Shown here piece after piece: positions 1 to 31,371 of a DNA stretch of 31,371 bases; the stretch's first letter is position 1, and each line of letters starts with the position of its first letter. Made by a program: the position numbers and the translations under genes. The stretch is from a virus. Location: positions 1 through 31,371 of IMG/VR virus record IMGVR_UViG_3300044922_000289, one strand, 5' to 3'. The notes under the pieces were generated by a model. It saw nothing but the letters and a program-made list of their open reading frames with translations, had not been told where the DNA came from and did no database searches.

Positions 1-232
1 GGCAGAGCGCGGCGAGGTTCTCGGGGTCGAGGAGGGAGCCGCCTCGGGCGCGGGTCTGGATCTCGTGGACGTCGACGGACGCGGCGGCGTGGCAGCGTTC
101 GCAGACGGGGCGGGCGGCGAGGAGTTCGCGGACGAGTGGGACGCGCTGCTCCCGGTAGAGCGCGGCTCGCTTCGCGGAGCGGGGCCGGAGTCGGGTCCGT
201 CGCTCGAGTGGGGTGCGTCGCTCGAGGGTCAC
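1..232 (-). CDS. HNH endonuclease, cut by the left edge
   Basis: The visible 77 residues start at a GTG that overlaps the stop of the upstream gene (GTGA). They show a basic N-terminus (MTLERRTPLERRTRLRP), then a first Cys pair (PVCERCH) and the HNH core start (VDVHEIQTRARGG, then LLDPENL and a Cys). The C-terminal CxxCH half lies outside the window. This is the usual layout of phage HNH proteins encoded just before the terminase, where they assist packaging nuclease activity (family knowledge). The position fits that role if the genome is circular and the right edge (terminase genes) follows. Joining the two window edges directly does not complete the HNH motif, so some sequence is missing between them. 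Confidence 0.85.
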   Translation of the reverse strand, partial: MTLERRTPLERRTRLRPRSAKRAALYREQRVPLVRELLAARPVCERCHAAASVDVHEIQTRARGGSLLDPENLAALC

Positions 233-513
233 GATCCCATCGAGAGGACGCGGAGGTCGAGCCCTCCTGCGGAGTCGGAGATGACCCAGAGGGTCTCGCC
301 CTTGGGTATCCGGATGGGTCCGAACTTTTCAGCGCCGTAGATGTGAATCCCGTTCGAGACGGTCACATCAGAGCCGCCGATCGCGACCTTGTTGGAGGAG
401 CCGTGAAACTCGCCGTAGAGCCAGACGGTCGTGCCGTACTCGTCCGTCTGATCGGTCGCGGTGATCGCCTGCCGCGTCGTCGTAACGGTCAGGGACTTGC
501 AGGTGATCTCCAT
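229..513 (-). CDS. Hypothetical phage protein, 94 aa
   Basis: Starts at an ATG without a strong ribosome binding site, 9 bases beyond a strong hairpin. It is rich in beta-forming residues (TVWLYGEFHG, IHIYGAEKFGPIRIPKG, LWVISDS) and has no Cys motifs, signal or membrane segment. It ends four bases into the HNH gene, so both are probably translated together. I do not recognise a family. The short beta-strand-rich sequence ending in GGLDLRVL resembles small structural phage proteins, but the position at the end of the early operon, before HNH and terminase, gives no firm role. Confidence 0.7.
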   Translation of the reverse strand: MEITCKSLTVTTTRQAITATDQTDEYGTTVWLYGEFHGSSNKVAIGGSDVTVSNGIHIYGAEKFGPIRIPKGETLWVISDSAGGLDLRVLSMGS

Positions 514-521
514 ACCGCGAC

Positions 522-556
522 GATGCCCCGCCGGTCACGGGGACGGGCGGGGCATC
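522..556 (-). terminator. GC-rich hairpin, possible attenuator or terminator
   Basis: A perfect 11-bp stem (522-532 pairs with 546-556, arm gatgccccgcc) with a 13-base loop lies in a gap of 63 bases between two minus-strand genes. There is no U-tract on either strand, so it would be a non-canonical actinobacterial-type terminator or an RNA-stabilising hairpin. Confidence 0.5.
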
Positions 557-576
557 GGGGGGGAGGGGGCTGTGTT

Positions 577-711
577 TCAGAACGGGCAGGGTGTGTGATG
601 GAAGTCGAAGTAGTGCGTCTCCCACGCGGCGCGGGGGTCGAGGTCGTATCCGCTCGCGGGGCAGAGGCGACAGTTCCAGGCGCGGGGCTTACTCGAGCGG
701 GGTCGGGTCAC
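577..711 (-). CDS. Small Cys/His zinc-finger-like protein, 44 aa
   Basis: A GTG start overlaps the stop of the preceding gene (GTGA). The 44-residue product begins MTRPRSSKPRAWNCRLCP and carries CRLC near the N-terminus and a C-terminal His-rich stretch ending HHTPCPF, a plausible single zinc site (two Cys, His and Cys). The basic N-terminus fits nucleic-acid binding. It is one of a series of tiny Cys-pair proteins in this early operon. Function unknown; the reading frame is supported by the overlap and the ordered Cys/His pattern. Confidence 0.6.
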   Translation of the reverse strand: MTRPRSSKPRAWNCRLCPASGYDLDPRAAWETHYFDFHHTPCPF

Positions 712-866
712 GGGAGGTCCTCGAGTTGCTCGATCGCGTTCCAGAGGGCGTCCCTGCCGTCCCGTGTCTCGGTGACGGCGTAGATCGCGGAGAGGAGTTG
801 ACGGATCTCGTCGCGTGCCTCTCGACGTCCGGCGATCCGCGCTGCCTCATAGGGGCTCGAGTTCAT
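708..866 (-). CDS. Small hypothetical protein, 52 aa
   Basis: Begins at an ATG in an ATGA overlap with the stop of the upstream gene and ends in a GTGA overlap with the downstream one, which fixes both ends. The sequence (MNSSPYEAARIAGRREARDE onward) is highly charged and predicted helical, with a C-terminal acidic helix (WNAIEQLEDLP). No family recognised. The double coupling makes it a real gene of the early operon. Confidence 0.65.
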   Translation of the reverse strand: MNSSPYEAARIAGRREARDEIRQLLSAIYAVTETRDGRDALWNAIEQLEDLP

Positions 867-1072
867 CGGCCCGTCGAGGAGTCGCGCTGGCTGGTGGGGA
901 CGTAGCGGGTGCCGGTTCCTCGACAGAGGGGGCATTGACCGGCTGCCTGGTAGGGCTCGCCGTAGCGGTCGAGGTAGAAGGCTGCCCCAGTCCCGGCGCA
1001 GGAGTGGCATGAGCGGTGTCCGTTCTCGTCGACGATCCACGGGCGGGCGGGATCAGTAGGGGTGTAGGGCAC
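863..1072 (-). CDS. Small DnaJ-type zinc-finger protein, 69 aa
   Basis: GTG start preceded by GGAG. Two CxxCxGxG-like units (CHSCAGTGAAF near residue 22 and CPLCRGTGTRYV near residue 47) match the Cys-rich repeats of the DnaJ zinc-finger domain, here standing alone without a J domain. In DnaJ such units bind zinc and unfolded protein. Stand-alone versions are common in actinophages with unknown function. Its stop overlaps the next gene by ATGA. Confidence 0.7.
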   Translation of the reverse strand: MPYTPTDPARPWIVDENGHRSCHSCAGTGAAFYLDRYGEPYQAAGQCPLCRGTGTRYVPTSQRDSSTGR

Positions 1073-1080
1073 GGGGTCTC

Positions 1081-1242
1081 CTAGGAGTAGGCGCCCTGCG
1101 AGTCTCGGCGTTGGATCGCGAGGCGCTGGGCCATGATGCGGTGAACGGTGCAGACGACCGGGAAGTTGGCGGTGCAGAGTCGGCAGTTGTCGATCAGGTC
1201 GACGAGGAGGAGTTCCCTCAGGTGATCAGGGTCGGCGGGCAT
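1081..1242 (-). CDS. Small Cys-rich protein, 53 aa
   Basis: ATG start with a good AGGAGG 12 bases before it and a TGATG overlap with the upstream gene. The product runs MPADPDHLRELLLVDLIDNC and continues with CRLCTANFPVVCTVH, giving three Cys and a His in a compact zinc-binding arrangement, then a basic helix. No family named with confidence. It lies between the zinc-finger gene at 863 and a membrane peptide in the same operon. Confidence 0.6.
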   Translation of the reverse strand: MPADPDHLRELLLVDLIDNCRLCTANFPVVCTVHRIMAQRLAIQRRDSQGAYS

Positions 1243-1391
1243 CACCGGAGGTCCTCCTCATCCTCGTCCTCGCGGAAGACGTCCATCAGGTCGTCGGCTC
1301 GGCTCGCTGCTACCGCTAGAGCGGCGACGAGGAGCCCGCCGGATGCGCCGATCATCAGACAGAAGACGGCGACCCAGATGAGCGTCTCCAC
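1242..1391 (-). CDS. Small single-pass membrane protein, 49 aa
   Basis: GTG start; the AGGAGG before it overlaps the stop of the SSB gene upstream. Residues 3 to about 29 are one hydrophobic segment (LIWVAVFCLMIGASGGLLVA and on), followed by an acidic tail (FREDEDEEDLR), so the tail would face one side of the membrane as a charged domain. Phage membrane peptides of this size can act in superinfection exclusion or lysis timing, but nothing here decides that. Confidence 0.6.
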   Translation of the reverse strand: METLIWVAVFCLMIGASGGLLVAALAVAASRADDLMDVFREDEDEEDLR

Positions 1392-1400
1392 GGCTACCTC

Positions 1401-1829
1401 CTAGAAGGGTGGGACCTCGTCGGCCCACGGGTTGTCGACTGCCGCCGGGCTCGAGGTCGACCCGGTCGAGCCGGACCGCTTCGAGACGGAGACCGTCGCC
1501 CTCTTGAGGCTAGGGGCTATGTCATCGGCCTCGACGTCGAAGACGGTGACCTCGGCGCCTTCCTTGTTCGTGTAGGACCGCTGCCGGAGTCGCCCGGTGA
1601 TCAGGACGCCGTCGCCCTTCCGGAGCGACTCGGCGGCGTTCTCGCCGGTCTGCCGCCAGACGGTGACGTCGAGATAGCAGGGATCTCCGTCAGTCCAGTT
1701 GCCGTTCTCGTCCTTCTTGCGGTCGGACGCGCCGACGCGGAGCGAGGTCACGGAGGTCCCGGATTGAAGGAACCGGACCTCCGGGTCGCGGGTGAGGTTC
1801 CCGGAGATCGTGATCGAGGGGAGGGGCAT
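1401..1829 (-). CDS. ssb: Single-stranded DNA-binding protein
   Basis: 142 residues with the OB-fold signature of bacterial SSB: ISGNLTRDPEVRF at the N-terminus, LRVGASDRK, YLDVTVWRQTGENAAESLRKGD, and VLITGRLRQRSY. A Ser/Thr-rich linker follows, then the acidic C-terminal tip DEVPPF, which in host SSB recruits replication and repair partners. The protein coats single-stranded DNA in phage replication and recombination. The start overlaps the WhiB stop (TGATG). Its neighbours RusA and a possible annealing protein make this a recombination and replication block. Confidence 0.93.
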   Translation of the reverse strand: MPLPSITISGNLTRDPEVRFLQSGTSVTSLRVGASDRKKDENGNWTDGDPCYLDVTVWRQTGENAAESLRKGDGVLITGRLRQRSYTNKEGAEVTVFDVEADDIAPSLKRATVSVSKRSGSTGSTSSPAAVDNPWADEVPPF

Positions 1830-2185
1830 CAGTTGGCCTTCCTGTGTGTCGGGTTGTTGGAGTCCGCGACGCCTGTGACGCGCGGGCCGAGGAGTGCGGC
1901 GTGTTCGAGGACGAGACGCGCCTCCTCGGGGTCTCTAGGGAGTCGACGGCGGAGGCGTGACCTCTCCGTCGGTGAGTAGCCCGCCCAGACGCCGTACTCG
2001 TCGTGGAGTCCGTCGCGGAGGCAGGGGACGCGGACGGGGCAGTCGCAGCAGATCGCGCGGGCGATCGTCTGCTCGCCGTGGTCGGGCGAGAACCAGAACT
2101 CGCGGGCGACCTCGGGGCGTCGGCAGACGGCGTCGTCTCGCCAGTCCCGGTCGCTTCCGGCGGGGTGTCCGGTCGAGTCGATCAT
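1829..2185 (-). CDS. WhiB-family iron-sulfur transcription regulator
   Basis: 118 residues. Four cluster Cys are present: C21, then C46-x2-C49-x5-C55. The GVWAGY turn (65-70) and the following basic helix (RSRLRRRLPR) that contacts DNA are also there, which is the full WhiB pattern. WhiB proteins bind a 4Fe-4S cluster and the principal sigma factor and are almost restricted to Actinobacteria and their phages. A phage copy (for example WhiB of mycobacteriophage TM4) can interfere with host WhiB2 and septation. The ATG is fixed by ATGA overlap with the 26-codon ORF upstream. C47 is an extra Cys. Confidence 0.93.
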   Translation of the reverse strand: MIDSTGHPAGSDRDWRDDAVCRRPEVAREFWFSPDHGEQTIARAICCDCPVRVPCLRDGLHDEYGVWAGYSPTERSRLRRRLPRDPEEARLVLEHAALLGPRVTGVADSNNPTHRKAN

Positions 2186-2262
2186 CCTCGCCTCCCGTGG
2201 GGGGTCGAGCAGGATCGGCGCCAGCGCCACGCGCCGCAGAGAGGGCAGCGGTCGACGTTCAC
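2182..2262 (-). CDS. 26-aa CxxC micro-ORF between RusA and WhiB genes
   Basis: GTG start overlaps the RusA stop (GTGA) and its own stop overlaps the WhiB ATG (ATGA). The peptide begins MNVDRCPLCGAWRWRRSC, so it has CPLC and a third Cys followed by STPHGRRG, a possible zinc knuckle. The double overlap is the main argument that it is translated. It may serve chiefly to couple WhiB translation to RusA translation. Confidence 0.5.
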   Translation of the reverse strand: MNVDRCPLCGAWRWRRSCSTPHGRRG

Positions 2263-2684
2263 GGGACCTCCCGCACGGCGATGAGGGCACCGGGCAGCGC
2301 GTCGGCGGTCTCGTATCGCTTCCAGGCCCGGAGGTCGGCGACCTGGCAGTCATCGACCCAGAGGCGGGCACTCGAGACGGCGTCGAGGACGGCGCGGGCT
2401 AACTTGTCGACGTCCGGGCGGACGGCGTGCCAGACGTCGAGGGGCCGGGACTTCGGGCGCGGGAGCCGGAATAGGACCTCGACCGCGACGGGACCCTCGA
2501 GGACGTACCAGTCGACGTCGCGTGCCGCCTCGACCGCTCGAGCCGTCACGGTCGTCCGCCAATCCTTGAGGGCTACCCCGGCGACCTCGACGAGATTCGC
2601 TCGACCGTTCCGCACGAACGCTCTCTTGGATCCCTGCGGGGACGGGAGCCCGACGACGTCGAACTCGAGGATGCGGTCGCTCAC
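2259..2684 (-). CDS. rusA: RusA-like Holliday junction resolvase
   Basis: 141 residues from the GTG in a GTGA overlap with the upstream gene. It shows the RusA pattern: N-terminal strand FDVVGLPSPQGSKRAF, the acidic motif RPDVDKLARAVLDAV (D91, D93) and the paired acid motif LWVDDCQVADL (D111, D112). RusA cuts four-way junctions, here probably resolving replication or recombination intermediates before packaging. It sits next to a possible annealing protein and SSB, the usual company. I trimmed it from a much longer open frame because the catalytic fold begins here and the overlap fits. Confidence 0.88.
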   Translation of the reverse strand: MSDRILEFDVVGLPSPQGSKRAFVRNGRANLVEVAGVALKDWRTTVTARAVEAARDVDWYVLEGPVAVEVLFRLPRPKSRPLDVWHAVRPDVDKLARAVLDAVSSARLWVDDCQVADLRAWKRYETADALPGALIAVREVP

Positions 2685-3223
2685 GACGCCGCCAGAGCAG
2701 CGCGACGGGCTGCGATCTCGCCGTTGAGGACGTCGAGGTCGTCTTCGTGTATCTGGTACTGCGCCGCGTAAGCCCCGATCTTCTCGAGGGCGGCGGTGTC
2801 GGGGGCGCTGCGGATCGACGCGACCGCTCGGTGATGGAGGTCTATGTTCCACGCCTTCCGCTCCGGCTCCCGTCGAGCCCGGACCTCGTCGGCGCTCGCG
2901 ACTCCGCGCTTCGTGTCGGCAGCGAGGGCAGCGACGATCGCGCGGCCCCAGGCGGAGGTCTCCGCCACCATCAGTTCGGAGTCCCGCGTGTACGGCGTCT
3001 TCCCCGGCAGGGGCTCCCAGGCGGAGCCGATACCGGGCGCCGGGTCCTCCGGATGCCGGTACGCGGCGGCGACGTAGACGAGGCGCGGGCCGACGTTCGG
3101 GACGTCCTCGATCCAGAACGGGCGCTCGAGGCTCGCGGGCCGTAGAGAGCCCTCGGGGTAGAGATCGCGAAACATGCGGATCCGTTCGGCTACGTCGACG
3201 TAGTCGGCGGCGAAGTTGCTCAT
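2681..3223 (-). CDS. Possible recombination (annealing) protein, 180 aa
   Basis: ATG start with GGAGG upstream and ATGA overlap. The sequence FAADYVDVAERIRMFRDLYP, then an AAAYR block and ELMVAETSAWGRAIVAAL (residues 83-100), resembles the conserved core of ERF/Rad52-like single-strand annealing proteins of actinophages, where the SAWGRA segment is typical. Such proteins bind single-stranded DNA and promote strand annealing. A basic charged C-terminal helix follows. Neighbours RusA and SSB support a recombination role. I am moderately sure of the family and less sure of activity. Confidence 0.6.
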   Translation of the reverse strand: MSNFAADYVDVAERIRMFRDLYPEGSLRPASLERPFWIEDVPNVGPRLVYVAAAYRHPEDPAPGIGSAWEPLPGKTPYTRDSELMVAETSAWGRAIVAALAADTKRGVASADEVRARREPERKAWNIDLHHRAVASIRSAPDTAALEKIGAYAAQYQIHEDDLDVLNGEIAARRAALAAS

Positions 3224-3735
3224 GTGTTTCCTCCTGGTAGGGCAGGCGTGGTGGATAGGGCAGAGAGGACGGCGGCGGGCTCGATCGCTCCGTCACGGAT
3301 CGCGGTGACGATCGCGTCGCGCCCGTCCTTCTCGAAGCGGGTCGAGACGTAGGTCGCCCCGGTCGAGAAGCGGACGCCGGGGACGACCTCCCCGGTCTCC
3401 GGGTCGATTGCGGTGCCGTCCGGGGTCGAGGCGAGGCGCTCGAGGATGACGCGCTTGTAGGAGTCGCGGACGGTCCGGACGATCTCGTCGGGACGGAAGC
3501 CCTCGACCCATCCGGCGAACGCTGCCTCATCGGAGACGACGGGCTTCGGGTTCGGGGTGATCAGGGTCGACTTCGCGACTCGAGTCCCGTCGGGGAGTTC
3601 GGCGCGGACGGAGTCGGCGCCTACGTCGTCGAGCGCAGCGGCGAGGGCGGCTCGGAGGTCGTCCTTGCGTGCCTTGGCAGCGTCGGCGATGACGGTCGTC
3701 AGGGCGAGGGCGGCAGCGAGGTCGCGCGGGGTCAT
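3220..3735 (-). CDS. Hypothetical early protein in recombination block, 171 aa
   Basis: ATG start in an ATGA overlap. The N-terminal half is helical and Ala-rich (LAAALALTTVIADAAKARKD), then a mixed segment with PDGTRVAKSTLITPNPKP and a helical C-terminal half. No catalytic motif, Cys pair or membrane segment is visible. It lies directly before the possible annealing gene, so an accessory role in recombination (for example host nuclease inhibition) is conceivable, but this is only context. Confidence 0.7.
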   Translation of the reverse strand: MTPRDLAAALALTTVIADAAKARKDDLRAALAAALDDVGADSVRAELPDGTRVAKSTLITPNPKPVVSDEAAFAGWVEGFRPDEIVRTVRDSYKRVILERLASTPDGTAIDPETGEVVPGVRFSTGATYVSTRFEKDGRDAIVTAIRDGAIEPAAVLSALSTTPALPGGNT

Positions 3736-3887
3736 CGCGTCACGACCGTGTGGCAGTCCTCGCAGACGACGGGCAGGCTCGAGAAGATCCGCGTCTGTAA
3801 CGTCTCGCAGATCGTGCAGAGCCGGTACTCGAGCCTGTCGATCCCGTTGTCGATCGAGATTGTCAGGTCGGGTGGTCGTCGGTTCAC
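3732..3887 (-). CDS. Zinc-ribbon-like protein, 51 aa
   Basis: I chose the GTG at 3887 over an upstream ATG because GGAA lies in front of it and the upstream extension is low-complexity and overlaps a hairpin. Two Cys pairs, C24-x2-C27 (LCTIC) and C42-x2-C45 (VCEDC), are 15 residues apart, a classical zinc ribbon. It is the first gene after the hairpin at 3921-3957 and overlaps the next by ATGA. Confidence 0.65.
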   Translation of the reverse strand: MNRRPPDLTISIDNGIDRLEYRLCTICETLQTRIFSSLPVVCEDCHTVVTR

Positions 3888-3920
3888 TCGGGGTTCCTTC
3901 CGGTTGTAGGGGTTGGTGCC

Positions 3921-3957
3921 CGGAGCGGGCGGGGGAGGCACCGGCCCGCCCGCCCCG
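3921..3957 (-). terminator. GC-rich hairpin in a 75-base gap
   Basis: Arms 3925-3933 (gcgggcggg) and 3945-3953 pair perfectly over nine bases; three more outer pairs follow after one mismatch. No U-tract. A pause or partial terminator inside the early operon, which may separate the 4716-3963 block from the genes further on. Confidence 0.5.
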
Positions 3958-3962
3958 GACGT

Positions 3963-4118
3963 CTAGCGGGCGTCGCGGCAGGGCATACAGAAGTAGTGCC
4001 CATCCTTCTGCTTGTAGATCGTGTTCATCGGGCGGTGACAGTTGTCGCAGTCGTTCGGGGGCTGCGGGTCATCCCAGGTCGAGGGGTCGGACTTGACGCG
4101 ACGGATCGTGATCTTCAT
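3963..4118 (-). CDS. Zinc-ribbon-like protein, 51 aa
   Basis: ATG start preceded by CCCG (the repeated CCCGATG context) and overlapping the upstream stop. It reads MKITIRRVKSDPSTWDDPQP, then NDCDNCHRPM and HYFCMPCRDAR, two CxxC pairs about 17 residues apart, so a small zinc ribbon. Too short for any catalytic domain. It probably belongs to the same operon as 4115-4716. Confidence 0.65.
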   Translation of the reverse strand: MKITIRRVKSDPSTWDDPQPPNDCDNCHRPMNTIYKQKDGHYFCMPCRDAR

Positions 4119-4372
4119 CGGGCCTCTCCCGCGATCTCGGCGACGGAGTAGAGCAGCGGCCCGCCATAGGACCCGATCGAGGTACGGACGCCGACGCGCA
4201 TCTCGCGCTCGCCCGCCTCCCTGCCGGGGCAGATGATCGCCTGCATCTCGATCGTGTCCTCTGTCGCGAGAGCGTGGGCGAGGTCGCGGATGAGGTCGCT
4301 CGCCGCCCTGCGGTCGAGGGTGTAGATGAACATCGCGCGGGAGACCTCGACGGTCGTGCGGTCGGCGCTCAT
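4115..4372 (-). CDS. Hypothetical early protein, 85 aa
   Basis: Begins with CCCGATG and an ATGA overlap with the upstream stop. Soluble, mixed alpha/beta sequence (SRAMFIYTLDRRAASDLIRD, then MQAIICPGR), no recognisable motif. Second gene of the operon whose first start is 4716 and which carries the shared promoter and leader module, so it is probably controlled with the 10810 and 29756 operons. Confidence 0.65.
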   Translation of the reverse strand: MSADRTTVEVSRAMFIYTLDRRAASDLIRDLAHALATEDTIEMQAIICPGREAGEREMRVGVRTSIGSYGGPLLYSVAEIAGEAR

Positions 4373-4716
4373 CGGGCGACCTCCGCCCGGATCGTGTCGA
4401 GCGCGTCGGCTACGGACTGCCCCGTGACCTTCCACTCCGGGATGCCGCCGTCGAGGTCGAGGGCGCTCATCGTGCGCCAGTCCGTCTCCTCGAGCGTGAA
4501 GACGTAGTAGCGGGAGACGAACTGACCAAGGTGTCCGCTGAACTCGTCGGGGCACTTCCCGGCATAGGTCGCGTCATAGAACTCGACGACGGGCCGGGGG
4601 TCGTCGTGCGTCAGGCATCCGTTGCGCCCGTACTGCTCGCCCTGCTCGACGAGTCGGACGTTGTACGGGCGACCTGTCGGGCCGGTCGCCGTGTCGATTG
4701 CGGTCGGTGTGTTCAT
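4369..4716 (-). CDS. Hypothetical first gene of a controlled operon, 115 aa
   Basis: ATG directly preceded by the 13-base leader shared with the starts at 10810 and 29756. The protein has a short disordered N-terminus, then RPYNVRLVEQGEQYGRNGCL, VVEFYDATY and RYYVFTLEETDW, suggesting a small alpha/beta domain; a C-terminal helix ends at AEVAR. Proteins with this kind of N-terminus occur in actinophage accessory operons without assigned function. No Cys pair and no membrane segment. Confidence 0.7.
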   Translation of the reverse strand: MNTPTAIDTATGPTGRPYNVRLVEQGEQYGRNGCLTHDDPRPVVEFYDATYAGKCPDEFSGHLGQFVSRYYVFTLEETDWRTMSALDLDGGIPEWKVTGQSVADALDTIRAEVAR

Positions 4717-4783
4717 CGGGGTTGCTCCTATCGCTTCTCGGGGTTGCTTACGGGGACAACGCTAGTCGCGGGGTCCGACAGTC
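4717..4783 (-). promoter_or_regulatory. Promoter, inverted repeat and 13-bp leader for the 4716 operon
   Basis: The leader cggggttgctcct (plus strand, 4717-4729) abuts the ATG and contains AGGAG on the minus strand. An inverted repeat GTTG-N10-CAAC spans 4743-4760. Its distal arm overlaps a -10-like TAGCGT on the minus strand (4756-4764 region), with a GGACC-containing stretch further upstream that is also seen in the other copies. The repeat overlapping the -10 is in operator position. Confidence 0.6.
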
Positions 4784-4816
4784 CGCCACAGGCTCGCCGC
4801 TCCTGTTACCGGATCG

Positions 4817-5290
4817 TTATGTGCCCGTGGCCGGCAGCCGCATTTGTCCGATTCGGCGCTTGACGCTCGAGGGAGTCGTCCCCGGCGCCAACTCGAGGTG
4901 CATCTCGTCCGGGAAGCCCCACTCGCCTCCCCACCGGATCTGCCCTCCGGTCGCCTTGACGATCCTCCGGACGCGCCACCGCTGCCGCCGCGTCATACGC
5001 CGGACACCCATCGGGAACTCCGTCGCGTCGAGGTCGACTGCCGTCCCGCTCGAGTGATTCGAGAGCGTGCCCGACGTCGAGCCACGGATCTCGCGGTACG
5101 CATACGACCACTCATCCATCACGCCGCCGGTCAGCGGCGAGACCTCGCGGTGCCAGCGCCGGATGACGTACTTGAACAGCGGAGCAGCGACACGCTTGAC
5201 GCGGAACCGGCGCGTGGCGACGGTGATCCAGACGAGGTCGAGGTCATCGGGATCGGGAGACGCGGGCCAACCGTTCTGTGATCTCTGCAT
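4817..5290 (-). CDS. M15-type peptidoglycan peptidase (VanY-like)
   Basis: 157 residues from the ATG at 5290; a GTG at 5341 would add 17 residues but overlaps the HNH gene. The M15 metallopeptidase motifs are clear: H79-x6-D86 in NHSSGTAVDLD and D128-x2-H131 in FPDEMHLEL, giving the two His, one Asp zinc ligands and the catalytic acid. The family cuts D-Ala-D-Ala or L-Ala-D-Glu bonds in peptidoglycan. No signal peptide or wall-binding domain. It sits in the early operon, far from the holin and amidase, which is unusual for an endolysin. Confidence 0.85.
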   Translation of the reverse strand: MQRSQNGWPASPDPDDLDLVWITVATRRFRVKRVAAPLFKYVIRRWHREVSPLTGGVMDEWSYAYREIRGSTSGTLSNHSSGTAVDLDATEFPMGVRRMTRRQRWRVRRIVKATGGQIRWGGEWGFPDEMHLELAPGTTPSSVKRRIGQMRLPATGT

Positions 5291-5315
5291 CGTGCCCGGG
5301 ACGATGGGACACGCG

Positions 5316-5720
5316 TCACCCGCGCCGTCGACGATCCACACGCGTCTTCGCCGAGTGGCAGGGCACGCAGAGGACTTGCAGGTTGGCGCGGGTATTCGGT
5401 CCTCCGTCGCGGAGCGGGACGATGTGGTCGACCTCGAGCGGGCCGGGACTCGCGCACCGCTCGCACGCGCCCTTCGATCGCGTCAAGGCTGCCTGCCTCT
5501 CCCGGTGATAGTTCGGGTCCCGGTAGCCCTGCCGGTAGCGGGCTCGAGCGGACTCGATGGGCTTCGGCTTGTGCGCCTCGCAGTACGGCCCGCCGATGAT
5601 CGGGGTCCCGCACTCGACGCACGACGACCGGGTCCGGTACTTCGTGTCCGCGTGTTCGGCGCACCGGGAGGTCCCGGCAGGGATCCGGGTCCCGCAGACG
5701 AGGCAGGCGGAGCCGATCAC
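5316..5720 (-). CDS. HNH endonuclease with N-terminal zinc ribbons
   Basis: 134 residues. The N-terminal half has Cys pairs C6/C9 and C34/C37 plus C47 and H50 (two small zinc sites). The C-terminal half is an HNH domain: CERC (86-89), VDHIVPLRDGG with H99, N113 and CVPCH (118-122), completing H-N-H and its structural zinc. HNH proteins nick or cut DNA; stand-alone copies in phages act as homing enzymes or in DNA processing. The position before the M15 gene and after an HTH/zinc-ribbon gene in a co-translated run argues against a free-standing homing insert. Confidence 0.9.
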   Translation of the reverse strand: MIGSACLVCGTRIPAGTSRCAEHADTKYRTRSSCVECGTPIIGGPYCEAHKPKPIESARARYRQGYRDPNYHRERQAALTRSKGACERCASPGPLEVDHIVPLRDGGPNTRANLQVLCVPCHSAKTRVDRRRRG

Positions 5721-6235
5721 GACTCGGCCCGCTTCCGGCGTCGGTGCTTGTCCTGCCGCGCCTGCCAGAGTTCCCGGCGAGCCTCTCGCCGCTCGACCTC
5801 GTCCCGGTGAGCGCGGGCGAGTTCCCGGAGGTGGCAGACCTCGCAGAGCCCGGTCGCGGGTCGCTCCTGCGCTCGCTGCCCGCAGGCGGGGCAGAGGGGG
5901 CGGCGTGGTCCGTGATGCTCCTCCCGGATCCGAGCCTCGAGCGCGGCGACGTCGAGGATGCCCTCGAGGACCTCGGCGCGGATCAGGTCGAGGCGGGCGC
6001 CGTCGACACTCGAGATCGCTGCCCAGGCGCCGCGCTGCCCGAGGATCCGGCCCCGGGTCTCGCCTCGGCGCCGGAGACTGACGCGGTATCGCTTCGCGGC
6101 GGACCAGACGGATGCCTCCGTCCGTCCGAGGATCGCGGCGACGGTCGCGGCGCCGTGGTGGGCGTTCTCCCGGAGCGTCCGGAGTTCCTCCGTCGACCAG
6201 GGCGCCGTATTCGGGCGCGGTGTTTCAGTCGGCAT
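5717..6235 (-). CDS. SANT/Myb-like HTH protein with zinc ribbon, 172 aa
   Basis: ATG with GGGAGGAAAG in front; this start was preferred to a longer frame. Residues 12-56 (WSTEELRTLRE to SVWSAAKRYRVSL) look like a tri-helical Myb/SANT or sigma-like HTH found in phage DNA-binding proteins. Cys pairs C115/C118 and C131/C134 form a zinc ribbon, and the last 40 residues are a very basic coiled helix. Probably binds DNA; regulator, recombination factor or HNH partner cannot be separated. It overlaps the HNH gene downstream by ATGA. Confidence 0.7.
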   Translation of the reverse strand: MPTETPRPNTAPWSTEELRTLRENAHHGAATVAAILGRTEASVWSAAKRYRVSLRRRGETRGRILGQRGAWAAISSVDGARLDLIRAEVLEGILDVAALEARIREEHHGPRRPLCPACGQRAQERPATGLCEVCHLRELARAHRDEVERREARRELWQARQDKHRRRKRAES

Positions 6236-6554
6236 CTTTCCTCCCGAGTAGAGCGTCGAGTCGCTTCCGGACCTCCGGCGGCATCGGGACGCCCGTCCCT
6301 GCCGTAATCGCGGCCCGGGTGTTCTGCTCATGCTCCCGCTGCCGGAGAGCCCTCGCGTGCGCGTTGACGTCGGCGGGCATGATCACGCGGGTCTCCCGCC
6401 GGTAGTGCTGGACGACCGCGTCCTTGGCGTGCTCGAAGGTGACCCGTGAGTCGAGGATCGCGGACCAGGCGGCGAGCCGCGCGTCGTCGTCGGAGACGCG
6501 ATCGTCGACCGCGCGGATCGCGAGGAGGAGCCAGGAGACCTCGGAGGGGGTCAT
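6225..6554 (-). CDS. Possible replication accessory (loader-like) protein, 109 aa
   Basis: ATG in an ATGA overlap with the replication initiator. The helical sequence EVSWLLLAIRAVDDRVSDDD, followed by AWSAILDSRVTFEHAKDAV and MPADVNAHARAL, matches a small protein that commonly follows the initiator gene in actinophages. Gene order (initiator, then loader) is that of lambda O/P-type modules, so a helicase-loader role is a reasonable inference, but no ATPase motif is present. C-terminal RLDALLGRKDAD is basic. Confidence 0.6.
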   Translation of the reverse strand: MTPSEVSWLLLAIRAVDDRVSDDDARLAAWSAILDSRVTFEHAKDAVVQHYRRETRVIMPADVNAHARALRQREHEQNTRAAITAGTGVPMPPEVRKRLDALLGRKDAD

Positions 6555-7252
6555 GCCTCGACCTCCCAGACGCGCGTGCCTTCGGCGGCGGCGAGGCGCC
6601 GGGACCGCTCGACCCCTGCCTCGAGAGCCCGCGCCCGGTTCGTCTGCCGACCGGGGAAGCCCGTCAGTTCGTAGCGGAGTGCGTCCGTCGTCACCGCCCT
6701 GCCGTCGTGCCCGAGGCGCTCGAGCGCGGCGGCGAGATCCTCGTCGCTCCACATGCCGACGCGGACCGCCTTGCGGATGACTCCGGCGACCGCCGGGAAG
6801 TTCGAGAGCGGGACGAGGTCCGTGTAGACCTTCGCGAGAGCGTTGACTCGCTGCCCCTCCGTGCGCTCTCTCTCTCCGTTAGGAGAGAGAGAGATAGTGT
6901 TCTTATCTCTGTGTTCTATTGAAGTCGGGTTATCCGACGTCGGAATACCTGACTCCGGTCGAGGCGTGTCATAGACCGTCGAGACCGTGTTGAAGGTCCC
7001 GTCAGGGAGCCGCATCCGAGTCGTTAGGAGGTAGCCGTGCTCCCGGAGTTCGCGGAGCCCGGAGAGGACGGCGGTCCTCCCGTCGGGACCGGCGGCGGCG
7101 AGAGCGTCGGCGGAGGTCTCCCAGTTGTCCGGTCGAGAGAGGATCTCGATGAGGATCCCTCGAGCCTTGTAGGAGAGCCTCGAGTCGCGGGCGACCTCGT
7201 TGCGGATCTGGACGAAGCCCGACTCCGGTCGGGGCGCTCGGATGATGCTCAC
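6551..7252 (-). CDS. Phage replication initiator (winged-helix)
   Basis: 233 residues from a GTG in a GTGA overlap. The N-terminal domain (about 10-95) is a winged helix typical of phage and plasmid initiators: FVQIRNEVARDSRLSYKARG, ILIEILSRPDNW and a wing ending in TVYDTPRPESG. A low-complexity linker (about 96-135) is followed by a helical C-terminal domain that would contact the helicase or loader. The linker DNA contains an AT-rich segment with large inverted repeats (see 6866-6944), the arrangement of lambda O, where the origin lies inside the initiator gene. Confidence 0.8.
   Translation of the reverse strand: MSIIRAPRPESGFVQIRNEVARDSRLSYKARGILIEILSRPDNWETSADALAAAGPDGRTAVLSGLRELREHGYLLTTRMRLPDGTFNTVSTVYDTPRPESGIPTSDNPTSIEHRDKNTISLSPNGERERTEGQRVNALAKVYTDLVPLSNFPAVAGVIRKAVRVGMWSDEDLAAALERLGHDGRAVTTDALRYELTGFPGRQTNRARALEAGVERSRRLAAAEGTRVWEVEA
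6866..6944. other. Putative replication origin inside the initiator gene
   Basis: A perfect 12-bp inverted repeat of CT/GA dinucleotides (6866-6877 with 6882-6893, 4-base loop) is followed by an AT-rich run (6893-6933) in a very GC-rich genome. A perfect 12-bp palindrome tccgacgtcgga comes next (6933-6944). Two related 12-base units starting gtcgg (at about 6924 and 6939) look like degenerate iterons. The location in the linker of the initiator matches lambda-type origins. Confidence 0.55.
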
Positions 7253-7626
7253 TCCGTGTGCCCGCAGTTCGAGCAGGGGCGGGGCTTCCGTCCGTGCTGC
7301 TCCGTCTCCCTGCCGTCGACGTAGTCGGGCAGGACGTAGACCTTGCAGCGCGACCTCGAGGTCGAGAGCCGGGCGATGACGCCCTCCTTGTGGAGAACGG
7401 AGAGGACGCCGGAGGCGGTGCCGTGGTGCCAGCCGTACTCGTCGGCGAGTTCTCGCCAGGTGCCGCCGTCGCTGCCGCGCCCGGAGAGGGACTCGAGTGC
7501 CTGCCGCTGATGCGCGGAGGTCGTGCCGTCCCGGTCCGCGTTGACGGCGCGGGACTGCGAGGTCGCGGAGCCCGACCAGCCGGAGGTCCCGGCGTAGGGG
7601 AGGAGAGGGATCCGGAGGTTGCTCAT
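7249..7626 (-). CDS. Winged-helix DNA-binding protein with C-terminal Cys motif, 125 aa
   Basis: ATG in an ATGA overlap. A central segment HQRQALESLSGRGS followed by TWRELADEYGWHHGTASGVL and a wing-like VIARLSTSRSRCKVYVLP fits a MarR/DprA-like winged helix. The C-terminus ends CSNCGHTE, a Cys pair plus His. It precedes the replication initiator and may regulate early transcription or assist initiation; the family is common in actinophages without a tested function. Confidence 0.65.
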   Translation of the reverse strand: MSNLRIPLLPYAGTSGWSGSATSQSRAVNADRDGTTSAHQRQALESLSGRGSDGGTWRELADEYGWHHGTASGVLSVLHKEGVIARLSTSRSRCKVYVLPDYVDGRETEQHGRKPRPCSNCGHTE

Positions 7627-7901
7627 GCCGACGCCTCTCCCTCGACTAGCCAGGACTCGAGGGCCATGATCGCGACGCGCCGGTTGTCGTCGTCGAGCGT
7701 CGTCAGGTCGGCGACGCCTCGGTGTCCGCTGCCGTTGTACATCTCGCGGACGAGGTCGACGAGGACGCGCTCCCCGGAGGACCAGCCGAAGTCCTCGAGC
7801 CGCTCGAGGTCGACGGCGCTCCGGTCGAGGTCGATGCACGCCTGCGCGTGCGGGGATCGGGAGAGGGCGGAGAGTTTGACTAGGACTCCGATCCCTCTCA
7901 T
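7623..7901 (-). CDS. Hypothetical early protein, 92 aa
   Basis: Start chosen at the ATG in the ATGA overlap with the upstream Xis-like gene, which also has the CCCGATG context; an ATG 15 bases earlier is possible. The sequence MRGIGVLVKLSALSRSPHAQ is followed by an acidic helical C-terminal half. No recognisable motif. Third gene of the early operon from the switch region. Confidence 0.6.
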   Translation of the reverse strand: MRGIGVLVKLSALSRSPHAQACIDLDRSAVDLERLEDFGWSSGERVLVDLVREMYNGSGHRGVADLTTLDDDNRRVAIMALESWLVEGEASA

Positions 7902-8086
7902 CGGGTGAGTTGCCATGCGCTGCTGCCTTCCGTGCGTGCCGCGATCCACGCGGCGAGTTGTTGACGGGGGACGCGGATCGTCCGTCCGATCCGCATGTGC
8001 GGGAGGTCGCCTGCCCGGATGAGGTCATAGACCGTGTTCCGGCCTACGCCGAGGTGGTCGGCGGTCTCCCTGACGGAGAGCGTCAT
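7898..8086 (-). CDS. xis: Excisionase / MerR-like HTH protein, 62 aa
   Basis: The ATG at 8086 has the CCCGATG context and starts 4 bases after the upstream stop; an ATG at 8107 would overlap that gene. The sequence LSVRETADHLGVGRNTVYDL followed by GDLPHMRIGRTIRVPRQQLAAW is the standard HTH_17 excisionase-type winged helix with its wing. Such proteins bend attP DNA to steer the integrase to excision, or act as early regulators. It lies close to the integrase and switch, which fits Xis, but position alone does not exclude a regulator. Confidence 0.75.
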   Translation of the reverse strand: MTLSVRETADHLGVGRNTVYDLIRAGDLPHMRIGRTIRVPRQQLAAWIAARTEGSSAWQLTR

Positions 8087-8090
8087 CGGG

Positions 8091-8303
8091 TCAGGCGCTC
8101 TCGACATGGGCTATGTCCGCGACGGTGCAGCCGAGAGCCTTCGCGAGTCGGGCGACCTTGTCGGGTCGCGCCGCCATCGCTCCGGTCTCGTAGCGGACCA
8201 TCGTGATCGGGTGCACGCCGACCTTGGCGGCGAGTTGCACTTGGGTGAGACCGGCGAGGAGTCTCCGGGAGCGGAGGCTGTCGCGGTCGAGGACGAGTTT
8301 CAT
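8091..8303 (-). CDS. Cro-like XRE-family repressor, 70 aa
   Basis: 70 residues, essentially one lambda-repressor-like HTH: LRSRRLLAGLTQVQLAAKVG then VHPITMVRYETGAMAARPDK and KALGCTVADIA. It is the first gene of the leftward early operon and is divergent from the plus-strand repressor at 8501, the geometry of cro/cI pairs. Small size without a second domain fits Cro. The start has CCCGATG and a variant of the shared leader. It probably binds operators in 8304-8500. Confidence 0.82.
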   Translation of the reverse strand: MKLVLDRDSLRSRRLLAGLTQVQLAAKVGVHPITMVRYETGAMAARPDKVARLAKALGCTVADIAHVESA

Positions 8304-8500
8304 CGGGGGTGTCCTGCTCCTCTCGTAGTTCCCCGGTTGATACCAGGGACGCGGGGCGTATGTCATGCCCGCGCTAGGTCAACGGTAGCGGTGCATAGGT
8401 TCTAAGGTCTAGCGGGGGGGTATCGTCGGCGCGTCGCGGCTCCGGCGTACTCTGCTCGGACGGGACGCTCCCGCTACCGGGACGCTAGACTCTCGGGGTT
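8304..8500. promoter_or_regulatory. Divergent switch region with early and repressor promoters
   Basis: 197 bases without a gene. On the minus strand TTGACC (8377-8382) can serve as a -35 for the early operon; upstream of it CGCTACCGTTG matches the shared promoter modules. On the plus strand TTGATA (8337-8342) with TATGTC (8359-8364), spacing 16, is a second candidate overlapping the first. A -10-like TAGACT at 8486-8491 lies 9 bases before the repressor ATG, implying a leaderless or nearly leaderless transcript. The element agggacgcgg at about 8345 resembles the attP arm repeats. Confidence 0.6.
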
Positions 8501-8800
8501 ATGACCGACGGGCAGATCATCGACAGGGAGAAGTTCGGCAGGCTCGCTCGAGCCGCTCGAGTCATCGCGGGTTTCGATCGCGTCGAGGACGCGGCAGCCG
8601 CGATCCGGGAGACGGCAGGGATCGAGGTCTCCGCGAGGACGATCTATGCGCTCGAGCGCGGGGAGCAGGACCCGACGATGCCCCTGTTCCTCGCGATCAA
8701 CCTGACCTACCGCCCGCCCTCCGGCGTCTGGTACTGGGACTCCGCGCTCCGCGAAGACGTCCGCGACGGACTAGGAGCGGCACGCCGTGGCGAGTCTTGA
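8501..8800 (+). CDS. Immunity repressor candidate, XRE-like, 99 aa
   Basis: One of only two plus-strand genes, divergent from the Cro-like gene. The HTH region FGRLARAARVIAGFDRVEDA, then SARTIYALERGEQDPTMPLF is XRE-like. There is no C-terminal oligomerisation or peptidase domain, so induction would not be by RecA-stimulated self-cleavage. No Shine-Dalgarno precedes the ATG; a -10 box is 9 bases away, so a leaderless mRNA is likely. The gene overlaps the integrase start by 14 bases, so repressor and integrase are co-expressed. Confidence 0.7.
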   Translation: MTDGQIIDREKFGRLARAARVIAGFDRVEDAAAAIRETAGIEVSARTIYALERGEQDPTMPLFLAINLTYRPPSGVWYWDSALREDVRDGLGAARRGES

Positions 8801-9908
8801 GGACCGTGGCACGGGCGACCGTCTCCGCTGGCGCGTCCGCTGGCGCGACCCGCAGGGGCATCACCGCTCGAGATCGTTCGCACGCAAGGCGGACGCTGAG
8901 CGATACCTCGCGAGCCTGACGACGTCGCTCTATGCGGGGACCTACGTCGACCCTGCCGCCGGTCGCGCGACGATCGCCGACGTCGCCGAGCCCTACCTCG
9001 AGCGGATCTCGAAGACGCGGAAGCGGACGACGTCCGCGTCATATGCCGGGCTCTGGCGGACCCTCCTCGAGCCCAGATGGTCGCGCGTGCCCGTCGCGGC
9101 GATCACGCACACGGACGTCGCCGTATGGGTCGCCGACCTCTCCGCCCGGTACTCGCCGAGCCGGACCCGGCAGGCGCACGGGCTTCTCTCCTCGATCCTC
9201 GACGACGCCGTCGCCGACCGGCGGATCCCGGCTAACCCTGCGCGGGGCGTCGAGTTGCCTCGGATGCCCCGCCGCCGCGCGTACCCGGTCCTCGGGCACG
9301 GCGAGGTCTCCGCGCTCGCCGACGCCGCCGGGGAGATCGGCGGACCGCTCGACCGGGCTCTTGTCCTCGTCCTCGCCTACACGGGACTCCGGTGGGGCGA
9401 GGCAGCGGGGCTCCGGTGGGTCGACGTCGACCTCCTCCGGCGCCGGATCCGGGTCGAGGAGACGATCGTCGAGGTCGACGGGAGGCAGTACCCGGACACG
9501 CCGAAGTCCCACCAAGCCCGCGCCGTCCCTCTCGCGGCCCCTCCCGCCCTAGCCCTCGAGACCCTGCCCCGGACTACCCCCCGCGTCTTCACAGGCGCTA
9601 CGGGCCTCCCTCTGCGCTCCTCGGGGTGGTCCCGCCGGATCCTCGCCCCCGCCTGCGAGCGGGCCGGGCTGCCCCGGACGACCCCGCACGGGCTCCGGCA
9701 TACGGCAGCGACCCTCGCCGTCGAGTCCGGCGCCCCGGTCAAGGCGGTCCAGACGATGCTCGGGCACGCCCTCGGCTCCTACACGATGACCCTCGACGTC
9801 TACGCCGACGCCCGCGAGGAGTCGCTCGACGAGGTCGCGGCACGCATGACAGAGGCGGCGGAGCGAGCCCCTAGGTGGGAGCCGCCCCGCCGCCTCGACG
9901 CCGTCTAG
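8787..9908 (+). CDS. int: Tyrosine integrase
   Basis: 373 residues from a GTG with AGGAG 9 bases upstream. Arm-binding and core-binding domains lie in residues 1-160 (RWRVRWRDPQG, an SAM-like helical block around 62-155). The catalytic domain has R202 (AYTGLRWGE), H301 and R304 (HGLRH), H327 (LGHALGSYT) and nucleophile Y339 (LDVYADA). It integrates and, with Xis, excises the phage at attP, which lies about 1.1 kb downstream. The stop overlaps the stop of the convergent gene through a shared CTAG. A complete, apparently functional enzyme. Confidence 0.96.
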   Translation: MASLEDRGTGDRLRWRVRWRDPQGHHRSRSFARKADAERYLASLTTSLYAGTYVDPAAGRATIADVAEPYLERISKTRKRTTSASYAGLWRTLLEPRWSRVPVAAITHTDVAVWVADLSARYSPSRTRQAHGLLSSILDDAVADRRIPANPARGVELPRMPRRRAYPVLGHGEVSALADAAGEIGGPLDRALVLVLAYTGLRWGEAAGLRWVDVDLLRRRIRVEETIVEVDGRQYPDTPKSHQARAVPLAAPPALALETLPRTTPRVFTGATGLPLRSSGWSRRILAPACERAGLPRTTPHGLRHTAATLAVESGAPVKAVQTMLGHALGSYTMTLDVYADAREESLDEVAARMTEAAERAPRWEPPRRLDAV

Positions 9909-10129
9909 CGTTCCCAGCGGTCCTTCCGGTTCCAGAGGACCGTGATCACGACGGGCTCCTCCGGCGCGGTCACGACCGCGATCTCGCCGCGCTGCCAGAC
10001 GCGCCCGTCCCGGTTGGTCTGCTCATAGGAGACCTCGGGGCGGAGCAGGACGAGGAGGACGTCCCGCGTCGTCAAACCCATCTGGGCGAGCCGGTGCCGC
10101 GCGTGCGCGGTGAACCGCCAGGAGGTCAC
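9905..10129 (-). CDS. DUF4258-like small protein, 74 aa
   Basis: GTG start in a GTGA overlap. The motif FTAHARHRLAQMGLTTRDVL then PEVSYEQ and VVITVLWNRKDRWER matches the HAR-x-R-x4-G-I/L-T-x2-DV pattern of DUF4258/BrnT-like small proteins, some of which are toxins in toxin-antitoxin pairs. Here it is the last gene of a four-gene operon between attP and integrase, converging on the integrase. No partner antitoxin is recognised, so a toxin role is only a possibility. Confidence 0.65.
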   Translation of the reverse strand: MTSWRFTAHARHRLAQMGLTTRDVLLVLLRPEVSYEQTNRDGRVWQRGEIAVVTAPEEPVVITVLWNRKDRWER

Positions 10130-10452
10130 CGCGAGATCCCGAGCCGGGAGAGCAGGGTCTCGGGGCAGGTCGGCGAGTAGTGCCTCCCGTCCGTCGTGTT
10201 GCAGTAGGCGCAGACGTCGAGCCCGCGCTCGCGGAGGATCCAGTAGGCGGCGGCAGCGCGGTCCGCTACCCGGTCGTATGCGTCGTCCGCTTCGCCCTCG
10301 CCGCCGTACGTCGCGACCGCGACCTCGCGAGGCAGCGCACGGAACTCGTCCTCTGCTCGAGACCAGCGGCGGTGAAGCCGCGTGACGACGGACGTCGGGA
10401 GCGGGGAGAGCATGGTCCGGATCGGGTTGGCGCGAAGGTCGTCGAGGTTCAT
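10126..10452 (-). CDS. Hypothetical accessory protein with Cys/His cluster, 108 aa
   Basis: ATG in an ATGA overlap with the upstream stop. The middle is acidic and helical (YGGEGEADDAYDRVADRAAA); the C-terminal part CAYCNTTDGRHYSPTC has three Cys and a His in zinc-finger spacing. No enzyme motif. Third gene of the attP-proximal operon. The N-terminal MNLDDLRANPIRTML resembles no family I can name. Confidence 0.6.
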   Translation of the reverse strand: MNLDDLRANPIRTMLSPLPTSVVTRLHRRWSRAEDEFRALPREVAVATYGGEGEADDAYDRVADRAAAAYWILRERGLDVCAYCNTTDGRHYSPTCPETLLSRLGISR

Positions 10453-10625
10453 CGTGCCGCCGCCTCTGCCTCGTCGCGGGTCGCGTAGCGCCCAACGTGC
10501 CGGTCGCGGTCGTCGAAGACGTCCCACTCGCCGGTCGTCTTGACGAGGCGGACGATCGCCCAGCCGCGCCAGGTGATGCCGAGGTTGCCGGTGCTAGTCC
10601 AGTTGACGTGTGCCTTGGTCTTCAT
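10449..10625 (-). CDS. Small hypothetical protein, 58 aa
   Basis: Begins with CCCGATG and an ATGA overlap. The short sequence KAHVNWTSTGNLGITWRGWA then TGEWDVFDDRDRHVGRYATR suggests a small beta sheet followed by a helix ending EAEAAAR. It may be a DNA- or protein-binding partner of the neighbouring 62-aa protein. Second gene of the operon controlled by the module at 10811-10883. Confidence 0.6.
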   Translation of the reverse strand: MKTKAHVNWTSTGNLGITWRGWAIVRLVKTTGEWDVFDDRDRHVGRYATRDEAEAAAR

Positions 10626-10810
10626 CGGGCGACCTCCTCGGCGTCGCGCTTCGCCTCGAGGTAGGTCGCCTCTACGTCGAGCCCGGCCAACTTGCACGCG
10701 CGGTGGAAGCGGGCCCAAGTCTCGGAGGGGATCCACTCGCCGCGAGCGACGCACTCGGCGGCGCGGGCGCGGGCGATCTCGTCGATCGGGCGGAGGGTGA
10801 TCTTCTTCAT
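10622..10810 (-). CDS. First gene of the attP-proximal operon, 62 aa
   Basis: ATG directly after the shared 13-base leader. A helical charged peptide: MKKITLRPIDEIARARAAEC, WIPSETWARFHRACKL, YLEAKRDAEEVAR. One Cys at each of two sites, no zinc pair. No known family. Leader, inverted repeat and promoter are nearly the same as those in front of 29756 and, in the leader, identical to 4716, so it should be expressed under the same control, possibly in the lysogen. Confidence 0.65.
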   Translation of the reverse strand: MKKITLRPIDEIARARAAECVARGEWIPSETWARFHRACKLAGLDVEATYLEAKRDAEEVAR

Positions 10811-10883
10811 CGGGGTTGCTCCTCTCGGGTCGGCGGGGTTGCCGGTAGGTGCAACGGTAGCGGACGCCTAGCGTCTGGTCCAG
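10811..10883 (-). promoter_or_regulatory. Promoter, inverted repeat and 13-bp leader for the 10810 operon
   Basis: Leader cggggttgctcct at 10811-10823 abuts the ATG. The inverted repeat gttgc-N8-gcaac spans 10838-10855. On the minus strand -10 TACCGT overlaps the distal arm (10853-10858) and CTGGAC lies 18 bases further up as -35. The block 10852-10883 aligns with 29803-29835, sharing GACGCTAGGC and CGCTAC. Confidence 0.65.
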
Positions 10884-10890
10884 TACCCCC

Positions 10891-10946
10891 CCGGGGACGC
10901 GCCGGGGACGCGAGAGCCGGGGACTAGCAGGGACGGGCAGGGACGC
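10891..10946 (+). repeat. Left attP arm repeats (integrase arm-type site candidates)
   Basis: The 11-mer ccggggacgcg occurs twice in tandem (10891-10901, 10902-10912), followed by ccggggacta (10917-10926), cagggacgg (10928-10936) and cagggacgc (10938-10946). The same tandem pair recurs at 11120-11141 on the other side of the core, as expected of arm-type binding sites. Confidence 0.65.
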
Positions 10947-11005
10947 CCCGAGCCGTCTACCAGGGAGAACGCCCTCGAGCCCGAGGTCCTCGAGGCGCCG
11001 GGGCG

Positions 11006-11051
11006 GGTTCCTAAACCGTGCGCGGAGGTTCAATTCCTCCCGGGGGCACCA
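11006..11051 (+). other. attP: attP core: 3' half of a tRNA-Arg(CCU) gene
   Basis: Reads as the 3' part of a tRNA: anticodon-loop segment ttcctaa (anticodon CCT), a variable loop, T arm ggagg-ttcaatt-cctcc, acceptor strand cgggggc, discriminator a and the first bases of CCA. The 5' half of a tRNA (D arm, acceptor start) is absent upstream, so this is not a working tRNA gene but the identity segment that restores the host tRNA-Arg gene after integration. It is flanked by arm repeats and lies next to int. Confidence 0.85.
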
Positions 11052-11068
11052 CCCAAACACCCTGCTCC

Positions 11069-11085
11069 CGGCCCTAGGAGGGCCG
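11069..11085. terminator. Short hairpin beside attP
   Basis: Perfect 7-bp stem cggccct / agggccg with a 3-base loop, 18 bases after the tRNA-like core. No T-run. It may mark the P' arm or act as a weak terminator. Confidence 0.35.
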
Positions 11086-11119
11086 TAGCGGGCCGATCCC
11101 CGGCGGGGGGTATCCGAGC

Positions 11120-11141
11120 CCGGGGACGCGCCGGGGACGCG
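11120..11141 (+). repeat. Right attP arm repeats
   Basis: Two tandem exact copies of ccggggacgcg (11120-11130, 11131-11141), identical to the pair at 10891-10912. Direct orientation on both sides of the core fits integrase arm-type sites. Confidence 0.65.
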
Positions 11142-11199
11142 GGAGAATAGACGAGAGGGCCGGGGCGCCCCTACAACGTCCCGACCCTCCCGAGCCCTG

Positions 11200-11218
11200 C
11201 GGACCCTCGAAGGGTCCG
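11200..11218. terminator. Hairpin between lysis genes and attP
   Basis: Perfect 8-bp stem cggaccct / agggtccg with loop cga. It is downstream of the leftward lysis genes and would also block transcripts entering from the attP side. Confidence 0.5.
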
Positions 11219-11224
11219 ACGAAG

Positions 11225-11261
11225 TCCCGCCGCCACCCCCAGGGCTAGGGCAGCGGCGGGA
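11225..11261 (-). terminator. Terminator hairpin after the late (tail and lysis) operon
   Basis: Arms tcccgccgc (11225-11233) and gcggcggga (11253-11261) pair perfectly over nine bases. It begins 3 bases after the stop of the last lysis-region gene, the expected place for the late-operon terminator. No U-tract. Confidence 0.6.
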
Positions 11262-11264
11262 GTC

Positions 11265-11558
11265 TCACCGCCGCTCGATCAGCGACGTCAGGAGATCCCG
11301 GACGATCCGCAACTCCGCCGTCTGAGTCGCCTGCCCGTCCTCGAGCCGCCCGATCCGATCCGGCAGACTCGAGCCCCCGTTAGGCCAGAGTTGATGCTCG
11401 ACCCGCCCGAGCCGCTCCGCGACCGTCCGCCCCTTCGCGTCGACGCCGAGCGCCGCGTCGATACGGTGCGCGATCTTGTAGACCTTGTAGACAGCCCCGG
11501 CGATTACACCGAGCGCGACGATGATCGCCGCGACCGCGAGGATCGGTTCGTGCAGCAC
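11265..11558 (-). CDS. Membrane protein with coiled tail (holin-like, DUF2746-like)
   Basis: 97 residues, GTG start shortly after the amidase stop. One hydrophobic segment near the N-terminus (ILAVAAIIVALGVIAGAVY) is followed by a basic juxtamembrane stretch and a C-terminal coiled-coil region (VAERLGRVEHQLWPNGGSSL, DRIGRLEDGQATQTAELRIV). This matches the small membrane proteins (DUF2746 type) encoded beside actinophage lysins and may be a second holin or holin regulator. Last gene of the rightmost late operon. Confidence 0.65.
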   Translation of the reverse strand: MLHEPILAVAAIIVALGVIAGAVYKVYKIAHRIDAALGVDAKGRTVAERLGRVEHQLWPNGGSSLPDRIGRLEDGQATQTAELRIVRDLLTSLIERR

Positions 11559-11562
11559 GACG

Positions 11563-12168
11563 TCACCCCTGCCGCGTCTTCCATGCCGCGTTCGCGCGAC
11601 GACGAAACTCGCGCACCGGATACAAGGTGTCGTTCTTGCGCCCGTAGGTCGGCAGGTTGTAGGTCAGCCCGAGATCGCGACCACCGTTAGTCCACGACGC
11701 GTGATTGATCAGGCGCCGGAAGTTCGGGAACGCCTCCGGACCGGCGACCTCCCGGAGAGCGCAGTCCTGTAGCGCCTGCGCCTCCCACATCCCGTCCGTG
11801 AAGTCCTGCGTCCTGCCCCACGACTCGAACTCTGTCTGCCAGAGGTACAGGTGCCCGAGATCCTTCGGGATCCCGGCAGCGGGCCACGGCCCGCCGACAC
11901 CGGAGCCCCACGCGGACAGAGCCGACAGGACGTAGACCTTCCCGTCCCGGCGGATCGCGGAGTTGCAGTACGGGTAGGCGCCGTCACGGGCCTGCATCCA
12001 GAGGTAGGCGCCGTCACCGACCCCGGCCCAATGATGCTCGACGACGCCCCGGAGCCCATGAGTCCACGGACGTCCGCGCGTCTTCCAGCCGGACTCGAAG
12101 ACGACCCGGTCGGAGCCGAGCCAGTCGAGGAGCGCGGTCTTGATCTGCTTCGGAGTCGGCTGGATCAC
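11563..12168 (-). CDS. Endolysin, N-acetylmuramoyl-L-alanine amidase-like
   Basis: 201 residues from a GTG in a GTGA overlap with the holin gene. The core GLRGVVEHHWAGVG then PYCNSAIRRDGKVYVLSALS and a conserved C-terminal half (FRRLINHASWTNGGRDLGL) is the Amidase_2/PGRP-like fold, with H in VVEHHWAG and H in LINHASW as candidate zinc ligands. It cleaves the bond between MurNAc and L-Ala after the holin opens the membrane. No signal peptide or separate cell-wall-binding domain is seen. Confidence 0.85.
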   Translation of the reverse strand: MIQPTPKQIKTALLDWLGSDRVVFESGWKTRGRPWTHGLRGVVEHHWAGVGDGAYLWMQARDGAYPYCNSAIRRDGKVYVLSALSAWGSGVGGPWPAAGIPKDLGHLYLWQTEFESWGRTQDFTDGMWEAQALQDCALREVAGPEAFPNFRRLINHASWTNGGRDLGLTYNLPTYGRKNDTLYPVREFRRRANAAWKTRQG

Positions 12169-12407
12169 GCTACGTCCTCGGGGACGTCGGGCTCCGCGAC
12201 GACCGCCGCGTGCCTGCCGTACCGGAAGTCAGCCGGGTTGACCGCGTTGATCAGGACCGGGACGGCAGCGACGATCGCGACCTGCACGACCGGATGGAGC
12301 CCGAGGTCGGCGACGTTATCGAGGACCCAGACGAGGACCGCGCCAGCGGCGACCTTCGCGGCGCTCGCGATCGGCGAGGACGCGAGCCAGGTCAGGAAGT
12401 TAGTCAC
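12165..12407 (-). CDS. Holin, two membrane segments
   Basis: 80 residues, GTG start with AAAGGATG upstream. Two hydrophobic segments (about 14-33, AAKVAAGAVLVWVLDNVA, and 38-54, HPVVQVAIVAAVPVLI) are separated by a short polar turn, and the tail is charged (RYGRHAAVVAEPDVPEDVA). Size, topology and its place directly before the amidase gene in a GTGA overlap make a holin very likely. It sets the time of lysis by forming membrane holes. Confidence 0.82.
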   Translation of the reverse strand: MTNFLTWLASSPIASAAKVAAGAVLVWVLDNVADLGLHPVVQVAIVAAVPVLINAVNPADFRYGRHAAVVAEPDVPEDVA

Positions 12408-12454
12408 GCGGCATCCTTTCGTCGGTTGCTCTAATAGTCGCGGTCAGGTCACGG

Positions 12455-13150
12455 CTATGCGTCAGGGCCGAGGTAGGTCACCGTCATATGCGGCATCTGC
12501 CCGAAGGTCGTAACGTTCAAGGTGACCGCGGTTACCAGTTGCAGTTCCACGTAATCGCCCCTTGCCAGCGCGATCGTTGTGGAGTTAGGAATGAAGGTCG
12601 TGCCACCGGAGGAGGCCCAACCCGCAGGCACTAACTGTACACGCGACGCGGTGAAACCGCCCGCTCCGTTGATGCGAATGTCCGAGCCGCGTCCTCCTGC
12701 CGTTGCATTCGGCGCAATCGAAATAATGCTTGTGATCGCATAGACACCCGGAAGGGGAACGGTTACGCGGGACGGGTTGGTGGTGCTGCTCCACATACTC
12801 CACGGGTCTGACACGGCATTATCCCAGGTGATCGAGTCGCCGCTGGCCACCGTGTTTTGCGTCGTCGTCCGACGCACACGACAGAACGGGATCGCGCCAC
12901 CATTGCCGGCGACTGCCCCGGAGACGACGACGTCGGCGCCGTCCGTGTCGATCCACACCAACTCGCCCGGCTTAGGTGCGACGTGCGCGAAGTAGCGGAC
13001 GTTGCTGGTGTTGACTGTGTCGCCCGCGATCTTGACCGTGCAGGTGTAGTCCGACTGGACAGAGACGACGTCGGCGACGCGCCTCTGGAACTTGACGCGC
13101 GGAGTCTGGGAGGAGATCCGCCGCGACGCCTCGAACAGGTTGCCGCTCAT
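12455..13150 (-). CDS. Tail-tip protein with C1q/TNF-like C-terminal domain
   Basis: 231 residues. The N-terminal part (about 15-80) is beta-rich and OB-like (QRRVADVVSVQSDYTCTVKI, YFAHVAPKPGELVWI). The C-terminal part (about 88-231) has the pattern of C1q/TNF-like receptor-binding heads: CRVRRTTTQNTVASGDSITW, VPLPGVYAITSIISI, ALARGDYVELQL. Such heads bind host surface sugars. The C-terminal coding segment is visibly less GC-rich than its neighbours. It is the last tail gene before the lysis cassette. Confidence 0.7.
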   Translation of the reverse strand: MSGNLFEASRRISSQTPRVKFQRRVADVVSVQSDYTCTVKIAGDTVNTSNVRYFAHVAPKPGELVWIDTDGADVVVSGAVAGNGGAIPFCRVRRTTTQNTVASGDSITWDNAVSDPWSMWSSTTNPSRVTVPLPGVYAITSIISIAPNATAGGRGSDIRINGAGGFTASRVQLVPAGWASSGGTTFIPNSTTIALARGDYVELQLVTAVTLNVTTFGQMPHMTVTYLGPDA

Positions 13151-14316
13151 AGTGTCGCTGCCCTCCCCGTGACCGTCATCGACCCGCTCGGGCCGAGTGG
13201 CATGTCGATCGTGTCGACGACGACGGTCGTGTCGACGCCGATCCGCTCGTCCGTGACGCGGACAATGTCGCGGGCGTCGAGACGCGGATCCGGTACGGCG
13301 GCGAAGGAGATCGGCTGCCCGATGTATTGCGGGAGGAGCAGGGACGCGACCGCGTTAGCGCGTGCCGCCGTCGAGATGATCGGTGTGCTGATCTCGACCG
13401 TTCGCGGGCCGATGAGCGTCGTGTTCGTCGGGCTCGAGGGGTTCGTGTCCTCCGCGACGCCCTGCGGCAGTACCCCGGTGACCGGGTCGCGCGGGATACC
13501 GGAGCCCTCGCCCTTGATCGAGACCCGGTTCAGCACGCCCTCGAGGGTTAGGCGCCGCTCGACGCCGAGCAGAGTCGAGCCCTCACCGGCGACGTAGGTC
13601 GCCGACTCGCTCGAGGAGAGATCAAGCGGAGGATGCGGCTCCGCGATGAAGCGACCGTCTACGTCGAACCACGCCTCGAAGCCTGCCGCCTGCGCGACAA
13701 GGAGTATGTCCTCCCACGGCATCTGATTAGTCGACGCCCCGAGCGCCACACGGTGCGTGCTAGGCATCACCATCGAGGTCGTCGCGATCTGAGTCGGGAC
13801 ACCCTTGTAGAAGCCCTCCGTCCCGACTAAGGCGATCAGTAGGTCTCGGAGGTTCTGCGAGAGGTTAGGGCGGCGAATGTTTGACCAGCGGCGGTCGAGC
13901 GCGAGCCGGGCTAGGTCCTCGCCCTCGACGTCGATGACGACCCCGGACTCGTCGACCGCGACCGTAACGTCCGTCATGTAGAAGACTCCGAGAGGGACGT
14001 ACTCGCGGACGCCGGTCCCGTACTGGATGCCGCGATAGACGCGCATCGTGCCGTCGAACGGCGAGAGTGGGCTCGACGCGACGGTCGGGACGAGGGTCCC
14101 GTCATAGTCGACGAACCGGAGCGACACGGTACGCCGCACCGCTCGTCGAGCGTCGACCGTCACGGAGCCGTCGACCGGGTAGACCGTCGTGGTGACCCCT
14201 GTCGATGAGACGAGGTCGACGCGGGAGACGACCGTATGCGACGACGCGACGGACTGCCCGAACAGGGCACCGTCGACGACCGCCGTCGGCGGGTCGAGGA
14301 GGCGCTGCCAGATCAC
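13147..14316 (-). CDS. Minor tail protein (DUF5047-like, tail hub)
   Basis: 389 residues, ATG in an overlap with the next gene. A beta-rich N-terminal domain (DGSVTVDARRAVRRTVSLRF, YVPLGVFYMTDVTVAVDESG) resembles DUF5047 of actinophage minor tail proteins. A middle segment (QAAGFEAWFDVDGRFIAEPH) and C-terminal beta region (DARDIVRVTDERIGVD) look like the gp27/hub-type fold. It probably joins the tail tube to the tip protein at 12455. No enzymatic motif seen. Confidence 0.72.
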   Translation of the reverse strand: MIWQRLLDPPTAVVDGALFGQSVASSHTVVSRVDLVSSTGVTTTVYPVDGSVTVDARRAVRRTVSLRFVDYDGTLVPTVASSPLSPFDGTMRVYRGIQYGTGVREYVPLGVFYMTDVTVAVDESGVVIDVEGEDLARLALDRRWSNIRRPNLSQNLRDLLIALVGTEGFYKGVPTQIATTSMVMPSTHRVALGASTNQMPWEDILLVAQAAGFEAWFDVDGRFIAEPHPPLDLSSSESATYVAGEGSTLLGVERRLTLEGVLNRVSIKGEGSGIPRDPVTGVLPQGVAEDTNPSSPTNTTLIGPRTVEISTPIISTAARANAVASLLLPQYIGQPISFAAVPDPRLDARDIVRVTDERIGVDTTVVVDTIDMPLGPSGSMTVTGRAATL

Positions 14317-15884
14317 GGGACCGGGACCTCGACGTAGTTCACGGTCAGTTCCCAGCGCGGCGCGGTCGCGTCACCGATACGCACCCACGACCGGCTAATC
14401 GGCCTGATGTACCGCTGCTCCCCGAACGGGTCCTGCCACAGCACGGTCTTCTGAGCGACGAGAAGCGCACGCAGGTCCGCCCAGGCCGTCGCTCCGGACG
14501 CGACGATCGTCATGCTGCCGTCGTCCCCGCCGAGGGCACCGGAGACGACGACGGCGTCCGTGCGCCCGAGCGGACGGAGGACCTCGACGATCTCCTCCGC
14601 CTGGAACTCGTCATTGGCGACGACGAGAAGCCCGCCACGGTTCAGCGTCGAGTTCGATAGATCCTTGATCCAATGCCGCCCGTCCGTGACGACCGTCACG
14701 TTGGTCCCGGCGGACGGCGCCGAGGAGACCCTAAGCCCGGACACGACGCCGACAGCCGTCGCCCGGTAGGTCACGGTCCGGTTAGTGCCGCGTGCCCCGC
14801 GCGGAGTCTCGGTGTCGACGATCGACGCGACGAAGGAACCGTTGGGCACTAGCGCCGACGCGCCTCGGACGGTCCGCCACGTTCCGCCCGCGACGTCCTG
14901 CCGCTGGATCAGGAAGGTCTGCGTGCCGGAGGCGTAGGCAGCGCCGGTCGCGGTCACGGTCGTCCGCTGATTCGTGCTATCCCAGGAGGTCGTCACGGTC
15001 GGCACGGTCGGCGCCGTCAGCGAGACGGTGAACTGCAACTGTGAGGACGTCGTACCCGAGCCCCACGCGGACCAGTACTCGACGCCGCCGATCCGCATGG
15101 CGTTCCGGACATACGCGAAGTAGGTCGTCCCGTTGACGAGGTCGACCGGGATCTGAACCGACGTGATGCCCGTGCCGACCTGCACACCGGAACCCCAGAC
15201 GAGGTTCGTGTCGACAGACGGATCGGTGCGAGACGCGGTGAAGACGCGGACCTCATAGGCGTACTGGTCGATAGCGTCGGCCTGCGTGTAGGACCATTCC
15301 AACGTCGGGCGCGTCGTCGTCGTCACCGCGAACGGCGAGACGGTATCGCCGTCGATCCCGAGGACCGTCGTCGTCGGGCGCGTCGTCGTCTCGAGCGTCA
15401 TCGAGACCTTGGCGATGGTGGCGCGGTTGATCGGCGACCCGCCAGACGGAGAGAAGTCCGTCAGTTGAACCTCGAGCGCGTTCGCGAGAGCCTGCTCCGT
15501 CGTCGCGGAAGTCGTCAGCGAGCGCGGCTCGACGTAGAACGTGCCGTAATCCGTGAGCGTCGTCCCGGACCCGACCGTCCCGACGACCCACAGAGCGGGC
15601 AGGGTCGTCGAGTTCAGGGATGACCCGACGTAAGTGCCGAGCGATCCATTCGCGCCCTGGTAGGAGCGGAGCGTGACGAGGCAGCGCCAGACAATGTCCG
15701 TCGCGGCGAGCGTCGGGTTGCCGAAGCCGTACCGGATCGAGCGTGTCGTTGACTCGTTGTTCTTCCGGATGAACGTCGCGTCATTCGCGTCGTTGACGCT
15801 GGACGTCATAGTGCCGCCGCCCGTAGGCAGGAACCCCTCATTGAACTTGAGGGTGTCCGGGTTGAGCGTGTACGTCGTCGGCAC
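14313..15884 (-). CDS. Minor tail protein with Fn3-like repeats and Dit-like end
   Basis: 523 residues, GTG start with GGGAGG. The N-terminal region (1-160) is beta-rich; around 170-270 and 285-375 are Fn3/Ig-like domains (PTLEWSYTQADAIDQYAYEV, TYRATAVGVVSGLRVSSAPS). The C-terminal 140 residues (HWIKDLSNSTLNRGGLLVVA, VRIGDATAPRWELTVNYVEV) resemble the distal-tail/minor tail beta domain of siphophages. It lies directly after the tape measure gene, the usual place for the Dit-type protein. Confidence 0.75.
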   Translation of the reverse strand: MPTTYTLNPDTLKFNEGFLPTGGGTMTSSVNDANDATFIRKNNESTTRSIRYGFGNPTLAATDIVWRCLVTLRSYQGANGSLGTYVGSSLNSTTLPALWVVGTVGSGTTLTDYGTFYVEPRSLTTSATTEQALANALEVQLTDFSPSGGSPINRATIAKVSMTLETTTRPTTTVLGIDGDTVSPFAVTTTTRPTLEWSYTQADAIDQYAYEVRVFTASRTDPSVDTNLVWGSGVQVGTGITSVQIPVDLVNGTTYFAYVRNAMRIGGVEYWSAWGSGTTSSQLQFTVSLTAPTVPTVTTSWDSTNQRTTVTATGAAYASGTQTFLIQRQDVAGGTWRTVRGASALVPNGSFVASIVDTETPRGARGTNRTVTYRATAVGVVSGLRVSSAPSAGTNVTVVTDGRHWIKDLSNSTLNRGGLLVVANDEFQAEEIVEVLRPLGRTDAVVVSGALGGDDGSMTIVASGATAWADLRALLVAQKTVLWQDPFGEQRYIRPISRSWVRIGDATAPRWELTVNYVEVPVP

Positions 15885-15886
15885 GG

Positions 15887-18679
15887 TTACCTCCCACCCC
15901 TGTTAGCGCGTGCCGCCTCCCGGCTGGCCTTCCGCATCGCATCCGTGATCGCTTCCTCGACCGCTGCCTTGATCGCTCGAGCGTCCTGCGCGGACGCCCC
16001 AGCCCCGACGTTGACGACGACCGCGCCCCGGTCGAGCCGCACCGACGTCTGCGCGAGCCCCTGGGCACGCGCCGCAGAGATCCCGAACTGCGACTCCGCG
16101 CCGACACTCCCGACGTTCGCCGCTGCCGCCCCGAACTGCCGCGTGAGGGTATTCACCTCGCCGATCGCGGACTGCCCTGACGCGAGTAGCGCGGCAGCGA
16201 TCTCCGAGCCTGCCTCAGGACCGGCCCCGATGATCTCCTGCAGCGAGCGGTTGTTGAGTCCGAGTTGCTTGAGTTGCCGCAACTGCGAGCCGAACTGCCG
16301 GATGCGCGAGAGCCGAGCCTGCAGGTCCGCGACGATGCCCTCCCCGGTGACTCCGGTTACCGCGTCGCCACGGAGAGCGGTCACGGACCCGTACCCGGCG
16401 GCGTCCCCGGCGATCTGCCTCGCGAACGCGAGGAACGCCCGACCACGGTCCCGGAACTCCGCCACCCTCGGGAGCGCCGCCTCATACATCGCCTTCGCCG
16501 CGTCAGCGACCGCTTTCTGACGGTCCTCGATGCCCTTCGCGAGTCCCTCCGGGATCCAGCGCCCGATCTCTTTCATCACGCGGGACGGCGACGCGATCCC
16601 GAGCGCGTCCTTGACGAATGACGGGATCCTGTCCGTGATCCACGACTTGATCGTCGAGATCACATCACCGGCCCGCGCCTGGATGCCGGAGATCAGACCG
16701 CCGATCAGGTTCGATCCGGCAGACCAGAGAGTCGAGGCGACGTTCCCGAGCGCGGAGAGGATGTTTCCCGGGATGCCCCGGACGAAGTCGACCGCTGCCT
16801 TGAACCTCTCGACGATGCCGTCGCGGATGGACTGGAAGTAGCCGATAACCGTCGAGACGATGTTCCCGATCCCTCGCAGAACTCCGACGACGATCCCGAT
16901 CGTCGTCTGCACGTTGCTCTTGATCTGATTGAACGCCGCCTTGATGCCTTCCCAGAGGATCTTCGCGCCACGCTTCATGTTGTTGAACGCGTCGCGGAGG
17001 AACGGCCACGCCGTGTTCATAAACCACGACACGACCGTCTTGACCGCGTTGAAGATGAGCGTCCAGTACTGCTTGTAGGCGTTCCAGAGGATCGGTAGTG
17101 CCTGCCCGATCAACTGGAAGACCGTGTGCAGGATGGGCCAGACGTAATCCATGAACCACCCGGCGACCTTCTGCACGATAGCGAAGATCAATGTCCAGTA
17201 GACCTTGTACGCCTCCCACAGCGCACCGAGGCCAATCTTGATGTAGCCGAAGACTTCCTCGAGGATGGGCCAGACATAGGCGAGGAACCAGTCGACGACA
17301 TACGCGACGGCTGTCTGGATCCCCTGCCAGACGGCTTGCACGAAGTTCCGGAAGCCCTCGAAGTTGTTGTACGCGTAGATCAGTCCGGCGACGAGAGCAG
17401 CGATCGCGACGACGACAAGCCCAACCGGGTTAGCGATGAAGCCGATCGCCGAGACGACCATGCCGATAACGGAGACGAGTTTCCCGATGATCAGGATGAC
17501 AGGGCCGATCGCTGCTGCGACTGCCGCGATCTTGACAATCGTCTCGACGAGACCGGGATCGAGTTGCTTGAACCAGTCGACGACGGACTGGATCGCGGGC
17601 ACTAGCATGGAGATGATCGGGAGCGCGAGTTCAGCGATCTGTGCGCCGAGAAGCATGGCTTGATTCTTGAGTCGCGCGAACTGCTCCTGTGGTCCCTCGA
17701 CGGCGGTGACTGCCTCGGCGAGCGACCCCTTGGTGCCCTTGAGTCCCTCCTGTAGATCGTCGAGCGAGACCTTGCCGGAGCGGATCGCCTCCGCCATAGT
17801 CACGCCGACGCGAGACCCGAACGTCTCGACGGCGATCGCGGTCGCCTTCGTCGGGTTGCTGGCTTTCTGGATCCGCGTGAAGACGTCGGCGAGCCCGGAC
17901 GGGAGATCCTTGACGCCGTCTTCCCGAAGGTTCTTGAACGCCGTCGAGAGCCCGGCGACGACGCGCGTCGACGGGATACCCGTCTTCCCGAACGCGGCGA
18001 GTAGCCCGACGGACTGCTCGACTCCGATCCCGTAGGTCTTGAACGCGGGCGCGGCGGTCGCGAGTTGACCCGTCAGGGTGTCGAGGGAGAGCCCGGACCG
18101 TTGCGAGGCGGCGAGGAGCGAGTCGACGAGAGGACCGGAGTCGCCAGCGGAGACGCCGAGGGCACCCATAGCGGTCGTCAGGGAGTCGGCTGCCGTCTTC
18201 GCGTCCGTGCCCGTGACCCGGGCGAGGTCGAGGACCTTCGTCGAGAACGTCTCGAGCGCCGGGCCTTGAAGGTCGAGTTTCCCGGCGATGCCGCCGACGA
18301 CCTCCGCGACCTCCTCGAAGTCTTGGGTGGCGTTCCCGGCGACCGTCTTGAAGGACTCCTGTAGTCCCTCGAGCGCGGAACCCGTGAAGCCCGAGCGGGC
18401 CGCGACCGTATCGAGCCCCGTGTCTACCTTGTCGAAGGCGACCGCTGCCGCGACTCCGACGCCGACGATAGGCAGAGTCACGCTCTTGGTCATCGTCATA
18501 CCGGCGGCGGAGATCTTGCCGCCGATGCCCTTGAGTTTGTCTCCGGCTCGAGTGAACGCGGCAGAGACTCCACCCGCAGCGCCGTCGGCTCCTCGCTTGA
18601 GTTTCTCGAGGTCGCGCTGCGCCTGCCCGAGCGCCTTGTCGTCATACGACCCGGCGATGTTGATTACGATCGCTGCCAC
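15887..18679 (-). CDS. Tape measure protein
   Basis: 930 residues; GTG start overlapping the upstream stop. N-terminal coiled region (about 14-60), a helical TP901-type core, a strongly hydrophobic block (383-437), then three 44-residue Trp-rich repeats (461-592) and a C-terminal conserved motif ASPSRVMKEIGRWIPEGLAKG (699-719) typical of tape measure proteins, followed by helical tail. The protein sets tail length and is ejected at infection; at the usual 1.5 angstrom per residue it implies a tail of about 140 nm. The gene is the longest in the window. Confidence 0.95.
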   Translation of the reverse strand: MAAIVINIAGSYDDKALGQAQRDLEKLKRGADGAAGGVSAAFTRAGDKLKGIGGKISAAGMTMTKSVTLPIVGVGVAAAVAFDKVDTGLDTVAARSGFTGSALEGLQESFKTVAGNATQDFEEVAEVVGGIAGKLDLQGPALETFSTKVLDLARVTGTDAKTAADSLTTAMGALGVSAGDSGPLVDSLLAASQRSGLSLDTLTGQLATAAPAFKTYGIGVEQSVGLLAAFGKTGIPSTRVVAGLSTAFKNLREDGVKDLPSGLADVFTRIQKASNPTKATAIAVETFGSRVGVTMAEAIRSGKVSLDDLQEGLKGTKGSLAEAVTAVEGPQEQFARLKNQAMLLGAQIAELALPIISMLVPAIQSVVDWFKQLDPGLVETIVKIAAVAAAIGPVILIIGKLVSVIGMVVSAIGFIANPVGLVVVAIAALVAGLIYAYNNFEGFRNFVQAVWQGIQTAVAYVVDWFLAYVWPILEEVFGYIKIGLGALWEAYKVYWTLIFAIVQKVAGWFMDYVWPILHTVFQLIGQALPILWNAYKQYWTLIFNAVKTVVSWFMNTAWPFLRDAFNNMKRGAKILWEGIKAAFNQIKSNVQTTIGIVVGVLRGIGNIVSTVIGYFQSIRDGIVERFKAAVDFVRGIPGNILSALGNVASTLWSAGSNLIGGLISGIQARAGDVISTIKSWITDRIPSFVKDALGIASPSRVMKEIGRWIPEGLAKGIEDRQKAVADAAKAMYEAALPRVAEFRDRGRAFLAFARQIAGDAAGYGSVTALRGDAVTGVTGEGIVADLQARLSRIRQFGSQLRQLKQLGLNNRSLQEIIGAGPEAGSEIAAALLASGQSAIGEVNTLTRQFGAAAANVGSVGAESQFGISAARAQGLAQTSVRLDRGAVVVNVGAGASAQDARAIKAAVEEAITDAMRKASREAARANRGGR
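16904..17299 (-). repeat. Three tandem 44-aa repeats in the tape measure gene
   Basis: Residues 461-504, 505-548 and 549-592 align without gaps. Shared positions include WF at 4-5, W10-P11, F17, LW at about 27-28, and YKxYWTLIF in the first two. The third is more divergent. Repeat number would change tail length in steps of 44 residues. Confidence 0.75.
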
Positions 18680-19188
18680 TATGCCACCGCCTGCGACTCG
18701 ATCCGCGCGTTGAGCCGCGCGATGTAGGACTCGACAATGTCGCGAGACTGCCGCCAGAGTTTCGTGCCGCCCTCACCGGACGGGAGGAACTGACGCCCGA
18801 GGAACCGGGGAGCGGCGCCGTACTTCGCCTCGATCCCGCGAATGATCGGCCCGCCGTTCTTGGCGACGTCCATGATCGTCGCGTGCGGCGCCAGCGAGAC
18901 CGCCTGGAAGCCGAACAGTCCTTGCTTACGGCTGCCGCCGCCCGCTGCCACGGAGACCTTCGAGCCCGCCTTCGTCAAACGTGTACCCGTCCGCAGATGG
19001 ACGTTCGCGGTCTGCGACGGCGGTCGCTTCCTCCGGTACGGGGTCGCTGTCTTCGCCGCCGAGACTCGAGCCTTGACGAGTCCGCCGATCTCCCGGAACA
19101 TCTCGCGGCGGAGATCCGGCGCGACCTCACGGAGAGCGCGGTCGACGGTCTGCAAGCCCTTGACGTCGATGAGTTGCCCTTGCAACAC
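18679..19188 (-). CDS. HK97 gp10-like protein, 169 aa
   Basis: GTG start with AGGAGG just upstream, overlapping the chaperone extension stop region. Basic sequence: LREVAPDLRREMFREIGGLV, RRKRPPSQTANVHLRTGT, then ATIMDVAKNGGP and FLGRQFLPSG. This N-terminal helix plus the beta segment and C-terminal helix are seen in HK97 gp10-like proteins (tail completion or connector class). The place between the tail chaperones and tape measure is unusual for gp10, which normally precedes the tail tube, so the assignment is moderate. Confidence 0.55.
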   Translation of the reverse strand: MLQGQLIDVKGLQTVDRALREVAPDLRREMFREIGGLVKARVSAAKTATPYRRKRPPSQTANVHLRTGTRLTKAGSKVSVAAGGGSRKQGLFGFQAVSLAPHATIMDVAKNGGPIIRGIEAKYGAAPRFLGRQFLPSGEGGTKLWRQSRDIVESYIARLNARIESQAVA

Positions 19189-19199
19189 CTGGGCTCCTC

Positions 19200-19379
19200 C
19201 TAACGTCCCTTGAGCCGGTCACGCATCCGTTGTTGCTTCTCCGCCTTGCGGCGTTCCTGCATCCTCTCGACCATCGCCCAGAAGACCTCCGGCGGTGCCG
19301 CGAGGAGATCCGCTGGGCCTATGCCCGTGTCCTCCGCGAGAGCCGCGACGACGTCTACGATGCCGCCGCGTCTCCGTCT
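19200..19379 (-). CDS. Tail assembly chaperone, -1 frame extension (gpT-like)
   Basis: Open -1 frame after the slippery site at 19379-19385. It adds 59 residues to the first 82 of the upstream protein (141 total): a basic start (RRRRGG), IVDVVAALAEDTG, then PPEVFWAMVERMQERRKAEK and a basic end RDRLKGR. The C-terminal helix with Trp is typical of the second half of the siphophage chaperone pair. It has no start of its own with a ribosome site, which supports expression by frameshift. Confidence 0.72.
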   Translation of the reverse strand, partial: RRRRGGIVDVVAALAEDTGIGPADLLAAPPEVFWAMVERMQERRKAEKQQRMRDRLKGR

Positions 19380-19624
19380 TTCCCCTCGGCCCCCACGGGG
19401 ACGAGTCCCTCGAGCGAGTCAATCCACGCATCGAACTCGACCGTGGTGTCGCCCTGCCGCTTGAGTACGGCCCAGGCGAGGAACGCGAGCCACTCGAAGC
19501 GGAGCGTCCCCGCGTCGAACTGCGTCACGCCGACGTCGTACTTTCGCTCGAACCGGATGAGGTCGGCGGGGCCGACCGTGACCGTCTTGGTGCCTTCTGC
19601 TGTTGTGATCTCGAGGTCGATCAT
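19355..19624 (-). CDS. Tail assembly chaperone (gpG-like)
   Basis: 89 residues, ATG start. Compact alpha/beta protein (MIDLEITTAEGTKTVTVGPA, LIRFERKYDVGV, LRFEWLAFLAWAVLKRQGDT). This Trp-rich middle is typical for the first tail chaperone. It precedes the tape measure gene and contains the slippery site near its end; the longer frameshifted product and the short form together help wrap the tape measure protein during tail assembly. Confidence 0.82.
   Translation of the reverse strand: MIDLEITTAEGTKTVTVGPADLIRFERKYDVGVTQFDAGTLRFEWLAFLAWAVLKRQGDTTVEFDAWIDSLEGLVPVGAEGKDGDAAAS
19379..19385 (-). promoter_or_regulatory. Probable -1 ribosomal slippery site GGGGAAA
   Basis: On the minus strand the heptamer G GGG AAA is in phase with the upstream chaperone (codons 81 and 82 are GGG and AAA). 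The -1 frame is open from here to 19200, and the zero frame stops at 19355, only 8 codons later. This is the conserved gpG/gpGT arrangement of tail assembly genes. Confidence 0.68.
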
Positions 19625-19642
19625 GCCCTGGTCTCCTCGGGG

Positions 19643-20611
19643 TTAGTAGGACGTCACGCTGTTCAGCAGCGTGGCGGTCATGGGGGATCCAGACGCCGGG
19701 ATGGTGACGAGTCCCGCGACGGAGAGAGTCGCCGGTCCGCCGCCCGCGTCAGACGAGGGGAAGTCGCAGGTGAAGGCGACGCGGGTCGCGGCGAAGGTCA
19801 GCGTGTTCGTGCCGTTGGTGAACGCCACGGAGAACGATCCGTAGATCGGGGCGGCAGAGACGGTCGAGCCGTTCGAGGTTCCGGTCAGGATCGTGCGCCA
19901 GTCATTGAGGTTGTCCGGCGTCATATCGAAGGAGCACTCGATCGCCTGCTGTCCGGGGAAGACGTCGCCCGGCGTGATCGTGCCGGAGAGCATGACCGGG
20001 GAGAGGTTGTTGCTGATCGAGATCGAGCCGCCCGTGATCAGCGCGGTCGCCGGGGTCGTGCCCGACGCGGCGAACTGGAACGTACCCCCGGCGGGCCGGA
20101 AGTAGGCAGCGGCGGAGTCGTCCGTCGTCGGCGTGATCGAGGCGGGGAAGGCGACGTTGGTGCCCATGCCCGTGACGGCGAACTCGACAGGCTCATTCTC
20201 GGACCATGAGACCTCGAGGGAGTCGACCTTGACGTCCTGCACGGAGTAGCGGTTCCCGTCGATCGTGCCGAACGTCGTCAGGTACGGGACGTCCGCGCCG
20301 GTCGAGAACACATGCGTGAAGTTCGGGTTGGTGCCCGTCGTCGCGACGGAGCCGAGAGCCCCGAGGAGGTACATGCCGACCGACGGCGCGTGACCCCGGC
20401 AGGTGAACTCGATACCGGGCATGACGCCCGTGCGGTTCACGGCAGGCGAGAAGCGGGTGCCAGAGGTACGCGCCTCGAGGTCCTGCGAGACCTCGACCGT
20501 CATCACCTGACCGTCCGTGATGCCGTGGAGGTACGTCGGGTTGGCGATCGCGGTCCCCTTGACGGACTGCTTCGCGACGCCGACCGTAGTGAGTGCGGAC
20601 TGGATAGGCAT
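19643..20611 (-). CDS. Major tail tube protein
   Basis: 322 residues, ATG with GAGGAG in front. Beta-rich throughout: QSALTTVGVAKQSVKGTA, then EVSQDLEARTSGTR, VKVDSLEVSWSENEPVEFAV and a Ser/Thr/Gly-rich C-terminus. The size, the composition and the position just before the chaperone pair and tape measure gene fit the tail tube monomer of siphophages that stacks in hexameric rings. The last third (about 245-322) may be an Ig-like decoration domain. Confidence 0.85.
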   Translation of the reverse strand: MPIQSALTTVGVAKQSVKGTAIANPTYLHGITDGQVMTVEVSQDLEARTSGTRFSPAVNRTGVMPGIEFTCRGHAPSVGMYLLGALGSVATTGTNPNFTHVFSTGADVPYLTTFGTIDGNRYSVQDVKVDSLEVSWSENEPVEFAVTGMGTNVAFPASITPTTDDSAAAYFRPAGGTFQFAASGTTPATALITGGSISISNNLSPVMLSGTITPGDVFPGQQAIECSFDMTPDNLNDWRTILTGTSNGSTVSAAPIYGSFSVAFTNGTNTLTFAATRVAFTCDFPSSDAGGGPATLSVAGLVTIPASGSPMTATLLNSVTSY

Positions 20612-20614
20612 GAG

Positions 20615-20839
20615 TTACTCCTCGACCTTCGCGGACTTGACGGACTTGGGGGAGGCAGCGGCGGGCGCCTTGACGGTCGCCAGGTGCGCGTAGCAGAGAT
20701 CCTCGAGGATGCGCTCCTCGGCAGCGTCGGCGGGCGTAACGTCCCCGGCCTTGAAGTCGAACTCGACGAGGCCAGCCGAGGTCGCGGTCTCTCCGGAGAC
20801 GGCGGACGTCAGGGTGTAGGTCTTCACGTTGCTCATCAT
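20615..20839 (-). CDS. Small hypothetical tail-region protein, 74 aa
   Basis: Two tandem ATGs; the AGGAG spacing allows either, and the second (20836) is slightly better placed. The sequence MSNVKTYTLTSAVSGETATS, GLVEFDFKAGDVTPADAAEE and a Lys/Ala-rich end (APAAASPKSVKSAKVEE) suggests a short beta strand plus helix and an unstructured tail. It lies just upstream of the tail tube gene, where many siphophages encode a small tail protein of unknown role. Confidence 0.65.
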   Translation of the reverse strand: MMSNVKTYTLTSAVSGETATSAGLVEFDFKAGDVTPADAAEERILEDLCYAHLATVKAPAAASPKSVKSAKVEE

Positions 20840-20849
20840 CGTGCTCCTG

Positions 20850-21299
20850 TCACGGGCTAGGTGGGGCGGGGGTTACGTGGGCGCGGCAGCGGACCCAGAG
20901 GGTCAGGAGGACCATCCGGGTCCTGCCGTCCTCTCCGAGCGAGTCCTCGAGTTGCGACCGCTCGATCGTCGCGAGCATGACCGTGCCGGCGAGGGTATGG
21001 TCCGCGCCGACGACGTCCTCGACGACCTCGCCGAGCGCCTTGACCCGGTCGCGGGCGTCCGTGTAGTTGCCGAGCCGCTTCGAGAGAACGTGCACGCGCA
21101 GGGCGAAGTTCTCATCCTTGGCGGCGAGCCCGGAGGTCCGATACTCCGCTGCCCAGTCGTCGACCTCGCCGGAGACCCAGACGGAGTCGCGCTCCATGTT
21201 CGGAGGCGTCGCGAGGTCGACCTGTACGGAGCCGGGCCAGGTCGCGTTACTAAGCGCCGTGTAGAGCGCGTCCTGCGCCTGCCAGATCTGAGAGCGCAT
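20850..21299 (-). CDS. Tail terminator or stopper-like protein, 149 aa
   Basis: ATG at 21299, starting 4 bases after the stop of the connector; the longer frame upstream is antisense-like sequence. MRSQIWQAQDALYTALSNAT then PPNMERDSVWVSG and a conserved beta region (DENFALRVHVLSKRLGNYTD, LATIERSQLEDSLGEDG, LTLWVRCRAHV) resemble the tail terminator family (Neck1/gpU-like). Between the connector and tail tube genes that would be the expected protein. Confidence 0.65.
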   Translation of the reverse strand: MRSQIWQAQDALYTALSNATWPGSVQVDLATPPNMERDSVWVSGEVDDWAAEYRTSGLAAKDENFALRVHVLSKRLGNYTDARDRVKALGEVVEDVVGADHTLAGTVMLATIERSQLEDSLGEDGRTRMVLLTLWVRCRAHVTPAPPSP

Positions 21300-21303
21300 C
21301 GCG

Positions 21304-22200
21304 TCAGCCGATCGTCGGACGACGTCGCCCGAACTGCAGGATGACGGCGTCAATCTCGGGGTCCCCGGTCGGGCGTCCCGCCTCCGGGTTCGCGACGGAG
21401 ATCCGGATCTCACCGAGGTCCGTCGTCTGCGAGAGCGCCCTCGAGGGCAGCGCCGACGGGACGAGAGCCTCCACAGCGAGTTTCATCGCGGCACGGCGGA
21501 CCGGCTCCGGCGGGTACTCATAGCCGTGTTCGTAGTCGACGACGACGTTACGGTGACCTCGAGGCCAGACGTCGCCGTCCGTGCGCTTGAGGACTCCGGC
21601 GGGTCCGTCGATCTCGACGTCGGCGAGTTCCGTCGCGTCGAACGCGTCCTCGACGGCGTCGGCTCCGGGGATCGTCTCGTCGTAGATCGTCACGGAGTAG
21701 AGCCCGGAGACCTCGACGTCGGGCAGGAGGAGCCGGGTCGTGTCGTCTCCGGAGATCGTCTCGACCGTCCGGCGCGTCGAGAAGGACACCTGGGCTGCCT
21801 GCTCGAGTCGGGAGGTCGCCTCGTCCCGGGCGCGGCGGATCTCCGCCGATGTGTACCGCTGCGGGTCGGAGAGTTCGGGGTAGACCTCGCGGACCTCGGC
21901 GACGTCGAACAGGAGCGCGGAGACGATCTCGACCGGGACCACGACGGTCTCCGATACGGCGGAGACCGTGTACGCGAAGGTGACCTCATAGCGCCCGAGA
22001 GTCGAGCGGACACCGGATGGGAGCGCGTAGGTGAAGACACCCGTCCCGGTCCCAGCGCTCGCCGTGCCCGTCGCGATCGAGGTCCCTGCCAGGTCGCGGA
22101 CCGTTACTGCAACGGATCCGGTCGGCGCGGTAGGCGTGCCGTCCTCGTTGCGGACGGTGAAGGTGAGCGTTCCCGCGCGGTTACGCGCGAACAGGCTCAC
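21304..22200 (-). CDS. Head-tail connector with N-terminal Ig-like domain, 298 aa
   Basis: GTG start in a GTGA overlap. Residues about 5-92 are an Ig/BIG-like beta domain (GTLTFTVRNEDGTPTAPTGS, RYEVTFAYTVSAVSETVVVP). From about 98 on comes the adaptor-like helical region (DVAEVREVYPELSDPQRYTS, EIRRARDEATSRLEQAA) and a C-terminal region (VVVDYEHGYEYPPEPVRRAA). The second half is a gp6/gp15-like adaptor that binds the portal ring. The extra Ig-like domain would decorate the neck. Confidence 0.72.
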   Translation of the reverse strand: MSLFARNRAGTLTFTVRNEDGTPTAPTGSVAVTVRDLAGTSIATGTASAGTGTGVFTYALPSGVRSTLGRYEVTFAYTVSAVSETVVVPVEIVSALLFDVAEVREVYPELSDPQRYTSAEIRRARDEATSRLEQAAQVSFSTRRTVETISGDDTTRLLLPDVEVSGLYSVTIYDETIPGADAVEDAFDATELADVEIDGPAGVLKRTDGDVWPRGHRNVVVDYEHGYEYPPEPVRRAAMKLAVEALVPSALPSRALSQTTDLGEIRISVANPEAGRPTGDPEIDAVILQFGRRRPTIG

Positions 22201-22415
22201 GCCTCCTCCTGACCCTTCCGGGCAGGCGACTTGACCGCCTTATCCTCGACGGTCTTCCGGGGGCGACGCTTCGCCTCGGCGACGGGCGCCGAGTAGCCAA
22301 GCGCCTCGAGGACCGACCGCTTGACGGGCTGCCCCTCATAGGCGATGACGTAGCGGGGGCGTCCCTCCTCGGCGGAATAGATCCGCTCCGGCGCGATCAC
22401 ATACTCGTCAGCCAT
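22197..22415 (-). CDS. Small head-region protein, 72 aa
   Basis: ATG start; stop overlaps the connector GTG. N-terminal half ADEYVIAPERIYSAEEGRPR and a mid-segment VIAYEGQPVKRSVLEALGYS, then a Lys/Arg-rich tail (AEAKRRPRKTVEDKAVKSPA). No family known to me. Similar short proteins sit between major capsid and connector genes in other actinophages. It lies immediately downstream of the hairpin at 22440-22476. Confidence 0.65.
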   Translation of the reverse strand: MADEYVIAPERIYSAEEGRPRYVIAYEGQPVKRSVLEALGYSAPVAEAKRRPRKTVEDKAVKSPARKGQEEA

Positions 22416-22439
22416 GCCCTGCTCCTTCCTGAGAACGGC

Positions 22440-22476
22440 GAGAGGGGCGAGGCGGGATTACCGCCCCGCCCCTCTC
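22440..22476 (-). terminator. Strong hairpin downstream of the major capsid gene
   Basis: A 16-base arm (22440-22455) pairs with 22461-22476 with one mismatch, around a 5-base loop. It lies between the capsid gene stop (22488) and the next gene (22415). No U-tract. Such a hairpin could trim or terminate part of the transcripts so that capsid mRNA is more abundant than tail mRNA. Confidence 0.65.
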
Positions 22477-22487
22477 CGGGTCGTTGC

Positions 22488-23795
22488 TTAGGCGACGCTC
22501 TTAGCGAACGCCAGCGGCTGCGTGACCGCGAACGCGGCGCGCATCGTCGCGAGGATCGCGACCTTGCGCTCCGTGAAGTAGGACGCGTGGCTGTCCGAAG
22601 CCGCGACGGAGAGACCCTCGCGGACGAACAGGGTGGCGTCAGCGCCGCGACCCACCAGCGGAGTGCCGCTGGTGAAGGCAGCGTGAACGATCACGGGCAC
22701 ACCCCACAGGGTCGCCGGGCCGTTGCCCGCCGGATCGCCGTAGATGTAGCCGACCTTGCCAGCGACGTCGTTGGTGCCGTCGGTGGTGAGGGCGTCGCCA
22801 CGGACCAGGCGGATAGCCTCCCAGTCCTCGGGGTGGATGCCGATGAAGTCCGGCTCGACGAACGCGGCGGTGCGGATCGTCGTGATGCAGCGGTGCAGCG
22901 AGTCGGTCATCGACAGGCCCGTGGAGGAGCGGTCGATGGAGCCGATGCCGCTGACGCCGTAGATCCCCTGGAAGTTCTGGCCTGAGCCGTTACCGGAGAG
23001 GACCTGGGTCTGCAGGCGACGACGGACGCCGTCGATGAGACGGTTGTTGATCCACGACTCGACGAACGCGGCATCAGCCAGAGCGCGACGGGTCACGGGG
23101 ATGAAGTGCGGGATCTCGCGGACGTTCGAGGAACGGACCGTGAAGGCGAGCGACGACTCGGGGCTGTCCGTGAACTCGGCAGTCTCGGCGGCGGCGTTCG
23201 TGTAGGTCGTCTCCTCGAGCCACTCGACGACGTCGCTGTCCGTGGTCGCGGTCGCGATGACGTTGAGGAAGTCGAGACCGGCGAGGGGCTTGGCGACGAT
23301 GATCGAGGTGCGATCCTCCTCGGGCACGCCGTTCAGAGCCGAGGTGCCGGACGAGAGAGTCACGGAGACGAGAGCCTTGGCCTGCTCGCGGTCCATGACC
23401 TTGACGCCGTCGGTGGTGCCCAGCGGCATGTTGTCGCCCATAGCGGCGCGAGCCTTCATCTGCTGGTAAGCCTCGGACTGAGTGAACGCGGAGCCGAAGG
23501 TGCGAGCCTTGCGCTCCTCGCGGGGAGCGTCCATGCTCTTGCCCTCAGACTGGGCGATCTCGAGCAGGCGCGCACGCTTGCCCTCGAGTGCCGCGATCTC
23601 GTCGCGGACGGTGTCGTACTGCTTGGATGCGGTATCCAACTTGTCGAACGCCTCGGCGTTGGCGGCGAAGTCGACGCCCTCCGAGACAGCGCTCTTGCGG
23701 AGCCCGTCGAACTCTGCCCACGCGGTTGCCGCCTCAGCCTTCTTGGCGTCGATCGCGGCAGCGAGTGCGCGAGCCTGACCAGTGAGGTCGGCCAT
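22488..23795 (-). CDS. Major capsid protein, HK97 family
   Basis: 435 residues from the second of two ATGs (the first, 6 bases earlier, lies only 1 base from GGAGG). An N-terminal helical delta region (about 1-90, ending GKSMDAPREERKARTFGSAF) would serve as scaffold and be removed by the protease; the mature fold follows with FRSSNVREIPHFIPVTRRALA and VESWINNRLIDGVRRRLQ typical of the HK97 spine helix and P domain. About 420 copies usually build a T=7 shell. It is followed by a strong hairpin. Confidence 0.93.
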   Translation of the reverse strand: MADLTGQARALAAAIDAKKAEAATAWAEFDGLRKSAVSEGVDFAANAEAFDKLDTASKQYDTVRDEIAALEGKRARLLEIAQSEGKSMDAPREERKARTFGSAFTQSEAYQQMKARAAMGDNMPLGTTDGVKVMDREQAKALVSVTLSSGTSALNGVPEEDRTSIIVAKPLAGLDFLNVIATATTDSDVVEWLEETTYTNAAAETAEFTDSPESSLAFTVRSSNVREIPHFIPVTRRALADAAFVESWINNRLIDGVRRRLQTQVLSGNGSGQNFQGIYGVSGIGSIDRSSTGLSMTDSLHRCITTIRTAAFVEPDFIGIHPEDWEAIRLVRGDALTTDGTNDVAGKVGYIYGDPAGNGPATLWGVPVIVHAAFTSGTPLVGRGADATLFVREGLSVAASDSHASYFTERKVAILATMRAAFAVTQPLAFAKSVA

Positions 23796-23797
23796 TG

Positions 23798-25189
23798 TCA
23801 TTCCTCCGTGTTTCGAGGTCGCGTGAGCAGCGCGAGGATGTGCTCACTTGGGATAGTGCCCTGCGTGTCACCCGCGTCTGCGGGCGAGTCTGTAGTCGCG
23901 CTCGCGCCCTCGGGGGCGGGCTGGCGCGGATCGGGAACGATCTCGACGTCAGACGCGCGAGCGCCCCGGAGTTCCTCCGTCTCGAGACCGTCTTCGAACA
24001 GGCGGACGAGGATCGCGGGGTCTTCCGGCGTAGCCTCGATCGCGTTCGGGGATCCCTCGACGCCGAGCATCCCCTCCGTCATCACATGCTCGATGCGCCC
24101 GATGTAGGCGTCGTCGCCGTCGACCCAGCCGACGAAGGCGCCCTCGACGGCTTCCTCGGCGGTGGCCTTCTCGCCCATGCGCTCGAGCCGGGAGGCGGTG
24201 CCCTCCTCCTCGAGCCGGGCGGCAGTCTGCTCCGCCCACTCCTGGGTCCGGCGGGCTCCCTCGACGTCGGGACCGGCGCCCCAGAGGAGCATCGCGACGA
24301 GACCGGGACCCGGGTAGCCGTCGGCGTCCGGGTCGGAGTTCGCGGGGGCGTCGAGGTCGACGATGTGCCGGGCGATCCAGGGACCCATCAGGCGGACCTT
24401 CTCGTCGCGGATCTCCCCGGCGACCATGTCGCGGGCGTCCCGGATCGTCTGCTCGACGAGTCCGTCGCCGCCGTAGCCGTCCTCATAGAGCGCGAGCCCG
24501 CGTGCCGCGTTCTCCGAGACGTAGGCAGGGACCTCCACCGCCTTGGCCTCGGCTGCCGCCTTCCGTCCCGGGCGCGTCGCCTTCGGCTCCTCCACAGTCG
24601 GCAGGGACTCGACGACCTCCCGGAGCGCCTCATACGCGGTCCGGACTCTCGTCTCATTCTTCTGCGACATAGCCCGGCCCTTGAGGGCGCGGATCGCGGA
24701 GGCTGCCTGTAGGAGTTCCGTCTCGGGGTTCATGCCGAGGAGAGTCGGCCCGACCTCGAACAGGTCGACGTCGGCGAGTTCCCGCACGGTCCCATAGTCG
24801 GGGTCCTCCACGTCCTGATACGCCCGGACGAAGTAGCCGAACGAGAACTGTGTGACGCGCCGGGTCTTGAGTAGATGGTGGACCTGCTCGGCGCGGGGAC
24901 GGTCGAGGTCGAACTGCATCGGGACCTCGAGCCCGGCGGCGGTCTCCTTGATCTGCGACGGGTCAGCCCAGCCGACGAATGACTCGGGGTTGTCCCAGTC
25001 GTGTGACCAGATCACGGGGATCGGGTCGCCCTTCGCCTTCCACTCCTCGAGCGAGCGCGTGAACGCTCCCGGGAGGACGCGGTCGCCGCCGAGGTCGACG
25101 TTCCCGAAGACTGAGACGAGAGCAGTAGCGGTGCCGTCGGCCTTCGCCTGAGTCACCCTCGCTGCGACGGTCTTGGTCTCCAACTTCAC
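23798..25189 (-). CDS. Prohead protease (S78-like) with extended C-terminal domain
   Basis: 463 residues; GTG start overlaps the portal stop. Residues 1-170 are the HK97 prohead protease: VNVDLGGDRV-like N-terminal part (30-38), H63 in WSHDW, S116 in FSFGYF and E145 in LFEVGPT. A linker (about 165-235) follows, and residues 235-360 hold a second conserved block (ARGLALYEDGYGG, MVAGEIRDEKVRLMGPWIAR, PGLVAMLLWG) seen in many phage head proteins. It cuts the capsid delta domain. The rest is acidic and probably disordered. Confidence 0.88.
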   Translation of the reverse strand: MKLETKTVAARVTQAKADGTATALVSVFGNVDLGGDRVLPGAFTRSLEEWKAKGDPIPVIWSHDWDNPESFVGWADPSQIKETAAGLEVPMQFDLDRPRAEQVHHLLKTRRVTQFSFGYFVRAYQDVEDPDYGTVRELADVDLFEVGPTLLGMNPETELLQAASAIRALKGRAMSQKNETRVRTAYEALREVVESLPTVEEPKATRPGRKAAAEAKAVEVPAYVSENAARGLALYEDGYGGDGLVEQTIRDARDMVAGEIRDEKVRLMGPWIARHIVDLDAPANSDPDADGYPGPGLVAMLLWGAGPDVEGARRTQEWAEQTAARLEEEGTASRLERMGEKATAEEAVEGAFVGWVDGDDAYIGRIEHVMTEGMLGVEGSPNAIEATPEDPAILVRLFEDGLETEELRGARASDVEIVPDPRQPAPEGASATTDSPADAGDTQGTIPSEHILALLTRPRNTEE

Positions 25190-26502
25190 GGCTCGATCCT
25201 CTCCTCGTCGTCACCCATGAGCGCCTGCGTGACGACCCGGTCAGCGAGCCCCTGGGCGGGAGTTCCTGCCGCGTCGCTGCCGCCCTCGATCGGGGACTGT
25301 CCGACGGGCAGCATGTTCACCGGCATGAAGACGGTGTCAGCGACCGGGTCCTCGATACGCGGGAGTCCCTCGATCGCGCGGCGCTCGTTGATCGTCGTCG
25401 TCGACGCCTGCTGAGTCAGCATGTGCATACGGGCTCGAGCCTCGGGATCCGGGCGGAGGAGTTCCGTCGTGTCGAAGCGGACCCGCAGGCCGTCCCACTC
25501 CGGCTCGCCCGTGACGAGATGAGCGTTGATCGTGTCTTCGAGAAGGACGAGACGGGCAGCGATCGCGTCATAGAGAGCGCGGCGGAACTCGGCGACGTTG
25601 GTGTAGGCGGAGAAGCCCGCGCCCGAGCCCTGCAACCCGAGGAGGGTCAGGGGTACGTCGAACGCTGCCGCGACCTCCTCGCGGGAGAACCGGCGCTGGT
25701 CGATGAGTTGCGCGTCGGCAGCGGAGAGCCCGATCTGCTGCCACTTGAGTCCGCCCTCGAGGATCGCGACGCGGCCCCCGTTCTCCGGCCCGGCGTAGAG
25801 TTTCGTCAACTCGTCGCGGAGCCGAGGGATGACCGCCTCGTTGAGTCGGGAGTCGGAAGTGAACGCGCCTCGAGGGGTCACGCCGTTCCGGAGGGACTCG
25901 CCCTGCCAGGTCGCGGCGGCGTCCTCGAGCGCGACGGTCCGGCGGAGTGCTTCCATCGGAGGACCGCCGGGGAGCGCGATGTGGATGACGTCCTCCGGCC
26001 CGATCGCGGACGTCTCCGTCCCGATCGTGATCGCGTAGAGGGAGACGCCCCGCTCGTCGGAGATCGTCTGGACGTTCCGCCACGGGACGGGCCAGAGTTC
26101 CGTCGGGGCAGCGCCGGGCGCGGGCCGGTACTTGAGGAGGAGCGCGTGCCCGTGGACCATCGACGACCAGCCGATGTGCGAGGTCAGGGCGAACTCGGAG
26201 CCGCGCGGGAACGGAGACTTGACGAGACGCTCGAGCGACGTACCCGTCTCGCGGACGGACTGCCCGGTCTCGTCGAGCGCGTCGACGACCATACGGTTGC
26301 GGGCGATCCCGTAGACGAGTTTGTTGATGACGGAGAAGACGATCGGCTGGGTCCGGTAGATCGCCTCATAGGTGCCCGCGAGACCGTCGCCACGGAGCAG
26401 GGGCACGAAGCCCGCTGACGGTCCGGCGATCGTCGGGAGAGACAGCGGCCCGGGGTATGCCTTGATTGCGCGAGTCTTCCCGCCTGAGACGATGACCGTC
26501 AC
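25186..26502 (-). CDS. Portal protein, HK97 family
   Basis: 438 residues from the GTG in a GTGA overlap; the longer frame upstream is non-coding. It has the portal signatures PIVFSVINKLVYGIARNRMV, SEFALTSHIGWSSMVHGHAL, LWPVPWRNVQ, GPEDVIHIAL, NGVTPRGAFTS and SREEVAAAFDVPLTLLGLQG. The protein forms the dodecameric ring through which DNA is packaged. It is the gene after the Sm-like protein and before the protease, the standard order. Confidence 0.93.
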   Translation of the reverse strand: MTVIVSGGKTRAIKAYPGPLSLPTIAGPSAGFVPLLRGDGLAGTYEAIYRTQPIVFSVINKLVYGIARNRMVVDALDETGQSVRETGTSLERLVKSPFPRGSEFALTSHIGWSSMVHGHALLLKYRPAPGAAPTELWPVPWRNVQTISDERGVSLYAITIGTETSAIGPEDVIHIALPGGPPMEALRRTVALEDAAATWQGESLRNGVTPRGAFTSDSRLNEAVIPRLRDELTKLYAGPENGGRVAILEGGLKWQQIGLSAADAQLIDQRRFSREEVAAAFDVPLTLLGLQGSGAGFSAYTNVAEFRRALYDAIAARLVLLEDTINAHLVTGEPEWDGLRVRFDTTELLRPDPEARARMHMLTQQASTTTINERRAIEGLPRIEDPVADTVFMPVNMLPVGQSPIEGGSDAAGTPAQGLADRVVTQALMGDDEERIEP

Positions 26503-26720
26503 GCGCCCTCCAACGTCTGCATCCACGCGATGCGCTCGCGTGGGACGACGATCTCGCCGTCGACCTTCTCGATCGCCTCCGCTCCGAGGTACGCCCCATG
26601 AGTGAGGACGAGACAGTCCCGGTACGCCCCGACTAGGACGCCTCGGACGCTCGCCCCGTGAGTCATGTGGACGACTACGGTGCGGTGGGTTAGGCGGTTG
26701 ATCCACCTCACGCCGATCAT
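26499..26720 (-). CDS. Sm/SH3-like small protein next to the portal, 73 aa
   Basis: ATG in an ATGA overlap. The sequence [40 protein letters not shown] and [17 protein letters not shown] gives the strand pattern of a small Sm-like/SH3 barrel: an N-terminal helix-free beta strand, the G-x-L turn and a C-terminal strand. It may bind DNA, RNA or a head protein. Similar genes precede the portal gene in several actinophages, with no known activity. Confidence 0.6.
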
Positions 26721-27022
26721 GCTCCCTCGCCCGTCACGTTCCGTTCGCGTCGCGCCCGCTCGTCGAGGCACATCGCGTATGTCAGCCAGTAGCCGATGCC
26801 GTCGACGGCGTTGTCGATCTTGTGCCGGTGAACCTCTCGCGCGATCTTGACGCCGACCATGCAGAGCGAGACTTGCTCGGCGTAGACCTCGACTCCGAGG
26901 ATCGCCGTCCAGATCTTCGCGGCGCGGTCGAAGTCGTCGAGCGGGTGCCCGTAGTCCTCGTTGCGGTCGCCGGAGACGAGGCTCGCGGCGTAGGCGGCGA
27001 GGTCGCCGGGGTCGAGGCTCAC
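26717..27022 (-). CDS. DUF6378 / MazG-like protein, 101 aa
   Basis: GTG start in a GTGA overlap; the longer upstream frame overlaps the phosphoesterase and was rejected. The helical sequence [20 protein letters not shown], then [20 protein letters not shown] and [14 protein letters not shown] is the DUF6378 pattern, which is distantly like MazG (all-alpha NTP pyrophosphohydrolase), but the metal-binding EExxE motif is not obvious. It may bind a nucleotide or the head assembly. Confidence 0.65.
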
Positions 27023-28197
27023 AGGACTGCTAGGTCGCCCCAGAGCCCCGAGCCGACCGTCATCGTGACCATCCCGGCTGGCGCGTCCTGCCCGGTCTTG
27101 TGCCTCCACCATGTGCTGCCTCCGTCGAGTGCGGGGATCTGGATGAATGACTTAGCGCCGGTCTGCTCGACGCGAAGGTGGTGAAGGTGCGCGGCGAGGA
27201 GCAGGGTCGCCGATCCGATCGGCTGCATCCCGTGCGCCTGCCCCGCCCACCACTTGACGGGGTCGCGCCCGAACTGGTGCCCGTGCGCGAACCCGACCGG
27301 GGTCCCGGCGACGTCGAGCGTGATCGTCAACTCGTCGCGACCGGGGAAGACGAAGTGAACGTGGTCGAACCCTGGCGCGAGGCGGAGCGCGTCGGCGACC
27401 GCTGCCGCTCCCTCGACTGCCCAGGAGTCGTCGTATCGGCGGACGACCTTCCCTGCCCGCTCGACCTCGTCGTGATTACCCGGGACGACCGGGACGACGA
27501 TCCTCGAGGCGAGCGGCGCAAACGTCTGGATCTGATGGAGCATCAGGCGCCGGTACACGCGCAACTGTTCGCTCATCGAGAGGTCGAGGCGTCCCGCTTG
27601 CGCGAGAGCGCCGCCCTGCGAGACGAGTCCCTCGACACAGTCGCCGAGCCACGGGAGCGTGATCTCGTCTATCGAGCGCCCGATCCGGCGAAGGTCCTTG
27701 AGCCGCGCGACCGCGAGGTCCGTCTTCTCGAGGAACCGCTCGACCGTGCCCTCCGTCCCGTCGCCGTCGGGCTTGCCTAGTTGGAGGTCCCCGGCGGCGA
27801 CGACGTAGGCGGGGCCGGGCTGCCCGGTCGCCTCCGGTCGCTTCGGGCGCTTCCGCCCGATGACCGCGAGGATCTCCTCGACGGGCCTAGAACGCTCTCT
27901 CCGCCTGCGGATCGTCGCCCGGTAGTAGTAGAGCCTCTGGACGTTCCCCTCGCCCGTAGCGGCGTCCCAGGCCCGGTACTGCACGGGCTCGACGACCTCG
28001 AACTCGAGCGGGTCGAGATCCCAGACGGCGAGGAGGTCGGCCCAGTCCTCCGGAGCAGACTCGAGCGGGGCGGTCGTCAGGGTCCCGGCGGCGCCGTCCC
28101 ACGCGACGCCGGGCTCCCAGCCGGAGGGATGCCGGACGGCAGGGGCTTGGTACTCCGGCTCCGAGGGTCCGGCGGAGGCGAGGTTCTCGAGGTTCAC
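27019..28197 (-). CDS. Metallophosphoesterase in the head module
   Basis: 392 residues from the GTG that overlaps the HTH stop by GTGA; two in-frame GTGs lie upstream. The C-terminal domain (about 130-370) has the calcineurin-like motifs GDLQ (136-139, the usual DxH is DxQ here), GD (185-186), GNHDE (240-244), GHQ (306-308) and HLHH (337-340). The first 125 residues are a separate, partly disordered N-terminal segment (ending in the basic IGRKRPKR). A phosphodiesterase or exonuclease acting on DNA is likely; substrate unknown. Confidence 0.82.
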
Positions 28198-28433
28198 TCC
28201 GGGCACCTGCACTCGCGGCGGCGGTGCCGCTGAACCGTGTAGGGCTTCGCGTCGTGCCCGAGGGAGGAGAGGGCACGGGCGATCGCGCTCGAGGGCGCGT
28301 GCGGGTTCTCGAGGGCTGCCGTCAGGTTCGCGGCATCGGCGTCGGAGAGCGACGAGAAGGCGAGCCCGATCGTGCAGGCCGGACCCTTCTCGGGGCGGTA
28401 GTCGGGTCGGGCGAGATCGGCGAGGTCGGGCAC
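28194..28433 (-). CDS. HTH protein (terminase small-subunit-like or DNA-binding), 79 aa
   Basis: GTG with GGAGG 7 bases upstream. The segment IGLAFSSLSDADAANLTAAL, ENPHAPSSAIARALSSLGHD and a C-terminal RHRRREC motif ending CRC matches a small actinophage HTH family placed near the terminase; the final Cys-rich HRRxECRC signature is distinctive. It may recognise packaging sites or act as a regulator. It starts 83 bases after the hairpin at 28516-28549, so it begins a transcriptional segment. Confidence 0.7.
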   Translation of the reverse strand: MPDLADLARPDYRPEKGPACTIGLAFSSLSDADAANLTAALENPHAPSSAIARALSSLGHDAKPYTVQRHRRRECRCPE

Positions 28434-28515
28434 GGGGAAACCTCCACGGGGTTGTAGTGCCTTCCTGTCGAGGATCACGGTCCCGTACTTGTCACTCTGT
28501 TCACACGCGACACGC

Positions 28516-28549
28516 CGACGCCCCCGGAGGAGAAGGACCGGGGGCGTCG
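28516..28549 (-). terminator. Terminator hairpin after the 29756-28571 operon
   Basis: A perfect 12-bp stem (28516-28527 with 28538-28549, core cgcccccgg) and a 10-base loop (aggagaagga). It stands 22 bases after the stop of the lysozyme-like gene and before the HTH gene. No U-tract. The strongest hairpin of the window. Confidence 0.72.
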
Positions 28550-28570
28550 ACTCGGAGGGGGCAGGAACGT

Positions 28571-29140
28571 CTAGGAGCGGCATCCCTTCGGGAGCCGATC
28601 GAACGCGGCGGCGTACTTCCGGAACGGCGCCATGATCCAAGCCTCATGCTGCCAGGACGACCAGCCGCCGTACTGCGAGGGGTCGAGCCTGCCGTCGCGG
28701 GTCAAGCCCCACGGTGCCCAGTTCCGGCCCTTGTCGGTCATATGCCGGTACACGATCCGCGCCTGCCGCTTCGGGTCGAGCATCGCGGAGCGCGACCACC
28801 AAGGCTTCGAGGAGTGCGCCGACGTCTGTACCTGAAACCACCCCAAGCCTCCGCTGAACCACGGCGAGGACTCGTCGAGCGAGCGACCATGCGACTCCCG
28901 CATGACGACGGCGTAAGCGGTCCGGAGGTCGCGCCCCCGGAAGCCCGCGCCGTGAAGGACGCGGACGATCCGGTCGCGGCAGTCGAACGCGGGCGCCGTC
29001 TTCGCGGGGCCGACCGGGGCGGGCCGGGCGTCGGCGTCGGCGTCGAGGGACGCGAGCCCGGCAAGGAGCAGGGCGCCGAGGGTCGTCGCGATCGTCGCGG
29101 CGATCCTGCCGCGCCGGGTGAGGCGGACCGGGGCGCTCAT
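28571..29140 (-). CDS. Secreted lysozyme/transglycosylase-like protein
   Basis: 189 residues; ATG overlaps the upstream stop. A basic n-region (RLTRRGR), a hydrophobic run (13-31, IAATIATTLGALLLAGLAS) and ADADA (34-38) make a clear Sec signal peptide. The mature part has the transglycosylase-fold pattern: IVRVLHGAGF, AYAVVMRESHGRS (E82 catalytic candidate), GGLGWFQVQ, and WAPWGL. Two Cys (54, 188) could form a disulfide outside the cell. Not a lipoprotein. It is encoded in an insert in the head module with its own promoter. Confidence 0.8.
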   Translation of the reverse strand: MSAPVRLTRRGRIAATIATTLGALLLAGLASLDADADARPAPVGPAKTAPAFDCRDRIVRVLHGAGFRGRDLRTAYAVVMRESHGRSLDESSPWFSGGLGWFQVQTSAHSSKPWWSRSAMLDPKRQARIVYRHMTDKGRNWAPWGLTRDGRLDPSQYGGWSSWQHEAWIMAPFRKYAAAFDRLPKGCRS

Positions 29141-29502
29141 GCGCTCGCCTCCTCGAGATCGGCCTGCAGTCGCAGCCGGGCTTCCCGCAGGTCATCGAGC
29201 GCGTCGCGGTACTCGGACCGGAGCGCGAGGAAGACGACGCGGCAGATGCGGTCTTGGATCGTCTCGCCCTCGTCCCAGCCGAGTTCGTCGGCCTCCTCCT
29301 CGAAGTCTCGGACGTCGGAGGAGTCGAGCCAGAGGGAGTTCGCTCGCCAGTAGGTCCAAGCGTTCGCGTCGCCGTCGGCACGCTCCCAGGCGATCTCGTC
29401 GAGGTCGCCGTCAAGGTCGATGTTCCCGTGGATAACGTCGAACTCGAGCGCCTCGCGGATCTCCTCGCGGACGGAGGGCCAGGTCAGGGTCTCGTCGCTC
29501 AT
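29137..29502 (-). CDS. Acidic hypothetical accessory protein, 121 aa
   Basis: ATG with CCCGATG context and an ATGA overlap; ends with an overlap at the lysozyme-like gene. Very acidic throughout (EFDVIHGNIDLDGDLDEIAW, DVRDFEEEADELGWDEGETI) with a helical C-terminal part (RSEYRDALDDLREARLRLQA). No motif recognised. The acidic N-terminal half may mimic DNA or bind a basic partner. Confidence 0.65.
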   Translation of the reverse strand: MSDETLTWPSVREEIREALEFDVIHGNIDLDGDLDEIAWERADGDANAWTYWRANSLWLDSSDVRDFEEEADELGWDEGETIQDRICRVVFLALRSEYRDALDDLREARLRLQADLEEASA

Positions 29503-29756
29503 CGGGCCACCGCCTCGACGATCTCGAAGGCCAGCGCCTCGCGGAGCGCGTCGAGCCGCTGCCGCATCTCGGGGCTTGCCCACCGGGGGGCGGAGACGAA
29601 GTTCGCGACGGTCTTCTCCGCGAGGTCGCGACGTCCAGCGAACTTGACCTGGCGGCGACCCTCGGGCCAGGTGATGATGACTGCGTGCGTGTACGTGCGC
29701 TCCGTCTTGCGGGTGTAGGTCTGACCGTCTGCGGCGGTTGCGGTGTAGGTCGTCAT
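29499..29756 (-). CDS. First gene of the 29756 operon, 85 aa
   Basis: ATG directly after the shared leader. Sequence MTTYTATAADGQTYTRKTER then THAVIITWPEGRRQVKFAGR is a small beta sheet, followed by a helical C-terminal part (SPEMRQRLDALREALAFEIV). The N-terminal strands are similar to small actinophage proteins often carried in accessory loci, but no function is known. Confidence 0.65.
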   Translation of the reverse strand: MTTYTATAADGQTYTRKTERTYTHAVIITWPEGRRQVKFAGRRDLAEKTVANFVSAPRWASPEMRQRLDALREALAFEIVEAVAR

Positions 29757-29835
29757 CGGGGTTGCTCCTGTCGGTTCCGGCGGGCGGGGTTGCCCGATAG
29801 GACAACCGTAGCGTATGCCTAGCGTCCCGGTCCAA
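29757..29835 (-). promoter_or_regulatory. Promoter, inverted repeat and 13-bp leader for the 29756 operon
   Basis: Leader cggggttgctcct at 29757-29769 abuts the ATG. Inverted repeat ggttg-N10-caacc spans 29788-29807. On the minus strand the -10 TACGGT overlaps the distal arm and TTGGAC (29830-29835) is a possible -35, spacing 19. It shares GACGCTAGGC and CGCTAC with the 10852-10883 element. Confidence 0.68.
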
Positions 29836-29858
29836 TCGGGGGGTCCTCCGGCGCGTCG

Positions 29859-29880
29859 CGCCCCTGCCCGCTGGGGGGCG
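29859..29880. terminator. Short hairpin downstream of the large terminase gene
   Basis: Arms cgcccc (29859-29864) and ggggcg (29875-29880) pair over six bases with a 10-base loop, 18 bases beyond the terminase stop at 29898. A weak terminator before the accessory promoter; low strength. Confidence 0.35.
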
Positions 29881-29897
29881 GATAGGGGGCCGCTGCC

Positions 29898-31145
29898 CTA
29901 GAGGATGATGACCCGGGGATCCGCTCCGGCCCGCTCCCACTCGGCGAGTTGGCTCATCATCGCGAGCGCGATCGCCGCGTCGATCGACCTCGAGCGGACC
30001 CGCTTATCGAGCCGCCACCCCTGCGGCACTTCCCGGACCCCGGCGGAGAGGACCTGCTCCGAGACCTCGTCGTCGCCTTCGTGTCGGAGCCTGCCCTCCA
30101 TGATCAGGTCGTAGAGCAGTTGCGAGGCGGGCACCATGCGAACGTGCGACTGAGGGAACATCTCGACAGGGAGACCTTCGCCGTCGAGCCGCTGCGCGAC
30201 GGGCACCATCTGGAACGGGTCGAACGCGATGCGGCGGACGTCATACGTCGACGCGAGATCGCGGAGCAGGGACTCCACCATCTCATAGTCAAGGAAGCCG
30301 ATGGACTCGTCCGCTCGCATGATCCAGACGCGCGTGTTCAGTTTCCCGTCGTCGGCCCATTGACCCATCGCGATCGCCGTCGAGTCGCGCCTCGAGCCCG
30401 CGTCGACCGCGATGTAGACCGGGAGCGCCGGATCGAACTCGACCGGACCCTCGCACTCCTCCCAAGACTCGCGAGAGACCCAGAGCGTCCCGCCTGCCTC
30501 ATACCATTCGTTCCCGTGGAGGCGCCGGAAGACGGGCTCCGGGAGGGAGTCCCGCTGATCGGCGAGGAACTCCTCCGTGACCCAGGATGCGGGGTTGGCT
30601 TCCTTGAAGGCGTCGAGGTCGGAGAGCGGCGTCCCCGGTGGGACTGAGCGCCAGTAGCAGAACAGGCGAGGATCCTTGCCTGAAACACCGCGCTCATAAA
30701 GTGACCACAGCGGTCCTCGCTTCTCCGGTCCCGCCGTCGTGATCGTCAGGATCAGCGGCTCGAGGCGGGCTGCCGTGCCCGTCCGCATCGCCTCATACTG
30801 CTCGGCGTCCCGGTGAACGTGGTACTCGTCGATGATCGCCGCGTGCGGGTTCAGACCGTGCTGCAGATCCGCGTCGGCGGAGAGCGCCCGGTAGATCCCG
30901 GACGTCTCGGGGACCTCCATCACGGAGCGGTAGACCCGGACCGCGCTCCGGAACGGGGAACCCTTAGCCATATCCGCTGCCGTCCGGTAGACCAGGCTCG
31001 CTTGCTTCCGGTCGCCCGCTAGGGAGTAGACCTCCGCCCCGAACTCCCCATCAGCGAGGAGGAGATAGAGAGCGGCAGCGGCGGCGAGTTCTGACTTCCC
31101 ATTCTTGCTAATCGAGGGAGGCCGATGAGAGCCTCCCTGTACCAC
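29898..31145 (-). CDS. terL: Terminase large subunit, main open frame (frameshifted gene)
   Basis: 415 codons. Motifs of the ATPase and nuclease: KNGKSE Walker A (14-19), IIDEYHVH Walker B (104-111), the first nuclease acid in YIAVDAGSRRDS (D248), IAFDP (D309) and RSRSIDAAIAL near the end. The ATPase pumps DNA into the prohead and the nuclease cuts it. The first residues (VQGGSHRPPSIS) are not a natural N-terminus: the true N-terminus continues in the other frame (31019-31330), and the GTG at 31145 has no ribosome binding site. See the finding on the 5-base offset. Confidence 0.9.
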   Translation of the reverse strand: MVQGGSHRPPSISKNGKSELAAAAALYLLLADGEFGAEVYSLAGDRKQASLVYRTAADMAKGSPFRSAVRVYRSVMEVPETSGIYRALSADADLQHGLNPHAAIIDEYHVHRDAEQYEAMRTGTAARLEPLILTITTAGPEKRGPLWSLYERGVSGKDPRLFCYWRSVPPGTPLSDLDAFKEANPASWVTEEFLADQRDSLPEPVFRRLHGNEWYEAGGTLWVSRESWEECEGPVEFDPALPVYIAVDAGSRRDSTAIAMGQWADDGKLNTRVWIMRADESIGFLDYEMVESLLRDLASTYDVRRIAFDPFQMVPVAQRLDGEGLPVEMFPQSHVRMVPASQLLYDLIMEGRLRHEGDDEVSEQVLSAGVREVPQGWRLDKRVRSRSIDAAIALAMMSQLAEWERAGADPRVIIL

Positions 31146-31330
31146 CGCCGTCCGGTCTTCGGGTCGACCGTGCCGAACAGGGGCCGGATGATCTCCTGCT
31201 CCTGCCAGTCCTCGAGGACGAACGGCTGACCGGCCCAGCGGCCTTTCATGTGCTTGAGGTAGCGGGCGCAGAAGCGGACGATCCGGTCCGCGCGTGCCTC
31301 GTCGTATGCGGCGCCCTTCGGGACCTTCAT
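31019..31330 (-). pseudogene. terL: Terminase large subunit, N-terminal open frame
   Basis: Starts at an ATG overlapping the stop of the upstream gene, so this is the true N-terminus: ADRIVRFCARYLKHMKGRWA, VLEDWQEQEIIRPLFGT and RRWYREALIGLPR, the adenine-binding and pre-Walker A part of phage terminases. After GLPR the frame reads unrelated sequence (LARMGSQNSPPLP), while the Walker A motif appears in the -1 frame. It is the broken first part of the gene at 29898-31145. Confidence 0.82.
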
Positions 31331-31371
31331 GCCTGCACCTGCACGACGACGTCGGGCCGGTCGAGATCCTT
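31327..31371 (-). CDS. C-terminus of the gene upstream of the large terminase (probable small terminase)
   Basis: Only the last 14 residues (KDLDRPDVVVQVQA) and the stop are visible; the stop overlaps the terminase ATG (ATGA). Gene order makes the small terminase subunit the likely identity, but the visible part has no diagnostic motif. Confidence 0.45.
   Translation of the reverse strand, partial: KDLDRPDVVVQVQA

Follow-up and report, generated by a model that had tools for sequence, protein, structure and literature searches.

A putative immunity-type operator and a start-associated leader recur ahead of exchangeable small genes in a temperate phage genome

Why do two distant genes of one phage genome start behind nearly the same stretch of DNA (10811-10883 and 29757-29835), with more of it conserved than a promoter needs? 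An earlier note had paired these stretches as a shared block and proposed an additional bound protein. The window analysed here is an IMG/VR record of 31,371 bases and is the genome of a temperate tailed phage, probably with an actinobacterial host; the terminases nearest to its own are those of Streptomyces phages (34% identity), and a megablast search of the phage collection returned no record matching the window or the module. The related contig L089 connects the two ends of the window through an extra 2.5 kb, so the window is a genome that has been opened and is slightly incomplete. The piece absent between positions 31371 and 1 (L089:2907-5425, about 2.5 kb) appears by eye to code for a ParB-like protein and a small terminase subunit, and no further module was found in it. 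It should also be noted that the large-terminase frame (31085-31125, minus strand) is interrupted at its Walker A motif, where five bases appear to be inserted (GLPR / TTAGC / KNGKSE) in the window, L004, L089, L011, L068, L111, L217 and L218, and that L079 has an uninterrupted GLPRKNGKSE. Since many contigs have the insertion, it is not a single assembly error; the break is a programmed frameshift, a split gene or a scar.

On the minus strand, 10808-10875 (module A) and 29754-29832 (module B) align at 81% identity (E = 1.0e-13), which bears out the shared block; treated as a 51-nt family (D19), they are 76% identical without gaps. Each module directly precedes an ATG (10810 for A, 29756 for B). 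The minus-strand sequence GACGCTAGGC is found exactly at 10866-10875 and 29817-29826, with no other exact occurrence in the window. A third, partial copy (module C, 4717-4764) precedes the ATG at 4716; this copy was absent from the earlier note, as was the recurrence of the operator in the immunity region described below. Relatives were represented by about ten real contigs of one phage group, about 85-100% identical, and because they are few and from a single group, the alleles at one site are not independent. Across these relatives the block is conserved, with both CGCTA boxes of site A invariant in 4/4 alleles. Outside them, the remaining viral matches to the module pattern proved to be unrelated sequence, and the sole genome match (L231), lying inside an apparent cyanobacterial coding repeat, was rejected. 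The module consists of two separable parts, an operator and a leader.

The repetition of the leader, which runs from GCAACCCCG to GGAGCAACCCCG and the ATG, is directly visible in the sequence. GCAACCCCG sits shortly after a -10 of the form TAnnnT in each module, and its six occurrences in the window all fall within the three modules, versus 0.26 expected from shuffles. GGAGCAACCCCG immediately precedes the ATG in all three modules, and in the relatives. On the minus strand, module A has a putative -10 TACCGT at 10854-10859, its first GCAACCCCG at 10834-10842, as the predicted transcript start, and GGAGCAACCCCG at 10811-10822. The same elements are found in module B (putative -10 TACGGT, 29805-29810; 29785-29793; 29757-29768) and in module C (putative -10 TAGCGT, 4759-4764; 4739-4747; 4717-4728). 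TAnnnT is kept in every module allele. No canonical -35 was found, and sites A and B have a weak -35 at 18-20 bp from the -10, that of module A being CTGGAC (10878-10883, minus strand), which is read from the sequence and missed by the promoter scan. The E. coli-style promoter scan found nothing, and the scan for a coded terminator or terminator-like site was likewise negative. We infer that the modules are active as promoters. A leader hairpin hiding the ribosome-binding site was rejected, as the z values (-1.5 to +0.4) indicate no unusual stability and there is no common fold; no Rfam family was found for the leader RNA. The start context of the HTH_3 gene of the immunity region, GAGAGGAGCAGGACACCCCCGATG (8304-8330, minus strand), is like the module leader plus a short insertion.

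The other part of the module, the operator, is a direct repeat, CGSTA-N6-CGSTA, and what the earlier note saw as a conserved spacer is its two CGCTA boxes exactly 11 bp apart. Such spacer-6 CGSTA pairs occur four times in 31 kb, versus 0.10 expected, and all four are at promoter positions; exact CGCTA pairs at 11 bp number three, versus 0.03 expected. Of the four spacer-6 pairs, one lies in module A (CGCTAGGCGTCCGCTA, 10858-10873, minus strand, two CGCTA boxes with an 11-bp period), one in module B (CGCTAGGCATACGCTA, 29809-29824, minus strand), and two in the immunity region between the divergent HTH genes 8303(-) and 8501(+). Of the latter, CGCTAGGTCAACGGTA (8372-8387, plus strand) overlaps the -10 (8382-8387) and +1 of the leftward promoter, and CGCTACCGGGACGCTA (8472-8487, plus strand) overlaps TAGACT (8486-8491), the -10 of the rightward gene, which appears to be leaderless. 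The sharing of the operator holds in both directions: a weight matrix trained on the modules of the window and its relatives ranks the immunity sites third and fourth among about 62,700 positions, and a matrix trained on the immunity sites gives the same ranks to modules B and A. Below these four strong sites, matrix scores fall from 19 to 12. Weaker matches on the plus strand lie over the -10/+1 of both modules, namely CGATAGGACAACCGTA in module B (29795-29810; rank 5 in the window) and CGGTA-N7-CGGTA in module A (10843-10859; 12-bp period, sharing the -10 box). No tandem operator was found in module C.

The relatives show how the two parts vary. In the four alleles of site A (window, L017, L062 and L086), the boxes are invariant at 10/10 positions, the intervening bases at 3/6 and the leader at 27/27. 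At site B, the upstream half is replaced in the relatives: in three of the four other distinct alleles (L011, L111 and L079) the operator is turned round but still sits over the -10, with the geometry of the leftward immunity promoter, and L217/L219 show weaker operator matches only. Hence the operator stands in one orientation at the 8501 promoter, at A and at B of the window, and in the other at the leftward immunity promoter and at B of L011, L111 and L079. Because the site covers the -10 in either orientation, a repressor-type operator, for which occlusion fits better than activation, is suggested. Furthermore, since module C has no tandem operator and site B of L217/L219 only weaker matches, operator and leader are not obligately coupled. 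The inverted repeat arm pointed out in the earlier note exists in the window but is not the conserved element; as an operator, GTTG-N10-CAAC was rejected, being broken without compensation in 3/11 alleles (A_L017, B_L011 and B_L217). The proposal of an additional bound protein fares better. Given that the excess conservation amounts to an operator-like site also present at the immunity switch, an additional DNA-binding protein is the best reading of the block.

Behind the modules, the exchange of genes is evident from the alignments. In most pairs of relatives, homology spans the module, ends no more than about 10 bp from the ATG and returns hundreds of bases downstream; the small genes downstream are mostly unrelated between relatives and are exchanged whole. 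In the window, the cargo genes (all minus strand) code for 62 aa at site A (10622-10810), 85 aa at site B (29499-29756) and 115 aa at site C (4369-4716). The site A gene has no PHROG, Pfam or PADLOC family and no relatives of it were found, and comparison of the cargo proteins with family collections gave no convincing family. For the site B protein, distant relatives turn up in two mycobacteriophages, Zenteno07 and Imvubu, as well as in further viral contigs. The site A gene is replaced in relatives, with four different small genes in four phages. The site B gene is replaced in L011, L111 and L217, so that the first genes differ among the window, L011, L111/L079 and L217/L219. The site C gene is kept in L086 and replaced in L017 and L062, each with a different first gene. 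As exceptions, the same cargo gene is found at site C in the window, L010, L069 and L086, and at site B in L111 and L079; a few pairs have similarity slightly past the ATG, and the window and L017 are similar throughout at site A. Whole genes are also inserted ahead of a common next gene: the first site A gene of L086 resembles the second of the window, and the first site B gene of L111 is the second gene in L011 and L217. At their ends, most cargo genes are linked to the gene that follows by a CGATGA stop/start overlap. We do not claim CCCGATGA as a dedicated cassette-recombination site; the same context is also present at immunity-gene starts. The last gene of the site A operon (9905-10129, minus strand) codes for a DUF4258 protein and is kept in all four site A relatives.

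Three proteins encoded around the immunity operators are candidate binders. The XRE-fold protein (8501-8800, plus strand), a candidate immunity repressor that among solved folds comes closest to XRE regulators (best E = 0.003), is encoded upstream of and overlapping the tyrosine integrase gene (8787-9908, plus strand) and has 51-92% identity in relatives. The HTH_3 protein (8091-8303, minus strand; 70 aa), a Cro or a repressor, has 97-99% identity in relatives; the third is an HTH_17 excisionase/transcriptional regulator (7898-8107, minus strand). The order of these regulators resembles the rep | cro - xis order of Adephagia (PMC11373665). Because the XRE protein is only 51% identical in L017 yet mostly keeps its predicted recognition helix, sequence alone cannot pick the binder. 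Nevertheless, the XRE or the HTH_3 protein would be favoured, since the sites occupy both switch promoters. If the HTH_17 protein bound the tandem boxes head to tail, the modules would follow an Xis/Cox-like regulator and not the repressor or Cro. This protein matches HTH_17 at E = 9e-18, has the PHROG annotation 'excisionase and transcriptional regulator' and is 94-97% conserved where operators occur; moreover, BldC-type HTH_17 proteins bind head to tail on direct repeats, and the operator boxes repeat directly at a distance of one helical turn. However, the repeats of BldC are AT-rich (AATT) and 9 bp long, the sites here overlap both immunity-switch promoters, which is the usual location of repressor/Cro operators, and the boxes form an inverted pair too, at 8372-8390. 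We consider this explanation unlikely.

It is more improbable still that the block arose by duplication of a promoter to which no special protein binds, its likeness reflecting recent copying and an extended -10 (CGCTAnnnT). One box of each pair does overlap the -10, the module copies are paralogous, and the flanks of the relatives are themselves about 85-100% identical. Yet the upstream box is not a -10, the exact 11 bp is kept with variable bases between, and the upstream box recurs in the immunity region and, oppositely oriented, in the site B relatives. The position of module A near the putative attachment site raises the further idea that its boxes are integrase arm-type sites. The attP candidate, resembling a tRNA 3' end (11020-11052, within 10890-11145), lies about 150 bp from these tandem repeats of 11-bp period. 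The same boxes occur, however, at 29.8 kb and in the immunity region, and attP has better candidates in the paired GGGGACGCG repeats that flank it, also with an 11-bp period (10893, 10904, 11122 and 11133). We rejected this role for the CGCTA boxes as very improbable; the GGGGACGCG repeats fit better and are likely the arm-type sites.

The block is, in our view, probably the operator plus core promoter of a regulon with three sites, through which an immunity HTH protein would repress swappable cargo. Each site would combine a vegetative promoter (-10 TAnnnT) with a start-associated leader, GCAACCCCG falling at the predicted transcript start and GGAGCAACCCCG before the ATG; the promoters at A and B in addition carry the CGSTA-N6-CGSTA operator of both divergent immunity promoters. 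An HTH protein of the switch (XRE, 8501-8800, or HTH_3, 8091-8303) would bind the A and B operators and keep the genes behind them repressed according to the lysis/lysogeny decision; repression is proposed because the operator always covers the -10. Binding, repression and the identity of the binder are what we infer here from sequence patterns. The downstream small genes, which relatives swap whole while the module stays, would then be accessory cargo. Against this reading stand module C, which has the leader but no tandem operator, the weaker operator matches of L217/L219 at site B, the failure to find a canonical -35 and the small set of relatives. We suggest more tentatively that two or three fixed docks, each an immunity operator promoter with a leader ending CCCGATG, receive unrelated small genes as whole frames via CCCGATGA stop/start overlaps; were this so, a captured gene would fall at once under lysis/lysogeny control. 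The docked genes are possibly anti-host or anti-defence factors.

Among known systems, lambdoid morons are small accessory genes with their own promoter and terminator between conserved genes. The window likewise has small, variable accessory genes between conserved ones, each behind a promoter-like module; here promoter and leader stay while genes change, and the scan found no terminator-like site. In phage L5, stoperators are many dispersed, asymmetric repressor sites acting outside promoters; their dispersal is noted in PMC4557955. The sites of the window are likewise dispersed and asymmetric, but only four are strong, and all of these are at promoters. In archaeal viruses, one conserved promoter sequence stands ahead of diverse small anti-defence genes (PMC11065993); the likeness lies in that arrangement, although those promoters have no immunity operator link, unlike the window.

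The nearest precedents appear to be the dispersed operators of phage BPs and the start-associated sequences (SAS) and extended elements (ESAS) of cluster K mycobacteriophages. In BPs (PMC4557955), the repressor gp33 binds at five regulatory regions and controls four promoters, a repressor site of the rep-cro region recurring at remote promoters much as the immunity site of the window recurs at A and B; rep is co-oriented with int and divergent from a cro-like gene, as is the candidate rep here. The BPs half-site is a 12-bp palindrome, CGACATATGTCG, whereas the site here is a 16-bp tandem CGSTA pair, and attP of BPs lies inside rep, whereas the attP-like sequence here (11020-11052) is outside 8501-8800; the available part of that source mentions no leader ahead of swappable cargo.

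In cluster K phages, a promoter element lies upstream of start-associated sequences, and control by the immunity repressor was considered unlikely there, the motif being missing from the immunity region (PMC3203893; PMC11373665). Like SAS, GGAGCAACCCCG is repeated, extends beyond the ribosome-binding site and stands at the starts of non-structural genes; like ESAS, a promoter-containing element lies upstream in a subset. The modules do not match the 13-bp SAS consensus GGGATAGGAGCCC (at most 2 mismatches near starts): within 3 mismatches it is found at one module start only (4722-4734), not at A or B, and its 2-mismatch matches lie elsewhere. The window has only the 18-bp GTTG-N10-CAAC dyad, not the 17-bp imperfect inverted repeats with variable spacer of ESAS. 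ESAS promoters are SigA-like, with -10 and -35 spaced 17-18 bp; here TAnnnT stands in all alleles, with a weak -35 at 18-20 bp (A and B), and the E. coli-style scan was negative. The immunity region of Adephagia lacks the extended element, whereas that of the window has the operator; elements of cluster K move along with their gene family, whereas here genes change under a fixed element. Since the SAS consensus and 17-bp repeats are lacking and the attP candidate is outside the repressor gene, the module would work like both precedents but is a member of neither. What is new here is that a start-associated leader is coupled to an immunity-type operator, and that genes are exchanged behind a fixed module. 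With its leader standing behind an operator that the immunity region shares, the module would offer a way to test what SAS/ESAS-type elements do in actinobacteriophages; it also provides a sequence handle for locating exchangeable accessory genes.
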